Part shown: in pieces, positions 1 to 64,000 of the stretch
How the letters are laid out: each line of letters opens with the position of its first letter
Position numbering within the stretch: position 1 is the first letter of the stretch
From: Rhodoferax antarcticus ANT.BR
GTDB taxonomy: Bacteria > Pseudomonadota > Gammaproteobacteria > Burkholderiales > Burkholderiaceae_C
Direction: 5' to 3'
DNA: 64,000 bases
NCBI RefSeq assembly: GCF_001938565.1
Contig: NZ_MSYM01000013.1
Location: 993,496-1,057,495 of the forward strand
The notes under the pieces: generated by a model
Databases searched by the model: none
What the model was told of the DNA's origin: nothing
What the model saw: the letters and a program-made list of their open reading frames with translations, nothing else
Translations under genes and position numbers: made by a program

Positions 1-227
1 GTTTTAAGACCTACGGTTGCGGCTCAGCGATTGCGTCAAGCTCACTCGTCACCGAATGGGTCAAGGGCAAGACGCTGGACCAGGCGGCCGCGCTTAAAAA
101 TAGCGAGATTGCCGAAGAATTGGCTCTGCCACCTGTCAAAATCCACTGTTCGATTTTGGCGGAAGACGCCATCAAGGCAGCGGTCAATGACTACCGCCAG
201 AAACACACTGACGCTCAAACCGCTTAA
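1..227 (+). CDS. iscU: IscU Fe-S scaffold, C-terminal fragment
   Basis: Open from the window edge in the frame starting at base 3; the TAA stop is at 225-227. The 74 visible residues contain YGCGSAIASSS and the conserved VKIHCSILAEDAI near the end, which carries the third cluster-ligand cysteine of IscU. IscU is the cytosolic scaffold on which IscS sulfur and iron build [2Fe-2S] clusters before hand-off by HscA/HscB. It lies 66 bases before iscA in the same direction, as expected for an isc operon. The upstream genes (iscR, iscS, start of iscU) are outside the window. Confidence 0.93.
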   Translation, partial: FKTYGCGSAIASSSLVTEWVKGKTLDQAAALKNSEIAEELALPPVKIHCSILAEDAIKAAVNDYRQKHTDAQTA

Positions 228-293
228 TTTCCCTTGCAACCCCTGGCCGAACCTGGCCGGGGCGTTGATCTGAATCAGAAACTTCAAGACATC

Positions 294-617
294 ATGCCTA
301 TATCGCTCACTGACAGGGCCGTTGCGCAGCTCGCCCGCTACCTCGCCAAACGTGGGCAAGGGGTGGGTGTGCGCCTCGGGGTCAAAACCACCGGCTGCTC
401 AGGCATGGCCTACACCCTGGAATATGTGGACTCTGTAGAAGATGAAGACATGGTGTTAGAGGCCCCAGGCGTCAAAGTGATCGTTGACCCGAAGAGCTTT
501 GTTTATCTGGATGGCACCGAGCTGGACTTTGCGCGCGAGGGCTTGAACGAGGGCTTCAAGTTCAACAATCCCAAAGAGAGAGACCGTTGCGGCTGCGGCG
601 AGTCTTTTCGTGTTTAA
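294..617 (+). CDS. iscA: IscA A-type Fe-S carrier
   Basis: 107 residues, the normal family length. The three conserved cysteines are visible: Cys35 in TTGCSGMAY and Cys99/Cys101 in RCGCGESF. A longer start at 234 would add 20 residues unlike the family; the ATG at 294 begins [10 protein letters not shown], a typical IscA N-terminus. The family takes clusters from IscU and delivers them to apo-proteins in the cytosol. The stop codon overlaps TTTAAAGC, the left edge of the palindromic element that separates it from hscB. Confidence 0.95.
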
Positions 618-735
618 AGCTACTGCGCGGCTGCCATGCGTCGTTGCACAGTGCTCGAAATCCTCACGTACTTGAAGTACGTTCCGGTTTCTGTGCGCCG
701 TGCGCCTAGCCTGACAGCCGCTCGCTACGCTTTAA
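618..735. repeat. REP-like palindromic element between iscA and hscB
   Basis: The stretch opens with TTTAAAGC (613-620) and closes with GCTTTAAA (729-736), with inner arms GCGGCTG / CAGCCGC and a central GTACTTGAAGTAC palindrome. It contains CCATGCGTCGTTGC and GCGCCTAGCCTGAC, both found again at 3604-3690. It can fold as one long hairpin in iscA-hscB mRNA just before the hscB ribosome-binding site. Confidence 0.7.
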
Positions 736-757
736 ATCACGAAAAGGACTGTTCAAA

Positions 758-1282
758 TTGAAATCTATCCAGTCTGACGACTTTGAGCTGTTTGAGCTGA
801 CGCAGCGCTTCGCGCAAGACCGTGCGCAGCTCGATGCGCGCTGGAAAGACCTGCAGCGCGAGGTGCACCCTGACAAGTTCGCCGGCCAGGATGCCGCCGC
901 GCAGCGCGTGGCCATGCAATGGTCGGTGCGCGTCAACGAGGCTTATCAGCGCCTCAAAGATCCGCTTAAGCGCGCTGCGTATTTGTGTGAACTCAATGGC
1001 GCGCCGGTCAATGCCGAAAACAACACCGCCATGCCTGCGGCATTTTTGATGCAGCAAATGCAGTGGCGTGAAGAGCTTGATGAGGCAAAGAGTGCTGAAG
1101 ATATTCAGCAAATCAGCCAACAAGTTCAGCTGGCACGGCGTGGCATGCTCGAAAATATAGAGCGCCTGATTGACCTGCAACACGCCTTTGACGAGGCAGT
1201 GGAGCAGGTTCGTGCGCTGATGTTTGTCGAGCGTTTTGAAGACGACGTCAACACCCGACTCGACCAGATTGAAACTTTTTAA
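758..1282 (+). CDS. hscB: HscB (Hsc20) J-domain co-chaperone
   Basis: 174 residues, normal for HscB. An N-terminal J-domain has the invariant HPD at residues 37-39 (EVHPDKF); an LCELNG-type linker and the C-terminal helical domain that binds IscU follow. HscB brings IscU to HscA and stimulates its ATPase. The start is a TTG at 758, preceded by GAAAAGGA about ten bases upstream; no ATG or GTG fits the homologous N-terminus [10 protein letters not shown]. It sits directly after a palindromic element and five bases before hscA. Confidence 0.95.
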
Positions 1283-1287
1283 GAACC

Positions 1288-3228
1288 ATGGCGTTACTCC
1301 AAATCTCTGAACCAGGCCAGACGCCTGATCCGCACCAGCGGCGCATTGCCGTGGGCATTGACCTGGGCACCACGCATTCTCTGGTGGCCTCTGTGCGCAG
1401 CGGCGTTGCCGAATGTTTGCCTGACAGTGAGGGCAGGGTGATCTTGCCTTCTGTGGTGCGCTACCTCAGCGGTGGCGGTCGCCAGATTGGCTGGGACGCG
1501 GTGGCCGACGGTGTGGCTGACCCGGTGAACACAATTGCCTCGGTTAAGCGCTTCATGGGTCGTGGCTTGAAAGATGTGGCGCTGGCAGGCAAGCTGCCGT
1601 ACCAGTTCGTGGACCACCCCGGCATGCTCGGCCTGCAAACCGTGCAGGGCGAAAAGTCTCCGGTGGAAGTGAGTGGTGACATTCTGGCCACGCTGCGCTA
1701 CCGCGCTGAAGACACCTTTAACGACGACCTGTACGGTGCAGTCATCACCGTGCCCGCCTATTTCGACGAGGCCCAGCGCCAGGCCACCAAAGACGCGGCA
1801 CAGCTCGCCGGACTGAATGTGCTGCGCCTGATCAATGAGCCCACCGCTGCGGCCATTGCCTACGGCCTGGACAACGCCGCTGAAGGCGTTTACGCAATTT
1901 ACGATCTGGGTGGCGGCACCTTTGATATCTCCATCCTGCGCCTGACGCAAGGCGTGTTTGAGGTGGTAGCTACAGGTGGTGACTCCGCCTTGGGTGGCGA
2001 CGATTACGACCACGCGCTGGCCGACTGGGTGTTGACGCAAATGGCTGAGCAATCGGGCGGCGCTACCAGTGCGTGCAGTAATCTGGGCGTTGAGCCCCAG
2101 TGCGCTACCAGTTGTGCCAACTACGATGTCTCGAACATCCGTAGTCCTACCGACAAAGCCGCGCTGAAAGCCGCAGCCCGCGCCTGCAAAGAAGCCTTGA
2201 CTGCTAGTGATGTTGTAGCTTTCGACGCCCTATTGACGGGGGCTAGAGTCACTTTTGACGTAAAGCGTTCAGACTTTGACGCTGCTACCACTGCCTTGAC
2301 CGCACGCTCTCTGAGCGCGGTACGCAAGGCGCTGCGCGATGCCAAACTCAGCGTCGAAGAGGTCAAAGGCGTGGTGATGGTGGGCGGCTCCACCCGCATG
2401 CCGCAGATTCAGCGTGCGGTGGGCGAGTTCTTTGGTCATGCGCCGCTGAATAACCTCAACCCTGACGAAGTCGTGGCCCTCGGTGCTTGCATTCAGGCGA
2501 ACCAACTGGCTGGCAACAACCCCGCCAGCGATCTGTTGCTGCTGGATGTGATTCCGCTGTCTCTGGGCGTGGAAACCATGGGCGGCCTGGTGGAGCGCAT
2601 TGTGTTGCGCAACGAAACCATTCCTACCGCCAAGGCACAAGACTTCACCACTTACATCGACGGCCAGACCGCTTTGGCCCTGCACGTGGTGCAGGGTGAG
2701 CGTGATCTGGTGTCTGACTGCCGCAGTCTGGCGCGCTTCACCCTGCGCGGCATTCCGCCAATGGCAGCTGGCGCAGCCCGCATCCGGGTGACCTTTACCG
2801 TCGATGCCGACGGTCTGTTGAGCGTGTCTGCGCTGGAGCAGGTCAGCGGGGTTGAGGCGCATATCACCGTCAAGCCCTCGTATGGCCTGGGTGATGAGTT
2901 GATCACCCGCATGCTGCAGGAAAGCTTTACTTCTGCTGAGAGCGACATGTTTGTGCGCGCCGTGGTTGAAGCCCGTGTCGATGCCGACCGCATGATTCTG
3001 GCGGCGCAGAGCGCGCTGGCCGCCGATGGCGACCTGCTCGATGCCGCCCAGCGCGGCGAGATCGAGCAGCTTATGCGCCAGGTGCGCGCCGCCTGCGACC
3101 TCGAAGACCCCGCCGCCATTGAAGCCATCACCGCCATGCTGGCCAAGGGCACCGAAGCCTTTGCCGCGCTGCGCATGAACCGTGGCATTCAGCGCGCGCT
3201 GTCTGGCAAAAATATCGAAACCGTCTGA
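1288..3228 (+). CDS. hscA: HscA, Hsp70-type Fe-S chaperone
   Basis: 646 residues. The Hsp70 signatures are present: [12 protein letters not shown], the [14 protein letters not shown] phosphate loop, [11 protein letters not shown], then the substrate-binding domain with the HscA-type [15 protein letters not shown]. HscA uses ATP to release clusters from IscU with HscB. It is about 25 residues longer than usual because of a segment near 2055-2140 (residues about 257-284) that contains four cysteines and an 11-base duplication, GCGCTACCAGT, at 2060 and 2102. A nearby stretch (2198-2256) resembles the dispersed repeat. The operon runs iscA-hscB-hscA-fdx. Confidence 0.95.
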
Positions 3229-3254
3229 CGTCTTTGAGTTGACCTGAAACCGCC

Positions 3255-3593
3255 ATGCCCACCATCAAAATCCTGCCCAATGCCGAATACTGCCCAGAGG
3301 GCGCCGAGATATCGGCCCCAGCGGGCACCTCGATCTGTGAGGCGCTGCTGGACAACCACATCAACATCGAGCATGCCTGCGAGATGAGCTGCGCCTGCAC
3401 CACCTGCCACGTCATCGTCAAAGTTGGTTTTGAGGCGCTGGCGCCTTCTGAAGAAGAGGAAGATGACCTGCTCGACCGCGCCTGGGGTCTGCAACCCAAG
3501 TCGCGCCTGAGCTGCCAGGCGATACTGACGCAAAAAGACTTGGTGATTGAGATACCCAAGTACACCGTCAACCACGCCAAAGAAAACCACTGA
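3255..3593 (+). CDS. fdx: ISC-type [2Fe-2S] ferredoxin
   Basis: 112 residues with the ligand pattern Cys42-X5-Cys48-X2-Cys51 (ACEMSCACTTC) and the distal Cys87 (LSCQAIL), the adrenodoxin-like arrangement of the isc operon ferredoxin. It supplies electrons for cluster assembly on IscU. It starts 27 bases after hscA, so it is the next operon gene. No iscX follows; a REP-like element and dnaQ come next, so the isc operon appears to end here. Confidence 0.95.
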   Translation: MPTIKILPNAEYCPEGAEISAPAGTSICEALLDNHINIEHACEMSCACTTCHVIVKVGFEALAPSEEEEDDLLDRAWGLQPKSRLSCQAILTQKDLVIEIPKYTVNHAKENH

Positions 3594-3603
3594 ACCAGCG
3601 AGA

Positions 3604-3690
3604 AACAGCGCCATGCGTCGTTGCCGTGCTCACCGGGTATTGAACCCGGTTGCGCGCGGCGCCTAGCCTGACGCGGTTTTCGCTGGCCAG
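3604..3690. repeat. Second REP-like palindromic element
   Basis: It shares GCCATGCGTCGTTGC and GCGCCTAGCCTGACG with the element at 618-735, around a perfect small hairpin ACCGGGT-ATTGA-ACCCGGT at about 3631-3650. The outer parts AGCGAGAAACAGCG and GCGGTTTTCGCT are roughly complementary. It lies between fdx and dnaQ and could stabilise or end the isc transcript; no U-tract follows, so I do not call it a terminator. Confidence 0.65.
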
Positions 3691-3724
3691 TTGTTCAAAA
3701 GCTCTGCCAACCATCATCCCTGCC

Positions 3725-4441
3725 ATGCGCCAAATCTTCCTCGACACCGAAACCACTGGCCTGTCTGCCGACAACGGCGACCGCATCATTGAGATCGGCT
3801 GCGTGGAGATGGTCAACCGCAAGCTCACCGGCAACAACCGTCACCTGTATGTGAACCCTGGGCGCGACAGCCACGAAGAAGCGCTGAAGGTGCACGGCAT
3901 CACCAGCGAGTTTCTGAAGGACAAGCCCAAGTTTGCAGAAGTGGCGGACGACCTGCTGGCCTATCTGCAGGGGGCTGATGTGGTCATACACAACGCACCG
4001 TTTGACCTGGGTTTTCTGAATATGGAGTTTGCCCAGTTGGGCTACTCCACGGTGCAAGCGGTGGTGGCCAGCGTGACCGACACGCTGGTCATGGCCAAAG
4101 AGTTGTACCCCGGCAAACGCAATTCGCTCGATGCCCTGTGCGACCGGCTGGAGGTGGATAACTCCGGGCGCACCCTGCACGGCGCGCTGCTTGATGCCGA
4201 GCTGCTGGCCGACGTGTTCATCAACCTCACGCGCGGGCAAAACGTGCTGCTGATGGACGACAGCTCGGCCAACGATGCAGCAGGCAATGGTGCCCCACTG
4301 ATGGATCTGCGCGTCTTCAAATTGCCGGTTCTGACTGCCAACGAGCAGGAACTGGCCGCCCATGAAGCGGTGCTCAAACAGATCGACAAAGACAGCAAAG
4401 GCAAAACCGTCTGGCGGGTGCTGGAGCCAGCAGCTGCCTGA
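3725..4441 (+). CDS. dnaQ: DNA polymerase III epsilon subunit (proofreading exonuclease)
   Basis: 238 residues. DEDDh exonuclease motifs are visible: Exo I in FLDTETTGLSADNGDRI, Exo II around HNAPFDLGFLNMEF, and Exo III with HGALLDAELLADVF near residue 157. Epsilon is the 3'-5' proofreading subunit of the replicative polymerase core. The ATG at 3725 (MRQIFLDTE) matches the family; an upstream in-frame ORF to 3650 runs through the REP-like element and is not used. The C-terminal tail (LPVLTANEQELAAHE onward) is where the alpha subunit binds. Confidence 0.93.
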   Translation: MRQIFLDTETTGLSADNGDRIIEIGCVEMVNRKLTGNNRHLYVNPGRDSHEEALKVHGITSEFLKDKPKFAEVADDLLAYLQGADVVIHNAPFDLGFLNMEFAQLGYSTVQAVVASVTDTLVMAKELYPGKRNSLDALCDRLEVDNSGRTLHGALLDAELLADVFINLTRGQNVLLMDDSSANDAAGNGAPLMDLRVFKLPVLTANEQELAAHEAVLKQIDKDSKGKTVWRVLEPAAA

Positions 4442-4462
4442 GCCCGTTGGCTCGTTTTGTAC

Positions 4463-4476
4463 ACCGATGCATCGGT
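4463..4476. promoter_or_regulatory. Perfect 14-bp palindrome upstream of the TPP riboswitch
   Basis: ACCGATGCATCGGT reads the same on both strands. It ends just before CATAAT (4477-4482), a plausible -10 for the thiM transcript; TTTTGT at 4455-4460 is a weak -35. A palindrome inside a promoter spacer is operator-like, but a chance palindrome cannot be excluded and no second copy was seen here. Confidence 0.3.
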
Positions 4477-4486
4477 CATAATCCCC

Positions 4487-4572
4487 CCCGCTAGAGGTGC
4501 CGCCCGGTTGTGGTGGCTGAGAAATACTCTTAGAACCTGATCTGGGTCGTGCCAGCGTAGGAAAGCGTTTAC
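4487..4572 (+). ncRNA. TPP riboswitch (THI element)
   Basis: The conserved aptamer parts occur in order: CTAGAGGTGCC (4491-4501), GGCTGAGAAATACTCTTAGA (4515-4534), ACCTGATCTGGGT (4535-4547), then GCCAGCGTAGGAAAG (4551-4565). This is the canonical thiamin pyrophosphate aptamer, in the leader of thiM. About 40 bases separate it from the GTG start. I see no clear rho-independent terminator, so translational control is the likely mode, as is common for Gram-negative TPP switches. It would repress thiM and whatever remains cotranscribed (thiE, thiD) when TPP is high. Confidence 0.95.
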
Positions 4573-4613
4573 AAGCGTGCCGGGCTTGTGCCATCCAGAT
4601 CACCCTGAAACCT

Positions 4614-5465
4614 GTGTCTTTGTGGGATCTGTTTGTGACTCATCAACTTCAAGCTTCTGACCTCTGGGCCGACGTGCTGGCCGTGCGCAGCCAGCGCCCG
4701 CTGGTGCATTCCATCACCAATCTGGTGGTGATGAACTACAACGCCAACTGTCTGCTGGCCATGGGTGCCTCACCGGTGATGGCGCATGCGCATGAAGAGG
4801 TTTGCGGCATGGCCGCCATCGCGCAGGCGCTGGTGCTCAACATTGGCACGCTGGAGCCGTACTGGATCGAGAGCATGCGTCAGGCCCTGTCGGTGGCTGA
4901 AAAGCGAGGCATCAAAACCGTGCTCGACCCAGTAGGCGCGGGCGCTACCAGCTATAGAAATCAGAGTATTGCAGCGCTGCTGGCGCAGGCTAACCCGTCG
5001 GTGATTCGCGGCAATGCCTCGGAAATCATGAGTGTGGCGGGTGTCGCCGTGCAGACGCGCGGCGTGGACAGCGGCGCGGATGTGGCTGACTCGCTGCAAC
5101 CGGCGCGCGCGCTGGCGGCCAAAACCGGTGGTGTGGTGTGCGTCAGCGGTGAGGTCGACCATGTGCTGGACGCCAGCGGCCGCCACGCAAGTCTTTCCAA
5201 CGGCCATGAGTGGATGACGCGCATCACCGGCGTGGGCTGCTCGGCCAGCGCGTTGGTGGGCGCGTTTTGCGCGGTGCAACCCGACGCCTGGCGCGCCACG
5301 CTGTCAGCCATGGCCTATCTGGGTGTGGTGGGCGAGGTCGCCACCGAACAGGTCATGGCGCAAGGCAAAGGCGTGGGCAGCCTGCAGATCGCGCTGCTGG
5401 ACCAGCTGCAGCTGCTGGATCAGGCCACGTTTGAGCAACGTCTGAAGTTGGCGGTATCGGCGTGA
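4614..5465 (+). CDS. thiM: Hydroxyethylthiazole kinase
   Basis: 283 residues from the GTG at 4614; an in-frame GTG at 4635 (21 bases later) is an equally possible start. Ribokinase-like ThiM motifs: [20 protein letters not shown] near the N-terminus, [19 protein letters not shown] and the anion-hole/catalytic [15 protein letters not shown]. ThiM phosphorylates 4-methyl-5-(2-hydroxyethyl)thiazole in thiamin salvage; ThiE would then join the product with HMP-PP. Bases 4939-4972 (GCGCTACCAGCTATAGAAA onward) resemble the tail of the dispersed repeat, in frame. It is first in the riboswitch-controlled operon. Confidence 0.95.
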
Positions 5466-5574
5466 TGGCTGACTTTTTGGTGCCCGCAAGTCGCGCCACA
5501 TTGCAGTGGTGTTCTTCCCCAGCGCCCAGCTTGTTGCCAGATGCGTCGTGGTGTGTGCCGCAGTGGGGGCGATC

Positions 5575-6078
5575 ATGACCATTGATTTGCGTGACGCGCT
5601 GCGCCTGTACCTGGTCACCGACCAGCAGGCTTTGCGCGGGCGCAGCCTCACCGATGTGGTGCTGCAGGCAGTGCAGGGCGGCGTGACCTGTGTGCAGTTG
5701 CGTAGAAAAAACCGCCAGCACGCGAGATTTTGTGGCCCTGGCTTGTGCCTTGAACGCGCTGCTGAAACCCTACCGCGTGCCGCTGGTGATCAACGACCGC
5801 ATCGACGTAGCCCTGGCCTGCGGCGCGCGGGGTGTGCATTTGGGCCAATCTGACATGCCGGCAGCGCAGGCCCGCCAGTTGCTGGCGCCCGAAGTGTTCA
5901 TTGGCCTGTCGGTCGAGTCGCCCGATGATGTGCGGCGCGCCGCTGTAGAGCCGGTGGACTATCTGGGTGTCAGCCCGGTATTTGCCACGCCGACGAAAAC
6001 CGACACCGCGCCGCCCTGGGGGCTGGCGGGTTTGCGCCAGGTGCGTACCATGACTGATTTGCCGCTAGTGGCCATCGG
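5575..6078 (+). pseudogene. thiE: Thiamin-phosphate synthase, 5' part (frameshifted, cut by IS)
   Basis: ATG at 5575 starts MTIDLRDALRLYLVTDQQAL, a ThiE N-terminus. At 5701-5706 the sequence CGT-A-GAA carries one extra A (5704) relative to the expected LREK codons, shifting the frame. The rest follows in the other frame: DFVALACALNALLKPYRVP, INDRIDVALACGARGVHLGQ, SVESPDDV, YLGVSPVFATPTKTD, LPLVAIGG. At 6078 the gene is cut by the IS21-family element. Joining 6078 to 9523 (one ATCGG retained) restores AIGGID. ThiE condenses HMP-PP with thiazole phosphate; this locus cannot encode the intact enzyme. The single A could be a sequence error; the IS insertion could not. Confidence 0.92.
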
Positions 6079-6292
6079 TGGGTATTCCGGTCGAGCGTGA
6101 CCGGTGATTCCGGTGATCGTGACCGATATCATTTCAGGAGCATGAAATCGGGATTCCGGTATCGTGACCGATGATTCCGATCTCGTGACCGGCCATTGCG
6201 GCGATCGTGACCGGTAGTTGACTGCACGGCAGATCACAGCGCAAACCCTCATCCACCCGGGCTAGTCTCGCGGGCTCCAACCAGGAACCCCG

Positions 6293-7936
6293 ATGCCGAC
6301 CCAACCCATGAAGATGCGCATGATCAAAGAAGCCTTACGCTACAAACTCGAACTCGGACACTCGCTTGAACGCACCGCCCGAGCCCTCAATATCTCTAAA
6401 GGCGTTGTCGCCAAATACGTCACGCTGGCCAAAGCAGCCGCCCTTGATTGGGCGCAGATTGCCGCCATGACGGAGCTCGAACTGCAAACGAGACTCCTGC
6501 ACGTAAAACCCAAAGCCAGTCCAAGCGCCATTGAACGTGCCGCTGCGCAGGTCTGTAACGGCAGTAACGGCAGTGACGACGCAAACGGCAGCAACACCCG
6601 CGATGACACCCTGTGTGAAGGCCCCATCCCCAGCAGCGGCCCCTTTGTACAACCCGACTACGCCCAAATGCACCGCGAGCTCAGCCGCAAAGGCATGACC
6701 CTGATGCTGCTGTGGCAAGAACACCAGGCCAACCACCTGCATGAGCGCACCCACCAGTATTCCCAATACTGCGAGAACTACCGGCGCTGGGCCAAAACCC
6801 TCAAGCGCTCCATGCGCCAAGTCCACAAAGCCGGCGAGAAACTGTTCGTCGACTTTGCCGGCCCCACCATTGGCATGAGCGATGGCAGGCGGGCCCACAT
6901 CTTTGTCTCAAGCGTGGGCGCCTCAGGCTACACCTTCGCCTTGGCCACCCCGGCTGAGAAGACCGCAGACTGGATTGAGGGCATGACCGGTGCGCTGCAC
7001 TACATGGGCTGTGTCTGCGCCTTGATCGTGCCCGATAACCCACGCGCCGTCATCGCTGTGCCTGATCGCTATGAGCCACGCGTCAATGACAGCGTGCTCG
7101 ACTTTGCCAGCCACTACGGCCTGACTGTGCTGCCCGCGCGTCCGCTTTCCCCACAAGACAAGGCCAAAGCCGAGTCGGCAGTGCAAGTGGTGGAGCGCTG
7201 GATCATGGCCAGACTGCGCCGTAGGGTGTTTGCCAGCGTGGCCGAAGTCAACCGGGCTATTGCGCCGCTGCTGACTGATCTGAATGCTCGACCCTTTCAA
7301 AAGCTGCCCGGCTCACGCCTGAGCGTCTTCACCGAAGTCGATGCCCCGGCCATGCAGGCCCTACCCCAGCAACGCTACGAGATGGCCAGCTTCAAGACGG
7401 TACGCGTGCATATTGACTACCACGTTGAAGTGGATCGCCACTACTACAGCGTGCCCCACCCATTGGTCGGGCAAAGTCTGGACGCACGCATCACCAAAAA
7501 TTGCATCGAACTGCTATACCGCAGCCAGCGCGTGGCCGCCCACGCCCGCAGTGACAAGGCTGGGCACTTTACGACGGTGGATGCACACATGCCAGCGGCG
7601 CACCTGGCTCACCGGGACTGGAGCCCACAGCGGCTCATTGACTGGGGTCTGTCCATTGGGGTGGCCACCGGTGGCCTGATTCAGAAGTTGCTCGAACAAT
7701 TCAAACACCCCGAGCAAGGCTACCGCTCCTGTCTTGGGCTGCTGGGCTTGAGCAAGCGCTACGGCAAAGACCGCCTGGAAGCGGCGTGCGCTCTGGCGCT
7801 GAGCCTGGGCACCTGCAGATACCGGCATGTCAAAGACATCTTGGCCAGCGGGCGCGATCGGGTCTTGCCGACGGTGACCCAGCAGTGGGTCAGTCCGGCG
7901 CATGACCACGTCAGAGGCGCGGGGTATTACCAATGA
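6293..7936 (+). CDS. istA: IS21-family transposase IstA
   Basis: 547 residues. An N-terminal helix-turn-helix (MIKEALRYKLELGHSLERTA.., NISKGVVAKYV) is followed by a DDE integrase core: Asp in KLFVDFAGPTIG, Asp in IVPDNPRAVI and Glu in KAKAESAVQVVERW. The C-terminal mini-Mu-like region includes HYYSVPHPLVGQSLDARIT. It recognises the terminal subrepeats and performs strand transfer together with IstB. The ATG at 6293 follows the left-end repeats. The stop overlaps the istB start (ATGA at 7933). The frame appears intact. Confidence 0.95.
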   Translation: MPTQPMKMRMIKEALRYKLELGHSLERTARALNISKGVVAKYVTLAKAAALDWAQIAAMTELELQTRLLHVKPKASPSAIERAAAQVCNGSNGSDDANGSNTRDDTLCEGPIPSSGPFVQPDYAQMHRELSRKGMTLMLLWQEHQANHLHERTHQYSQYCENYRRWAKTLKRSMRQVHKAGEKLFVDFAGPTIGMSDGRRAHIFVSSVGASGYTFALATPAEKTADWIEGMTGALHYMGCVCALIVPDNPRAVIAVPDRYEPRVNDSVLDFASHYGLTVLPARPLSPQDKAKAESAVQVVERWIMARLRRRVFASVAEVNRAIAPLLTDLNARPFQKLPGSRLSVFTEVDAPAMQALPQQRYEMASFKTVRVHIDYHVEVDRHYYSVPHPLVGQSLDARITKNCIELLYRSQRVAAHARSDKAGHFTTVDAHMPAAHLAHRDWSPQRLIDWGLSIGVATGGLIQKLLEQFKHPEQGYRSCLGLLGLSKRYGKDRLEAACALALSLGTCRYRHVKDILASGRDRVLPTVTQQWVSPAHDHVRGAGYYQ

Positions 7937-8799
7937 ACGCTGTCAATTCAGCTAGCCCAACCCCAACCCCAAACATTGCTCCAATCCAGAGCCCCCACAT
8001 CATGATGACCCAACAAACCCTGACCCAATTGCGCAGCCTCAAACTCAGTGGCATGGCCGATGCCTTGCAGGCGCAGATGGCCCAACCCAGCATGAGCGCC
8101 TTAAGCTTTGAGGAACGCTTGGGCCTGCTGGTGCAGCAGGAGAGCGCCAGTCGCGATGACCGCAGGCGTACCCGGCTGCTGAGTCTGGCGCACCTGAAGT
8201 ATCCGCAGGCCGCCATAGAGGATATCGATACCCGCACCGGACGCGGTATCGAGCGCAGTCAGATCACCAGTTTGGCCCTGGGTGACTGGGTCAAGACCGG
8301 CCACACGGTGATCATCACCGGGGCCACCGGCAGCGGTAAGACCTGGCTGGCTTGTGCGCTGGGGCAGTATGCGTGTCGGCGTGGTCACAGCGTCACTTAC
8401 CTGCGCACGCCCCGATTGGCTGAAGAGTTGCGGGTGCTCCACGGTGCGGGCAGCTTTGGCAAGTGGTTGTTGCAGTTGGCTAAGACGGACGTGCTGATTC
8501 TGGACGATTGGGCCCTGGCGACACTCGATGCCAGTACCCGGGCGGATTTGCTGGAGGTGATTGATGACCGGGCGGCCCACCGGGGCACGATCATCACCAG
8601 TCAATTGCCGGTAGAGCATTGGCATGGCTGGATTGGTGATGTGACGATTGCGGACGCGATGCTCGATCGGCTGCTTGAGCGCACGCACCGGATCACGCTC
8701 AAGGGGGAGAAGTCGCTGCGCAGTGTGGGAGCGAAGTCAGAGCAGAAATGCACTGCAGTGGCCAACGTCGCTGCCACAGCCCATGGTGAGGTGGTGTGA
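7933..8799 (+). CDS. istB: IS21-family helper ATPase IstB
   Basis: 288 residues from ATG 7933, coupled to istA by ATGA; an internal ATG-ATG near 8002 (MMTQQTLTQLRSLKLSGMA) is where most IstB proteins begin, so the first 23 residues may be an extension. AAA+ motifs: Walker A GATGSGKTWLACALG, Walker B VLILDDWAL, and the IstB-type TRADLLEVIDDRAAH..TIITSQLPVEHWH. IstB is the DnaC/DnaA-like ATPase that selects target DNA and activates IstA. Confidence 0.95.
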   Translation: MNAVNSASPTPTPNIAPIQSPHIMMTQQTLTQLRSLKLSGMADALQAQMAQPSMSALSFEERLGLLVQQESASRDDRRRTRLLSLAHLKYPQAAIEDIDTRTGRGIERSQITSLALGDWVKTGHTVIITGATGSGKTWLACALGQYACRRGHSVTYLRTPRLAEELRVLHGAGSFGKWLLQLAKTDVLILDDWALATLDASTRADLLEVIDDRAAHRGTIITSQLPVEHWHGWIGDVTIADAMLDRLLERTHRITLKGEKSLRSVGAKSEQKCTAVANVAATAHGEVV

Positions 8800-8827
8800 T
8801 GGCGAGCACCCAACAGCACTCAAAGTC

Positions 8828-8840
8828 GTTACGCAGTAAC
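8828..8840. promoter_or_regulatory. Operator-like palindrome GTTAC-N3-GTAAC, copy 1
   Basis: GTTACGCAGTAAC lies 22 bases before the start of the passenger gene, between istB and its ribosome-binding site GGAG. The same arms recur at 8996-9008 and 9142-9154. A site here could let a DNA-binding product repress its own gene. Confidence 0.5.
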
Positions 8841-8862
8841 ACCATAACCTCTGGAGTCAGTC

Positions 8863-9153
8863 ATGGCGATGAGTAATGCACAGCGACAAGCGGCCTATCG
8901 GGCGCGCCATCTCAAAAGCGCGGATGTGTTGGATCTGCGTCTGAACCTGATGATTGATCTGCATGCCAAATGTGCCTTGGAACGTTTGGCGCTTTGTTAC
9001 GGTGTAACGCAGCGCGCGCTGCTGCAGAGCTTGCTGATACAGGCCCAACGCGCGGTGATTCAACGCCTTGATGCCATGTCTGAGTTGCCCAATGCGGTCA
9101 ACCAGTACTACGACAAGTGCCTGCCCATCGTGTTGGACAACGTTACTGCGTAA
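8863..9153 (+). CDS. IS passenger gene: small putative DNA-binding protein
   Basis: 96 residues from ATG 8863 (GGAG 7 bases upstream; a second ATG at 8869). I do not recognise a named family with certainty. The N-terminus MAMSNAQRQAAYRARHLK is basic; residues about 26-65 (LRLNLMIDLHAKCALERLAL, GVTQRALLQSLL) resemble a ribbon-helix-helix or plasmid copy-control RepB-like fold. IS21 elements normally carry only istA and istB, so this is an added gene. Three GTTAC-N3-GTAAC palindromes lie before, inside and at the end of it, suggesting an autoregulated repressor. Function is inference. Confidence 0.6.
   Translation: MAMSNAQRQAAYRARHLKSADVLDLRLNLMIDLHAKCALERLALCYGVTQRALLQSLLIQAQRAVIQRLDAMSELPNAVNQYYDKCLPIVLDNVTA
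8996..9008. promoter_or_regulatory. Operator-like palindrome GTTAC-N3-GTAAC, copy 2
   Basis: GTTACGGTGTAAC lies within the passenger gene, coding part of LCYGVTQR. The arms are identical to copies 1 and 3; only the three central bases differ. Confidence 0.45.
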
Positions 9154-9154
9154 C
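9142..9154. promoter_or_regulatory. Operator-like palindrome GTTAC-N3-GTAAC, copy 3
   Basis: GTTACTGCGTAAC spans the stop codon of the passenger gene. Flanking bases extend the palindrome to ACGTTACTGCGTAACGT (9140-9156). Confidence 0.45.
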
Positions 9155-9517
9155 GTCATTCATACCGGGTGCAGCAGCGCCGCGCCCGTTCTGCTTGATG
9201 GATAAGTGGGGGGTCGACGTGGAGATGTGGACAAGCTTGCAAAACGCCCAGCTTGCCCACATCCCCACCTCTCCCACCCCACTTACCCACAAGGGTTGCG
9301 CCTTCGGCCTGACGCGCTTGCGCTTGCCAAACAGCCGTTTGAAAAGAAGTCAAAAACTCCCAAGACCAAGCCAGCAAACCGGGGACAGACACCCCAAACT
9401 GCAAAAATCTACAATTCCCGCTGCACTGTGATTTGCTGGCATCAACCATCGGTCACGCTCGACCGGAATGACCGGTCACGATGCCGGAATCATCGGTCAC
9501 GATCACCGGAATACGCA
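9154..9517. other. Non-coding right arm of the IS with a long hairpin
   Basis: No credible gene. Bases 9200-9211 (GGATAAGTGGGG) pair with 9277-9288 (11 of 12), and 9219-9238 (GTGGAGATGTGGACAAGCTT) pair with 9249-9268 (17 of 20), giving an interrupted hairpin almost 90 bases long. The three right-end subrepeats with GGTCACG..CCGGAAT follow at about 9450-9513. Short open frames on both strands have no recognisable protein signal and overlap the hairpin. Confidence 0.6.
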
Positions 9518-9685
9518 ATCGGCGGCATTGACTTGCATAACGCAGCAGATGTGCTGGATGCTGGCGCCCACGGCCTGGCGGTGGTGAGTGCTCTTTGTTC
9601 GGCGGATGACCCGCGTGCTGCGGCGCAGTCTTTTCGAGCGCTTTTCGCGCAGCCCTTGCCAAGCGATGGCTGCGGTTGCTTGTAG
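9518..9685 (+). pseudogene. thiE: Thiamin-phosphate synthase, 3' part
   Basis: Begins with the second ATCGG target copy and reads GGIDLHNAADVLDAGAHGLA, VVSALCSADDPRAAAQSF and FRALFAQPLPSDGCGCL, ending at TAG 9683-9685. This is the phosphate-binding IGGI..N and VVSAI end of ThiE. It lacks its own start and is separated from the 5' part by the 3.4-kb element. Confidence 0.9.
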
Positions 9686-9740
9686 GCCTTGGACTAGAAA
9701 TCAGGCCATTGCTGCCACCATCAGACCAGACTCCGGTCTC

Positions 9741-9800
9741 TTATTTTTTATATCTTTTAGCCCTCTAGCCCTTACAGAATAAGCGCTGACTACTATGATT
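9741..9800 (+). repeat. Dispersed repeat copy at the thiD start
   Basis: CCCTCTAGCCCTTACAGAATAAGCGCTGACTACTATGATT fits the dispersed repeat core (CTCTAGCCCTTAT..ATAAGCGCT..ATAGCTAT). The thiD ATG at 9795 lies inside the repeat's right flank, so the repeat forms the thiD leader and possibly its first codons. No good Shine-Dalgarno is visible. Confidence 0.75.
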
Positions 9801-10643
9801 ATTGAACTCACTCACCAATACCCTTGCGTCTTGAGTATTGCCGGCTCCGACAGCGGTGGCGGTGCCGGCATTCAGGCTGACCTGAAAACCTTTGCCGCGC
9901 TGGGCTGTTTTGGCATGACCGCCATGACCGCCATTACTGCGCAAAACACCTGCGGCGTGCGCGCCATCCACGGCGTGCCGCCCGAGATGCTGCGCGACCA
10001 GATTGACGCGGTGGTCGACGACATTGGCGTCGACGCGGTCAAGATCGGCATGTTGCACTCTCCTAAGATTGTGCGAACGGTGGCGCAGGCGGTGGCACGG
10101 CACGCCTTGCCGCATGTGGTGTTTGACCCGGTGATGGTGGCCACCAGCGGCGCCAAACTGATCACCGACGAGGCGATTGGCGTGCTGGTGGCCGAATTGT
10201 TTCCACGTGCGGCCGTCATTACCCCCAATCTGGACGAAGCTGGGCTGCTGGTTGGTCAGCCTTTGCACACGCTGCAAGACATGCACCAAGCCGCGCAAAC
10301 GCTGCTGGGCATGGGCGCACGCGCGGTGCTGGTCAAAGGCGGCCATTTGCCGGGCAATGAGGTGGTGGACTTGCTGCTGGCAACCGACGCCGAGCCCCTG
10401 TGGATGCAAGCCCCGCGCATCCACAGCTTCAACACCCACGGCACCGGTTGCACCTTGTCAAGTGCCATTGCCGCGCACCTGGCGCTGGGGCTGACGCTGG
10501 CCGAGGCGGTACAGCAGGCGCGCTCTTTTGTGCGATCAGCCTTGCTGGCCGGGGCATCCGTGAAAACCGGGCAGGGGAGTGGGCCGTTGAATCACGGGTT
10601 TGCGCCGGTGGTGATGCGGGTTAAGCCGTTTTCAGCACACTGA
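9795..10643 (+). CDS. thiD: Hydroxymethylpyrimidine / HMP-phosphate kinase
   Basis: 282 residues, complete. Ribokinase-fold ThiD motifs: VLSIAGSDSGGGAGIQADLKTF, FDPVMVATSGAKL, ITPNLDEAGLL, VLVKGGHLPG and the catalytic NTHGTGCTLSSAIAAHL. It phosphorylates HMP to HMP-P and HMP-PP, the pyrimidine substrate of ThiE. It is the third gene of the thi cluster, but the IS now separates it from the riboswitch promoter. Transcription may depend on readthrough or a promoter in the IS right end or repeat (inference). Confidence 0.95.
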   Translation: MIIELTHQYPCVLSIAGSDSGGGAGIQADLKTFAALGCFGMTAMTAITAQNTCGVRAIHGVPPEMLRDQIDAVVDDIGVDAVKIGMLHSPKIVRTVAQAVARHALPHVVFDPVMVATSGAKLITDEAIGVLVAELFPRAAVITPNLDEAGLLVGQPLHTLQDMHQAAQTLLGMGARAVLVKGGHLPGNEVVDLLLATDAEPLWMQAPRIHSFNTHGTGCTLSSAIAAHLALGLTLAEAVQQARSFVRSALLAGASVKTGQGSGPLNHGFAPVVMRVKPFSAH

Positions 10644-10701
10644 CCTTTGAATTGTCAATGTATCAACATATTTACAAAATCTAGTTGTGCGAGGCATTGA
10701 C

Positions 10702-10839
10702 ATGACCATCACAACCGTTTCAAGCCGAGGGTTCAACCGATCCGCCAGCGGAGCAAAGCGGGCCGCAAACAAGGGGCCGGTGTTTATCACAGATAGGGGC
10801 AAGCCAGCCCATGTTTTGATGAGCATGGCTCTTGCCTGA
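10702..10839 (+). pseudogene. Truncated Phd/YefM-type antitoxin remnant
   Basis: ATG 10702 opens 45 residues, MTITTVSSRGFNRSASGAKR followed by PVFITDRGKPAHVLMSMALA, then TGA at 10837. The order (Ser-Arg-X-Phe-Asn, Ala-Lys-X-Ala, Gly-Pro-Val-Phe-Ile-Thr-Asp-Arg-Gly-Lys-Pro-Ala-His-Val-Leu) is the N-terminal DNA-binding half of Phd/YefM antitoxins, normally about 75-90 residues with a toxin-binding tail. No toxin gene follows; the sequence runs directly into a META-domain remnant. Confidence 0.7.
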
Positions 10840-10841
10840 CC

Positions 10842-11081
10842 TTGCAAGACCTTGCCGCAAGCGCCACCTGCAACCGCATTCTTGGAAGCTACCAGTCGGA
10901 TGGCAAGCGCCTGACCATTGCGCCTGCTGGAACGACGATGATGGCCTGCCCCGAAGCGCTGATGAATCAGGAGCGCAAACTGCTTGATCTGTTGCCCACA
11001 GTCAAAAGCTACCGTATCGACGAGACCGGTGCGCTTGTTCTGACGACAGCCAATAAGACGACGATCAAGGCCCGACGCTAA
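10842..11081 (+). pseudogene. META/HslJ-domain C-terminal remnant
   Basis: The frame ending at TAA 11079-11081 reads LAASATCNRILGSY, KRLTIAPAGTTMMACPEALM and RKLLDLLPTVKSYRIDETGA. The CN..GSY and TMMACP..LM..E pattern is that of META (DUF306) domains of HslJ-like envelope or heat-stress proteins. The N-terminal half, signal peptide and a credible start are missing; only a TTG at 10842 is available, three bases after the antitoxin stop. A deletion seems to have fused two unrelated genes. Confidence 0.65.
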
Positions 11082-11173
11082 ATACACTCGCACGCGTTGT
11101 GTAGCTGATCGCCGCCGCGCCCCCGCGGGGGGCTGTTTCAACGCCGATACCGGGGCATTTTGGAGACACCGCT

Positions 11174-12544
11174 ATTCACATTCTCTACATAGGGTTGTGC
11201 GCTCTGCTGTTGGCTGGCTGCGCGTTGCCGGCGATGCCAGACCGCGCTGTGTCCCACGCTTTGGAGCCTGCGCAAGCCGCGCAAACCTCTCTGGGCCAGT
11301 CCGCTGCGCCGCAGTTGCTGCTGCACCCCGGCCAAAGCGGCATTCATCCGCTGTCAGATCCGCTAGCAGCCTTTGCCGCGCGCATGCTGCTGGCGCACAC
11401 CGCTGGGCGCAGCCTAGACGTGCAGTACTACATCTGGCGCGGTGACCAGAGCGGCACGCTCCTGCTGCAAGCGTTGGTGGGTGCTGCCGACCGGGGCGTG
11501 CGCGTGCGTCTGTTGCTGGACGTCGGCGGCACATCGGGGCTGGATGGCATGCTGGCGGCGCTTGCGCTGCACCCGCAGATTGAAGTGCGGCTGTTTAATC
11601 CCTTCGTGGTGCGCAAGCCCAAGCCGCTGGGTTATCTGACGGACTTTGGCCGCGCCAACCGGCGCATGCACAACAAGTCATTCACCGCAGACAACCAAGC
11701 GACGATTGTGGGTGGACGCAATGTGGGCGACGAGTATTTTGGCGCCACCGATGGCGTGCTGTTCAGCGATCTGGACGTATTGGTTGTGGGCGCTGTCGTG
11801 CCCGAGGTGTCGCATAACTTTGACCGTCACTGGGCTAGTGCGTCGGCGTACCCGGCGCAGGTCATCGTGTCCGCCGTGGGGCCGGCCGAGCTGCAAGCGC
11901 TAGGCACTGAGGCCACGCGTGTTGAGGCGTCCGATGCAACCCAGGCCTACATGCAGGCCGTGCGCGACACGCCTTTTATCCAGCATTTGCTGGAACAGAA
12001 ACTGAACATGGAATGGTCGCGCACCACGCTGGTCAGCGACGACCCGCTGAAAGGCCTGGGCCAGGCCAAGCGCGCCGGGCTGCTGGTGCACGCGGGTTAC
12101 GCAAAGCACCGCAAGGCAATGCTGCAACACGGCGCGGAGTTACACGAAATGCAGCGCCTGGCGCCACCCAGCAGGCACGCACGGCTGAATCCGCTGGGCA
12201 GTTCAGGCTCCAGCCTGCACGCCAAAACCTTTGCCGCCGACGGTACGCATGCTTTTGTCGGTTCGTTCAATTTCGACCCGCGCTCGGCGCTGCTCACTAC
12301 CGAGCTCGGTGTGGTTATCGACAACCCGCGGCTGGCGCGGCAGATTGAGCAGGCTTTTGAGACGCAGATTCCGGGCCAGTCGTGCCGCGTTCAACTGTCG
12401 GAAAGCGGCGAGCTGGAGTGGCAGTCGGGCCAAGATGGCACCGAAACGCCGCCCACCATCTACTCGGTCGAGCCGGGCAGTAGCTGGCTGAGCCGCTGGG
12501 GCATGCGTGTGCTGGCGCTGCTAACCATCGATCGGTTGCTGTAA
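11174..12544 (+). CDS. Phospholipase D / cardiolipin synthase-like lipoprotein with internal deletion
   Basis: The first standard start is TTG 11195 (449 residues). A better placed site is ATT 11174, eight bases after GGAG, which gives a longer signal before the lipobox LLLAGC. Two HKD motifs are present: MHNKSFTADNQATIVGGRN and LHAKTFAADGTHAFVGSFNFD. The protein resembles ClsC/YmdC-type phosphatidyltransferases acting on membrane phospholipids. Near 12085-12090 it jumps from SDDPLKGLGQAKRAGLL to VHAGYAKHRK; family members have about 60-70 residues there, including a SPYFVP-like strand. Function may be lost. The 3' end overlaps the convergent kinase gene by 24 bp. Confidence 0.8.
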   Translation: MHILYIGLCALLLAGCALPAMPDRAVSHALEPAQAAQTSLGQSAAPQLLLHPGQSGIHPLSDPLAAFAARMLLAHTAGRSLDVQYYIWRGDQSGTLLLQALVGAADRGVRVRLLLDVGGTSGLDGMLAALALHPQIEVRLFNPFVVRKPKPLGYLTDFGRANRRMHNKSFTADNQATIVGGRNVGDEYFGATDGVLFSDLDVLVVGAVVPEVSHNFDRHWASASAYPAQVIVSAVGPAELQALGTEATRVEASDATQAYMQAVRDTPFIQHLLEQKLNMEWSRTTLVSDDPLKGLGQAKRAGLLVHAGYAKHRKAMLQHGAELHEMQRLAPPSRHARLNPLGSSGSSLHAKTFAADGTHAFVGSFNFDPRSALLTTELGVVIDNPRLARQIEQAFETQIPGQSCRVQLSESGELEWQSGQDGTETPPTIYSVEPGSSWLSRWGMRVLALLTIDRLL

Positions 12545-13924
12545 GGCCACGCCTTCAGGCAACCCACCAGGGGCCCGCTGCAGCGCAATGTTGGCGCATA
12601 AGCCGCCACCGCTGGCGATGCTTAGGTCAAAGCTGCCGCCCATGCGCAAGATGATCTGCTCCACAATCGTCAGCCCGAGACCGGTGCTGTTGGCCGCCGT
12701 GCGCGCTGACTCGCCGCGAAAAAAGGGCGCGGTGAGCTGCTTGAGCTGGTCGGCAGGCACGCCGACACCATGGTCGCGCAGACGCAGCAGCACTTTGTTG
12801 GTAGACGCGCGGGCCGAAATATCCACGCGGGTTACCTCCACCCCGTCTGACTTGCCATAGCGCGCCGCGTTCTCCAGCAGGTTGTCCAATGCCCGTTGCA
12901 ACTCTACCGGGTCGGCCAGCACCATCAGTCGGTCTTGCAGCGCCACCTTAAAGACAAGGTCAGGTCGCTTGCGCAGCGGCTCCAGGCAGGCTTCGACCAT
13001 GTCATTGAGTGACACCGGGTAAAGCCGCACGTCGCCCGGGCGCGCGTAGTCGAGAAATTTGCCAATGATGGCATCGAGTTGGGCGATATCGCCAGCCATC
13101 GCGTCGCGTGCCTGAGGGTCGGGCACGCTCATCTCTGTTTCCAGGCGCAGCCGGGCCAGCGGCGTGCGCAGGTCATGCGAGATACCGGCGAGCATCACCA
13201 TGCGGTCCTGCTCGATCTGCGCCAGTTTGCGCGTCATGCGGTTGAAACCAAAGTTGACCGCCCGGATCTCTTGCGTGGCTACCGTTTCATCGAGTGCTGT
13301 GGCCTGAAAGTCGCCCTCATGTACCCGGCTGGCAGCCCTCGACAGGTCTTTCAGCGGGCGGTTGATCAGGCGGGCAATACCGGCTGCACCGGCCAGCGAC
13401 AGGGCTACCGCGGTGAGCAGCCAGATGGTCCAAATTCTGCCGCTGGGCTGCTCAAAACGGTTGCGGTCGGTTTGCAGCCAATACTGGTCCCTGTCGATGG
13501 AAAAACCGATCCATAGGCCAGGCTGTTGATTGACGCTGTCGGCCACTACCGTATCAAGCCCTAGCCGTGACTGCAGTTGCCCAACCATGCGGCTGTTCAG
13601 GGTGCTTTTGGCCAGCGGTTCAAACACGTCCTTGGGCTCGCGCGGGCGAATGATCAGTTGCTCCTGGTCTTTCATGGTTTTGAAGAGTGACACGCGGGCA
13701 ATGGCGTCTGCGTGCATCACCGCCGCTCGGCTCAGATTCACCACCGAGGCGATCTGGTTGGCCGTCTGAACCGTGCGCGGCTCCAGCTCCATCTCCTGCA
13801 GGGTTTGCGTCCAGGCGATGGCGCTGCCCACCAGCAGCAAACCGAGCAGGAAAAAAGTGCGCCAAAACAGGCTGATGCCAAGCTTGGCTTTGGGCTGCCC
13901 GCTGTCATCCAGCGGTGCAGGCAT
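12521..13924 (-). CDS. EnvZ-like sensor histidine kinase
   Basis: 467 residues from ATG 13924. Two membrane segments (about residues 19-38 and 164-186) enclose a periplasmic domain; a HAMP linker follows, then HisKA with His250 in AGISHDLRTPLARLRLE, the N-box DNLLENAARYG and G-boxes DHGVGVP and GLGLTIVEQI. The short order and ISHDLRTPL box are EnvZ-like, suggesting osmotic or envelope sensing, though the ligand is unknown. It starts seven bases after its response regulator. Its 3' end overlaps the phospholipase gene by 24 bp. Confidence 0.9.
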   Translation of the reverse strand: MPAPLDDSGQPKAKLGISLFWRTFFLLGLLLVGSAIAWTQTLQEMELEPRTVQTANQIASVVNLSRAAVMHADAIARVSLFKTMKDQEQLIIRPREPKDVFEPLAKSTLNSRMVGQLQSRLGLDTVVADSVNQQPGLWIGFSIDRDQYWLQTDRNRFEQPSGRIWTIWLLTAVALSLAGAAGIARLINRPLKDLSRAASRVHEGDFQATALDETVATQEIRAVNFGFNRMTRKLAQIEQDRMVMLAGISHDLRTPLARLRLETEMSVPDPQARDAMAGDIAQLDAIIGKFLDYARPGDVRLYPVSLNDMVEACLEPLRKRPDLVFKVALQDRLMVLADPVELQRALDNLLENAARYGKSDGVEVTRVDISARASTNKVLLRLRDHGVGVPADQLKQLTAPFFRGESARTAANSTGLGLTIVEQIILRMGGSFDLSIASGGGLCANIALQRAPGGLPEGVALQQPIDG

Positions 13925-13931
13925 GGTCAGG

Positions 13932-14660
13932 TCACTCACTGTCGTCAGGAATGAACACGTAACCCACACCCCAGACGGTCTGGATGTAACGCGGCGCCAC
14001 AGCATCTTGCTCGACGAGCTTGCGCAGGCGTGACACCTGCACGTCCAGGCTGCGGTCAAAAGGCTCAAAGTCACGCCCACGGGCGAGCTGGGCCAGTTTC
14101 TCGCGTGACAGCGGCTGACGAGGGTGGCGCACCAAGGCCTTGAGCATGGCAAATTCGCCGGTCGTCAAGGCCAGTTCCTCGTCGTTTTTGTGCAAAGTGC
14201 GTGCACCCATGTCAAAGCAGAAGGGGCCGAACTTGACCACCGCTTTGTCCGCCGAGGGCGAGCCCGGCACCTCGGCCGGTGGGCGCCTGCGCAACACCGC
14301 GTGGATACGTGCCAGCAGCTCGCGTGGGTTGAAGGGCTTGCCAAGGTAGTCATCAGCGCCCACCTCCAGCCCGACGATGCGGTCAATGTCCTCGCCCTTG
14401 GCGGTCAGCATGATGATCGGCGTGCGGTCATTGGCACCGCGCAGGCGCCGGCACACCGACAGGCCATCTTCGCCGGGCATCATCAGGTCTAGCACGATCA
14501 AGTCAACCGGCTCGCGCCCCAGCACGCGGGTTAGGGCGCGGCCGTCTTCGGCCAGCAGCACCTCAAAGCCCTCCTGCGTGAGGTAGCGGCGCAGCAAGTC
14601 GCGAATGCGCGCGTCGTCATCTACCACCAGAATTTTGTCAACACGGGAAATTGCGGCCAT
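13932..14660 (-). CDS. ompR: OmpR-family response regulator
   Basis: 242 residues from ATG 14660 (MAAISRVDK), preceded by GGAG; a GTG/ATG extension to 14675 is possible. The receiver domain has the acidic pocket VVDDD and Asp58 in VLDLMMPGEDG, then TAKGE and the conserved Lys in LGKPFNPREL. A winged-helix domain ends in RSLDVQVSRLRKLVEQD and YIQTVWGVGYVF. It is the partner of the downstream EnvZ-like kinase. An inverted repeat at 14674-14685/14745-14756 lies in its promoter region and may be its own binding site. Confidence 0.92.
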   Translation of the reverse strand: MAAISRVDKILVVDDDARIRDLLRRYLTQEGFEVLLAEDGRALTRVLGREPVDLIVLDLMMPGEDGLSVCRRLRGANDRTPIIMLTAKGEDIDRIVGLEVGADDYLGKPFNPRELLARIHAVLRRRPPAEVPGSPSADKAVVKFGPFCFDMGARTLHKNDEELALTTGEFAMLKALVRHPRQPLSREKLAQLARGRDFEPFDRSLDVQVSRLRKLVEQDAVAPRYIQTVWGVGYVFIPDDSE

Positions 14661-14673
14661 ACTACGCTCCACC

Positions 14674-14756
14674 AAATTTGTAACAAGCGCGATTGTTGCG
14701 CGTAGTCGCCGCTATCTTCCGGTTTTGGCCAATGCTTCACACGCTGTTACAAATTT
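14674..14756. promoter_or_regulatory. Perfect 12-bp inverted repeat between ompR and the SIMPL gene
   Basis: AAATTTGTAACA (14674-14685) and TGTTACAAATTT (14745-14756) are exact reverse complements 59 bases apart, in the 109-bp divergent promoter region. TGTAACA/TGTTACA halves resemble sites of OmpR-type regulators, so autoregulation and co-control of the SIMPL-HDOD unit is a testable inference. Confidence 0.5.
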
Positions 14757-14769
14757 TGCAGGTGACAAG

Positions 14770-15516
14770 ATGTCGTTGTGTCAGCAGATTTATGGATTAG
14801 TCATTTTGAAAAACATACAAAAAGTTATAGCGTACATCGCTTTCTCAGCTTGGGCTGGAGCCGGTTTTGCTCAGACAAACCTGCAGCCCTTGCCCGCCCA
14901 GCGGGTGAACCTGTCGGCGCAGTCCAGCGTGCAGGTGGCAGAAGACCTGCTGACCCTGTCGCTCAGCACCACCCGTGAGGGAACGGACGCCCAAGTGGTT
15001 CAAAACCAGCTCAAAACCGCGCTGGATGCCGCCTTGGTATTGGCTAAGAAAGACGCCCAGGCGCTGCTCATGGAGGTGCGTACCGGGCGCTTCGGCCTGT
15101 CGCCGCGCTATAGCCGTGACGGCAAGATTACCGGTTGGCAAGGCACAGCTGAGCTGGTGCTGCAAGGCCAAGACGTCGCGCGTATCAGCGCGACGGCTGG
15201 CAAGCTCACCACGCTGAGCGTTGCCAGCGCCAGTTTTGGCCTGACCCCGGCACAGCGTCAGGCGGCGCAGGCACAAGCGCAAAACCAGGCAATAGCGCTG
15301 TTTCGCCAGCGCGCTACCGACATCGCCAAAGCCTTTGACTTCGGCGCCTACACCTTGGGTGAGGTCAGCGTGAATTTTGACGAAGGCGGGCCGCCCAACT
15401 ACCGTGCGTCGATGATGGCGGTGCGCGCCGAGGCCGCTGAAACTGCGCCCGTGCCCGTGGAAGCGGGTCTGGCGTTGGTGTCGGTCTCCGTGTCAGGCTC
15501 GGTGCAGTTGAAATGA
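14770..15516 (+). CDS. Secreted SIMPL-domain (DUF541) protein
   Basis: 248 residues from ATG 14770; a TTG at 14806 gives a more typical signal peptide (Met-Lys-Asn-Ile start, hydrophobic AYIAFSAWAGAGFA, cleavage before QTNLQP). The mature part matches SIMPL/DUF541: LSAQSSVQVAEDLLTLSLST, alternating strands, FGLTPAQRQAAQAQA and RATDIAKAFDFGAYTLGEVSV. It is periplasmic or outer-membrane associated; the molecular role of the family is poorly defined (stress and kinase signalling links are known). It overlaps the next gene by 4 bp (ATGA at 15513). Confidence 0.85.
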   Translation: MSLCQQIYGLVILKNIQKVIAYIAFSAWAGAGFAQTNLQPLPAQRVNLSAQSSVQVAEDLLTLSLSTTREGTDAQVVQNQLKTALDAALVLAKKDAQALLMEVRTGRFGLSPRYSRDGKITGWQGTAELVLQGQDVARISATAGKLTTLSVASASFGLTPAQRQAAQAQAQNQAIALFRQRATDIAKAFDFGAYTLGEVSVNFDEGGPPNYRASMMAVRAEAAETAPVPVEAGLALVSVSVSGSVQLK

Positions 15517-17207
15517 CAGCGGCGATAGGCCGGTGTGACGACGTGCCCGGCCTGACATTGGCGCAGCAGCTGACGCAGCAGGAAACGCTGCCAGCGACTC
15601 AGACCAGCGACGCTACAACCCCCAGCGGCAAGCAGAACAGCACGCTGGATTTTTTGCTGCGTCGCATGCGCAACAAGGGCGATTTCCCGGCGTTGTCAGA
15701 GTCGATCGGCCGTATCCAGAGCATGGCCAGTTCGGAGAAGGAAAGCATCAACAGCGTCACCAATGAGATCCTGAAGGACGTGGCGCTGACCAACAAGCTG
15801 CTGCGCCTGGTCAACAGCGCCCACTACGCTCGCGGCAGCAGCGTGGGCACGGTGTCGCGGGCGGTGACGCTGGTCGGTTTCAACGGCATTCGCAACATGG
15901 CGCTGAGCCTGGTGCTGTTGGAACATATGCAGGACAAAGCCAATGCGCACCTGCTAAAAGAAGAGTTTTTGCGCGCCCTGATGGCAGGCGCCATTGCCGC
16001 CGAGCTGGGTGGCTCCCAGGCTGAGGGCGAAGAGGCCTTTATCGGCGCCCTGTTCCAGAGCTTGGGGCGCATGCTGTCGCAGTTTTATTTTCCAGAAGAA
16101 GCGTTGGCCATCCACGACCAGGTGAGCGACCCGTGTGGGCCGATCAGCGAAGACGCCGCCTCCACCCGTGTGCTGGGCCTGAGCTACGAGGCGCTTGGCC
16201 TGGGCATCTCCAGGGCCTGGAGCCTGCCCGAGAGCATTCAGCGCTGCATCATTAAACCCTCGGGCGACCCACCCAACCAGCCACCCAAAGACCCGCTTTT
16301 GCGCCTGCGCTGGAACACCCGCGCCGCCAACGACATGGCCGACGCCATGCTGCACAGCGAAGCGCAGGTGGTTGATGCGCGACTGGCGAAGCTGACCAAA
16401 ACCTATTACAGAGCGCTGGGTATTAGCACCGAGCAGGTGCAGGCAGCCACCGCTGCGGCGCGCAAAAAACTGGTGGAACTGGCCCAGGCTATGGACATCA
16501 CCGTGCGCGCCGATTCGCTGGCGGCGCATCTGCTGAACCAACAGGTGCATCTTGCGGTGGCTGGGCAGGCTGGTCCGGGCCGCAATCAGGATATAGACAC
16601 GATCATTTCCAACGAGTTTCACGCCATGCCGGTCCTGTCTGCTCAGCCAGCCACGATGGCAGCGGCTACCCAAGCGAGTGTTTCAGGCCAGCGATCGCAG
16701 ACCCTGGTCGCCGGTGTTCAGGACATCACCAACGCGATGGTGGAAGACTTCAATCTCAGCGATGTGTTGCGCATGATTTTGGAGACCATGTTTCGCGCGC
16801 TGGAATTTGACCGCATCGTCTTTTGCATGCGCGACCCCAAAACTGACACCCTCACCGGTCGTTTCGGGCTGGGCAACGGGGTGGAAAGCCTGGTCAACCA
16901 GTTTCATGTGCCGCTACATACGACGGGCACGCCAGACCTGTTTGCCACCATCTGCAGCAAGGCTGCAGACACCTTGATCAGCGATGCCAGCGACCCACGC
17001 ATCCAGCAGCGATTGCCCGCTTGGTACAGCCAGAGCTACAACGCGCCCACTTTTTTGATCCTGCCACTGTTGCTCAAAGGCAAATCCTTTGGTCTGATCT
17101 ACGCCGACAAGGCGCAGAAAGGTGGGCTGGAGTTGGACGAGAAAGAGCTGTCTTTGCTGCGCACGCTGCGCAATCAGGCGGTGATGGCTTTCAAGCAGTC
17201 TGCTTGA
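15513..17207 (+). CDS. HDOD-GAF domain signalling protein
   Basis: 564 residues. An HDOD domain occupies about residues 50-270 (FPALSESIGRIQSMASSE, LTNKLLRLVNSAHYA, VSRAVTLVGFNGIRNMALSL), and a GAF domain about 400-560 (FNLSDVLRMILETMFRALEF, ILPLLLKGKSFGLIYAD). HDOD proteins lack the HD-GYP catalytic residues and act as adaptors in stress, motility or c-di-GMP circuits; the GAF may bind a small ligand. Overlap with the upstream SIMPL gene implies translational coupling. A dispersed repeat starts at the stop codon. Confidence 0.88.
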   Translation: MTAAIGRCDDVPGLTLAQQLTQQETLPATQTSDATTPSGKQNSTLDFLLRRMRNKGDFPALSESIGRIQSMASSEKESINSVTNEILKDVALTNKLLRLVNSAHYARGSSVGTVSRAVTLVGFNGIRNMALSLVLLEHMQDKANAHLLKEEFLRALMAGAIAAELGGSQAEGEEAFIGALFQSLGRMLSQFYFPEEALAIHDQVSDPCGPISEDAASTRVLGLSYEALGLGISRAWSLPESIQRCIIKPSGDPPNQPPKDPLLRLRWNTRAANDMADAMLHSEAQVVDARLAKLTKTYYRALGISTEQVQAATAAARKKLVELAQAMDITVRADSLAAHLLNQQVHLAVAGQAGPGRNQDIDTIISNEFHAMPVLSAQPATMAAATQASVSGQRSQTLVAGVQDITNAMVEDFNLSDVLRMILETMFRALEFDRIVFCMRDPKTDTLTGRFGLGNGVESLVNQFHVPLHTTGTPDLFATICSKAADTLISDASDPRIQQRLPAWYSQSYNAPTFLILPLLLKGKSFGLIYADKAQKGGLELDEKELSLLRTLRNQAVMAFKQSA

Positions 17208-17208
17208 A

Positions 17209-17270
17209 TTTATAAGCCTTTTAGGCCTCTAGCCCTTTAGAAATAAGCGCTGACAGCTATAGAAAAAATA
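17209..17270. repeat. Dispersed repeat copy
   Basis: Contains GGCCTCTAGCCCTTTAGAAATAAGCGCTGACAGCTATAGAAA, a well-preserved copy of the dispersed repeat, between the convergent HDOD-GAF and adk genes. Confidence 0.85.
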
Positions 17271-17271
17271 G

Positions 17272-17318
17272 TAATAAAAAAGCTGCCTCAGCGCTCTTTC
17301 AGCGCCTGCAGGCAGCTA
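17272..17318 (-). terminator. Terminator of adk
   Basis: On the minus strand the 8-bp arms AGCTGCCT / AGGCAGCT, extended by inner GCGCT/AGCGC pairing, are followed by TTTTTTATTACTATTTTTTC. This is a strong rho-independent terminator about 20 bases after the adk stop, abutting the repeat. Confidence 0.85.
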
Positions 17319-17337
17319 TCGGCAAGCGGTGTGCGAC

Positions 17338-18063
<726 letters not shown>

Positions 18064-18110
18064 CTAAGCAATCGAGATTGAAGAATAGCATGCGCGCTGT
18101 GTTGAATAAC

Positions 18111-18875
18111 TTACGACAAAGGCGGAACTGCGGCGAAGTGTTGCCGCACACGTGCCAGGTCTTCGGGTGTGTCGACGCCCGCGCCAGGCGCCTGGTCGGT
18201 GATGTGCACGGCAATGCGATAGCCATGCCAGAGCGCGCGCAATTGCTCCAGTGATTCGGTCACCTCCAGCGGCGCCTGGGCCAGCAGGGGGAATTGGCGC
18301 AAAAAACCGACCCGGTAGCCGTAAATGCCGATGTGCCGCAGCGGGGCAGGGTGCGGCAGATGATCTGGCGTGTCACGCGGGTAGGCAATCGGTGCGCGGC
18401 TGAAATACAAACCCATGTTGTGCGCGTCCAGCACCACCTTGACGACATTCGGGTTATGAAAGTCAGCTACAGAGTCTATAGCGTGTGCCGCAGTACTCAT
18501 CTGGGCTAGAGGCGTTTTTTGCAACAAGGTGGCAACGGCAGACACCAGCCCTGGGTCGATCAGCGGCTCGTCACCCTGCACATTGACCACGACCTCGTCA
18601 TCGGCCAGGCTCAGCAGGGCACAGGCCTCGGCCAGGCGGTCTGAGCCAGAGGGGTGATCGGCGCGGGTGAGCACCGCGTCCACACCATGCGCCTGGCAGG
18701 CGGCCACGATCTCGGCACTGTCGGCGGCCACCACCACACGTGGCTTCGTTGCCTGGATGGACAACACGCGCTGCGCCACGCGCACCACCATTGGCACGCC
18801 TGCAATGTCCGCCAGCGGCTTGTTGGGCAGGCGTGTAGAAGCCAGTCGCGCGGGAATCAGGACAGTAAAGGACAC
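18111..18875 (-). CDS. kdsB: CMP-KDO synthetase
   Basis: 254 residues from GTG 18875 ([20 protein letters not shown]); an ATG at 18911 would add 12 residues that do not fit the family. Nucleotidyltransferase motifs: [31 protein letters not shown] and NVQGDEPLI. It activates KDO with CTP for the lipopolysaccharide inner core. It lies next to lpxK, whose pathway it joins. Bases 18461-18521 (encoding [17 protein letters not shown]) look like the dispersed repeat at DNA level although the protein sequence is the conserved one. Confidence 0.95.
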
Positions 18876-18947
18876 AGCAGGATTGATGCAGAAGTTACAA
18901 AAAAAGGGCAATCAGGCCAGCGCGGCTGCACCACCAGACGGGTCAGG

Positions 18948-19130
18948 CTACAGCCCAAGTTCTTCGTCGGTCAGGGTGCGGGCTTCGTTTTCCAGCAGGA
19001 TCGGAATGCCGTCGCGCACCGGGTAGGCCAGGCGGGCGCTGCGCGAGGTGAGCTCCTGCGTCTCGCGGTTGTATTCGAGCGGTCCTTTGGTGACCGGGCA
19101 TACCAGCAGTTCAAGTAGTCGTGTGTCCAT
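18948..19130 (-). CDS. Trm112-like zinc-ribbon protein (YcaR family)
   Basis: 60 residues: [20 protein letters not shown] then [20 protein letters not shown], the compact Trm112/YcaR pattern. Only one cysteine of the usual N-terminal pair is present (CPVTKG), as in many proteobacterial members. Trm112 proteins activate methyltransferases in eukaryotes; the bacterial role is unclear, but the gene usually sits between lpxK and kdsB as here. It starts 17 bases after the lpxK stop. Confidence 0.9.
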
Positions 19131-19147
19131 GGCGTGATGATAGCTTC

Positions 19148-20182
19148 TCAAAAGCTGGTGGGGAGGTCCAGCAGGGCGTTGGTATGCGCGTCCAGCGCGG
19201 CCCAAAAGTCGTCTGGCAGCACCGAGATCAGCGGCACCGCCAGTGCATCCGGGCACAGTGGCCACAACTTGACCGCATCTTTTTCAGTACAAATCAGCCT
19301 GTAGCCCTTGTATTCATTGCGCGAGAAGCTCTTGAAATCATAGTGATCCGGTAAACCCAATGTGTGCGCCAGCGTCAGCCTCTTGGCGCGCAGCATGCTG
19401 AAAAACACCTCGGGCTGGGCAATGGCGGCCAGCGCCAACACCGGCTTGGCGCTGGCGCCTGGCGTGTCGATCAGCCTGGCGAGTGGGACTTGCTCACCAC
19501 TGGCGGTGACGGCGTGGTCGGCCAGCGTGCGCTGGATGCGATAGCCATCAAACGCCGGCTCGATGCCCGAGCGCAGCACCAAGTCCAGCTTGCGCGGCCA
19601 GGGCTCGCGCAGTGGGCCCGCTGGCAGCAAAAAGCCGTTGCCCACACCGCGCTCATCAAACACGCCAATCTCCAGGTCGCGGTGCAGCGCCAGGTGTTGC
19701 AGCCCGTCGTCGCTGAGGATGATTTGGGTGTCCGGGTGGCGTGCCAGCAGGGCACGGGCTGCGTCAATGCGCCGCTCGGCCACAAACACCGGTGCGCCAG
19801 TGCGCCGGTGGATCAGCGCGGGCTCGTCACCCACCTCTTGTGCAGCGCGCTCACGGGTGACTTCCAGGCAACCGGGTGTGCTGCGCCCGTAACCCCGAGA
19901 AATCACGCCCACCCGAATGCCGCGCTGGCACCAATGCTCCGCTAGCGCGATCACCACCGGCGTTTTGCCCGCGCCCCCAGCGACCACATTGCCCACCACC
20001 ACCACGGGTACCGGCACGCGCTGAGCCTTAAATACGCCCCAGTGGTAGAGCGTCGTACGGATGGCGACCAGCAGCCCGTAGAGCATGGACATCGGCCACA
20101 ACAGCCAGGCCAGTAACCCGCGCTGCGTCCAAGCGCGTCGTAGCGTTTGCTGCCAGGCGGGCGTGGGGGTGAGTGCAGGCAT
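19148..20182 (-). CDS. lpxK: Tetraacyldisaccharide 4'-kinase
   Basis: 344 residues. An N-terminal membrane anchor (about 22-42, [20 protein letters not shown]) is followed by the P-loop [20 protein letters not shown]. LpxK features [44 protein letters not shown] and [11 protein letters not shown] are visible. It phosphorylates the 4' position of the lipid A disaccharide at the inner membrane. It follows exbD in the same direction, but a 458-bp gap with two large hairpins lies between. Confidence 0.96.
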
Positions 20183-20640
20183 GGCGGGTTGATCGTGTAG
20201 AAATTGAGCAACGCCTACGGGTCAGCGCGTGCCTTGAGCGTAGAGGCCGCAAGCGCTAAACTTTTTGCCGCTGCCTCGGCGCAGCGGCAGTTTTACGGCC
20301 AGAACAGGCTGCAAGCCTTGGGCGGCAGCGGGTGGGGTATTGGGGCCCACCTCATACGCGCTTGGCTTTGCGAAATCGGCGGTCCCCAATACCCCACCCG
20401 CTGCTGCGAGCGCGCGGGTTCGCCGAAAGGAAATAGCCGGGTTCCTGAAATGCATCGCGCACCCCGACTGTCTCAGGCCATATGGGGTCAGGCAGGGGGT
20501 TGATTTCGCAAAGCGCAGCGCGTATGAGGTCTCCTGCCTGACCCCATGTGGCCCGTCACGCCAGTTAGCCCATCCATGAATGCACCCTGTAGTCAACCGG
20601 CACGCCGCTTCAAACTTCACTCGCACAAACTAAGGGTTGA
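20183..20640. repeat. Gene-free region with two inverted hairpin elements
   Basis: No credible gene. Element A: perfect 21-bp arms at 20325-20345 and 20384-20404, loop 20346-20383. Element B: 21-bp arms at 20476-20496 and 20533-20553 with a single G-T wobble, loop 20497-20532. The arms of A and B differ in sequence, but the B loop contains GATTTCGCAAAGC..AGCGCGTATGAGGT and the A loop contains the same 29 nt on the opposite strand with two mismatches. A smaller GC hairpin (GCCGCTGC..GCAGCGGC) precedes at about 20268-20288. Confidence 0.8.
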
Positions 20641-21072
20641 CTAATTGTTGGCCCCGGCAGCGCTGCTCGACTGCGTGGCAAAGGTCACCTGCGAAAGCCC
20701 GGCGCGTCTGGCGGCCTCCATCACCGTGATCACCGCCTGATGCCGGGCGGTGGCGTCGGCGTAGATGATGACCACCGATTCCTTGCCTGCTTTGGCACCC
20801 TCTTGCAGCGCTTGCGCCAACTCAGCCACGTTGCGCCCCGCCACCGGCACCTTGTTCACGCTGTAATTGCCCTCGCTGTTAACTGACACCAGCACCTCCT
20901 TGGGGTAGTCGCGTTGAGCTTCGGTGTCAGCCAGTGGCAGCCGCAGCTCGATCTCGGTGAACTTGCTGTAGGTGGTGGTGAGCATCAAAAAGATCAGAAT
21001 CACCAGCAACACGTCGATGAACGGGATCAGGTTGATTTCCGGCTCTTCCTTGGGGCGGGTGCGAAAGTTCAT
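20641..21072 (-). CDS. exbD: ExbD/TolR-type biopolymer transport protein
   Basis: 143 residues. One N-terminal membrane helix (about 17-35) carries the proton-path aspartate in INLIPFIDVLLVILIFLMLT, followed by a periplasmic domain ending ARRAGLSQVTFAT. With ExbB it forms the proton-driven motor energising TonB-dependent uptake (or Tol). The short N-terminus MNFRTRPKEEPE is typical of the ExbD found beside lpxK in betaproteobacteria. It lies 94 bp after exbB. Confidence 0.92.
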   Translation of the reverse strand: MNFRTRPKEEPEINLIPFIDVLLVILIFLMLTTTYSKFTEIELRLPLADTEAQRDYPKEVLVSVNSEGNYSVNKVPVAGRNVAELAQALQEGAKAGKESVVIIYADATARHQAVITVMEAARRAGLSQVTFATQSSSAAGANN

Positions 21073-21166
21073 AAAGTCTCACAGAGTCACGATTGAGCGC
21101 CGCCGGGCCGCCCCAAGACACGAGGGCCCCCTCGGGGGGCAGCGAAGCATATGCAAGGGGGCATCA

Positions 21167-21793
21167 TCATTTTGGCAAGCTGATCAGATGCCGCGCCAAA
21201 CGCTCGGCCGCCAACTCCAGTGTCAGCAGAAATCCATCCACTCGGGCGCGAAAGTAGCGCCAGAAAATCAGCGAAGGTATGGCAATGATGAGGCCAAACG
21301 CGGTGTTGTACAGCGCCACCGAGATGCCGTGCGCCAGTTGCGCTGGGTTACCGCCGGTGGCACCGCCGGGTGCTTGTGAGCCAAATATCTCAATCATGCC
21401 GATCACCGTGCCAAACAGGCCCAGCAGCGGTGCGGCAGAAGCGATGGTGGCCAGCGCGCTCAGATAGCGTTCCAGCCGGTGCGCCACCAGGCGGCCACTA
21501 CTTTGCATCGCCGCGCGCAACTCGTCGTCGCAGCAGCGCGGGTTCTGTGCCAAGGCGCGCATTCCGCTGGACAGCACTTCGCCCAGCGCCGAGTTTTTTT
21601 CAAGCTGGTTGATCACGTCGGGGCCGGGCACGCCGTTGCGGGTGACGGCCATTGCTTCGTCAAGCAAATTGGGCGGTGCTACTTTGGCGACTTTGAGACT
21701 GATGAAACGCTCAATCACCAGCGCCAGCGCCAGTATGGAGCAGGCAATCAAAGGCCAGATGGGCCAGCCTGCGGCTTGTATGATGGAAAACAA
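21167..21793 (-). CDS. exbB: ExbB/MotA/TolQ-type proton channel protein
   Basis: 208 residues from TTG 21793 (FSIIQAAGWPIWPLIACSI), placed eight bases after GGAG; an upstream TTG at 21826 is less likely. Three membrane helices: about 8-30, 125-150 (ATIASAAPLLGLFGTVIGMI) and 165-190 (ISVALYNTAFGLIIAIPSLI). It pairs with exbD in the inner membrane. It is first in the minus-strand run towards adk and divergent from xseA. Confidence 0.92.
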   Translation of the reverse strand: MFSIIQAAGWPIWPLIACSILALALVIERFISLKVAKVAPPNLLDEAMAVTRNGVPGPDVINQLEKNSALGEVLSSGMRALAQNPRCCDDELRAAMQSSGRLVAHRLERYLSALATIASAAPLLGLFGTVIGMIEIFGSQAPGGATGGNPAQLAHGISVALYNTAFGLIIAIPSLIFWRYFRARVDGFLLTLELAAERLARHLISLPK

Positions 21794-22108
21794 AATAGGA
21801 CTCCGCTGAAGAGATAAGCCGGTCAATTATGGCGCAGCACTTTGACAGATTTGCGGGCTGACAACACACAAGTTCTGTGGATAACTTTGTGGAGAACCCG
21901 TTGCAGAAGTGGCTGCAAGCCGCGCCCCGCTTGGTGTCTGACAGATTGATGATAAATTAGGCAGCTAAAAATACAATGAAATCAACGACATTTGACGAAC
22001 ATTCGAGATTCAACGCTATCCATTTTGGCACCAAGTTTGTTTCGTCAAACTGTGGATGACTTGACTTTATGAAAACCGAAGAACAGCATTTGTCAAGGGG
22101 GTTGGATC
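21794..22108. promoter_or_regulatory. Divergent exbB/xseA intergenic region with DnaA-box-like motifs
   Basis: 315 bp with no gene. TGTGGATAA at 21876-21884 is an exact consensus DnaA box (TTATCCACA on the minus strand), and TGTGGATGA at 22051-22059 differs by one base. The region is AT-richer than its surroundings and should hold promoters for both genes. Two boxes 175 bp apart are too few to call an origin. Confidence 0.4.
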
Positions 22109-23473
22109 ATGTTTGACATAAAAAACACACCGGCAAAACCCCTAGTATGGCAAGTGGGCGCGTTGTGCCGGGCCATTGCCGATGCGCTGGCGGCGCGTTT
22201 CAACCCGGTCACGGTGCTTGGGGAGTTGTCGGGCGTCTCCAGGGCGGCCAGCGGGCACTGTTACTTCACGCTGAAAGATGCCACCGGCCAGCTGCGCTGC
22301 GCCATGTTCAAACGCGCCGCAGCTGGCCTAGCATTTGTGCCGCGCGACGGCGAACTGGTCGAAGTGACCGGCAAGCTCAGTGTGTACGAGCCACGGGGCG
22401 ACCTGCAGTTGATCGTCGAGAGCATGAGCCGCGCAGGCCAAGGCAGCCTGTTTGAGCAATTTTTGTTGCTCAAGGCCAAGCTGGAAGCTGAGGGGCTGTT
22501 TGAAGCCAGCCGCAAACGCCCCTTGCCGCTGATGCCACGTGCCATTGGCCTGGTCACCTCGCTCGGCGCAGCGGCCTTGCACGATGTGGTGACCGCGCTG
22601 CAACGACGTCTGCCACACATCCCGGTGCTGCTTGCACCGGCTTCAGTGCAGGGGGCGCAGGCACCCGCTGAGTTGACTCAGTCGCTCTTAAATTTATATC
22701 TGCTCACGCAATCAGAACAAGGGCTAGAGGCCGATTTTCCTTATAAAAAGGCGCGTGGTGTGGCGACACCGCCACCTGTGGATGTGATCCTGTTGGTGCG
22801 CGGCGGCGGGGCGATGGAAGACTTGTGGGCGTTCAACGACGAGCAACTCGCCCGCGTCATTGCCAGCAGCCCGGTGCCGGTTATTTGTGGTGTCGGTCAT
22901 GAGACGGACTTCACCATCGCTGATTTTGTGGCCGACCTGCGCGCACCCACGCCCACCGCCGCTGCCGAACTGGTAGCGCAGCCGCGCGATGCCTGGCTGG
23001 GCGCGCTGGATGGGGTGCAGCGCCGCTTGCAAGACGCGCTCAACCGCCATCTGGACCGGCAAAGCCAGCGGCTTGACACGGCGGTTGCCCGGCTCGGGCG
23101 GCCGTCTGCCCGACTGGCGGGCCAGCGCCTGCGCCTGAGCGGCTGCGCGCAAACCCTGCAAAGCGCCACACGCCACGCGCTACAAGTGCACCGCCAGCAG
23201 CTGCAGCGCCTGTCTGAGCACCCGCCGCTTGCTTTGCAGCGCGGCCTGCAGGTGCACCATCAGCGGCTGGAGCGCGCAACGCTGCGCCTAAGCTTGCTTG
23301 ACCCGCAGTTGGTTCTGCAACGCGGCTACGCTTGGCTGAGCGACAACGCTGGCTGCGCTATCACCCGCACGGCACAGACTCACGCTGGGCAATCGATTGC
23401 CGCCACCCTCATGGATGGCACGGTTGATTTGACAGTAACGCCACAAAAATCGTTGAAACTTCCTACAATTTGA
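22109..23473 (+). CDS. xseA: Exodeoxyribonuclease VII large subunit
   Basis: 454 residues. N-terminal OB fold ([38 protein letters not shown]), catalytic-domain motifs [38 protein letters not shown] and [20 protein letters not shown], then a coiled C-terminal region. ExoVII degrades single-stranded DNA with XseB. Between [10 protein letters not shown] and [10 protein letters not shown] it carries about 20 extra residues encoded by 22688-22750, which matches the dispersed repeat (reverse orientation). The frame remains open. Confidence 0.94.
22688..22750. repeat. Dispersed repeat copy inside the xseA reading frame
   Basis: AAATTTATATCTGCTCACGC then AAGGGCTAGAGGCCGATTTT follows the dispersed repeat in its AAGGGCTAGAG orientation. 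It encodes [20 protein letters not shown] without interrupting the frame, between two conserved motifs of the nuclease. Confidence 0.75.
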
Positions 23474-23501
23474 CTTTTCGCAACCCACCCAAGAGGAATC
23501 C

Positions 23502-24083
23502 ATGGAACACACTTTGCCCACTCTGCCTTTTGCCATCGACGCGATGGCCCCGCACTACTCCAAAGAAACACTGGAATTCCACCACGGCAAGCACCACAAC
23601 GCCTATGTGGTGAACCTCAACAACCTGCAAAAAGGCACTGAGTTTGAAGCGATGGATCTGGAATCCATCGTCAAAAAAGCCAGCGGTGGCATCTACAACA
23701 ACGCCGCTCAAGTGTGGAACCACACCTTCTTCTGGAACTGCATGACCCCCAATGGCGGCGGCGAGCCCACCGGCGCATTGGCTACTGCCATCACCGCCAA
23801 GTGGGGCAGCTACGCGGCTTTCCGTGAAGCGTTTGTGAAATCGGCCGTGGGCAACTTTGGCTCTGGCTGGACCTGGCTGGTGAAAAAAGCCGACGGCTCG
23901 CTCGACATCGTCAACATGGGCGCCGCTGGCACCCCGCTGACCACCGGCGACACCGCCATCCTGACCGTGGACGTGTGGGAGCACGCCTACTACATCGACT
24001 ACCGCAATGCGCGCCCGAAGTTTGTCGAAACCTACCTCGACAAGATGGTGAACTGGCCTTTTGCACAAGCCAACTTCGCCTGA
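23502..24083 (+). CDS. sodB: Superoxide dismutase (Fe type)
   Basis: 193 residues. Family motifs: [35 protein letters not shown] (first metal histidines), [16 protein letters not shown], and the C-terminal [16 protein letters not shown] with the Asp and His metal ligands. [13 protein letters not shown] and the spacing favour iron over manganese. It is a cytosolic enzyme converting superoxide to peroxide. It lies 28 bases after xseA and is followed by a terminator. Confidence 0.95.
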
Positions 24084-24101
24084 TCTGGTCTGATGGCCAC
24101 C

Positions 24102-24129
24102 AAAAAAGCCACTATAAGGTGGCTTTTTT
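24102..24129 (+). terminator. Terminator of sodB
   Basis: AAAAAAGCCAC-TATAAG-GTGGCTTTTTT forms an 11-bp stem with a U-rich 3' side, about 20 bases after the sodB stop. A dispersed repeat follows. Confidence 0.9.
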
Positions 24130-24130
24130 A

Positions 24131-24191
24131 TATGCATTTTTGGCCTCTAACCCTTATGGAATAAGCGCTAATAGCTTCATTTATAATAGCA
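24131..24191. repeat. Dispersed repeat copy
   Basis: GGCCTCTAACCCTTATGGAATAAGCGCTAATAGCTTCATTTATAATAGC, a well-preserved copy between the sodB terminator and the end of the convergent DUF192 gene. Confidence 0.85.
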
Positions 24192-24638
24192 TTATTGACC
24201 GCTAAACGGCACGCCACCCAGCTTCGCGCCGGCCTTGATACCTTTTTTCTCGAACCAACCCTGGTTCATTTCCAGCACATAACGCACCGGTTTTTTGGAG
24301 CAGTGCGAGTCGGTGGTCTGCGGCTTCATGTCGGCCAAATTGACAATCGTGCCGTCGTCCGCCACAAAAGCGGCCGTCAGCGGCAGCAGGGTATTTTTCA
24401 TCCAGAAACATTGCTCGCCGGGCCGATCAAACACAAACAGCATGCCTTCGCCTTGGGGCATGTTCGCGCGGTGCATCAGGCCGATCTCGCGCTGCTCGGG
24501 GGTGGCGGCCACCTGGGTATCAATCAAATACATGCCGGCGCTGAGTTTGGTACGCAGCAAATCAAGCTGTGGCGCCCCTTGTGCCCAAGCGGCGCTGGCA
24601 GCCAGCCAGCAGGTGAGGGTGATGAGTAAAGTCTTCAT
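24192..24638 (-). CDS. DUF192 secreted protein
   Basis: 148 residues from ATG 24638. A signal peptide MKTLLITLTCWLAASAAWAQ precedes a DUF192 domain: EREIGLMHR-like TPEQREIGLMHRANMPQGEG, MLFVFDRPGEQCFWMKNTLL, LTAAFVADDGTIVNLADMKP, and VRYVLEMNQGWFEKKGIKAG near the end. The family is envelope-located with unknown biochemistry. It is divergent from icd and convergent with sodB across a dispersed repeat. Confidence 0.9.
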   Translation of the reverse strand: MKTLLITLTCWLAASAAWAQGAPQLDLLRTKLSAGMYLIDTQVAATPEQREIGLMHRANMPQGEGMLFVFDRPGEQCFWMKNTLLPLTAAFVADDGTIVNLADMKPQTTDSHCSKKPVRYVLEMNQGWFEKKGIKAGAKLGGVPFSGQ

Positions 24639-24806
24639 GGCTGTATTTTCTCTGCAAACGACAGAGGTGGTTATTGCTGAGTGGTGCAGGGCGAACGTGC
24701 AGTGGCGCTGATAGTGACGAACAACTATTGCGACTAGAATGATTTTTCGGCTCATGCCCGGGTGCATGGGCCGTGTTTTTTGATCCATTCACGGAGACAT
24801 ATTTCA

Positions 24807-26060
24807 ATGTACCAGCACATCAAGGTTCCATCAGAAGGCCAAAAAATCACCGTCAACAGCGACTATTCGTTGAACGTTCCTGATCAGCCGATCATCCCGT
24901 TCATTGAGGGTGACGGTATTGGCCAAGACATCACCCCGGTGATGATGAAGGTGGTGGACGCCGCAGTGGCAAAGGCCTACGGCGGCGCAAAAAAAATCCA
25001 TTGGATGGAAGTTTACGCCGGCGAAAAATCCACCAAAATTTATGGCCCCGATGTCTGGCTGCCCGAAGAAACCCTGGCTGCACTGCGCGAGTACGTGGTG
25101 TCCATCAAGGGCCCGCTGACCACGCCCGTGGGCGGCGGCATTCGCTCGCTGAACGTGGCGCTGCGCCAAGAACTCGATTTGTATGTCTGCCTGCGCCCCA
25201 TTCAGTACTTTGAAGGCGTGCCCAGCCCCGTGAAAGAGCCGCACAAGACCAACATGGTGATCTTCCGCGAGAACTCGGAAGACATTTACGCCGGCATCGA
25301 ATTTGAAGCCGAGTCGCCCAAGGCGCTCAAGATCATCAAATTCCTGCAGGAGGAAATGGGTGTCACCAAGATCCGTTTTCCCGACACCTCGGGCATTGGC
25401 ATCAAGCCGGTGTCACGCGAAGGCACCGAGCGCTTGATGCGCAAAGCCGTGCAATACGCCATTGACAACGACAAGCCCAGCGTAACTATCGTGCACAAGG
25501 GCAACATCATGAAGTTCACCGAAGGCGGCTTCCGTGACTGGGCCTATGGGCTGGCACAAAAAGAGTTTGGCGCCGAACTGATTGACGGCGGCCCCTGGTG
25601 CGCGTTCAAAAACCCGAAAACGGGCAAAGAAATCACCATCAAGGACAGCATTGCTGATGCCTTCCTGCAGCAAATCTTGCTGCGCCCGGCTGAGTATTCT
25701 GTGATCGCCACGCTCAACCTGAACGGCGACTACATCTCTGACGCACTGGCCGCGCAAGTGGGCGGCATCGGTATCGCACCCGGCGCCAACCTGTCTGACT
25801 CGGTGGCCTGCTTTGAAGCCACCCACGGCACGGCTCCCAAGTACGCTGGCAAAGATTACGTGAACCCGGGGTCGGAGATTTTGTCCGCTGAAATGATGCT
25901 GCGCCACATGGGCTGGACCGAAGCCGCTGACGCCATCATTCACTCAATGGAGCGATCCATCAAGAGCAAGAAGGTCACCTATGACTTCGCCCGATTGATG
26001 GACGGCGCTACCCAAGTGAGCTGCTCCGGCTTTGGCCAGGTGATGATCGACCACATGTAA
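24807..26060 (+). CDS. icd: NADP-dependent isocitrate dehydrogenase
   Basis: 417 residues from ATG 24807 ([14 protein letters not shown]), after a GGAGA ribosome-binding site. E. coli-type motifs: [37 protein letters not shown] (containing the serine that AceK phosphorylates in enterics), [32 protein letters not shown], and [20 protein letters not shown]. It is the TCA-cycle enzyme making 2-oxoglutarate and NADPH. It is monocistronic, with a terminator 36 bases downstream. Confidence 0.97.
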
Positions 26061-26096
26061 GTCCGTCTGCAACAGCGCTGGCGCTGTTCGCGGTTC

Positions 26097-26127
26097 AAAA
26101 AGCCCGGCTCTGGTCGGGCTTTTTTTA
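26097..26127 (+). terminator. Terminator of icd
   Basis: AAAAAGCCCGGCTCTGGTCGGGCTTTTTTT: stem AAAGCCCG / CGGGCTTT with a long U-tract. It also lies just beyond the end of the convergent ppx gene and could serve both. Confidence 0.92.
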
Positions 26128-26161
26128 TGGGCGCTTTGCGCTTGATGCGGGCGGACCGCAC

Positions 26162-27079
26162 TCAGGCGGTGTCGCGCATCAGGTTCATCAGCAGACCATG
26201 GCGTAAACCCCCTTGTGCCTGCTCAAGCCGGGTTATGTTGAGCAGCGCAAACAGCGCGCGCAGCACACTCAAGCCGCCGCCAATGATGGCTTTGCGGTCC
26301 TCGCGCAGTCCCATCATGCTGAGCTGACCGGCACTGTGCGCCAGCAGTAGCTTGGCCAGCAGCCAGTCCAGCCCACCTTGGCTGAGGTGTCCCGCTGGCC
26401 ACCCAGCGGCGGCCAAAACGTCGACAACGGCATTCACCGTGCCCGCCGAGCCGTAGGCCACATCCCACTGGTGCGGTGCACAAAATGCGCAGGCCGGGGT
26501 CAGTACCGCCCTGGCAGCTTCTTCGGCCGTAGCAAAGGCGGCTGCGGTCAAGTCGCCTTTAGGAAAATACAACATGGACCAGATAACGCTGCCCACTGGG
26601 TAAGACGCCATCTGCTGTATGCGGGCACCGTTGCCGACAATCAATTCGGTAGAGCGCCCGCCAATATCTATGACTAGGCGGCGCTCATGGGCGTCAGGCA
26701 GCGCTTGCACCACGCCCTGGTAGATCAGGCGGGCCTCTTCGTCCCCAGAAATGGTTTCGATCCGGAATCCCAGCAGTTCGCTGGCTTGGTTAAGAAATTC
26801 AGCGCGGTTGCTGGCTTCGCGCAGGGTTTGTGTGGCTACCGCGCTGACAGCCTGCGGGGAAAATGCGCGCAACCGTTCACCGAATCGCGCCATGCAGTCC
26901 CAACCTTTGCGCATGGCCTGGGGCGTCAACCGCGACTGATTGTCCAGCCCGCTGCCCAGGCGCACGGTTTCTTTCAGATAATCCGAGCGGGCAAACTGGC
27001 CAGCCGCCGCCTGAACGATTTCAAGGCGAAAACTGTTGGAGCCCAAATCCACCGCTGCCAGGCGTGATCCATCTTGCAT
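26162..27079 (-). CDS. ppx: Exopolyphosphatase / GppA family, short form
   Basis: 305 residues: the two ASKHA-fold domains with LAAVDLGSNSFRLEIVQAAA, VSAVATQTLREASNR, TISGDEEARLIYQGV, VIDIGGRSTELIVG and AIIGGGLSVLRALFALLNI. The protein stops soon after QGGLRHGLL, whereas proteobacterial Ppx proteins usually continue for about 190 residues with an HD-like C-terminal domain that helps bind long chains. It hydrolyses polyphosphate or (p)ppGpp-type substrates; the missing tail may change processivity. It lies upstream of, but on the opposite strand to, the Pho regulon. Confidence 0.88.
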   Translation of the reverse strand: MQDGSRLAAVDLGSNSFRLEIVQAAAGQFARSDYLKETVRLGSGLDNQSRLTPQAMRKGWDCMARFGERLRAFSPQAVSAVATQTLREASNRAEFLNQASELLGFRIETISGDEEARLIYQGVVQALPDAHERRLVIDIGGRSTELIVGNGARIQQMASYPVGSVIWSMLYFPKGDLTAAAFATAEEAARAVLTPACAFCAPHQWDVAYGSAGTVNAVVDVLAAAGWPAGHLSQGGLDWLLAKLLLAHSAGQLSMMGLREDRKAIIGGGLSVLRALFALLNITRLEQAQGGLRHGLLMNLMRDTA

Positions 27080-27194
27080 GTTGATTTTTTAAGTCGTTTC
27101 AGGCTGCCAGCATAGCATCCGAAACAACTGCGCTGCGGACTGCCGCGGCTTGACGTGCAGGGGTCAGCGCTGATCCGCACCAATCCGCACTGAG

Positions 27195-27479
27195 TCAGGC
27201 TTTTGCAGGCGGCTGGGGTGGGGTGTTGGCTGCGTTGAATTCCTGGACAAAGGTGCTGGAGTCGATCAGGCGTAGTTTGCTGGCGTAGTGCCTGTCCAGC
27301 CGCCACTCGTCGAGTATTTCCAGAGCCAGCTTAAAGCGTTTGTCATCGAGTTTGTACAGTTGGGCCACCGAGATGCTGGTTTCACTCTCAAGCGCCAACA
27401 CCAGTGCGGTAATGATTTGTGCTGCTGGCTCGCCAGGGTTGGCTTCGATGAGTTTGCGGGCTTTCTTGATGGCGAGCAT
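27195..27479 (-). CDS. Small conserved hypothetical protein
   Basis: 94 residues from ATG 27479 (GGA seven bases upstream; an in-frame TTG lies four codons earlier). MLAIKKARKLIEANPGEPAA followed by ALVLALESETSISVAQLYKL and KFKLALEILDEWRLDRHY-like helices suggests a compact all-helical cytosolic protein. I do not recognise a family. It is in the same direction as ppx, 115 bp upstream of it, and divergent from pstS. Confidence 0.65.
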   Translation of the reverse strand: MLAIKKARKLIEANPGEPAAQIITALVLALESETSISVAQLYKLDDKRFKLALEILDEWRLDRHYASKLRLIDSSTFVQEFNAANTPPQPPAKA

Positions 27480-27617
27480 GTCAATTTCCAATGGCTATGG
27501 TTAATGCAGATGTCCAAACGCGTTGGCAATCGCTATAGGTTAGCTCAGCAGGGGCGGAATTTTGATGACGATGGCGTGACAGACACATGAAGTATCCAAA
27601 ACGCCAGACACGAATGT

Positions 27618-27650
27618 CTGTTATGTCACAGTATTGACACATTGATGTCT
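27618..27650 (+). promoter_or_regulatory. Candidate Pho box (three 11-bp units) upstream of pstS
   Basis: CTGTTATGTCA, CAGTATTGACA and CATTGATGTCT follow one another directly, matching the 7+4 bp spacing of PhoB direct repeats (CTGTCAT-N4). TAAATT at 27651-27656 sits about 11 bases after the second unit, where a PhoB-dependent -10 is expected. It lies 64 bases before the pstS ATG. Confidence 0.65.
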
Positions 27651-27713
27651 TAAATTCACTGTTGTGCAGGACGCACATCCTGAGTTTCACTCTCAACTTT
27701 TATAGGATCTTTC

Positions 27714-28766
27714 ATGATGACAAATGCATTCAAGTCCGTTTTGGCAACCTCAACTTTGGCCTTTTTTGGCGCTCTGTCGGTCTCCAGCCTGGCCAATGCC
27801 CAGGAAATCACTGGCGCAGGCGCCAGCTTTCCAGCACCTCTGTACTCCAAGTGGGCGGCTGACTACAACAAGGCCACCGGTGTCAAGGTGAACTACCAGT
27901 CGGTGGGCTCGGGCGCTGGCATCAAGCAGATTGATTCCAAAACAGTGGATTTCGGCGCGTCCGACATGCCCCAGACAGATGAAGTGCTGCAAAAAAAGGG
28001 TCAGTTCCAGTTCCCTACCGTGATCGGTGGCACGGTGCCGGTGATCAACATCAAAGGGATTGCACCAGGGCAAATGAAGCTTGACGGTCAGGTTCTTGGT
28101 GATATTTACCTAGGCAAGATCACCAAGTGGAATGACGCCGCCATCAAGGCGCTGAATCCTGGCCTGGCGCTGCCAGATGCTGACATTGCCCCGGTGCGCC
28201 GCGCTGACGGCTCTGGTACCACTTTCAACTTCACCAACTATCTGAGCAGTGTCCACCCCGAGTGGAAAACCAAGGTGGGCGAAGGCACCGCGGTGAACTG
28301 GCCAGTGGGTGCAGGTGGCAAAGGCAATGAAGGCGTGGCCTCGTTCGTCAACCGCCTGCCCAATTCAATTGGCTACGTGGAATATTCCTACGTCAAGCAA
28401 AACAAAATGACTTACGTCATGATGAAAAACAAGGACGGTTCTTTTGTTGAGCCCAGCGAAGAGGCTTTCAAGGCTGCTGCTGCCGGTGCTGACTGGAACA
28501 AAACTTTCTACCAGTTGATCGTCAATCAGCCTGGCAAGGGCACTTGGCCCATTTCTACGGCGACCTTTATCCTGATGCACAACGTGCAGGATAAACCCGC
28601 CAACGCCACCGAAGCCTTCAAGTTTTTTGCCTGGGCGTTTAAGAACGGCGACAAAGCTGCTGGTGATCTGGACTATGTTGCACTGCCTGATTCAGTGGTT
28701 GCCACCATCGAAAAGGGTTGGGCCAATGTCAAGGATGCTTCCGGCAAGCCGGTTGCTTTGAAGTAA
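27714..28766 (+). CDS. pstS: Phosphate ABC transporter, substrate-binding protein
   Basis: 350 residues. Signal peptide MMTNAFKSVLATSTLAFFGA..ANA, then QEITGAGASFPAPLYSKWAA, VNYQSVGSGAGIKQI, VDFGASDMPQ, RRADGSGTTFNFTNYLS and NSIGYVEYSYV, all of the PstS phosphate-binding fold. It is the periplasmic phosphate receptor of PstSCAB and begins the operon under a candidate Pho box. Confidence 0.97.
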   Translation: MMTNAFKSVLATSTLAFFGALSVSSLANAQEITGAGASFPAPLYSKWAADYNKATGVKVNYQSVGSGAGIKQIDSKTVDFGASDMPQTDEVLQKKGQFQFPTVIGGTVPVINIKGIAPGQMKLDGQVLGDIYLGKITKWNDAAIKALNPGLALPDADIAPVRRADGSGTTFNFTNYLSSVHPEWKTKVGEGTAVNWPVGAGGKGNEGVASFVNRLPNSIGYVEYSYVKQNKMTYVMMKNKDGSFVEPSEEAFKAAAAGADWNKTFYQLIVNQPGKGTWPISTATFILMHNVQDKPANATEAFKFFAWAFKNGDKAAGDLDYVALPDSVVATIEKGWANVKDASGKPVALK

Positions 28767-28810
28767 TGTGTGGTTGGGCCTGGGTTTGCCGGAAGAAGGA
28801 GAATTAAAAC

Positions 28811-29839
28811 GTGGCAGCTACACTTTCGCCAAAGGCACCCTCAGGCCCAACACCAACTGCGGTTTCGCGTGACATGATCAAACCTCCACCGATGAAACAG
28901 GCGCGGTCTGGCCCATTGGCCGACCGCATCTTTGGCTGGCTGGCTCAAGGGTCAGCCTGGTTGACTTTGGGCACGCTGCTGGCCATTTTGGTGTCGCTAA
29001 CCATCAGTGCCTGGCCAGCCATCCAGAAATACGGACTCGGCTTTTTGACTTCTACCACCTGGGATCCGGTCAAAGAGGATTTTGGTGGCCTGGTGATGAT
29101 TTATGGCACGTTGATGACCTCATTCATCGCGCTGTTGATTGCCGTACCGATCAGTTTTGGTATTGCACTGTTTTTGACCGAGTTGTCACCTGCATGGCTG
29201 AAACGGCCCTTGGGAACAGCTATCGAGTTGCTGGCGGCCATTCCGTCCATCGTTTACGGCATGTGGGGTTTGCTGGTCTTTGGCCCGATTCTGGCCACTT
29301 ACGTGCAGCAGCCGCTACAAAAAATGTTCAAGGGCGTGCCCTACCTGGAAGCGCTGTTTTCTGGTCCACCTGTCGGCATCGGCATTTTGTCCGCGGGCAT
29401 TATTTTGGCGATCATGATTATTCCGTTCATCGCGGCCGTGATGCGCGATGTGTTTGAGGTGACGCCGACTTTGCTGAAGGAATCCGCTTACGGGCTAGGG
29501 GCCACCACGTGGGAAGTGGTTTCCACGGTGGTGCTGCCTTACACCAAAGCGGGTGTGGTTGGCGGCATCATGTTGGGCTTGGGGCGCGCCATTGGGGAAA
29601 CCATGGCGGTGACGTTTGTGATTGGTAATTTCAACCAGCTTGACTCGCTGAGTCTGTTTCAGGCGGCCAACAGCATCACCTCCGCGCTGGCCAACGAATT
29701 TGCCGAGGCCGGTGAAGGGCTACACCAGGCATCACTGATGTACCTGGGTCTTATCCTGTTTTTCATCACCTTTGTGGTGTTGTCGCTGTCCAAGTTGTTG
29801 CTCTCCCAACTGCGCAAAAGCGAAGGAGCTAAAACATGA
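28811..29839 (+). CDS. pstC: Phosphate ABC transporter permease
   Basis: 342 residues from GTG 28811, after GAAGGAG. Six predicted membrane segments (first at about 50-70, [19 protein letters not shown]) and the ABC permease EAA loop [20 protein letters not shown]. It forms the inner-membrane channel with PstA. It overlaps pstA by 4 bp (ATGA at 29836). Confidence 0.96.
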
Positions 29840-30720
29840 CCACCGGTGAAGAACTTTTGCAGGCTCAAGAACTCACGCAAATGCGTGCCAGTCTCTATGC
29901 CAAACGCAAGACGGTCAATATCGTCGCGCTGGTGTTGTCGCTCTCGGCCATGGCCTTTGGCTTGTTCTGGTTGTTCTGGATTTTGTATGAGACCGTGCGG
30001 TTGGGCACCGCCGGGCTGACCATCGCCACTTTGACGCAGATGACCCCAGGGCCCAATGATGAGGGTGGCCTGCTCAACGCGATTTACGGCTCTTTCCTGA
30101 TGGTGATGTTGGCGACGTTTGTCGGCACGCCCATCGGGGTGATGGCGGGCATCTATCTTGCCGAGTTCAAGACCAAAGGCTGGCTCGCCAATACCACGCG
30201 GTTTGTCAACGATATTTTGTTGTCTGCGCCATCGATTGTGATTGGACTGTTTGTTTATTCTGTGGTGGTGTCCCGATTTAAATCGTTTTCGGGCTATGCC
30301 GGCATCCTGGCGTTGGCGCTGATCGTGATCCCCGTGGTGATCCGCACCACCGAAAACATGTTGCAGTTGGTACCGCCGGGCCTGCGTGAAGCGGCTTACG
30401 CCCTGGGTGCACCCAAGTGGAAGGTGATTTTGAGCATCACCATGCGAGCGGCTCGAGCCGGGGTGGTGACCGGCGTGCTGCTGGCAGTAGCGCGGATTGC
30501 GGGTGAGACAGCACCGTTACTGTTTACCGCCCTGAGTAACCAGTTCTGGACTTCCAATCTGAGCGGACCTATCGCCAGCTTGCCGGTTACCATCTTTAAA
30601 TTCGCTATGAGCCCGTATGAAAACTGGCAGCAACTGGCTTGGGCCGGTGTGTTTTTGATCACTCTTGCGGTGCTGGGGCTGAATATTCTGGCGCGGGTGT
30701 TAACGCGCCAAAAGATCTAG
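29836..30720 (+). CDS. pstA: Phosphate ABC transporter permease
   Basis: 294 residues. Six membrane segments (first about 32-55, [20 protein letters not shown]), with [15 protein letters not shown] and the EAA loop [20 protein letters not shown]. It is the partner of PstC and is translationally coupled to it. pstB starts 37 bases later. Confidence 0.96.
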
Positions 30721-30757
30721 GCTCGCTAATAAACTCTATCCATAAGGCTTGCAAACC

Positions 30758-31537
30758 ATGCTGACCGACACTGAAAAAGTATCCCCTGTCAAGATCGCGG
30801 TGAAAAACCTTGATTTTTACTATGGCAAATTTCATGCGCTCAAAAATATCAACCTGGATATTCCTGAAAAGAAAGTCACGGCTTTTATCGGTCCGTCGGG
30901 CTGTGGCAAGTCCACACTGTTGCGGGTTTTTAACCGTATGTTTGAGTTGTATCCCGAGCAGCGCGCCCAAGGCGAAGTCGTGCTGGATGGCGAGAACCTG
31001 CTGACCAGCAAACAAGACGTGGCTTTGCTGCGTGCCAAGGTTGGCATGGTGTTTCAAAAACCGACGCCGTTTCCGATGTCTATCTTTGACAACATTGCTT
31101 TTGGCGTCAAACTCTTTGAAAAACTCAGCGCAACCGATATGGAAGAGCGGGTGGAGTGGGCCTTGCGCAAATCGGCACTTTGGAATGAAGTCAAGGACAA
31201 GCTCAAGCAAAGCGGCTCCAGCCTGTCTGGCGGTCAGCAGCAGCGGCTATGTATTGCGCGCGGTGTGGCCATCAAGCCGGAAGTCATTTTGCTGGACGAA
31301 CCGTGCTCTGCGCTGGACCCGATCTCAACCGCCAAGGTGGAAGAATTGATCGTTGAACTCAAACAGGATTACACCGTGGTCATCGTCACCCACAACATGC
31401 AGCAGGCAGCGCGCTGCAGCGACTACACCGCTTATATGTATTTGGGCGACCTGATGGAGTTTGGTGCCACCGAGCAAATTTTCTTCAAGCCGAACCGGCA
31501 GGAAACTGAAGACTACATCACCGGCCGGTTTGGCTAG
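30758..31537 (+). CDS. pstB: Phosphate ABC transporter ATPase
   Basis: 259 residues from ATG 30758 ([20 protein letters not shown]). Walker [11 protein letters not shown]-loop [13 protein letters not shown], signature [14 protein letters not shown], Walker [14 protein letters not shown] and the H-loop [20 protein letters not shown] are complete and PstB-specific. It powers phosphate import and takes part in signalling to PhoR through PhoU. It lies 19 bases before phoU. Confidence 0.97.
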
Positions 31538-31556
31538 TCACCTTTGAGGTAAACCC

Positions 31557-32258
31557 ATGTCTGATAAACACTTGTCTTCCCAATTTGACAGCGAATTGGG
31601 TTCCGTTTCTTCGCGTGTCATGGAGTTGGGTGGTCTGGTGGAGTCGCAAATCCGACAGGCCATCTACGCCCTGTCAGAGTTCAGCGTCGAAGCCGCCAAT
31701 CAGGTCACCGCTTCCGAGGCCAAAGTCAATGCGATGGAAATCGAAATTGACCGCGAACTCTCCAGCATCATTGCCCGGCGCCAACCCACCGCCCGCGATC
31801 TGCGCTTGCTTATCGCCATCTCCAAGGCCACCGCCAATCTGGAACGGGTGGGTGATGAAGCCGAAAAAATCGCCCGCATGGTCTTGTCCATCATTGGTAC
31901 TGGCGCGCCGCGCGCTTTGCCATCGCTGGAGCTCAGGGTGGCTGCCGATCTGGCATCGGGCTTGCTGCGCAAGGCATTGGATGCTTTCGCCCGACTCGAC
32001 ACCGCCGCAGCGCTGGCTATCCTGAAGGAAGATGACCTGATCGACAAAGAGTTCGACGGTTTTGTGCGCAAGCTGATCACCTACATGATGGAAGATCCGC
32101 GCATGATCTCCCCCAGCCTTGACTTGCTGTTTCTGGCCAAGGCCATCGAGCGCATTGGCGACCATGCCAAAAACATTGCCGAGTTGATCATCTACATTGT
32201 CAAGGGTGCTGATGTGCGGCATTCGCCTTTGGACCAGATCGAGCTGGTGGTGAAATGA
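31557..32258 (+). CDS. phoU: Phosphate signalling regulator PhoU
   Basis: 233 residues, all helical, with the two PhoU three-helix bundles (ELSSIIARRQPTARDLRLLI, ERVGDEAEKIARMV; second copy LFLAKAIERIGDHAKNIAEL). It links PstSCAB transport state to PhoR so that the regulon is off when phosphate is plentiful. It overlaps phoB by 4 bp (ATGA at 32255). Confidence 0.96.
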   Translation: MSDKHLSSQFDSELGSVSSRVMELGGLVESQIRQAIYALSEFSVEAANQVTASEAKVNAMEIEIDRELSSIIARRQPTARDLRLLIAISKATANLERVGDEAEKIARMVLSIIGTGAPRALPSLELRVAADLASGLLRKALDAFARLDTAAALAILKEDDLIDKEFDGFVRKLITYMMEDPRMISPSLDLLFLAKAIERIGDHAKNIAELIIYIVKGADVRHSPLDQIELVVK

Positions 32259-32977
32259 GGCGAGTGCCCGCGGTTCTGATCGTAGAGGACGAGCCTGCGA
32301 TTGCTGAGTTGATCTCGGTGAATTTACGTCACAGCGGTTTTCGGCCCATATGGGCGATGGATAGCTTAACCGCCCAGGCTGAGCTGGATGCGGTTCTACC
32401 AGACGTGATATTGCTGGACTGGATGCTGCCAGGCGAGTCTGGGCTTGTCCTGGCCAAGCGCTGGCGGGCACATCCGCGAACCAAAAGTATCCCGATCATC
32501 ATGCTTACCGCGCGCGGCGACGAGTCTGACCGGGTGGCCGGGCTGGACGCTGGCGCAGACGATTACATCAGCAAGCCTTTTTCGACCAAGGAACTGCTGG
32601 CACGCATTCGCGCGGTGTTGCGCCGGCGTGCCCCAGAGCAGGAGCCCACGCTGGTGATCATGGGGCAGCTCAGCCTGGATGCTGCGACCTACCGGGTCGC
32701 GTTTGATGATCAGCCAGTGAAGCTGGGCCCCACCGAGTTTAAGTTGCTGCACTATTTGATGACCCATGCCGAGCGCGTGCACAGCCGCTCGCAGCTGTTG
32801 GATCAGGTCTGGGGCGACCATGTGTTCATTGAAGAACGCACAGTTGATGTGCATGTCAAGCGCCTGCGTGAAGCCCTGGGCGAGCGCGCTGCGGTCATGC
32901 TTGAGACCGTGCGCGGCGCCGGATACCGCATCACGACACAGACGCAAGGAGTGGTGAGTGTTTCGCCAGCGGCATAG
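32255..32977 (+). CDS. phoB: Phosphate regulon response regulator
   Basis: 240 residues. Receiver domain with VEDEPAIAELI, phospho-acceptor Asp55 in ILLDWMLPGESG, LTARGDESDRVAGLDAGADD and KPFSTKELLARI; winged helix with VKLGPTEFKLLHYLMTHAER and EERTVDVHVKRLREALGERA. It binds Pho boxes such as the one proposed before pstS. It is coupled to phoU, with phoR 23 bases downstream. Confidence 0.97.
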   Translation: MRRVPAVLIVEDEPAIAELISVNLRHSGFRPIWAMDSLTAQAELDAVLPDVILLDWMLPGESGLVLAKRWRAHPRTKSIPIIMLTARGDESDRVAGLDAGADDYISKPFSTKELLARIRAVLRRRAPEQEPTLVIMGQLSLDAATYRVAFDDQPVKLGPTEFKLLHYLMTHAERVHSRSQLLDQVWGDHVFIEERTVDVHVKRLREALGERAAVMLETVRGAGYRITTQTQGVVSVSPAA

Positions 32978-33000
32978 CCTTTAAGACACCATCGCGCCTG

Positions 33001-34341
33001 ATGTTTTTGCGAATTGTCAGTTTTTTGGTCGTCCAGTTGCTGGGGGCAGGCCTAGGACTGTGGTTGGGACTGTCCTGGACTGACCGCTACGTGGATGCGC
33101 TGTGGGGGGCTTTGCTGGCAGCCACTCTTTGGTTTGTACTGGACAGTGTGCGTGCCGGGCGTGCCTTGGCTTGGCTGATACCCGAAAGGCCCCCGCTGTT
33201 GCCGCTGAAATCCGGCGTCTGGGGCGAAGCACTGGAGCGCACGCAACGCTTGTTACGCAACAAAGACAACCTCATCAATGACAGTAACACCCGTCTGCAG
33301 GATTTTCTGTTGGCGTTGCAGGCCTCTCCCAACGGGGTCATTTTGCTGGATGGTGAGAGCCGTATCGAGTGGTGCAACCATACCGCCGCAACCCACTTTG
33401 GTCTGGACGCAGTGCGTGACTTGGCGCAAGTTGTTGGCAATCTGGTACGTGACCCGGGATTTGTCTCCTATCTCGCCGTAAAACAGTTTGACCGGGAACT
33501 GCTGATGTCTGGGCGCGAGAGCACGGCAACGCGCCCGGTTCGCCTGTCGGTGCAGCTTTACCCCTATGGTGGTGGCCGCAAGTTGCTGCTGTCCCGGGAC
33601 GTGACGGCCGTGGAGCAGGCTGAGGCCATGCGGCGCGATTTTGTCGCCAATGTTTCGCACGAAATTCGCACACCCCTAACGGTGTTGAGCGGTTTTGTGG
33701 AAACCCTGCAGACTCTGGAACTTGAGCCGTTGGAGCGAGACAGTTACCTCGACCTGATGGCTCAGCAGGGGCGGCGCATGCAAAGCCTGGTGGATGATTT
33801 GCTGACGCTCTCCAAACTCGAAGGCAGCCCCAGCCCGGGGGTGGATGTTTGGAGCTCAGTACTCACCCTGATGCGGCAACTGGCACAGGACGCCCATTCG
33901 CTGACGCGTGTGATCAACATTGACGGCAAAGCTTTACATGACCTGAAGTTTGAATGTCTTTTTCAGGGCGAGATCGCAGGGGTGGCGGCTGAGCTGCACA
34001 GTGCGATGGGTAATTTGGTGAGCAACGCTATTCGCTACACCCCACCAGGGGGTCAAATTTGGGTTAGTTTCAAGCGTTTGCCAGGCGGTCAGGCTACTTT
34101 TGAAGTGCTTGACTCCGGCGCCGGCATTGCACCGGAGCACTTACCTCGCCTGACCGAGCGCTTTTACCGGGTTGATCGCAGCCGCTCGCGTGAAACAGGT
34201 GGCACTGGTTTGGGATTGGCGATTGTTAAGCATGTCGCGCAGCGCCATGGAGGCTATTTGACCGTTGAGAGCCGGCTGGGCAAAGGCTCCAGTTTTCGGA
34301 TCACCTTTCCGGCAGAGCGCTTGCGAGAAGCAGCTTACTGA
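33001..34341 (+). CDS. phoR: Phosphate regulon sensor kinase
   Basis: 446 residues. An N-terminal hydrophobic pair (about 5-25 and 33-48) without a large periplasmic domain, a PAS domain (about 100-205, LQASPNGVILLDGESRIEW), HisKA with His220 in FVANVSHEIRTPLTVLSGFV, N-box MGNLVSNAIRYTPPGG and G-box GGTGLGLAIVKHVAQRHGG. This is the classic PhoR plan. The 3' end overlaps the convergent membrane-protein gene by 7 bp. Confidence 0.96.
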   Translation: MFLRIVSFLVVQLLGAGLGLWLGLSWTDRYVDALWGALLAATLWFVLDSVRAGRALAWLIPERPPLLPLKSGVWGEALERTQRLLRNKDNLINDSNTRLQDFLLALQASPNGVILLDGESRIEWCNHTAATHFGLDAVRDLAQVVGNLVRDPGFVSYLAVKQFDRELLMSGRESTATRPVRLSVQLYPYGGGRKLLLSRDVTAVEQAEAMRRDFVANVSHEIRTPLTVLSGFVETLQTLELEPLERDSYLDLMAQQGRRMQSLVDDLLTLSKLEGSPSPGVDVWSSVLTLMRQLAQDAHSLTRVINIDGKALHDLKFECLFQGEIAGVAAELHSAMGNLVSNAIRYTPPGGQIWVSFKRLPGGQATFEVLDSGAGIAPEHLPRLTERFYRVDRSRSRETGGTGLGLAIVKHVAQRHGGYLTVESRLGKGSSFRITFPAERLREAAY

Positions 34342-36041
34342 GCCTGCCGCTCGAAGATATACACTTTTTCGTCGCGGTCTGCTGGGTGCCGGATAGTTGC
34401 TCGCAACAGCCAGGGTTTACCGGATACAAAGCCCGCAGTGGTTCGGGGATCTTCACCGTCAGCGATCAGCCACGGGCAATTGGCGCCTGTTTCTGAGGGT
34501 CTGAGCGGCAGCTGCCCGTGAAACTTGAAGGCGGCCATCTGACTGCGGCTCAGCCCCAGTGTGGAAACACAGACCGGATTGGCGGGCAAAACGGTGGCTG
34601 CCTGCTGCACCAATGGGGCATAACTGCGCACAAAGTCCAGCAGCGGCAGCCATAGGGTCATGAGCAGCAGCCAGCACAATGCTGCCCCGCCAGCCGGTAA
34701 AACCACACTTTTCCAAAGTGTTGCGCGGTGCCGGCCTACACGCCATTTGACCAGCCAAGCCCATGTCAGGCTTGCGCCTGCTGCTATTAAAAAAGGTATA
34801 AATGAAAAGCTGTGAACAAAGCCGGGAGCAAGCCTCGCGACGTTCATGGCGGGCTGCGCTGGAACCCCGGTTTGCATCGAGATCCACACCACCCAGATGA
34901 TCACCGCGCAGCCGCTGAAAAAGATCAGCGTGAACCAGTCAATCAAAGCGCCCACGCTTCGCTCCAGCGTGGGCAGTGCGAAGGCCGCCAGCGCCGCCAG
35001 TGTCGGCAACGCTAGCAACAAGGAGCGCTGCGCCGAACTGGTGGTGAGGGTTGCTGCAACCGCCACCAGTACAAACCACAGCGGCAGCCACAGATGTCGG
35101 CTGCTCAGACGTGCGCCCAGCAACTGATGCCGCCAGCGCCAAAGTGTCCAGATAGCCAGCGGCCAGGCTGGCCAGGCAAACCACAGGAAAAGACGCCCCA
35201 AGCTTTGCCAGTCGGCCCAATTTGCCTTGGGTAGCTGAATGCGCCACTGCCAGAGATTCAGCCATGTGGCAAGCGTCGCGCAGAGCAGGGTGATGCCCAG
35301 CAAGCCAGCAGCCCGGCGTTTTTGGCGCTGTGGCTCAGCTGACTCCGAACCGGATTCCAGCAGGTAAATGGCGGCGCAGCCTGTGCCCAGAGCCATGGCC
35401 AGGCTTGGGGCGCCAGAGAGTGTCAGACCCACCAGGCCGGTGACAGCAGCCAAGCCGGGGGTGTAGGTGCGGTAAGGTAGCGCCGCTGTGGCATAGAAGA
35501 GTAGTGCTGTGAAAGACAACTGCGCTAGCGCTGGTGTAGTCTCATGACCCAATTGGGCCAGCCCCAGGCAGGCGATAAGCGCCAGCAAGCCACCGTCAGC
35601 GATGGCGCGCGCGTAGTCAGTCGGCTGGGCCTCACCACCGAAGGCAAACGCCACTGGCTGAGCCAGTGGGCTACGGGCCAGGTAGTAAACCCCATACCAT
35701 GTGGCCACCAGCGTCGTCATCAGCATGAGCATGAAGGGCAAGCGCGCCGCCCAGTCGGCACTCAGCCAGGTCGGAGCAGCTTGTATGGCCCAGGCGCCTA
35801 GCCAGTAGGGCAGCAGGGCGTCGACATCTGGGCTGCGTCCACCCAATGTTGGGCGCCACCAATCGGCCGTGCCACGGGCCAGTTCCAGCATGTAGCCCAG
35901 GGCGGTGATGTCCTCGCGCTTCCACGGGCCGCGCCCGAGAAAACCCGGCAGCACATAAGCGGCACAAAACAGCCACAGTGCCAGCCGCGGCAAGCGCCGC
36001 ACAGCGCCTTGTGCCACGATGGCTGGGGTGGGCTGGTTCAT
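34335..36041 (-). CDS. Membrane glycosyltransferase-like protein (GT-C / ArnT-like)
   Basis: 568 residues with about 11-13 hydrophobic helices. The N-terminal LPGFLGRGPWKREDITALGY has the Arg..Glu/Asp first-loop character of GT-C transferases, and a soluble C-terminal part (about 455-568) ends the protein. GT-C proteins such as ArnT transfer sugars from polyprenyl carriers to lipid A or proteins. Acceptor and donor cannot be deduced. It is alone between the convergent phoR and the rpmE terminator. Confidence 0.7.
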   Translation of the reverse strand: MNQPTPAIVAQGAVRRLPRLALWLFCAAYVLPGFLGRGPWKREDITALGYMLELARGTADWWRPTLGGRSPDVDALLPYWLGAWAIQAAPTWLSADWAARLPFMLMLMTTLVATWYGVYYLARSPLAQPVAFAFGGEAQPTDYARAIADGGLLALIACLGLAQLGHETTPALAQLSFTALLFYATAALPYRTYTPGLAAVTGLVGLTLSGAPSLAMALGTGCAAIYLLESGSESAEPQRQKRRAAGLLGITLLCATLATWLNLWQWRIQLPKANWADWQSLGRLFLWFAWPAWPLAIWTLWRWRHQLLGARLSSRHLWLPLWFVLVAVAATLTTSSAQRSLLLALPTLAALAAFALPTLERSVGALIDWFTLIFFSGCAVIIWVVWISMQTGVPAQPAMNVARLAPGFVHSFSFIPFLIAAGASLTWAWLVKWRVGRHRATLWKSVVLPAGGAALCWLLLMTLWLPLLDFVRSYAPLVQQAATVLPANPVCVSTLGLSRSQMAAFKFHGQLPLRPSETGANCPWLIADGEDPRTTAGFVSGKPWLLRATIRHPADRDEKVYIFERQAQ

Positions 36042-36079
36042 GGCTTAAGACGGGCGCAGGGTGCGGTCATTGCGCACAA

Positions 36080-36114
36080 GAAAAAGGCAGCTCGGAATAA
36101 CCCGGCTGCCTTTG
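36080..36114 (-). terminator. Terminator of the trxA-rho-rpmE strand
   Basis: On the minus strand AAAGGCAGC-CGGGTTATTCCGA-GCTGCCTTTTTC: a 9-bp stem with a U-rich 3' side, about 20 bases past the rpmE stop. Confidence 0.88.
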
Positions 36115-36132
36115 GCAGAGCGCTAAAAGTGC

Positions 36133-36390
36133 TTACTTGGCGGCAGTTTTGCCGAAGCGGTTGCGGAAGCGCTCGACGCGCCCACCCATGTTGTCCACAG
36201 ACTTTTGTGTGCCGGTGTAGAAGGGGTGCGACTCGCTGGAGGTGTCGAGCTTGTACAAGGGCAGTTCACGGCCGTCTTCCAAGGTGATCTTTTCTTTGGC
36301 GCTGACACAAGAGCGGGTGACGAATTTAAAGCCGTTGGACAAGTCCTGGAAGCAGACTTCGCGGTAATTGGGGTGAATGCCTTTTTTCAT
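36133..36390 (-). CDS. rpmE2: Ribosomal protein bL31 type B
   Basis: 85 residues: [55 protein letters not shown] and [11 protein letters not shown]. The zinc-binding CXXC of type A bL31 is absent and the length is that of the zinc-independent type B form. It follows rho on the same strand (112 bp) and ends at a strong terminator. Confidence 0.95.
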
Positions 36391-36502
36391 GTGATCTCCA
36401 TCAGTTGCGTTAGCCGCGTCAGCCCTTGCACAAACCCGATGTGCAATTCAAAGCCGCTCGTACTTATCGCGAAAAGCCTCAGATTATAAACCAGCCAAAT
36501 GA

Positions 36503-37768
36503 TTAGCCGCCACGACGCATCATGTCGAAAAACTCGCTGTTGTTCTTGGTGGCCTTCATTTGTTTTAAGACCATTTCCATGGACTCTATTTCGTCCATGT
36601 TGTATAAAAACTGACGCAGGATGCGGGTTTTTTGCAGAATTTCCGGTTGCAGCAGCAACTCTTCGCGGCGCGTGCCACTGCGGTTGAGTTGGATCGACGG
36701 GAACACGCGCTTTTCATACAGGCGGCGGTCCAAGTGGATTTCCGAGTTGCCCGTACCCTTGAATTCTTCAAAAATCACTTCGTCCATGCGGCTGCCGGTG
36801 TCAATCAGCGCGGTGGCGATGATGGTCAGCGAGCCGCCTTCTTCCACATTGCGCGCGGCACCCAGGAAGCGCTTGGGGCGTTGCAGCGCGTTGGAATCCA
36901 CACCGCCGGTCAGCACCTTGCCACTGGACGGCACCACGTTGTTGTAAGCGCGGGCCAGTCGGGTGATGGAATCCAGCAGAATCACCACGTCTTTTTTCAG
37001 CTCGACCAGACGTTTGGCGCGTTCGATCACCATCTCGGCCACATGCACATGGCGTGCAGCGGGTTCGTCAAAAGTCGAGGCGATCACCTCGCCTTTGACG
37101 GTACGCTGCATCTCAGTCACTTCCTCGGGGCGCTCATCCACCAGCAGCACCATCATGTGAATATCAGGATAGTTGGCCGAAATGGCGTGGGCAATGTGCT
37201 GCATCATCACCGTTTTTCCGCTCTTGGGCGGTGCCACCAGCAGGGCGCGCTGGCCTTTGCCGATGGGCGCAATGATGTCGATGATGCGCCCGGTGATGTT
37301 TTCTTCGGTCTTCAAGCCATCCTGCTCCAAGCGCATTTGCACCTTGGGAAACAGCGGCGTCAGGTTTTCAAACATCACCTTGTGTTTGTTTTCCTCGGGG
37401 CCGCCGCCGTTGACCTTTTCCAGCTTGTTCAAGGCAAAGTAGCGCTCGCCGTCTTTCGGCGTGCGCACTTCGCCTTCAATCATGTCGCCGGTGTGCAGGT
37501 TAAAGCGGCGCACCTGGCTGGGGCTGATGTAGATGTCATCGGTGCTGGCGGTGTAGCTGGTGTCGGGGCTGCGCAGGAAACCAAAACCGTCGGGCAGAAT
37601 TTCGAGCACGCCGTCGGCAAAAATCTGCTCACCCGCACGGGCGCGCTTTTTGATGATGGCAAACATCAGCTCCTGTTTGCGCATGCGCCCAGTGTTTTCA
37701 ATCTCAAGATCTTCAGCTTGCTTGAGGACTTCTGACACGTGCAGTGCCTTGAGTTCATTTAAATGCAT
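36503..37768 (-). CDS. rho: Transcription termination factor Rho
   Basis: 421 residues from ATG 37768 ([20 protein letters not shown]). RNA-binding cold-shock domain ([20 protein letters not shown]), P-loop [37 protein letters not shown]-loop [16 protein letters not shown]-loop region [20 protein letters not shown]. It is a hexameric RNA helicase terminating untranslated transcripts. The upstream in-frame ORF to 37891 is not homologous. A 205-bp leader separates it from trxA, where rho autoregulation usually occurs. Confidence 0.97.
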
Positions 37769-37973
37769 GGAATGACGCTGTAAGGGAGGGGAGGTGCAAA
37801 AACGGGGGAGGGTTGGCGGCTGGACTTGGTGTGTTGAAGTCGCATGAGCCTCTGCCGCAGACTTTGCGTAACCCTTGTTGGGGGTAGGCAAGTCGATGAA
37901 TTATGACAGGAAAAATCCCTGCTTTGGCGCGCCGGGTGCGCGCAGGCCCGCTGGGCCTGCCTTCACAAAAACA

Positions 37974-38306
37974 TCAAACCAGTTGCTGGTCGATGAAAGC
38001 GGTGAGTTGTGACTTGCTCAGGGCGCCAACCTTGGTGGCGGCAAGTTGGCCGTTCTTGAACAGCATCAGCGTCGGAATGCCGCGGATACCAAACTTGGCG
38101 GGAATGTCGCGGTTCTCGTCGACATTCATTTTGGCGATCCGCACTTTGCCTTCATAAGCGATCGATACTTCGTCCAAAATCGGCGCGATCATTTTGCAGG
38201 GACCGCACCACTCAGCCCAATAGTCCACCAGCACTGGGAGGGTGGATTGCAGGACATCGTTTTCGAACGACGCGTCAGACACATGTTTGATCAGTTCACT
38301 GGCCAT
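37974..38306 (-). CDS. trxA: Thioredoxin 1
   Basis: 110 residues with the active site [17 protein letters not shown] (Cys34, Cys37), the cis-proline loop [15 protein letters not shown] and FIDQQL at the C-terminus. It is the general cytosolic disulfide reductant. Upstream of rho in the order trxA-rho common in proteobacteria, and divergent from the flavoprotein gene at 38384. Confidence 0.97.
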
Positions 38307-38383
38307 GTTTTTTCCTCTTGAATATAAAAAGTAGCGTTTGTTGAAATTGTGACAGAAATCATTTTTAGAAAGTTATTAGAAAG

Positions 38384-39637
38384 ATGAAGCATGCAATCGT
38401 GGTGGGCGCGGGGCCAGCTGGCCTGATGGCTGCCAGTGTTTTAGCGCGCAATAGCGTGGCTGTGAGTGTCTATGACGCCATGCCCAGCGTAGGGCGCAAG
38501 TTTTTACTGGCGGGCAAAGGCGGGCTGAATCTGACCCATTCGGAGCCAGCCGACCGGTTTGCAGCACGCTACGGCGAGCGGCGGAACCAGCTGGAGGCCA
38601 TCTTCAACACCCTGGATGCGAGCGGCATACGCGCCTGGGCGCTGGCGCTGGGTATTGAAACCTATGTTGGCAGCTCCGGGCGGGTGTTCCCGGTGGATAT
38701 GAAGGCTGCGCCTCTGTTGCGCGCCTGGCTGCACCAGCTTCGCCATCCGCAAAGTGGCTCTGCCGTGCAATTTCTCATGCGCCATCGCTGGACCGGATGG
38801 CGCACCGATGGTGTGGATGCCACCCACCTGCAGTTTGAGACCCCAGAAGGCCCCAAAAACGTGCAGGCCGATGCCGTGGTGTTGGCCCTGGGCGGTGGCA
38901 GCTGGGCGCGCCTGGGTTCCAACGGCGCCTGGGTGCCCTGGTTGCGTGACAAAGGTGTGGCGGTGGCACCGCTGCTGCCCGCCAATTGCGGCTTTGACGT
39001 GCAAGGCGGCTGGAGCAGCTACTTTGCCAGCCGCTTTGCCGGGCAGCCGTTCAAGTCGGTGGCGATCAAGCTGACCACCGCCAACGGGGTGAGCTTTCAG
39101 CGCCGCGGCGAGTTTGTGGCCACCGAGACCGGTGTCGAGGGCAGTCTGATCTACGCTGTCGCGCACCTGCTGCGCGACGACATCATCGCCCGGGGCGAGG
39201 TGACGTTTGCACTGGACTTGTTGCCGGACCGCTCCGCCGAGTGGGTGCTGGCCGAGGTGTCGCACCCACGCGGTGCGCGCTCGCTCTCAAGCCACCTGAA
39301 AAGCCGGTTGCACATTGATGGCATCAAGGCGGCGATTTTGCATGAGCGTCTATCCAAAGAGCAGATGCATGACCCTGCGCAGTTGGCCACTGCCATCAAG
39401 GCCTTGCCGGTGACATTGCAGGCCACGCGACCCATCGACGAGGCCATCAGCACCGCTGGCGGCGTGCTGTTTGAAGCCATGAACCCGCAACTCATGCTGC
39501 AGGCGCTACCGGGTGTCTTTTGCGCCGGTGAGATGCTCGACTGGGAGGCCCCCACCGGCGGCTACCTGCTCACCGCCTGCCTGGCCAGTGGTGCTCATGC
39601 GGGGCAGGGTGTGCTTGAGTATTTACAAGTAAAATAG
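38384..39637 (+). CDS. HI0933/YhiN-family flavoprotein (TIGR03862-like)
   Basis: 417 residues. N-terminal Rossmann FAD motif AIVVGAGPAGLMAASVLARN, then GRKFLLAGKGGLNLTHSEP, VVLALGGGSWARLGSNGAW, RRGEFVATETGVEGSLIYAV, and the C-terminal FAD loop GVFCAGEMLDWEAPTGGYLL. Known relatives (BaiN, HI0933) bind FAD and act as NAD(P)H-linked oxidoreductases; the substrate here is unknown. The last codons run into a dispersed repeat. Confidence 0.88.
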   Translation: MKHAIVVGAGPAGLMAASVLARNSVAVSVYDAMPSVGRKFLLAGKGGLNLTHSEPADRFAARYGERRNQLEAIFNTLDASGIRAWALALGIETYVGSSGRVFPVDMKAAPLLRAWLHQLRHPQSGSAVQFLMRHRWTGWRTDGVDATHLQFETPEGPKNVQADAVVLALGGGSWARLGSNGAWVPWLRDKGVAVAPLLPANCGFDVQGGWSSYFASRFAGQPFKSVAIKLTTANGVSFQRRGEFVATETGVEGSLIYAVAHLLRDDIIARGEVTFALDLLPDRSAEWVLAEVSHPRGARSLSSHLKSRLHIDGIKAAILHERLSKEQMHDPAQLATAIKALPVTLQATRPIDEAISTAGGVLFEAMNPQLMLQALPGVFCAGEMLDWEAPTGGYLLTACLASGAHAGQGVLEYLQVK

Positions 39638-39693
39638 CCTTCTAGCCCTTATGTCATAAGCGCCAATAGCTATATTATTTGTAGCTATTGGCG
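39631..39693. repeat. Dispersed repeat copy with terminal hairpin, left border of accessory block
   Basis: TTCTAGCCCTTATGTCATAA then GCGCCAATAGC. It ends in a perfect hairpin: 12-bp arms at 39661-39672 and 39682-39693 with a 9-nt loop. It has the same order as the copy at 43817-43888: repeat, hairpin, then the reverse-strand 3' end of a dehydrogenase gene. Confidence 0.85.
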
Positions 39694-39703
39694 AACCTTC
39701 GAC

Positions 39704-39772
39704 TTATTGCGCTACGCAGCCGCCATCCATATTCCAGGCTGCGCCGCGTGCGCCGTTGTTGATCAACCAGGA
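39704..39772 (-). pseudogene. Remnant of a 3-hydroxybutyrate dehydrogenase 3' end
   Basis: On the minus strand this reads WLINNGARGAAWNMDGGCVAQ-stop, matching the C-terminus NNVRGVAWNMDGGWVAQ-stop of the intact gene at 43901-44671. Only about 20 codons remain; upstream of them the sequence becomes the unrelated 314-residue gene. DNA identity to the intact copy is moderate, so the two are not a fresh duplication. Confidence 0.75.
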
Positions 39773-39777
39773 CGACA

Positions 39778-40722
39778 TCACGGTGACGAGTCTGCCCGCT
39801 GGGCGTGAGCTGGCTTGCACGGTACGGTGACAAGATCACAGGGCAACAAGCGAACTTCAATGGCTTGCGGCGCAACGCTGGCCGACCAGGCTTGGCGCAA
39901 GCAGGCCACCAGACGGCGACCGGCCCCCTCGCAGGCATCACGGTCTTCCTCGTGTAACAGGAAAAAATCGTTTTTCAGATTTGGGTCTGGTATGAGCGTC
40001 CAGCCGCGTTTTACAAAAGTCATCCACGTCTCAAACGCATCCCGCGTCCGGCCATCGGGGAGAAGTCGGGTTGGCCAACTTCCGCCATGCTGACCGTTTA
40101 TGAAGTAACACTCGTCGCCCACAAAACCAAATTCCAGAAGGCTACCGGGCGGCAACACAGGCACCAGAGGAAGCCTTGACAGGTGTTGCAGCGCAGGCCG
40201 TAGCGGCTCGAACTGATGCCAACCCGCGGGCTGAAGCTCATAGACCTGCAAGTCGAGATCGGCCGCCTCAACCTCGCGCCACATGGCAAACAGGTCAGCC
40301 TCGTACTGAGCACGTTCAAAGTGCAGCTCCAGCCCTCTGCCACACCGGGGCATGTCGGGGTGGATGTGAATGTCGTATTTTTCCCAGTCCAGATACCAGA
40401 CGATCAGGTCAGCGCCGGGGTGCGACACATAGACACATTCGTTGATCTCAGCGTCCGGGCCATACCCACAACTGGAGGTCAGCACGTCATACCCACCTGG
40501 CGTTTTGGCGCTATACAGCAGTTGCACCAAGTCAAGTACCACCTCGGTGTCCGCAGGTGCCAGCCAGGGCATGCTTGGCAAAAAGCGGATGATTTGCTCG
40601 TTGCCCACATCGGGTTGCTTGGCATCGGTGTACATCAACAGCTCCCGGTCGAGCTTCCAGCCCAAGCGCGTAGGCAGGGGTACCGGGTCAGGTGCGGGTG
40701 TAGTGGTAGCTGGCATGGTCAA
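39778..40722 (-). CDS. Hypothetical protein (314 residues)
   Basis: I do not recognise a family. The protein is soluble, acidic and rich in Trp/Tyr: PTRLGWKLDRELLMYTDAKQ, YDVLTSSCGYGPDAEINECV, IVWYLDWEKYDIHIHPDMPR, LLEFGFVGDECYFINGQHGG, and KNDFFLLHEEDRDACEGAGR. No signal peptide or membrane segment is seen. The start is ATG 40722 or 40716. It lies in the block bordered by the duplicated dehydrogenase end, beside the broken methyltransferase, so acquisition by transfer is likely. The frame is intact over 945 bases. Confidence 0.6.
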   Translation of the reverse strand: MTMPATTTPAPDPVPLPTRLGWKLDRELLMYTDAKQPDVGNEQIIRFLPSMPWLAPADTEVVLDLVQLLYSAKTPGGYDVLTSSCGYGPDAEINECVYVSHPGADLIVWYLDWEKYDIHIHPDMPRCGRGLELHFERAQYEADLFAMWREVEAADLDLQVYELQPAGWHQFEPLRPALQHLSRLPLVPVLPPGSLLEFGFVGDECYFINGQHGGSWPTRLLPDGRTRDAFETWMTFVKRGWTLIPDPNLKNDFFLLHEEDRDACEGAGRRLVACLRQAWSASVAPQAIEVRLLPCDLVTVPCKPAHAQRADSSP

Positions 40723-40855
40723 TTGGCTTGGAATCAGAAGACTGCAGGTCTGTGTTCAGCAGGGCCAATGCTATGCTTTAAAAAGCATGCTGTCTTTTAA
40801 AAATATGGGCTAGAGCATATTTTCATTCCTGACTTTAGCCTCAGTCGGCTCCTTG

Positions 40856-43812
40856 TTAGCGATCCCGCGGGCGGCGTTTTGGCTTATCGGTGGGTAGCCG
40901 GCTGGTGAGTTTCTGGTACATCTCGAAAAGGAAGGCCACGCGCTCGGCGTCGCTTTTATAGTTTTTTTTGCCACCACTGGCCTCGTAGACCTTGTCCACG
41001 GCGGCGTCGAGTTTCTGGTGCGCCTTGAGCAACTCGGGCGGCATGGTCAGGGGGTCATACAAATCCGCCAGTGTGGCAGGCTGCGGCCCGGACTGGAACT
41101 GGGCGCGGGCATCGAGCACGGCTTGCGCTGCAGTTTCAATAGCTGCTTGCGCTTTATCTATATGGGCTAGAGGCTGATTTTACTCTGAACTTTGTGCTAG
41201 ATCGGGCCAGGGGAAGTTGTTGTAGACGATGGTGTTGGAGTAGCGGTAGTCGCTTTTCAGACGACCGCAGGTAAAACGCATCCATGCGTTGTGCATGGTG
41301 CATGACAGGATGCCAAAGTGGAAAAGGGTGGCGTCAGGCAAGCTGTAAACCAGATTGCTGACGATGACTTCTGCACTGATGAAGCCAATGGGCACGTAAG
41401 TTCGCCGTTCGGATGACACGCTGGGAACCAGCAGGTAGTCGCTTTGCGGCTGTCGTAATTCCGCAAACAAAGCGGGTACTTTCGCGTTTTCACGCGTCGC
41501 CACCTTTGAACTCGCTGCTCGCATAGCTTTGACAGCTTGCACGCGTCGCACGACTTCTGGCAATTGCCGAAGCTCGCTGGGCGGACAATCGACGAGCCAC
41601 AAGCACCAACGCGCTGTCCCATTGATAAATTCGTCGGCACCCAAGAATGGTCGAACCCACTTTTCGGCTTTTGGTTCAATGACGATGAGGCGGTTTTTAT
41701 CCTCATCGGACAAAACCAAATTGCCTGCATCGGTTGGCTTGCTGCCATTTACCAACTCGATAACCTCACAAATCGGTGTTCGACGCTTACTGAGCGCCAC
41801 ATTTGGCGCATCGACCAAATAAGGGTTGATATTGGCTACCGCAACCGCGTGTGGGGCACCTCGGATGTCGTCGTATTCAAAAATGACTTTGTCTGGTCGG
41901 TCTTGCAAGCCAAAGCCGATGATGACGCAATGGACAGCGGCGTTGCCCAAGGCTTCGTTGCTCCAGCTGAATGTGCGGTGCGCAAAGTGGATGTGCACAC
42001 CCTGCGCCAGCAGCCAACCCCACAACCCCACAACACGCCTACCTGTTCACCTTGGGTGATGCTGTTGGTCGAGACAAAGGCGCACCGGCCTTGGCTGTCT
42101 GGCAGAGCCAACTCCTGAGGTGTGGGTGGTGCGGATGTCGGGGGCGATTTCAAAAAGCGAAGCGTATGAGCCCCCGGCATCTGCGCCGCCCGCGCCGGTG
42201 CGGCCACATGCAAATACTTCGCCGCTTTCACATACCAAGCTGCAACATAGTCTAGGTCTCCTGCGCCATTGATCCCGTGCATCACCAGTTCAAGGTCCGT
42301 CTTTTGGCCTTTGGACTGGTAGGACTTGCCCAAAAACGGCGGATTCCCCAGCACAAAGCTACACCGCTGCGCTGGCAACACCTCATTCCAATCCAACGTG
42401 AGCGCATTACCATGCACAACATGCGGCGTGGTCTTGAGGGGAATACGCGCAAAGTACAGGCCAAACTCCTCACTCACCCGTAGGTTCATCTGGTGGTCCA
42501 TCAGCCACAAGGCTACCTGCGCAATCTGCGCCGCAAACTCTTCAATCTCGATACCGTAAAACTGATCGACGTTGACACCAATCAGGCTGTGCACGTCCAG
42601 CGTCTGCTGGCCCGAGGTGTCACTGGCGCGCAGCACGGCCAACTCCAGCTCGCGTAACTCGCGGTAACTGATCACCAGAAAATTGCCACACCCGCAGGCC
42701 GGGTCAAAAAATGTCAGCGTGCGCAGCTTCTTGTGAAACTCAAATAGCTTGTTCTTGTTGCCCTTGACCTTCTCAAATTCTGCCCACAGCTCATCCAGAA
42801 ACAGCGGCTTGATCAGCTTGAGAATGTTTTCCTCAGACGTGTAGTGCGCGCCCAGGTTGCGGCGGGCCTTGTCGTCCATGATGCTCTGGAACAGGCAGCC
42901 GAAAATAGCCGGGCTGATGGCTGACCAGTCCAGCGCGCAGGCATCCAGCAGGGCTTCGCGCATGGCCGTGGTGAAGTCGGCCATCGGCAAGGGTTCTTCA
43001 AACAGCTTGCCGTTGATGTAGGGAAAGCCGCCACCTGTTCGTCTAGCGCCTGGCTGCGCTTGTTGGCTGCGTTGCCAACGCCTGCGGCACCGTCGGGCGT
43101 GTTGAGCGTTTGGAAAAGCTGCGCCATGCGCGAGCCCAGGTCTGAGCCGTCGTGCGCGGTGCGCTCTTCAATGAATGTTCGCAGCGCCTGCGCGGGCTGG
43201 AAGATGCCGGTGTCGTCGGCAAACAGGCAAAACAGCAGGCGCACCAGCAGCACTTCCAGCGCGTGGCCACTGTAGCCGCTGGCCTTGAGCGCGTCGTGTA
43301 ACTTGCCCATGCGTTCGGCGGCTTTGATGTTGACCGGGTTTTGCGGCTGGATGGTCTGCACCTTGTAACCCGCTACAAAACCAAACAGTTTGATGTGTTT
43401 GTGCAGGTCTTTCAGGGTGAACTCAACGGTCTCGCCGGTGGACAGGTGGTGCACCCGAAACCGGGCAAAGTCGCAGACGATGACGATTTGCGGCAAGTCA
43501 CGCTCGGCAATGCCCGGGAAAGTACGACAGCGCCTGCGTCAGCGCAGCGTCCAAATTTTTGCCGCGCGACTTTTGTTCGACCAGCAGCATGCCGGGCCAG
43601 AAGAGGTCGACAAAACCGTCGGTTCTGGCGTGTTGGCCGGGCAGCTTTTTAACCGCATGCTCGAAGGTGGCGACACGTTTGTTGGTGATGCCAAAGATTT
43701 CAAAGAAATCAAGCCAGAACGGCTTGCCCTGGCTGTCTTCATTGGCCGTGTCAGCCCAGGTGCGGCTGAACGCATGCGCGCGGGACTTAATTTCGTTCCA
43801 GGAGAGGGGCAC
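40856..43812 (-). pseudogene. Broken MmeI-type (type IIL) restriction-methyltransferase
   Basis: Reading from 43812: an N-terminal nuclease-like domain (DGFVDLFWPG..LLVEQKSRGK, a D..EXK pattern), a spacer (43496 to about 43045), an N6-adenine methyltransferase core with motif I FFDPACGCGNFLVISY and motif IV LGNPPFLGKS, a target-recognition region (VSNLVYSLPDATLFHFGILS, SKTIVYNNFPWP-like YSNTIVYNNFPWPDL), and the C-terminal tail LADLYDPLTMPPELLKAHQK. The frame is broken by an extra C in CCCGGG (43513-43518), an indel near 43040, an 8-bp tandem duplication CCCCACAA at 42018-42033, and a TAA at 41180-41182. Such proteins cut and methylate in one chain; this one cannot be made whole. Confidence 0.9.
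41118..41172. repeat. Dispersed repeat-like stretch inside the methyltransferase pseudogene
   Basis: CAATAGCTGCTTGCGCTTTATC then TATGGGCTAGAGGCTG-like sequence fits the dispersed repeat. On the coding (minus) strand it encodes PLAHIDKAQAAIETA in the frame of the C-terminal domain, just after the TAA nonsense codon. Confidence 0.7.
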
Positions 43813-43816
43813 AGAA

Positions 43817-43888
43817 TTTTATTAACAAAATATGGCTCTAGCCCTTATGCAATATGCGCTAGAAGCTATCTTAAAGATAGCTTCTAGG
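43817..43888. repeat. Dispersed repeat copy with terminal hairpin, right border of accessory block
   Basis: GGCTCTAGCCCTTATGCAAT then ATGCGCTAGAAGCTAT. Perfect 14-bp arms at 43859-43872 and 43874-43887 meet around a single base. It directly follows the stop of the intact dehydrogenase gene (minus strand) and may act as its mRNA 3' hairpin. Confidence 0.85.
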
Positions 43889-43900
43889 CACACCTTCAGC

Positions 43901-44671
43901 TTACTGCGCCACCCAGCCGCCATCCATGTTCCAGGCCACGCCGCGCACGTTGTTGCCGGCTGGCGAACAGAAAAACACCGCCAGCGCACCCAGCTCTTCG
44001 GGCGTGGTGAACTGCATCGACGGCTCTTTTTCGCCCAGAATCGCTTTGATGGCGTCGTCGTTGGACACGCCCAGCGCAGCAGCCTTGGCATCCACCTGTT
44101 TTTGCACCAGCGGGGTCAGCACCCAGCCCGGGCAGATGGCGTTGCAGGTGACACCGGTGGTGGCGTTTTCCAGCGCCGTCACTTTGGTCAGGCCCACTAC
44201 ACCGTGTTTGGCCGCCACGTAAGCTGACTTTTCTGCCGAGGCAACCAGCCCGTGGACAGAGGCCACGTTGATGATGCGGCCCCAGCCTGCGGCCTGCATG
44301 GCGGGCAACGCCAGGCGGGTGGCGTGGAAGGCGCTGCTTAAATTGATGGCCATGATGGCGTCCCAGCGCTCAGGTGCAAAGTTCTCGATGCGTGACACAT
44401 GCTGGATACCCGCGTTATTGACCAAAATATCCACCCGGCCAAACTGCGCTGCGGCATAGGTCAGCATGTCAGCGATCTCAGCGGGTTTGCTCATATCGGC
44501 GCCGTGGTAGGCCACCTGCGCGCCCAGTGCGGCCACCTCGGCTTTGGGGCCGTCCACATCGCCAAAACCGTTCAGCACGATGTTGGCCCCTTGTGCCGCC
44601 AGGGCCTTGGCTAGCCCCAAACCAATGCCGCTGGTGGAGCCGGTGACAAGCGCTGTTTTACCTTTGAGCAT
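43901..44671 (-). CDS. hbdH: 3-hydroxybutyrate dehydrogenase (SDR family)
   Basis: 256 residues. Rossmann cofactor motif KTALVTGSTSGIGLGLAKAL, NNAGIQHVSRIENF, catalytic Ser-Tyr-Lys in INVASVHGLV..SAYVAAKHGVVGL, and the C-terminal NNVRGVAWNMDGGWVAQ. NNAGIQHV and GDVDG (no acidic NADP discriminator problem) suit NAD-linked oxidation of D-3-hydroxybutyrate to acetoacetate in PHB degradation. It is divergent from the alpha/beta hydrolase gene. A degraded second copy of its 3' end lies at 39704-39772. Confidence 0.92.
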   Translation of the reverse strand: MLKGKTALVTGSTSGIGLGLAKALAAQGANIVLNGFGDVDGPKAEVAALGAQVAYHGADMSKPAEIADMLTYAAAQFGRVDILVNNAGIQHVSRIENFAPERWDAIMAINLSSAFHATRLALPAMQAAGWGRIINVASVHGLVASAEKSAYVAAKHGVVGLTKVTALENATTGVTCNAICPGWVLTPLVQKQVDAKAAALGVSNDDAIKAILGEKEPSMQFTTPEELGALAVFFCSPAGNNVRGVAWNMDGGWVAQ

Positions 44672-44763
44672 AAGGTGTTTCTCCGAAAAAGAATTGATGG
44701 GTTGGCGTGCGCAAAAGCGGGGCGGCTGGCCGGTTTGAATTAGGATGCAGACATTATCCAGTG

Positions 44764-45669
44764 ATGCCCACCATGCCCGATCCCACTCTTGAATTTGTTC
44801 ACTGTACCGATGCCCACGGCGGCCATCGCATGGCCTATTGGCACTGGGGCAACCCGGCTAGCCGTCATGTGGTGCTGTGTGTGCACGGCCTGACGCGCCA
44901 AGGGCGCGACTTTGACACGCTGGCGCAAGCCTTGTGTGACAAGGCGGGTGGTGACATCCGGGTGGTGTGCCCAGACGTGGCCGGTCGCGGCCAAAGCGAC
45001 TGGCTAAAAGATCCGCAGGGCTACCAGATTCCGTTTTACGCGGCCGACATGCTGGCGCTGCTGGCACATTTGCAGCCCACCACACTGGACTGGGTCGGCA
45101 CCAGCATGGGTGGACTGATTGGTTTGGTGGTGGCGGGCCAGCCCGAGCTGCCAGCGTTTGCCAAAGTGCGCCGACTGGTGCTCAACGACGTGGGGCCGGT
45201 GATTGAATGGCAGGCGTTACAACGCATTGGCGAGTACCTGGGAAAAGTGCCGGTGTTTGATACCGAGCAGCAGGCCGCAGACGCCCTGTGGGCCATTGCC
45301 AGCAGCTTCGGCCCACATACGCCAGAGCAGTGGCTGGCACTTACACGCCCGCAAGTCAAGCCGTTGGACGACGATTCCGGGCGGCTCACCCTGCGTTACG
45401 ACCCGGCGCTGGCTGAGCCGTTCAAAGCGGTCACGGCCGAGTCTGCTGCGCAAGGTGAGGCGATGTTGTGGCAGGCCTACGACCAGATCACCGCGCAGAC
45501 ACTGCTGGTACGCGGTAGCGACTCCGATTTGTTGTCGGTGGCTACGGCGCAGGCCATGACGCAGCGCGGCCCGAAGGCACAACTGGTGGAATTTGCCGGT
45601 GTCGGCCATGCGCCCACCTTTGTCGCCCACGATCAGGTGGATGCGGTAATGTCTTTTCTTTTGGGTTGA
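44764..45669 (+). CDS. Alpha/beta hydrolase
   Basis: 301 residues from ATG 44764 (or 298 from 44773). Fold markers: VVLCVHGLTRQGRDFDTLAQ (oxyanion HG), DVAGRGQSDW, nucleophile elbow DWVGTSMGGLIGLVVA, and the C-terminal histidine GVGHAPTFVA. It is cytosolic with unknown substrate; its position divergent from hbdH suggests, but does not show, a role in PHB or ester metabolism. relA follows 33 bases later. Confidence 0.88.
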   Translation: MPTMPDPTLEFVHCTDAHGGHRMAYWHWGNPASRHVVLCVHGLTRQGRDFDTLAQALCDKAGGDIRVVCPDVAGRGQSDWLKDPQGYQIPFYAADMLALLAHLQPTTLDWVGTSMGGLIGLVVAGQPELPAFAKVRRLVLNDVGPVIEWQALQRIGEYLGKVPVFDTEQQAADALWAIASSFGPHTPEQWLALTRPQVKPLDDDSGRLTLRYDPALAEPFKAVTAESAAQGEAMLWQAYDQITAQTLLVRGSDSDLLSVATAQAMTQRGPKAQLVEFAGVGHAPTFVAHDQVDAVMSFLLG

Positions 45670-45702
45670 TCCCGGCACTTAGAGCAAGGCCAGACGTTTT
45701 TC

Positions 45703-47952
45703 ATGAAAATTTCAGTTTCCGAGGTGGCACCCATCAAGGCGGCAAAATCCGTGCTGCCGGTGGTGGCCGCTATAGCCGAAAGCTTGCCCGAGCAGCCGCT
45801 GGCGTTGACACGCGCCCGCGCATTTGCCGAGCCGTTGCTGTCCTGCGAAACCCTGGATACCGGTGAAAACACGCTATCCCATGCAGATGCGGTGGCGGTC
45901 ATCCTGAAAGGCATTGGCGGCTCTGATGCCATGCAGGCGGCGTGTTACCTGGTGTATACCTGCGCCTATCTGAACAAGCCCCAAGAAGTGATCACCAAAG
46001 CGTTTGGCGAGAACTTTGCCGCGCTGGCGCTGGAGACCACCAAGCTGGTGCGCGTGCAGACCCAGGCGCGCCAGGCCAAGGCCGCCAAAGCCGCCAAGGC
46101 CACCGTTGCCACCGATACCCCGGCGGCGCAACAAGCCGCCGCCGTGCAGACCGAAAACGTGCGCAAGATGTTGCTGGCCTTCTCGCGCGACCTGCGGGTG
46201 GTCATGTTGCGACTGGCCTCGCGCCTGCAGACCCTGCGTTTTTTTGCTGCCACCAAACTACCCGTGCCCGATGGCATTGCGGCCGAATCCCTGCAGGTGT
46301 TTGCGCCGCTGGCCAACCGGCTGGGCATCTGGGAAATCAAGTGGGAGATGGAAGATCTGGCCTTTCGCTTTCTCGAGCCCGACACCTACAAGGAAGTGGC
46401 CCGGTTGATCGATAAAAAGCGTATCGCGCGTGAGGCGACGGTAGAGGGTATGCGCAGCCAGTTGGAGCAGAACTTGCGGGCCAACGGCATGCACGCCAAG
46501 GTGTCGGGGCGACCCAAACACATCTACAGCATTGTCAAAAAGATGCGCGGCAAGTCGCTGGACTTCGAGAAGGTGTATGACTTGCGCGCGCTGCGCATTC
46601 TGGTGGCCAGTGTGCCCGAGTGCTACGGCGCCCTGAGCTGGGTGCACGACCATTACACCCCCATCAGCGAGGAGTTTGACGACTACATCGCCAAACCGAA
46701 GGTCAACGGCTACCAGTCTTTGCACACCGTGGTGCGCGATGACGCCGGCTTGGCGATCGAGATCCAGATCCGCACCCAAGCCATGCACGACCATGCCGAG
46801 AACGGCGTGGCTGCCCACTGGGCCTACAAAGAGGCTGGCGCCAAGGGCTATGCCGGTGTGTCGGCCACCGGGAGCTACGACGCCAAGATTGCCGTGTTGC
46901 GCCAGCTACTGGCGTGGGAGCGCGATTTGTCGGGCGTGCAACCGGAAAACCTGCTGGACGACCGCATCTACGTGCTGACGCCGGACGCCGCCATTGTTGA
47001 GCTGCCGCAAGGCGCGACCGCGGTGGACTTTGCCTACACCGTGCACACCGACCTCGGCCACCGCTGCCGGGGCGCGCGGGTCGACGGCGCCATGGTGCCC
47101 CTCAATACACCTTTGAAAAACGGCCAGACGGTCGAAATCTCTGCGGCCAAAGAGGGCGGCCCGTCGCGTGACTGGCTCAATACCGAGCTGGGCTACTTGG
47201 CCAGCCACCGCGCCCGCACCAAAGTGCGTGCCTGGTTCAACGCGCTGGCGCTCAATGAAACCATCGCCAAAGGCCGCGAAACGGTTGAAAAGCTGCTGCA
47301 GCGTGAAGGCAAAACCGCTGTCAAGCTCGACGATCTGGCGGTGCAACTGGGTTTTACCAATGCCTCCGCGCTGTTTGAAGATGTTGGCAAGGATGAGTTT
47401 TCGCTGCGCAGCATTGAGCAGGTGCTGCGCCCACCCGAAGCCCCGCAGCTTGACACCAACGCGCCACTGATGCGCAAACCGCGCTCGGGGGACAACCCGA
47501 CCAAGGGTGGGCTGCTGGTGGTGGGCGTGGATTCGCTCATGACGCAAATGGCCAAATGCTGCAAACCAGCCCCGCCGGATGCGATTTGCGGCTTTGTCAC
47601 CCGCGGTAAAGGTGTCAGCGTGCACCGCAAGGATTGCAGCAACCTGAAAGAAATGGTGGCCAAAAATGGCGAACGGCTGATCGAGGTGGAGTGGGGTGTG
47701 GCGCAGGCCGTGTCGGGCTCGGTTTATCCGGTGGATGTGGCCGTGCAGGCACATGACCGCCAGGGCCTGCTGCGCGATATCTCTGAGGTGTTTACCAAAG
47801 AAAAGATGAACGTGATTGGCGTGCAGACGCAGTCCATCAAGGGCACGGCGTGGATGACCTTTACCGTGGAGGTATCGGACTCGGGCCGCCTGCACAAGGT
47901 GTTGGGCCTGGTGGCCGAGCTGCCGGGGGTGAACTCTGCGCGGCGCAAGTAG
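45703..47952 (+). CDS. relA: (p)ppGpp synthetase RelA
   Basis: 749 residues. The N-terminal HD hydrolase region is degenerate: I see no HD dyad in HADAVAVILKGIGGSDAMQA, and an Ala/Lys-rich insert (RQAKAAKAAKATVATDTPAA) interrupts it. The synthetase domain (GRPKHIYSIVKKMRGKSLDF, YDLRALRILV, NGYQSLHTVV, EIQIRTQAMHDHAENGVAAH) is complete, followed by TGS (IYVLTPDAAIVELPQGATAV), helical, zinc-finger-like (AKCCKPAPPDAICGFVTRGK) and ACT domains. This is the ribosome-associated, synthetase-only RelA; a SpoT-like enzyme must lie elsewhere. Confidence 0.94.
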   Translation: MKISVSEVAPIKAAKSVLPVVAAIAESLPEQPLALTRARAFAEPLLSCETLDTGENTLSHADAVAVILKGIGGSDAMQAACYLVYTCAYLNKPQEVITKAFGENFAALALETTKLVRVQTQARQAKAAKAAKATVATDTPAAQQAAAVQTENVRKMLLAFSRDLRVVMLRLASRLQTLRFFAATKLPVPDGIAAESLQVFAPLANRLGIWEIKWEMEDLAFRFLEPDTYKEVARLIDKKRIAREATVEGMRSQLEQNLRANGMHAKVSGRPKHIYSIVKKMRGKSLDFEKVYDLRALRILVASVPECYGALSWVHDHYTPISEEFDDYIAKPKVNGYQSLHTVVRDDAGLAIEIQIRTQAMHDHAENGVAAHWAYKEAGAKGYAGVSATGSYDAKIAVLRQLLAWERDLSGVQPENLLDDRIYVLTPDAAIVELPQGATAVDFAYTVHTDLGHRCRGARVDGAMVPLNTPLKNGQTVEISAAKEGGPSRDWLNTELGYLASHRARTKVRAWFNALALNETIAKGRETVEKLLQREGKTAVKLDDLAVQLGFTNASALFEDVGKDEFSLRSIEQVLRPPEAPQLDTNAPLMRKPRSGDNPTKGGLLVVGVDSLMTQMAKCCKPAPPDAICGFVTRGKGVSVHRKDCSNLKEMVAKNGERLIEVEWGVAQAVSGSVYPVDVAVQAHDRQGLLRDISEVFTKEKMNVIGVQTQSIKGTAWMTFTVEVSDSGRLHKVLGLVAELPGVNSARRK

Positions 47953-47960
47953 AGCGGTCA

Positions 47961-48025
47961 TTTTCATATAAAAAACATGCTCTAGCCCTTATAAATAAAG
48001 CGCTGATAGCTCTTAAAATCATAGA
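47961..48025. repeat. Dispersed repeat copy
   Basis: CATGCTCTAGCCCTTATAAATAAAGCGCTGATAGCTCTTAAAA, between relA and sbcB; it makes up nearly all of the 91-bp gap. Confidence 0.85.
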
Positions 48026-48043
48026 AGACTTCAACCCATAAGC

Positions 48044-49486
48044 ATGCCACACACTTTTCTCTGGCACGACTACGAAACCTTTGGCGCCAACACCCGCAGC
48101 ACCCGCCCGGCACAGTTTGCCGCTATCCGAACCGACGCCGATCTGAATGAGCTGGGCGAGCCAGTGATGCTGTACTGCCAGCCTGCCAACGACTTTTTGC
48201 CAGAGCCTGAGGCCTGCCTGATCACCGGCATTACCCCGCAGGAATGTCTGGCAAAGGGCATCCCGGAATACCAGTTTGCCGCGCAGATCGAGCAGTTGCT
48301 GGCTTGGCCCGCTACCGTGGGCGTGGGCTACAACAGCATCCGTTTTGACGACGAGATCACCCGCTTCATGTTCTGGCGCAGCCTGATCGACCCTTACGCC
48401 CGGGAGTGGCAAAACGACTGCGGCCGCTGGGACATGTTGGACGTGGTGCGCACTGCCTATGCGCTGCGGCCTGACGGCATCGCCTGGCCGACCAAGCCCG
48501 ATGGCAAACCCAGTTTCAAACTCACCGACCTGACCGCTGCCAACGGCCTGGCGCACGAGTCCGCGCACGACGCGCTGAGCGACGTGCGCGCCACCATCGC
48601 CCTGGCACGCCTGGTCAAAACCGCGCAGCCCCGCCTGTTTGACTTCTGCTTTGGGCTGCACAAAAAAGACCGGGTGCTGGCGGAGCTGGGCTTGCCCGCA
48701 ACCCAAGCCAATGCCCGGCCGTTTTGGCATATTTCGGGCATGTTCGCCCCCGAGCGCGGTTGCCTGGCGCTGATGTGGCCGCTGGCCATGCACCCGGGCA
48801 ATAAAAACGAGCTGCTGGCCTGGGATTTGTCACAAGACCCGGGTGAGCTGGCCAGCCTGAACGCTGCGCAGATCAAGCAGCGCTTATTCACCCGAACCGC
48901 CAATCTGCCTGAAGGCATGGCGCGCCTGCCCATCAAATCCGTGCATTTGAATAAATCACCCATGGTGATGAGCAACCTGAAAGTGCTCAGCGAGCCCATG
49001 GCGCAGCGCTGGGGCATCAACGTGCAGGCGCAAATGCAACATGCGGCCACGGCCCGTGACCTGGCGGACATGAGCGCCATCTGGGCCGAGGTTTTCAAGC
49101 GTGACGCTTATGGCCCGGTGGACGTGGACGAAGACCTGTACGGCGGCTTCATCGGCAACGCCGACCGCCGCCGCCTCAACGATCTGCGCCAAAGCAGCCC
49201 GGAGCAGCTTGCCAAAGCACGCCCGGCGTTTGATGACGCCCGTTTGAGCGAATTGCTTTGGCGCTACCGTGCCCGCAACTTCCCGCCAAGCCTGACAGCC
49301 GAAGAACAAGCCCGCTGGGACACCCACCGCGCCGCGCGCTTGCTGGTGGGTGAGGGCGGCGCGCTGACAGTTACAACCTTGTTCGACCAGCTCGACACAC
49401 TGGCTGAGACGGCTGACGCGCGTGGTGAAGACGTTTTGAGCGCGTTGTATGACTACGCGGAAATGATTGCGCCTCAGGCAGACTGA
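48044..49486 (+). CDS. sbcB: Exodeoxyribonuclease I
   Basis: 480 residues. DEDDh nuclease: FLWHDYETFGANTRSTRPAQ, YNSIRFDDEITRFMFWRSLI, and HESAHDALSDVRATIALARL; then the SH3-like and C-terminal helical domains (KSVHLNKSPMVMSNLKVL, LLWRYRARNFPPSLTAEEQA). ExoI degrades single-stranded DNA 3' to 5' in repair and recombination. It lies directly after a dispersed repeat; no good Shine-Dalgarno is obvious. Confidence 0.95.
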   Translation: MPHTFLWHDYETFGANTRSTRPAQFAAIRTDADLNELGEPVMLYCQPANDFLPEPEACLITGITPQECLAKGIPEYQFAAQIEQLLAWPATVGVGYNSIRFDDEITRFMFWRSLIDPYAREWQNDCGRWDMLDVVRTAYALRPDGIAWPTKPDGKPSFKLTDLTAANGLAHESAHDALSDVRATIALARLVKTAQPRLFDFCFGLHKKDRVLAELGLPATQANARPFWHISGMFAPERGCLALMWPLAMHPGNKNELLAWDLSQDPGELASLNAAQIKQRLFTRTANLPEGMARLPIKSVHLNKSPMVMSNLKVLSEPMAQRWGINVQAQMQHAATARDLADMSAIWAEVFKRDAYGPVDVDEDLYGGFIGNADRRRLNDLRQSSPEQLAKARPAFDDARLSELLWRYRARNFPPSLTAEEQARWDTHRAARLLVGEGGALTVTTLFDQLDTLAETADARGEDVLSALYDYAEMIAPQAD

Positions 49487-49525
49487 ACGGCACTCGCGAC
49501 ACGCATTTTTTTAAGGAAAAGCAGC

Positions 49526-50821
49526 ATGTCAGTACAAGAAGCCTACGCACAGAAAAAAATGACCGCCAGCGATGCGATGCGCCTGATCAAAGACGGTGAT
49601 GAGATCGTGGTGCCCACGGGTGTGGGCGAGCCGCCCGCCTTGCTCACGGCGTTGTCTGAGCAGCGCCGCAGCTTTAAGGGTGTCAAGGTAGCGCAAATTC
49701 TGGCCATTCGCAAGTATGCTTACCTGGACCCCGAGACGGTGGACAACATTCGCCACGTCGCGCTGTTTTATGGTGCGGCGACCCGCACCGGCGGGCAAGA
49801 GGGCTGGATTGACTTTTTGCCCAACTATTTCTCGGAAATTCCGTGCCTGATCCGGCGCGGCCTGATGCCCGCTGACGTGGTATTCAGCATGGCCTCGCCC
49901 ATGGACGCGCACGGCTACTTTTCGATCAGCCTGGGTGCCGACTACACCATGGCCGCAGTCGCCCGGGCCCGCGCCGTGCTGCTGGAAGTCAACCCGAACG
50001 TGCCGTTTGCTTATGGCAACTGCCATGTGCATATTTCACAAGTGGCTGGTCTCGTTGAGAGCGACGAGCCGGTGATGGAAGTAGGCTTGCCCAGCATCGG
50101 CCCGGTGCAGGAAGCCATTGGCAAGTATGTGGCCGAGCTGATTGACGATGGCGCCACGCTGCAAATTGGCTACGGCGGCATCCCGGATGCGGTGGTGATG
50201 CAGCTCACCACCAAGCATGACCTGGGCATCCACACCGAGATGATTGGCGACGGCATCCTTACCCTGCTGGAGGCCGGTGCGGTGACCAACCGGCGCAAAA
50301 ACTACTTGCCGGGCAAGATGGTGGCCACCTTTGCACTGGGCTCTAAAAAGCTTTACACGTTCATGGACCGTAACCCGGCGCTGGAAATTCACCCGGTGGA
50401 TTACACCAACTCGCCCACGCTGGCGGGCCAAAACGACAACCTAGTCGCCATCAACGCCACGCTGCAAATTGATCTGCTGGGCCAGTGCGGGTCGGAGAGC
50501 CTGGGGCACGTGCTGCATTCGGGCACTGGTGGCCAGGCGGACTTTGTGCGCGCCGCCAACCTGTCCCGTGGCGGCAAGGCCTTCATCGTGCTGCCGTCTA
50601 CCGCCAAACATGTCACCATTTCACGCATCGTGCCGGTGCTTTCGCCAGGCACCCATGTGAGTACCAGCAAAAACGACGTCAACTATGTGGTGACCGAGTA
50701 CGGCGTGGCGCAGTTGCGTGGCAAGTCGGCCAAACAACGTGCGCTTGAACTGATCAGCATTGCCCACCCCAAGTTTCGCGCGGAGCTTGCCGAGCAGGCC
50801 CGCGTGATGAAGTTGATGTGA
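49526..50821 (+). CDS. Acetyl-CoA hydrolase / 4-hydroxybutyrate CoA-transferase family
   Basis: 431 residues. Class I-type CoA-transferase family (Cat1/AbfT-like): GDEIVVPTGVGEPPALLTAL, FSMASPMDAHGYFSISLGAD, IGYGGIPDAVVMQL, GIHTEMIGDGILTLLEAGAV (the Glu of HTEM matches, from memory, the catalytic glutamate of AbfT), and GTGGQADFVRAANLSRGGKA. It moves CoA between short acyl groups; the real acyl pair is not clear. RBS AAGGAAAAG precedes the ATG. Confidence 0.88.
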   Translation: MSVQEAYAQKKMTASDAMRLIKDGDEIVVPTGVGEPPALLTALSEQRRSFKGVKVAQILAIRKYAYLDPETVDNIRHVALFYGAATRTGGQEGWIDFLPNYFSEIPCLIRRGLMPADVVFSMASPMDAHGYFSISLGADYTMAAVARARAVLLEVNPNVPFAYGNCHVHISQVAGLVESDEPVMEVGLPSIGPVQEAIGKYVAELIDDGATLQIGYGGIPDAVVMQLTTKHDLGIHTEMIGDGILTLLEAGAVTNRRKNYLPGKMVATFALGSKKLYTFMDRNPALEIHPVDYTNSPTLAGQNDNLVAINATLQIDLLGQCGSESLGHVLHSGTGGQADFVRAANLSRGGKAFIVLPSTAKHVTISRIVPVLSPGTHVSTSKNDVNYVVTEYGVAQLRGKSAKQRALELISIAHPKFRAELAEQARVMKLM

Positions 50822-50888
50822 AACCCGGTTTCAGGCCAAAGCGTCAACCCGCCGGATGGCTGCAGGCCCGGGCGGGTTAAAAACTGGG

Positions 50889-51182
50889 TCAACCACCTTC
50901 AGACGACGTGTGCGCGGGCTTTTGGGGCTTGCTCTCGACATAGGTCCAAAAGTTGTCGCTCACCTGGTATTGTGGGTAAGCCGCCTTGTGTTGCTCGGCC
51001 AGATGGTAAAGGGCCATCATCACATCGGTTTGAAAGCCGCGCCGGGTGCCTTCACGCGTACCGTGCAGCAGGCCTTCCATGTACGGCACGAAGCTGGCAA
51101 GCCCCCAATACGCTTTGATTTTTTCGCCGATGTGGGGAAATGTCTGGTTCAAGACCTTGAATTGCGGGTTGTTGTCAAGCAT
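50889..51182 (-). CDS. Small conserved hypothetical protein
   Basis: 97 residues: MLDNNPQFKVLNQTFPHIGE, KAYWGLASFVPYMEGLLHGT, RRGFQTDVMMALYHLAEQHK, DNFWTYVESKPQKP. It is predicted mostly helical and cytosolic. It looks like a conserved betaproteobacterial protein but I cannot name its family. It has a GGAG ribosome-binding site and an empty 444-bp region upstream. Confidence 0.65.
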   Translation of the reverse strand: MLDNNPQFKVLNQTFPHIGEKIKAYWGLASFVPYMEGLLHGTREGTRRGFQTDVMMALYHLAEQHKAAYPQYQVSDNFWTYVESKPQKPAHTSSEGG

Positions 51183-51626
51183 GGTTGAAATTCTCCGGTA
51201 GAGGCTGCATCTGTCATTTCATTCAAAACTTTGAAAGCTGGTAAATGTATAGCTGCCAGCCCTTTTTTGTAAGAGGCTTGAGGTCAATTTTGTTGGTAAA
51301 TCGCGCAGATCAATGCTAGCTCAGGGTGGGGTCAGCCTGGATCAGGCTGATCCTTGAACCGGCTTTGGTATGCAAGGCGCTGGAACTGCCAACAGCCTTG
51401 GCGAGTGCGTTGTCATGGGTGGCGCAGCGGCATCAAGGGGGAGGCCCAGCGGGCCGGAGGACAGCCGCGTAGCTACCCATGGCAGCGCGCCCGTTAGCAA
51501 ACCATTAAACACCTGACATTTGGCCCCGAAGCTCGCAGCCGGTCAGCACTGGTATCTAAGATAATACAAAATAAATAGCTACCCGCGCTTATAACGTAAG
51601 GGCTAGAGGGCTAAAACGCTTGTAAC
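51183..51626. other. Gene-free region with repeat copies and small hairpins
   Basis: No credible gene in 444 bp. A degenerate dispersed repeat lies at about 51233-51293 (TATAGCTGCCAGCCCTTTTT). TCAGCCTG-GAT-CAGGCTGA at about 51332-51350 is a perfect 8-bp-arm hairpin, and CATGGGTGG / CTACCCATGG (about 51416 / 51472) form a looser inverted pair. A better repeat copy closes the region at 51563-51616. Confidence 0.6.
51563..51616. repeat. Dispersed repeat copy downstream of upp
   Basis: AAATAGCTACCCGCGCTTAT then AACGTAAGGGCTAGAGGGCT, a good copy in the reverse orientation, 10 bases past the upp stop on the minus strand. Confidence 0.85.
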
Positions 51627-52268
51627 TTACTGCGTGCCAAAAATCCGGTCGCCCGCATCACCAAGGCCCGGCAAGATATAGCCGTGGTCGTTAAGTTGGC
51701 GGTCGATGGCGGCGGTGAAAATCTGCACATCCGGGTGCGCCGCACGCAGCGCTTTCACGCCTTCGGGGCAGGTCAGCAGGCAGACAAACTTGATCGAACG
51801 GGGGCTCAAAGCCTTGATGCGGGTGATGGCGGCAATGGCCGAGTGGCCGGTGGCCAACATCGGGTCGACTACGATCACGTCGCGCTCGGGCATGTCCTTG
51901 GGCATCTTGAAGTAGTACTCCACCGCCTGCAGCGTGGCCGGGTCGCGGTACAGGCCAACGTGGCCTACGCGTGCGCCGGGTACCACGGCCAGAAAGCCGT
52001 CGAGCAGCCCGTTGCCCGCGCGCAGGATGGAGGCCAGTGCCAGCTTCTTGCCGTCAATCATCGTGGCAGTCATGGTTTCCAGCGGGGTCTCAATCTCCAC
52101 CTCTTGGGTGGGCATGTCGCGCGTCACTTCGTAGGCCATCAGCATCGCCAGCTCATTGAGCAGCGTGCGAAAACTGGTGGTGCTGGCAGTTTTGCAGCGC
52201 ATCAAGGTCAGCTTGTGCTGCACCAGCGGGTGGTCAATGACATGGACCATGGGATCATTTGTGTTCAT
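51627..52268 (-). CDS. upp: Uracil phosphoribosyltransferase
   Basis: 213 residues. [44 protein letters not shown] loop [18 protein letters not shown], and the C-terminal uracil-binding [19 protein letters not shown]. It converts uracil and PRPP to UMP. The position 41 bases after the HerA-like ATPase gene on the same strand may be an operon of convenience. Confidence 0.96.
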
Positions 52269-52308
52269 GAGAATGCTTCAAAAATATGAGTAAGGTGTTC
52301 AGGCTGAC

Positions 52309-53859
52309 TCAGCGCTTTCCACCAAAAATGCCACCCAAAACACCGCGAATGATCTGCCGACCCACCTCGCGTCCGATGGAACTGGCAGCGCTCTTGAAAA
52401 GTTGTTCCCCGGCCGAGGTGCGCCGGCCATTGCCACCGCCCAGCAGGCTGCCCAGGCCCGAGCCCAGGCTGCCGAGAAAGCCGCCCTCTTCAGCGGCAGG
52501 CTCTCCTGCCTTGCCAGGCGCTGTTTTGGTATCGGCATGCGCTTGCTCCGTGCGGGCGCTGGTGCGGCCCTTGATCTTTTCATAGGCTGATTCGCGGTCC
52601 AGCGTCTTTTCATACACACCGGCCACCATGGAGTCGGCCAACAAGACTTGGCGCTGCTCTGTGGTGATCGGGCCGATCTGGCTGGCGGGTGGGAAGACGT
52701 AGACGCGCTCGGTGGGGCAGGGGCGGCCTTTCTCATCGAGAAAGCTGACCAGCGCTTCGCCCACCGCCAGTTCGGTGATGGCCGCGCCAATGTCCAGCCC
52801 GGGGTTGGGGCGCATGGTGTCGGCGGCGGATTTGACCGCTTTCTGGTCACGCGGGGTGAAGGCGCGCAGGGCGTGTTGCACCCGGTTGCCCAGTTGCGCC
52901 AGTACGCTGTCGGGGATATCCAGCGGGTTCTGCGTCACGAAATACACGCCGACGCCCTTGCTGCGCACCAGCCGCACCACCAACTCAATGCGCTCGACCA
53001 GCACCTTGGGCGCGTCGTTGAACAGCAGGTGCGCCTCGTCAAAGAAAAACACCAGCTTGGGTTTGTCCAGGTCGCCCACCTCGGGCAGCATCTCAAACAG
53101 TTCGCTGAGCATCCACAGCAAAAAAGTGCTGTACAGGCGCGGCGAGTTCATCAGTTTGTCAGCGGCCAGGATGTTGATCATGCCGCGCCCCCCACCACTT
53201 GCGGTGGTTCCAAGTCTCGTGTCGGTTTGCATGAAGTCTGCAATGTTGAGCATGGGCTCGCCAAAGAACTTATCGCCGCCTTGCGCCTCAATCTGCATCA
53301 GCCCGCGCTGAATGGCACCAATGCTGGCGGCGCTGATGTTGCCGTATTCGGTGGTGTAACTCGACGCGTTGTCGCCCACGTCCTGGCACATGGCGCGCAG
53401 GTCTTTCATGTCCAGCAGCAGCAGGCCAGCATCGTCAGCAATCTTGAACACCAGTTGCAACACCCCTGCTTGGGTATCGTTAAGGTTCAGCATGCGCGAC
53501 AGCAGCAGCGGGCCCAAATCACTCACCGTGGCGCGCACCGGGTGGCCTTGCTCGCCAAACACATCCCAAAGTGTGGTGGTGAATGCTGCGTATTCAGGAG
53601 CATCTAGCCCACGTTCGGCAAGGACTTTGGCCAGTTTTGGCGTAGAACTTCCGGGCTGTGAGATGCCGGTCAGGTCGCCCTTGATGTCGGCCATGAACAC
53701 CGGCACACCGAGTTTGGCAAAACCTTCGGCCAGGGTTTGCAGGGTGATGGTTTTGCCAGTGCCGGTGGCGCCAGTGATCAGCCCGTGGCGGTTGGCCTTG
53801 TCAGGCTGCAGGAAACACTGGGTCTGCCCATGTTGGGCAATCAGGATCGGTTCGGGCAT
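52309..53859 (-). CDS. HerA-like ATPase (DUF853 / helicase HerA C-terminal family)
   Basis: 516 residues from ATG 53859 ([20 protein letters not shown]). Walker [21 protein letters not shown], Walker [15 protein letters not shown], sensor [20 protein letters not shown], arginine-rich [20 protein letters not shown]. The Gly-rich tail ([31 protein letters not shown]) is typical of DUF853 proteins. They resemble DNA-pumping HerA/FtsK ATPases but their role is unknown. It is divergent from yebC (58 bp apart). Confidence 0.88.
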
Positions 53860-53917
53860 ATCGGGCTCAAAAAGTACAATTGAGGCAATAGCGTAACGAA
53901 TTTTTAAAGGATTTCCC

Positions 53918-54652
53918 GTGGCAGGACATAGTAAATGGGCCAATATTCAGCACCGAAAAGGCCGCCAGGACGAGAAGCGCGGCAAGATCTGGACACGCAT
54001 CATCCGTGAAATCACCGTGGCGGCGCGTGCCGGTGGCGGTGATTTGTCGACCAACCCGCGCCTACGTCTGGCCATTGACCGCGCCAAGGCGGCCAACATG
54101 CCAGCCGACCGCATCAAATACAACATCGAAAAAGCCACCGGCACGCTCGATGGCATCAGCTACGAAGAAATCCGCTATGAAGGGTACGGCATTGGCGGCG
54201 CGGCCATCATCGTTGACACCATGACCGACAACAAGGTGCGCACCGTGGCTGAAGTGCGCCACGCGTTTTCCAAGTTTGGCGGCAACATGGGCACCGAGGG
54301 TTCCGTGGCGTTCCAGTTCAAACACTGTGGTCAGATTATTTTTGCTCCGGGCGTGAGTGAAGACAAGGTCATGGAAGTGGCGCTGGACGCCGGTGCCGAC
54401 GACGTGATCACCGGCGAAGACGGCGCGATTGAAGTCATCACCTCAGCGGCTGATTTTGAAGCGGTCAAAGATGCGCTGATCGCCGCCGGCCTGACGCCCG
54501 ATGATGCCGAGGTCACCATGCGCCCGGAAAACCCGATCGAAGTCAGTGGCGACGATGCAGCTCGTATGCAAAAGCTGCTCGATGCCCTGGAAGACCTGGA
54601 CGATGTGCAAGCGGTGTTTCATAACGCCGAACTCGATACGGAGGTCGTATGA
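53918..54652 (+). CDS. yebC: YebC/TACO1-family protein
   Basis: 244 residues from GTG 53918, preceded by [66 protein letters not shown] and [20 protein letters not shown] are the family hallmarks. YebC proteins act as regulators or as translation factors easing ribosome stalling at proline runs. It overlaps purD by 4 bp (ATGA). Confidence 0.96.
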
Positions 54653-55968
54653 AAATCCTCGTCATTGGCGGCGGTGGCCGCGAACACGCGCTGGCCTGGA
54701 AGCTGGCCCAGTCCCCCAAAACCCACAAGATCTATGTCGCACCGGGCAACGGTGGTACCGCAACCGACCCGCTGTTTGAGAACGTCAACATCACTGATGT
54801 GAAGCAACTCCGGGAGTGGGCTGCAGCAAAAAAGATAGCGCTCACCGTGGTGGGCCCGGAAGTACCGCTGGCCGCTGGCGTGGTAGACGAGTTCCGCAAA
54901 CACGGTCTGCGCATTTTTGGCCCCACCCAAGCAGCCGCCCAGCTGGAAAGCTCCAAGGCGTTTTCCAAGGCGTTCATGAAGCGCCACAACATTCCCACCG
55001 CCGAGTTTGAAACCTTTTCTGACCCGGCACTGGCGCATGCCTACATCGACCAAAAGGGCGCGCCCATCGTCGTCAAGGCCGATGGTCTGGCGGCAGGCAA
55101 AGGTGTGGTGGTGGCGCAGACTTTGGCGCAGGCGCATGAGGCGGTGGATTTCATGCTGGTCGACAACACGCTGGGTGTGAGCCACAACGCTGGCGGCGCG
55201 CGCGTCGTCATTGAAGAATTTCTGGCCGGCGAAGAAGCCAGCTTTATCGTCATGGTGGACGGCAAGAATGTGCTGCCGCTGGCTACCAGTCAGGACCACA
55301 AACGCCTGCTTAATGGTGACCAGGGTCCTAACACCGGTGGCATGGGCGCTTATTCACCCGCGCCCATCGTCACGCCAGATGTGCATGCGCGCGCCATGCG
55401 AGAGATCATCTTGCCGACGATTCGCGGCATGGAAAAAGACGGCATTCAGTTCACTGGCTTTCTGTACGCCGGGCTGATGATCGACGCGCAAGGCAAGCCC
55501 AAGACGCTTGAATTCAACTGCCGCATGGGCGACCCCGAGACCCAGCCGATCATGATGCGCCTGAAAACCGATCTGGTGGATGTGATGCTGGCCGCCACCG
55601 AACCCGGCCCACATGGCAAGCTCGACCAAATCGAACTGCATTGGGACCGCCGCACCGCGTTGGGTGTGGTGCTGGCCGCCCACGGCTACCCGCTGCAGCC
55701 ACGCAAGGGCGATGTGATCACTGGCATCCCTAAGCCGCAGGAGGACGCGGTGGTGTTCCAGGCCGCAACCGTGCTGGTGCCTGGTGAAACTGGCGACGTG
55801 GCCGAGCTGCAAACCTCTGGCGGGCGCGTGTTGTGTGTGACCGTGCTGGCCGACAACGTGCGCCTGGCGCAGCAGCGCGCTTATGAAGTGGCCGCCGGCA
55901 TACGCTTTGACGGCATGCAGTACCGCACTGACATTGGCTACCGCGCTATCAAAGCGGCTGCAATATGA
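54649..55968 (+). CDS. purD: Phosphoribosylamine-glycine ligase
   Basis: 439 residues. ATP-grasp enzyme with [80 protein letters not shown] and [20 protein letters not shown]. It catalyses the second step of purine synthesis (glycinamide ribotide). It overlaps both yebC and hemF by 4 bp. Confidence 0.97.
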
Positions 55969-56900
55969 GCGCAGAAGTAGCGAACCCCGCCAGCGCGACC
56001 GCAGAGGTGGGTGCTTATCTGCGCGGCCTGCAGGCGCGCATCACCGGTGCCATTACTGAACTCGACGGCACGGCTTTTCTAACGGACGCCTGGCAAAAGG
56101 CCCCTGGCGACAAGCTGCAGGGGCAGGGCATCACGCAGATTCTGGAGGGTGGCCCGCTGTTTGAGCGCGCTGGTTGCGGCTTTTCGCATGTGCGCGGGCC
56201 AAGCCTGCCGCCATCGGCCACGCAGCACCGCCCAGGGCTGGTCGGCGTGCCGTTTGAGGCGATGGGTGTGTCGCTGGTGTTTCACCCGCGAAATCCGTAT
56301 GTGCCCACGGTGCACATGAATGTGCGCATGATTTCGGCCACCGCCAGCGATGGCTCGGTGGTGTGCTGGTTTGGCGGCGGCATGGACCTGACACCGTATT
56401 ATGGTTTTGAAGAAGACGCAGTGCATTTCCACCAAAGCTGCAAGACCGCCTTGGCACCATTTGGCGACGACAAATACCCGCGCTTCAAACTTTGGTGTGA
56501 CGAGTATTTTTGCAACAAGCACCGATCGGAGCAGCGTGGCGTGGGCGGCATTTTTTTTGACGACTTTCAGGAGCTGGGCTTTGAGCGCAGCCTGGCCATG
56601 ATGCAGTCGGTAGCGGACAGTTTTCTGGGTGCTTACCTGCCCATCGTGCAACGGCGCAAAGACACGCCTTACGGTGAGCGTGAGCGCAACTTTCAGTTGT
56701 ACCGGCGCGGCCGCTATGTGGAGTTCAACCTGGTGTGGGACCGCGGCACGCACTTTGGCTTGCAGTCGAGTGGCCGCACCGAGTCGATTTTGCTGTCGAT
56801 GCCGCCGCTGGTGAGCTGGTCTTACAACAAGCTGCCTGAGCCGGGCTCGCCCGAGGCAGCGCTGACCAGCCAGTTTTTGGTGCGCCGGGACTGGGTTTGA
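55965..56900 (+). CDS. hemF: Oxygen-dependent coproporphyrinogen III oxidase
   Basis: 311 residues. [76 protein letters not shown] and [20 protein letters not shown] are diagnostic. It decarboxylates two propionates of coproporphyrinogen III, using O2, in haem synthesis. It is coupled to purD (ATGA at 55965) and overlaps nadD by 4 bp if the TTG start is used. Confidence 0.97.
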
Positions 56901-57514
56901 CCTTGGCCGGAGCAGCGGTGCAGCGCGTCGGCATCCTGGGCGGGGCGTTTGACCCGCCGCATCTGGCGCATCTGGCGCTGGCCCGGGTGGCTGTCGCGCA
57001 ACTGCAGCTCGACCAGCTTCGCATCATCCCCACCGGCCAGGCCTGGCACAAACCCCGCACGCTCACGCCGGCGCAGCATCGCCTGGCGATGGCGCAACTG
57101 GCCTTTGCCGAAGTACCCCAGGCGATGGTGGATGCGCGTGAAACCTGCCGCAGCGGGCCCAGCTACACCATTGACACTTTGCGCGAACTGCGTGCTGAGG
57201 TGGCAGGCGCGCAACTGTTCCTGATCATTGGCGCAGACCAGGCACAAGCCCTGACCAGCTGGCACGGGTGCCAGGAGATTCTTCAATCAGCTACAATATG
57301 TGTAGCTGATCGCCCTCATTCAACGGGGGCTAGGACCGTATTTGATGCAGAAAGCGCTTTTCCCCAGCGTTTTTTTCACCTGCAAATGCCTGCGATGGCC
57401 CTCAGCGCAACCGACATTCGTTCTGCTGTTTCCACCCACCAAAATGTGACGGCACTGGTGGGCGAGAGCGTTGCGCGTTATATTGCCGCCCACCACCTTT
57501 ACTCAATCCCTTGA
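56897..57514 (+). CDS. nadD: Nicotinate-nucleotide adenylyltransferase
   Basis: 205 residues from TTG 56897, overlapping the hemF TGA; GTG 56915 ([13 protein letters not shown]) is an alternative. Nucleotidyltransferase motifs [55 protein letters not shown] and [10 protein letters not shown]. It adenylates NaMN in NAD synthesis. Bases 57286-57345, encoding [20 protein letters not shown], weakly resemble the dispersed repeat. The stop shares one base with the rsfS ATG. Confidence 0.94.
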
Positions 57515-58437
57515 TGACTACCAAAACCACTGTACCGACCGCTGCTAAAAGCGCCACCAAACGCGCCGCCAAAACCACCACCAAGCCTGCTGTCAAATCC
57601 ACGGCCCGGGCGGCCACTCAGGCAGCAACGCCAGCCGAGGCCGAAGAGCGCCAGCGCGCCGTCACCAAGCCAGCCATCCGGCCTGCCGCCAAAGCTGCCG
57701 TCAAAGCTGCCACTAACCCAGACGGTAAAAAAGACGTGCAAAAGCTGCAGCGTGCGATTGTGGACGGGCTCGAAGATGTCAAGGCGCAGGAAATTGTGGT
57801 GTTTGACACCGAGGAACTGTCGTCGCTGTTTGAGCGGGTGATCATTGCCTCGGGCACCTCCAACCGCCAGACCAAGGCGCTGGCCATGAGTGTGGTGGAC
57901 GCGGTGCGCGAAGCGGGTTTCCCCAAGCCACGCGTCGAAGGTGAAGCCAATGGCGAGTGGATCATTGTCGATTGCGGCCAGGCCGTGGTGCATGTGATGC
58001 AGCCCACCTACCGCACTTATTACAACCTGGAAGAGCTGTGGGGCGAGAAGCCGGTGCGCCTGAAGCTGGGTGCGCCCAAGCCGGTAGTTGCCAAAGCTGC
58101 CAAGCTGCCCGCCGCGCCGACGCAGCCAACGCGTGCCGCCAAGCCTGAGACCAGCCTGCGCCGCTCCAGCGCCGCCAAGAAGGGCGTGGAGGACGCTTTC
58201 CCCTCCAAAGCCCAGTTGAAGAAGCAGGAAGAAGCCAAGGCATCTGCTGCAAAAAAAGCAGCAGCCAAGGCAGCACCAACAAAGGCTAGAGGTCCAAAAG
58301 ATGCTGAGGTTGTGACCAAACCGCGCATCAAGACACTGGTGGTGAATGCGCCTGGCAAACCAGCGGCGAAGAAATCAGCTGCCAAACCTGCGGCCCGCGC
58401 GCCAGCCAAAAAGACCAGCATACGCGCTGCCAGTTAA
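57514..58437 (+). CDS. rsfS: Ribosomal silencing factor RsfS with histone-H1-like tails
   Basis: 307 residues against the usual 105-130. The RsfS/Iojap core is residues about 73-187: [60 protein letters not shown] and YYNLEELWG. It is flanked by an N-terminal tail of about 70 and a C-terminal tail of about 120 residues built from Ala-Lys-Pro repeats ([46 protein letters not shown]). The core binds uL14 and blocks subunit joining in starvation; the basic tails may bind rRNA or DNA (inference). It lies between nadD and rlmH as usual. Confidence 0.93.
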
Positions 58438-58445
58438 GCCAAATT

Positions 58446-58913
58446 GTGCGTCTGCTGATTGTGGCCGTGGGCCAGCGCGTGCCGGACTGGGCGCAAACCG
58501 CTTGGGACGACTACGCCAAGCGTTTTCCGTTTGAGATCAAGGTTGAGCTGAAGGCCGTCAAGACCGAGCCGCGCGCCTGCAAATCGCTGGAAACCATTTA
58601 CGCCGCCGAACGTGCCCGCATTGAGGCCGCCATTCCCAAAGGCTGCCGCATCGTGGCGCTGGATGAGCGCGGCACCACGCTCACCACCATGGCGCTGGCG
58701 GGCAAGCTGACAGACTGGCAGCTCTCGGGTGGCGATGTGGCGTTGGTGATTGGTGGCCCGGACGGGCTGGACCCGGCTTTCAGGCAGGCGGCGCATGAGC
58801 GTATTCGCTTGTCTGATTTGACGCTGCCGCATGCTTTTGTGCGGGTGCTGCTGGTGGAGCAGTTGTACCGCGCGTGGTCGGTCAACGCCAACCACCCCTA
58901 CCACCGCGAATGA
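58446..58913 (+). CDS. rlmH: 23S rRNA pseudouridine-1915 N3-methyltransferase
   Basis: 155 residues from GTG 58446. SPOUT-class Rlm[75 protein letters not shown] and [20 protein letters not shown] with the C-terminal NHPYHRE. It methylates pseudouridine 1915 in helix 69 of assembled 70S ribosomes. It follows rsfS by 8 bases. Confidence 0.97.
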
Positions 58914-59006
58914 TGCCAAGCCCAAATCATCCCTGTCGTCGTTGTACCGCCTTGCCGTACGCTTGTACTGTCTGCGGCTCGACGCCTAGACCCAAGCGAT
59001 TCAGAC

Positions 59007-59624
59007 ATGAAACATCCATTCATCATGCCATTTGTCTATTTGGCCTCCCAAAGCCCCCGGCGCCGGCAGTTGCTGGAGCAACTCGGCATCGCGCATGAGC
59101 TGCTGCTGCCTGCCGCCGATGAAGACGCTGAAAGTCTGGAGGTCGTCTTGCCGCGCGAGGCACCCCTGGCGTATGTGCAACGCGTCACGCAGCTCAAGCT
59201 GGATGCCGCATTGCAGCGACTGGCCAAGCGCGGCCTACCCAAAGCACCCGTGCTGTGTTCAGACACCACCGTGGCGCTGGGTCGGGTGATTTTGGGCAAG
59301 CCTGCAGATCGCGCCGATGCCGCGCACATGCTGACGCAACTGTCTGGCAAAACCCATCGGGTACTGACGGCGGTGGCAGTTGGCACCCACGCGCAGCGCT
59401 TGCAGACCGTGTCGGCATCAAGGGTGACGTTTGCGCCGATGAGCCACGCGCAGATTCAGGCCTATGTGGCCACCGGCGAGCCCATGGGCAAAGCCGGTGC
59501 GTACGCGGTGCAGGGCAGGGCGGCAGCACACATCGCACAATTGAGTGGCAGTTACACCGGTATCATGGGCCTCCCGCTGTTTGAGACCGCACAGTTGTTG
59601 CGTCAACTGGGTTTTAATTGCTAG
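59007..59624 (+). CDS. maf: Maf/YhdE-family nucleotide pyrophosphatase
   Basis: 205 residues. VYLASQSPRRRQLLEQLGIA, CSDTTVALGRVILGKPADRA, THRVLTAVAVGTH, YVATGEPMGKAGAYAVQGRA and YTGIMGLPLFETAQLL are Maf motifs; the SPRR and GKAGAY form is the dTTP/UTP pyrophosphatase type. It removes non-canonical or excess nucleotides. The stop TAG at 59622-59624 touches a dispersed repeat. Confidence 0.95.
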   Translation: MKHPFIMPFVYLASQSPRRRQLLEQLGIAHELLLPAADEDAESLEVVLPREAPLAYVQRVTQLKLDAALQRLAKRGLPKAPVLCSDTTVALGRVILGKPADRADAAHMLTQLSGKTHRVLTAVAVGTHAQRLQTVSASRVTFAPMSHAQIQAYVATGEPMGKAGAYAVQGRAAAHIAQLSGSYTGIMGLPLFETAQLLRQLGFNC

Positions 59625-59672
59625 TTTTTATATAGCTGTCTGCGCTTTATCTATAAGGGCTAGAAGCACTTT
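59620..59672. repeat. Dispersed repeat copy between maf and rng
   Basis: TTTTATATAGCTGTCTGCGC then TTTATCTATAAGGGCTAGAA, reverse orientation. It makes up most of the 63-bp gap and supplies the maf stop codon neighbourhood; the rng ATG is 16 bases further. Confidence 0.85.
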
Positions 59673-59687
59673 TCTTCTATAACAATA

Positions 59688-61163
59688 ATGCAAGAAGATA
59701 TTTTGATCAACTGGTCGCCGCAAGAGACGCGGGTGGCCATCGTCGAAGGTGGGGCGCTGCAGGAGTTGCACGTCGAGCGCGCGCTGGAGCGTGGCCTGGT
59801 CAGCAACGTCTATCTGGGCAAAGTGGCGCGTGTGTTGCCGGGCATGCAATCCGCCTTCATCGACATTGGCTTGGAGCGCGCGGCTTTTTTGCATGTGGCC
59901 GATGTTTGGCACCCGCCCGCCGAGGGTGAGACGATTTCCAACGCGCGTGCGGCGGCCGCGCAGATACCGATCGAAAAACAGGTGTTTGAAGGCCAAAGCC
60001 TGATGGTGCAGGTCATCAAAGACCCGATTGGCACCAAGGGCGCGCGCTTGTCCACGCAAATCAGCATCGCCGGGCGCATGCTGGTATTTTTGCCGCAGGA
60101 CGACCACATTGGCGTGTCGCAAAAAATTCCACCTGCCCAGCGCGAAGCCTTGCGCCAGCGCGTGCAGACGCTGGCGGGTGATCTGGGTGGCGGCTTCATT
60201 TTGCGCACCAACGCCGAAGACGCCATAGATCAGGAACTGGCTGACGACGTTGCCTACTTGCGCAAAGCCTGGAAGCGCATTCGCGAGGCCGCAACCAAGT
60301 TGCCGGCTGGATCCTTGTTGCATCAGGATCTGAGCCTGTTGCAGCGCGTGCTGCGAGACATGGTGGGCGAGCGCACCGCATCAATCCGGGTGGACTCACA
60401 GGAGCAGTTTGAGACGTTAAAGGCGTTTGGCCTGGAGTTCATGCCTGCAGCGGCACAAAAACTGCAGCACTACAAAGGCGAGCGGCCGATCTTTGACCTG
60501 CATTCCATCGACGACGACATCGCCAAGGCGCTGGGCCGACGGGTGGAATTGAAGTCGGGCGGCTACTTGATCGTTGACCAGACCGAAGCGCTGACCACGG
60601 TCGATGTCAACACCGGCGGTTTTGTCGGTGCGCGCAATTTTGACGATACCATTTTCAAGACCAATTTAGAGGCGGCCCAAGCCATCGCCCGCCAATTGCG
60701 GCTGCGTAATCTGGGCGGCATCATCGTGGTGGATTTCATCGACATGGAGCGCGAAGACCACCGCCTGGCGGTATTGACCGAGATGCGCAAACAACTGGCG
60801 CGCGACCGTGTCAAAACCATGTGCGGCGGCTTTTCGCAACTGGGGCTGGTCGAGATGACGCGCAAACGCACCCGCGAGTCGCTGGCGCACATGTTGTGTG
60901 AAGCCTGCCCGCTGTGCCAGGGCAAAGGTATGGTGAAAACCGCACGCAGCGTCGCCTACGATATTTTTCGCGAAATTTTGCGTGAGGCACGCCAGTTCAA
61001 CCCAAAAGAATTCCGCGTGGTGGCCTCGCCCAAGGTGATCGAGCTGTTTCTGGACGAAGAAAGCCAGCACTTGGCCGGCCTCTCAGAGTTCATCGGCAAG
61101 CCGGTGTCGCTGCAAAGCGAGGGCGCGATGGGGCAGGAGCAGTACGATATTGTGTTGATGTGA
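59688..61163 (+). CDS. rng: Ribonuclease G
   Basis: 491 residues. S1-like N-terminus (NVYLGKVARVLPGMQSAFID), RNase E/G core with LVVDQTEALTTVDVNTGGF-like YLIVDQTEALTTVDVNTGGF (catalytic Asp), GGIIVVDFIDMEREDHRLAV (second Asp), and the zinc link MLCEACPLCQGKG. It lacks the long RNase E scaffold tail, so RNase G. It is an endonuclease for 16S rRNA 5' maturation and mRNA decay. Confidence 0.96.
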   Translation: MQEDILINWSPQETRVAIVEGGALQELHVERALERGLVSNVYLGKVARVLPGMQSAFIDIGLERAAFLHVADVWHPPAEGETISNARAAAAQIPIEKQVFEGQSLMVQVIKDPIGTKGARLSTQISIAGRMLVFLPQDDHIGVSQKIPPAQREALRQRVQTLAGDLGGGFILRTNAEDAIDQELADDVAYLRKAWKRIREAATKLPAGSLLHQDLSLLQRVLRDMVGERTASIRVDSQEQFETLKAFGLEFMPAAAQKLQHYKGERPIFDLHSIDDDIAKALGRRVELKSGGYLIVDQTEALTTVDVNTGGFVGARNFDDTIFKTNLEAAQAIARQLRLRNLGGIIVVDFIDMEREDHRLAVLTEMRKQLARDRVKTMCGGFSQLGLVEMTRKRTRESLAHMLCEACPLCQGKGMVKTARSVAYDIFREILREARQFNPKEFRVVASPKVIELFLDEESQHLAGLSEFIGKPVSLQSEGAMGQEQYDIVLM

Positions 61164-61288
61164 GTCGCATTTTTTGTTCATCCCTGCGTTACCTAGCGCG
61201 GGTTCAAATTAACTGAATTTTTTCAATTGGGATCCTGTTGCGGTACCCGCAGCACAAGATTTGCATCCATCATGTTAGGGTCAGCCCC

Positions 61289-63049
61289 ATGAAGCTCAGC
61301 AGTACGCAGCTTTATTTACGTCTTCTCGGTTACGTCAAACCTTATTGGCGCATCTTTGCGCTGTCCATCCTGGGCATGGCCATCACCGCAGCAACCGAAC
61401 CGCTGTTGCCAGCCTTGCTCAAGCCGATGCTGGATGGTGCGTTCATCCAAAAAGACAATGCTGTCATCAAATTTGCACCGCTGATCATCTTGGCGATTTT
61501 CTTCGTGCGGGGCATCGCGTCCTTCATGGGAACGTATGCCATTGCATGGGTAGGAAACAAAATCGTGATGGATTTACGGGAAGAAATGTTTCACAAGCTG
61601 CTGACACTGCCCACACCCTTTTATGACGACCATGCCACCGGCAATCTGATCTCCAAACTGACCTTTGACGTGGCACAGGTGACCGCTGCTGCGACCAGTG
61701 TGGTTACAGTTGTTGTGCGCGATTCCATCATCATTGTTGGATTGTTGGGCTGGCTGTTTTACTTAGATTGGAAACTCACCCTGCTCAGTTTGGTGATGGT
61801 GCCTGTGATCGCTTTCATACTCAGAATAATCAACGCGCGCTTGCGCAACGCCAGCCGCGATTCACAGCAAGCGATGGGCGATATCACGCAGGTCATAGAG
61901 GAAAGCATCGCTGCACACAAAGTGGTCAAACTCTTTGGCGGACAACACTATGAGCGCACGCGTTTTAGCGACCAGGTGAACTGGGTGCGGCGCTACAACA
62001 TGAAGCAGGCTATGGCAGCTTCGAGCAACGTGCCCATCGTGCAAATGATTGCTGCGGTTGCACTGGCTGCTATCGTTTACCTTGCCACGTTGCAATCAGA
62101 CGGTGATGCAACCACCGTTGGCGGATTCCTGTCATTCATCGCCGCGATGCTCATGCTTACCGCCCCAATCAAGCGACTGACAGGCGTGAGTGAGCACTTA
62201 CAGCGCGGCTTGGCGGCGTCAGAAAGCGTGTTTGATTTGCTCGATACCCCTGGTGAAGTCAATGCTGGGGAAAGGGACATTGGTCGCGCAAACGGTGGTA
62301 TTGCGTTTGAGCATGTCAGCTTGTCCTATGAGCGCGACAACAGGCTGGCGCTGCGCGACATCTGCTTAAAGATTGCGGCAGGGCAAACTGTCGCACTGGT
62401 TGGCGCATCCGGTAGCGGCAAAAGCACTTTGGCCAATCTGGTCCCCCGCTTCTACTTGCCAGATGTCGGGCGCATCACCTTGGACGCCCAGAACATAGCC
62501 GAGTTGTCGCTGTCAAGCCTGCGCGCCAACATTGCGTTGGTGAGCCAAGAAGTTGTGTTGTTCAACACGACGGTCGCCGCCAACATCGCCTACGGCCAAA
62601 TGCGTGAAGTGCCCGAGGCGGAGATCATCGCCGCAGCGCAAGCCGCACATGCAATGGAGTTCATCCTAGAGATGCCGCAGGGGTTGCAGACGTTAGTGGG
62701 TGAGCGCGGCGTGAAACTATCTGGCGGCCAACGCCAGCGCATTGCTATTGCACGCGCTATTCTTAAGAATGCGCCCATTCTCATTCTTGACGAAGCCACC
62801 TCCGCACTGGACAGTGAATCAGAACGTCACGTGCAAGCCGCACTGGAAACCCTGATGCAAGGGCGAACTTCATTGGTGATTGCACACCGACTGTCCACCA
62901 TCGAAAAAGCCGACCGTATTGTTGTGCTGCAAAAGGGCGAGATTGTTGAAACCGGAACACACGCTGAATTGCTGGCTAAGAATGGGGTGTATGCGCAGTT
63001 GCATCATATCCAATTTGGCGGTGCCGGCAACCTGCAAGAAGCGCAGTAA
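61289..63049 (+). CDS. msbA: Lipid A export ABC transporter MsbA
   Basis: 586 residues from ATG 61289. Six membrane segments (about 20-330) precede an ABC domain: Walker A VALVGASGSGKSTLANLVPR, Q-loop ALVSQEVVLFNTTVAANIAY, signature VKLSGGQRQRIAIARAILKN, Walker B ILILDEATSALDSESERHVQ and H-loop VIAHRLSTIEKADRIVV. It flips lipid A-core across the inner membrane, downstream of LpxK and KDO steps encoded at 18-20 kb. A glycosyltransferase gene follows. Confidence 0.93.
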   Translation: MKLSSTQLYLRLLGYVKPYWRIFALSILGMAITAATEPLLPALLKPMLDGAFIQKDNAVIKFAPLIILAIFFVRGIASFMGTYAIAWVGNKIVMDLREEMFHKLLTLPTPFYDDHATGNLISKLTFDVAQVTAAATSVVTVVVRDSIIIVGLLGWLFYLDWKLTLLSLVMVPVIAFILRIINARLRNASRDSQQAMGDITQVIEESIAAHKVVKLFGGQHYERTRFSDQVNWVRRYNMKQAMAASSNVPIVQMIAAVALAAIVYLATLQSDGDATTVGGFLSFIAAMLMLTAPIKRLTGVSEHLQRGLAASESVFDLLDTPGEVNAGERDIGRANGGIAFEHVSLSYERDNRLALRDICLKIAAGQTVALVGASGSGKSTLANLVPRFYLPDVGRITLDAQNIAELSLSSLRANIALVSQEVVLFNTTVAANIAYGQMREVPEAEIIAAAQAAHAMEFILEMPQGLQTLVGERGVKLSGGQRQRIAIARAILKNAPILILDEATSALDSESERHVQAALETLMQGRTSLVIAHRLSTIEKADRIVVLQKGEIVETGTHAELLAKNGVYAQLHHIQFGGAGNLQEAQ

Positions 63050-63101
63050 ATGACGCAGATTCACACGCCACGACCCGTCATCATCAAAAGAAGCATTCGA
63101 T

Positions 63102-63941
63102 ATGAAAATTAGCGCATTTACGTTTATTAGAAATGGAACTTTGTTAGGGTATCCATTCATAGAAAGTATCTGCTCAGCATTACCACTCTGTGACGAATTT
63201 GTTATTGCAGTGGGCGATAGTGAAGATGACACGCTGGAACGCATCCAAGCGATTAAGTCGGACAAAATTGTCATCATTCCAACTTTTTGGAATGAAAAAA
63301 TGCAGGACCGAGGATTTGTCTACGCGCAACAGAAGATGATTGCGCAATATAACTGCACAGGCGACTGGGCTTTCTACCTCGAAGGGGATGAGGTTCTTCA
63401 TGAAGATGATTTACCAAAAATCCGTGCGGCCATGGAAAATAATTTCAACAATCAAGATGTAGAAGCTTTAGCATTTGATTATTTTCACTTTTTTGGTAGC
63501 CCTGACTGGTTGGCAACGAGTCCAGCTTGGTACAGACAAGAATGCCGAATAATAAGAAACACCATTCGAAGCTTTGCGCCTGACGGACTCTTTTGGGTGG
63601 TTATGAATAAAAATAGCCGAGGTCGCTACCCTAAAGCAGCACTTGTTGGTGCCCCTATATATCACTATGGACACGTTAGAAGTATTGCCGCCATGCAGGC
63701 TAAAAATCAGCGGGTTGGAAAATACTGGGGTCATGATCACCCTCTCTTCAACGGTTATCAAATCGACCCAGAGGCTGTTTGTCGATTTTCGGGAAAACAT
63801 CCGGCAATCGTTGTTGATTGGCTTGTTAATGAAGCAGAAAAAAATTTTGCACCAGATGCTAATTATCAAGCCAGCAAAAAGAGAGTTAAAACACCGTTGG
63901 GTCATGAAAATAGAAAGACTTTTTGGCTTGGAACTGAGTAA
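63102..63941 (+). CDS. Glycosyltransferase family 2-like protein
   Basis: 279 residues. N-terminal GT-A-like nucleotide-binding fold: MKISAFTFIRNGTLLGYPFI, CDEFVIAVGDSEDDTLERIQ, and an acidic motif in DWAFYLEGDEVLHEDDLPKI; the YHYGHVRSIAAMQAKNQRVG stretch follows. It probably adds a sugar to LPS or another surface glycan; donor unknown. The gene is clearly AT-richer than msbA and the rest of the window, suggesting transfer. It lies 52 bases after msbA in the same direction. Confidence 0.75.
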   Translation: MKISAFTFIRNGTLLGYPFIESICSALPLCDEFVIAVGDSEDDTLERIQAIKSDKIVIIPTFWNEKMQDRGFVYAQQKMIAQYNCTGDWAFYLEGDEVLHEDDLPKIRAAMENNFNNQDVEALAFDYFHFFGSPDWLATSPAWYRQECRIIRNTIRSFAPDGLFWVVMNKNSRGRYPKAALVGAPIYHYGHVRSIAAMQAKNQRVGKYWGHDHPLFNGYQIDPEAVCRFSGKHPAIVVDWLVNEAEKNFAPDANYQASKKRVKTPLGHENRKTFWLGTE

Positions 63942-63980
63942 AAAACACTTCAAATGAAAATAAAATAACAAAAATAAATT

Positions 63981-64000
63981 ATGCGAAATCTTTATCTGAC
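63981..64000 (+). CDS. Possible start of the next gene (edge)
   Basis: ATG at 63981 opens six codons (MRNLYL) before the window ends, 39 bases after the glycosyltransferase stop. No clear ribosome-binding site is visible in the AT-rich sequence ahead of it. Offered only as a possible continuation of a surface-polysaccharide locus. Confidence 0.25.

Follow-up and report, generated by a model that had tools for sequence, protein, structure and literature searches.

Rickettsia palindromic elements (RPE) are palindromes inserted in frame in coding genes, and the attC sites of integrons are recombination sites that are read as a folded single strand, with bulges or mismatches marking the strand. 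The ends of IS200/IS605 elements are likewise read as a folded single strand (PMC8266576), and REPINs follow a plan of inverted doublets with strand-specific hairpins (PMC3116915, PMC8266576), the copy number of REP/REPIN sequences amounting to hundreds or more (PMC8266576). The β-proteobacterial repeat element (BRE) is, in the part of its description available to us, 75-91 bp long, with a G+C content of 63.7-78.9% (mean 69%); it is intergenic, with some copies lying wholly within coding genes, occurs in Rhodoferax ferrireducens and other Comamonadaceae, and is variable among related genomes (PMC3110155). A member would show a sequence identity above 70% to the described BRE; the element is presented as an oriented repeat, sometimes in tandem, the available text containing neither a structure nor a mechanism (PMC3110155).

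In the window, that is the whole stretch of 64,000 nucleotides of Rhodoferax antarcticus ANT.BR DNA that was analysed, two divergent hairpins lie between exbD and lpxK. We propose that this hairpin doublet is a miniature gene-less mobile element read as a folded single strand, a reading to which we give an even chance of being correct.

Anatomy of the hairpins and distribution of the core

The original prediction placed two hairpins at this locus, with 21-bp arms of different sequence pairing perfectly in A and with one G·T in B, and with a common 29-nt core filling both loops on opposite strands. Both hairpins are found where they were placed, beyond chance: the A arms, compared over 30 nt (20322-20351/20378-20407), are 90% complementary, the B arms (20476-20496/20533-20553) are 95% complementary with their single G·T, and the 29-nt loop cores (20349-20377 and 20502-20530) are inverted copies that are 93% alike. 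At up to three mismatches the core pattern matches twice in the window and not once in 100 shuffles, and the folding of A and B, each taken on both strands, lies far beyond that of 200 shuffles (z -5.9 to -9.6). The 21-bp arms are present, those of A being perfect, but pairing does not end with them: the stem runs on for a total of 26-27 bp, is interrupted by a GAT/TGA internal loop, and pairing resumes within the supposed loop. Hairpin A (20325-20404, core on the minus strand) consists of 27-bp arms (20325-20351/20378-20404) flanking the GAT...TGA core at 20352-20377, and hairpin B (20476-20553, core on the plus strand) of 26-bp arms (20476-20501/20528-20553) flanking the core at 20502-20527. 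The spacer that separates them (20405-20475, no strand assigned) has arm-adjacent parts that are, by alignment, partly conserved in other copies.

The core occurs well outside this locus. With at most three mismatches, 88 cores are found in 20 of 89 Rhodoferax genomes, two of them in the genome of the window, and the backwards control gives none; the suggestion that these might be the only two copies in all relatives does not hold. Twenty-six inverted pairs account for 52 of the cores and one same-strand pair for two more. The remaining 34, some of them at contig ends or beside a decayed partner, are without a second core nearby at three mismatches, and they count against a mobile doublet. The distance between paired cores is 119-219 bp; as a rule an A-type core is joined by a B-type core, the two pointing away from each other, and such pairs occur in many gene contexts; convergent hairpin pairs also exist (L317, L328). 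The searched plasmids and phages contain no match. Complementary arms, which it was proposed to look for at every core, are present in 71 of the 85 distinct hairpins, with 23 or more pairs out of 27; the refuting case of cores without flanking complementarity does not hold either, although 14 hairpins are truncated, shifted, decayed or chimeric. On average a copy's own arms pair at 23.9 of 27 positions, against 17.1 when 3' arms are swapped between copies, a control whose 95th percentile is as high as 24 because A arms resemble each other. Single-core chimeras that join arm types (L020, L034, L038, L070) are not used as evidence and may be assembly errors: three come from metagenome bins, and the L020 genome is in about 320 contigs.

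The proposed fold, examined in 58 of the 85 hairpins, has 96.2% of its cells paired (70.9% when shuffled) and a covariation of 0.655, against 0.197 for shuffled and 0.060-0.112 for slid controls, and 27 of its 33 pairs show changes on both sides. The covariation counts of alignment A1 are raised by the mixing of A and B arms in it, and alignment A3 takes in two reverse-strand matches. Within the core, GAT opposite TGA is followed by one variable pair (G-C in 53 and T-A in 30 of 85 cores), CGC/GCG, an AAA bulge (84 of 85) and GC-GNA-GC (79 of 85, N being A in 37, C in 37, T in four and G in one). A GNA loop closed by two G-C pairs is a very stable DNA fold with a Tm of 78 °C, as reported in the portion of the source consulted (PMC4686876). 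Such a mini-hairpin is present in 128 of 163 hairpins and in 38 of 67 distinct cores, many of which are related, compared with 3.4% of shuffled cores; this count drops one obvious false match (L205) and keeps one other spurious core. Among 63 arm-distinct hairpins, L205 included, the paired fraction is 0.87-1.00 up to stem position 26 (0.98 at 25, 0.87 at 26) and falls to 0.76 at position 27 and 0.49 at position 28. G is common at stem position 16 (53 of the 63), and no motif is seen at the stem foot in the same set, where the information content of a position does not exceed 0.32 bits between -28 and -50 and 0.37 bits between +28 and +50. Because the hairpin scans require GA[T/C]...TGA together with most of the initial 20-22 pairs, these features are partly there by construction. 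The stem end and the strand bias described below are not: in the scan behind the stem-end profile, the requirement covered the majority of pairs 1 to 20 and did not extend to that end. Judged from sequence, the stem ends at a fixed length, 26-27 bp from the GAT/TGA loop.

Covariance models extend this plan to a superfamily. Model R1 has matches in 50 of 399 family genomes and 24 of 141 genera, and the broader model R2 in 74 of 89 genus genomes (0-29 per genome), and in 9 of 399 order genomes, three of these outside the family; five of the 74 genomes from another family have matches as well. Such matches may count one hairpin on both strands. The superfamily plan is a stem of 26-27 bp whose sequence is mostly free, interrupted by the GAT/TGA loop with its covarying pair and topped by a mini-hairpin, often GC-GNA-GC; outside the Rhodoferax core the apical hairpin varies by lineage and the arms vary by copy. 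GATT/ATGA or GATG/CTGA frames 52 of 59 rows, a constancy outside Rhodoferax that is partly built in because the model and the scans started from GAT/TGA. Since the stem sequence is largely free while length, pairing and cap are kept, the recogniser probably reads a folded single strand and not a sequence.

Strand bias and changes in the arms

Under a filter that treats the two kinds of mismatch alike, reading the arms on the core strand gives 140 G·T against 17 A·C (81 of 97 hairpins), a pairing threshold favouring G·T having given 132:16. The bias persists in all 97 hairpins (169 against 44) and after thinning for similarity (82 against 9, with 40 hairpins richer in G·T, two richer in A·C and eight ties), and it is found again in the other superfamily hairpins (118 against 16; 42 hairpins against one). 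As a G·T on the core strand reads A·C on the other, the core strand is the one whose fold is kept, and the bias favours recognition of one strand. That strand also folds better than its complement, both as DNA (-36.1 against -31.6 kcal/mol for A and -26.8 against -25.0 for B) and as RNA (-61.6 against -57.6 and -54.7 against -45.2 kcal/mol). One core with differing but complementary arms, a fixed stem end and pairing on one strand support the prediction of an element recognised by its loop and by stem shape. The further prediction of a folded single-stranded substrate fits as well, with the reservation that RNA would fit too.

Could the functional molecule be an RNA? Transcription along the core strand would yield a hairpin of about 80 nt, with protection or processing at the foot of its stem; the divergent cores would be served by spacer promoters or by antisense transcription. 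The tolerance of G·T (G·U) on one strand and the stronger folding of the core strand as RNA fit this at least as well as they fit DNA, and they weigh against the DNA reading to that extent. Moreover, the probable relative BRE lies, in the part of its description seen, in the region of BprJ1, an RNA of about 80 nt detected by Northern blot (PMC3110155), and 27+26+27 makes 80; this kinship with BRE, however, rests on description. The hairpins of a doublet are on opposite strands, so that a single neighbouring gene cannot account for both by read-through, and convergent pairs also occur. No Rfam family fits (window positions 19000-22000 give 10 sub-threshold matches, miRNA-like and others), and GNA triloops are described, in the portion of the source consulted, as a DNA mini-hairpin (PMC4686876). 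We regard the RNA explanation as the main rival, possible but somewhat doubtful.

Complementarity of the arms could also be kept by template copying, either quasipalindrome correction or hairpin-primed synthesis, with no need for selection on the fold. In three species of genus g112 the trxB site has different outer arms that nonetheless pair in each species, and between L088 and L097 hairpin B shows six double changes that keep pairing, no single change, and one additional double change that unpairs a copy. Relative to its arms, the loop is inverted in L011, in one species at the trxB site and probably at an aldolase-like site, which suggests that the cruciform is acted on. On the other side, hairpin A of the same two loci shows eight single and only two double changes, and at five sites in the close trio G060/G078/G004 the changes fall on one side, often breaking the pair, and no double change keeps pairing in both copies. 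Resident copies are therefore not strictly maintained, close orthologues losing arm pairs one side at a time. Correction of a duplex should not favour G·T over A·C on the core strand, and the fixed stem length would need another cause. More distant comparisons show many paired double changes and single ones too, and the sum over all comparisons, a part of which cross arm types, is 97 double changes that remain paired, 68 single changes that remain paired and 126 that leave a copy unpaired. The idea that arms are rebuilt by template copying thus agrees with some distant copies of one site, which differ by paired changes, and disagrees with close ones, which differ by one-sided changes. Selection on the fold and template copying are both possible causes of the complementarity, but template copying as the explanation of the family seems improbable to us.

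In comparison with orthologous or standard copies, a core inverted relative to conserved arms is observed in L011 (1601-1726), in L319 and perhaps in L330, as if a cruciform had flipped.

Search for a mover, insertion and copies inside genes

The arrangement in inverted doublets with strand-specific hairpins is that of REPINs, as far as the excerpts of PMC3116915 and PMC8266576 describe them, and a conserved Rhodoferax RAYT (TnpA_REP) might move the elements as REP/REPIN sequences. A Y1_Tnp match is indeed present in 79 of 89 genomes, in many of them a single one of about 240 aa. The suggested link to a RAYT was nevertheless not found at the 32 Y1_Tnp loci read, a part of all matches: they contain no core with fewer than seven mismatches (eight strings with 7-8 mismatches occur in seven loci) and no GAT/TGA hairpin. 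Hairpins of the family carry no conserved foot tetranucleotide, the RAYT is found also where the core is absent, and 11 of the 13 RAYT loci inspected carry a palindrome of their own instead. In these (L132, L134-L140, L142, L147, L148) the conserved gene of about 240 aa is followed by AATTGG..TCTGACCCCAATT or variants, and then by a gene that we take to resemble glutamate synthase. This origin of the elements is quite unlikely. A linked recombinase fared no better: blastp of 20 stretches of about 10-17 kb from three g112 genomes, three of the stretches having no hairpin in the scan, tied no gene shared between loci of one genome to the hairpins, the one shared paralogue pair being judged unrelated.

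On the evidence of spacing and sequence, the window doublet is an insertion between exbD and lpxK. The inserted interval (20183-20640, no strand assigned), from the exbD stop to the lpxK start, is 461 bp here, against 7-107 bp in 25 of the 29 relatives read, the locus having been obtained from 30 of 89 genomes including that of the window. The four other relatives (L167, L172, L174, L180 in genomes G061, G075, G090, G079) have spacers of 471-528 bp; their GC-rich insert contains neither core nor GAT/TGA hairpin and is thus another insert, the spacer being in this respect a re-used insertion site. Three close species whose flanks match at 91-95% have the doublet in opposite orientations at fbaA-purC and at one further site. 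When they are aligned in one common sense, the likeness of these elements is 69-71%, compared with 70-73% between copies at unrelated loci and 83% for same-orientation copies at one site. A flip in place was dropped for this reason, and separate insertions fit better. No target-site duplication could be defined at the insertions, which counts against a mobile doublet. Another short palindromic repeat, CCTCTAGCCCTT...AAGGGC..TAGCTAT with its variants, adjoins doublets at two sites (L011, L182-L184).

Copies are also found inside genes. The second superfamily hairpin of the window (42119-42196, plus strand), with 27-bp arms and the core GATTTCAAAAAGCGAAGCGTATGA at 42146-42169, lies in frame within an MmeI-like restriction-modification gene. 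Residues 1-264 and 301-323 of the ORF (41836-42990, minus strand) are covered by the alignment with MmeI (5hr4), leaving an insert of 36 residues that includes the translated hairpin; the palindrome in frame and read through, a feature of RPE, is thus present here, and the same peptide recurs in another copy within this genome (L260). The MmeI-like gene as a whole (41180-43812, minus strand) looks broken in the assembly, as its parts lie in several reading frames. One open UvrA-like frame of G248 contains a 224-bp doublet three times, with the other two copies 80-82% alike to it and the edges of the unit 2-13 bases from the outer stem feet, which marks the doublet as the moving unit.

Divergent model matches about 1.35 kb apart recur in several genomes (for example G093:C4:54718/56080, G017:C156:14703/16104, G003:C27:15877/17215); in L252 and L254, the two loci of this kind that were read, both hairpins are within a single large ORF. 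An autonomous version, with a gene between divergent hairpins, was considered and rejected: the L252, L253 and L254 pairs, 1.1-1.4 kb apart, each lie within one ORF, the intervening gene at L261 is split over frames, and the 7.6-kb pair at L095 spans several ORFs, none of them recognised by eye as a transposase.

Resident terminators or mRNA stabilisers inherited with their genes are the least likely explanation, since, even though several sites are orthologous across species and the 17 of 24 contexts with clear neighbours (seven unclear ones dropped) comprise no divergent, 11 co-directional and six convergent cases (two being the same site), the hairpins are missing from the exbD-lpxK spacer in 25 of 29 relatives, copies lie inside coding frames and the flanking sequence inspected has no T run after either window stem. 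A dif/Xer reading of the core was considered as well and dropped.

Proposed mechanism and comparison with known systems

The mechanism we propose for the miniature mobile element rests on recognition of a shape. The moving unit would usually be the doublet of two divergent hairpins. Recognition would be of shape and on one strand, through the 26-27-bp stem with its almost free sequence, the GAT/TGA loop with its covarying closing pair and the small apical hairpin, which in Rhodoferax consists of an AAA bulge and GC-GNA-GC and is a very stable DNA fold. A putative nuclease or recombinase acting in trans would bind the core strand when it becomes single-stranded, during replication, repair or uptake, and would insert the doublet between genes and sometimes in frame inside genes. 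The copies able to fold would be those that spread, their arms drifting between moves while pairing is still demanded. The data show the anatomy of the elements, their pairing on one strand, their dispersal and their insertion; from these we infer a substrate of single-stranded DNA, an enzyme provided in trans and folding as the condition for spread. Could this be a mobile DNA family whose members are recognised almost entirely through the geometry of a single folded strand, with a 26-27-bp ruler of almost any sequence from the GAT/TGA loop to the foot, a DNA mini-hairpin as cap and a putative enzyme that regenerates or demands the complementarity of the arms? We advance this stronger form tentatively.

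Short bacterial repeats are usually defined by their sequence, whereas here it is stem length, pairing on one strand and a cap motif that recur across many genera. Free stem sequence with a kept shape points to an unrecognised shape-reading enzyme or RNA partner, and the family offers a natural test of whether selection or copying maintains the arms of palindromes. Our searches of the openly accessible literature brought up nothing that describes such a strand-specific anatomy.

The likeness to attC sites and to IS200/IS605 ends is one of working and not of membership, no integrase or IS200/IS605 gene being tied to the hairpins. With RPE the elements share insertion in frame, but they occur in other organisms and have another sequence, and their fold is conserved more than their sequence, as far as the consulted part of the RPE source allows the comparison (PMC3733652). 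They resemble REP, BIME and REPIN sequences with their RAYT as short palindromes with strand-specific hairpins, dispersed between genes and arranged in inverted doublets. They differ in their longer stems, in their free arms with a conserved cap and in the traits that were not found, namely a GTAG-type foot tetranucleotide, a flanked RAYT or other linked transposase, and a high copy number (0-29 model matches per genome). The closest resemblance is to BRE, compared here by description and not by sequence, and from a source available in part: Rhodoferax core copies are mainly inverted doublets, with one same-strand pair against 26 inverted ones (two same-strand copies also lie 182 bp apart in G773), but size and composition agree approximately, superfamily matches being 73-83 nt long with a G+C content of 0.60-0.80 bar one at 0.53, and presence in Rhodoferax, an intergenic position, copies wholly within coding sequence and variability between related genomes are shared. 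By size, G+C, host and copies in genes, the superfamily is probably BRE, and the anatomy described here gives this repeat family, hitherto little more than a name, a definition with which it can be searched for.
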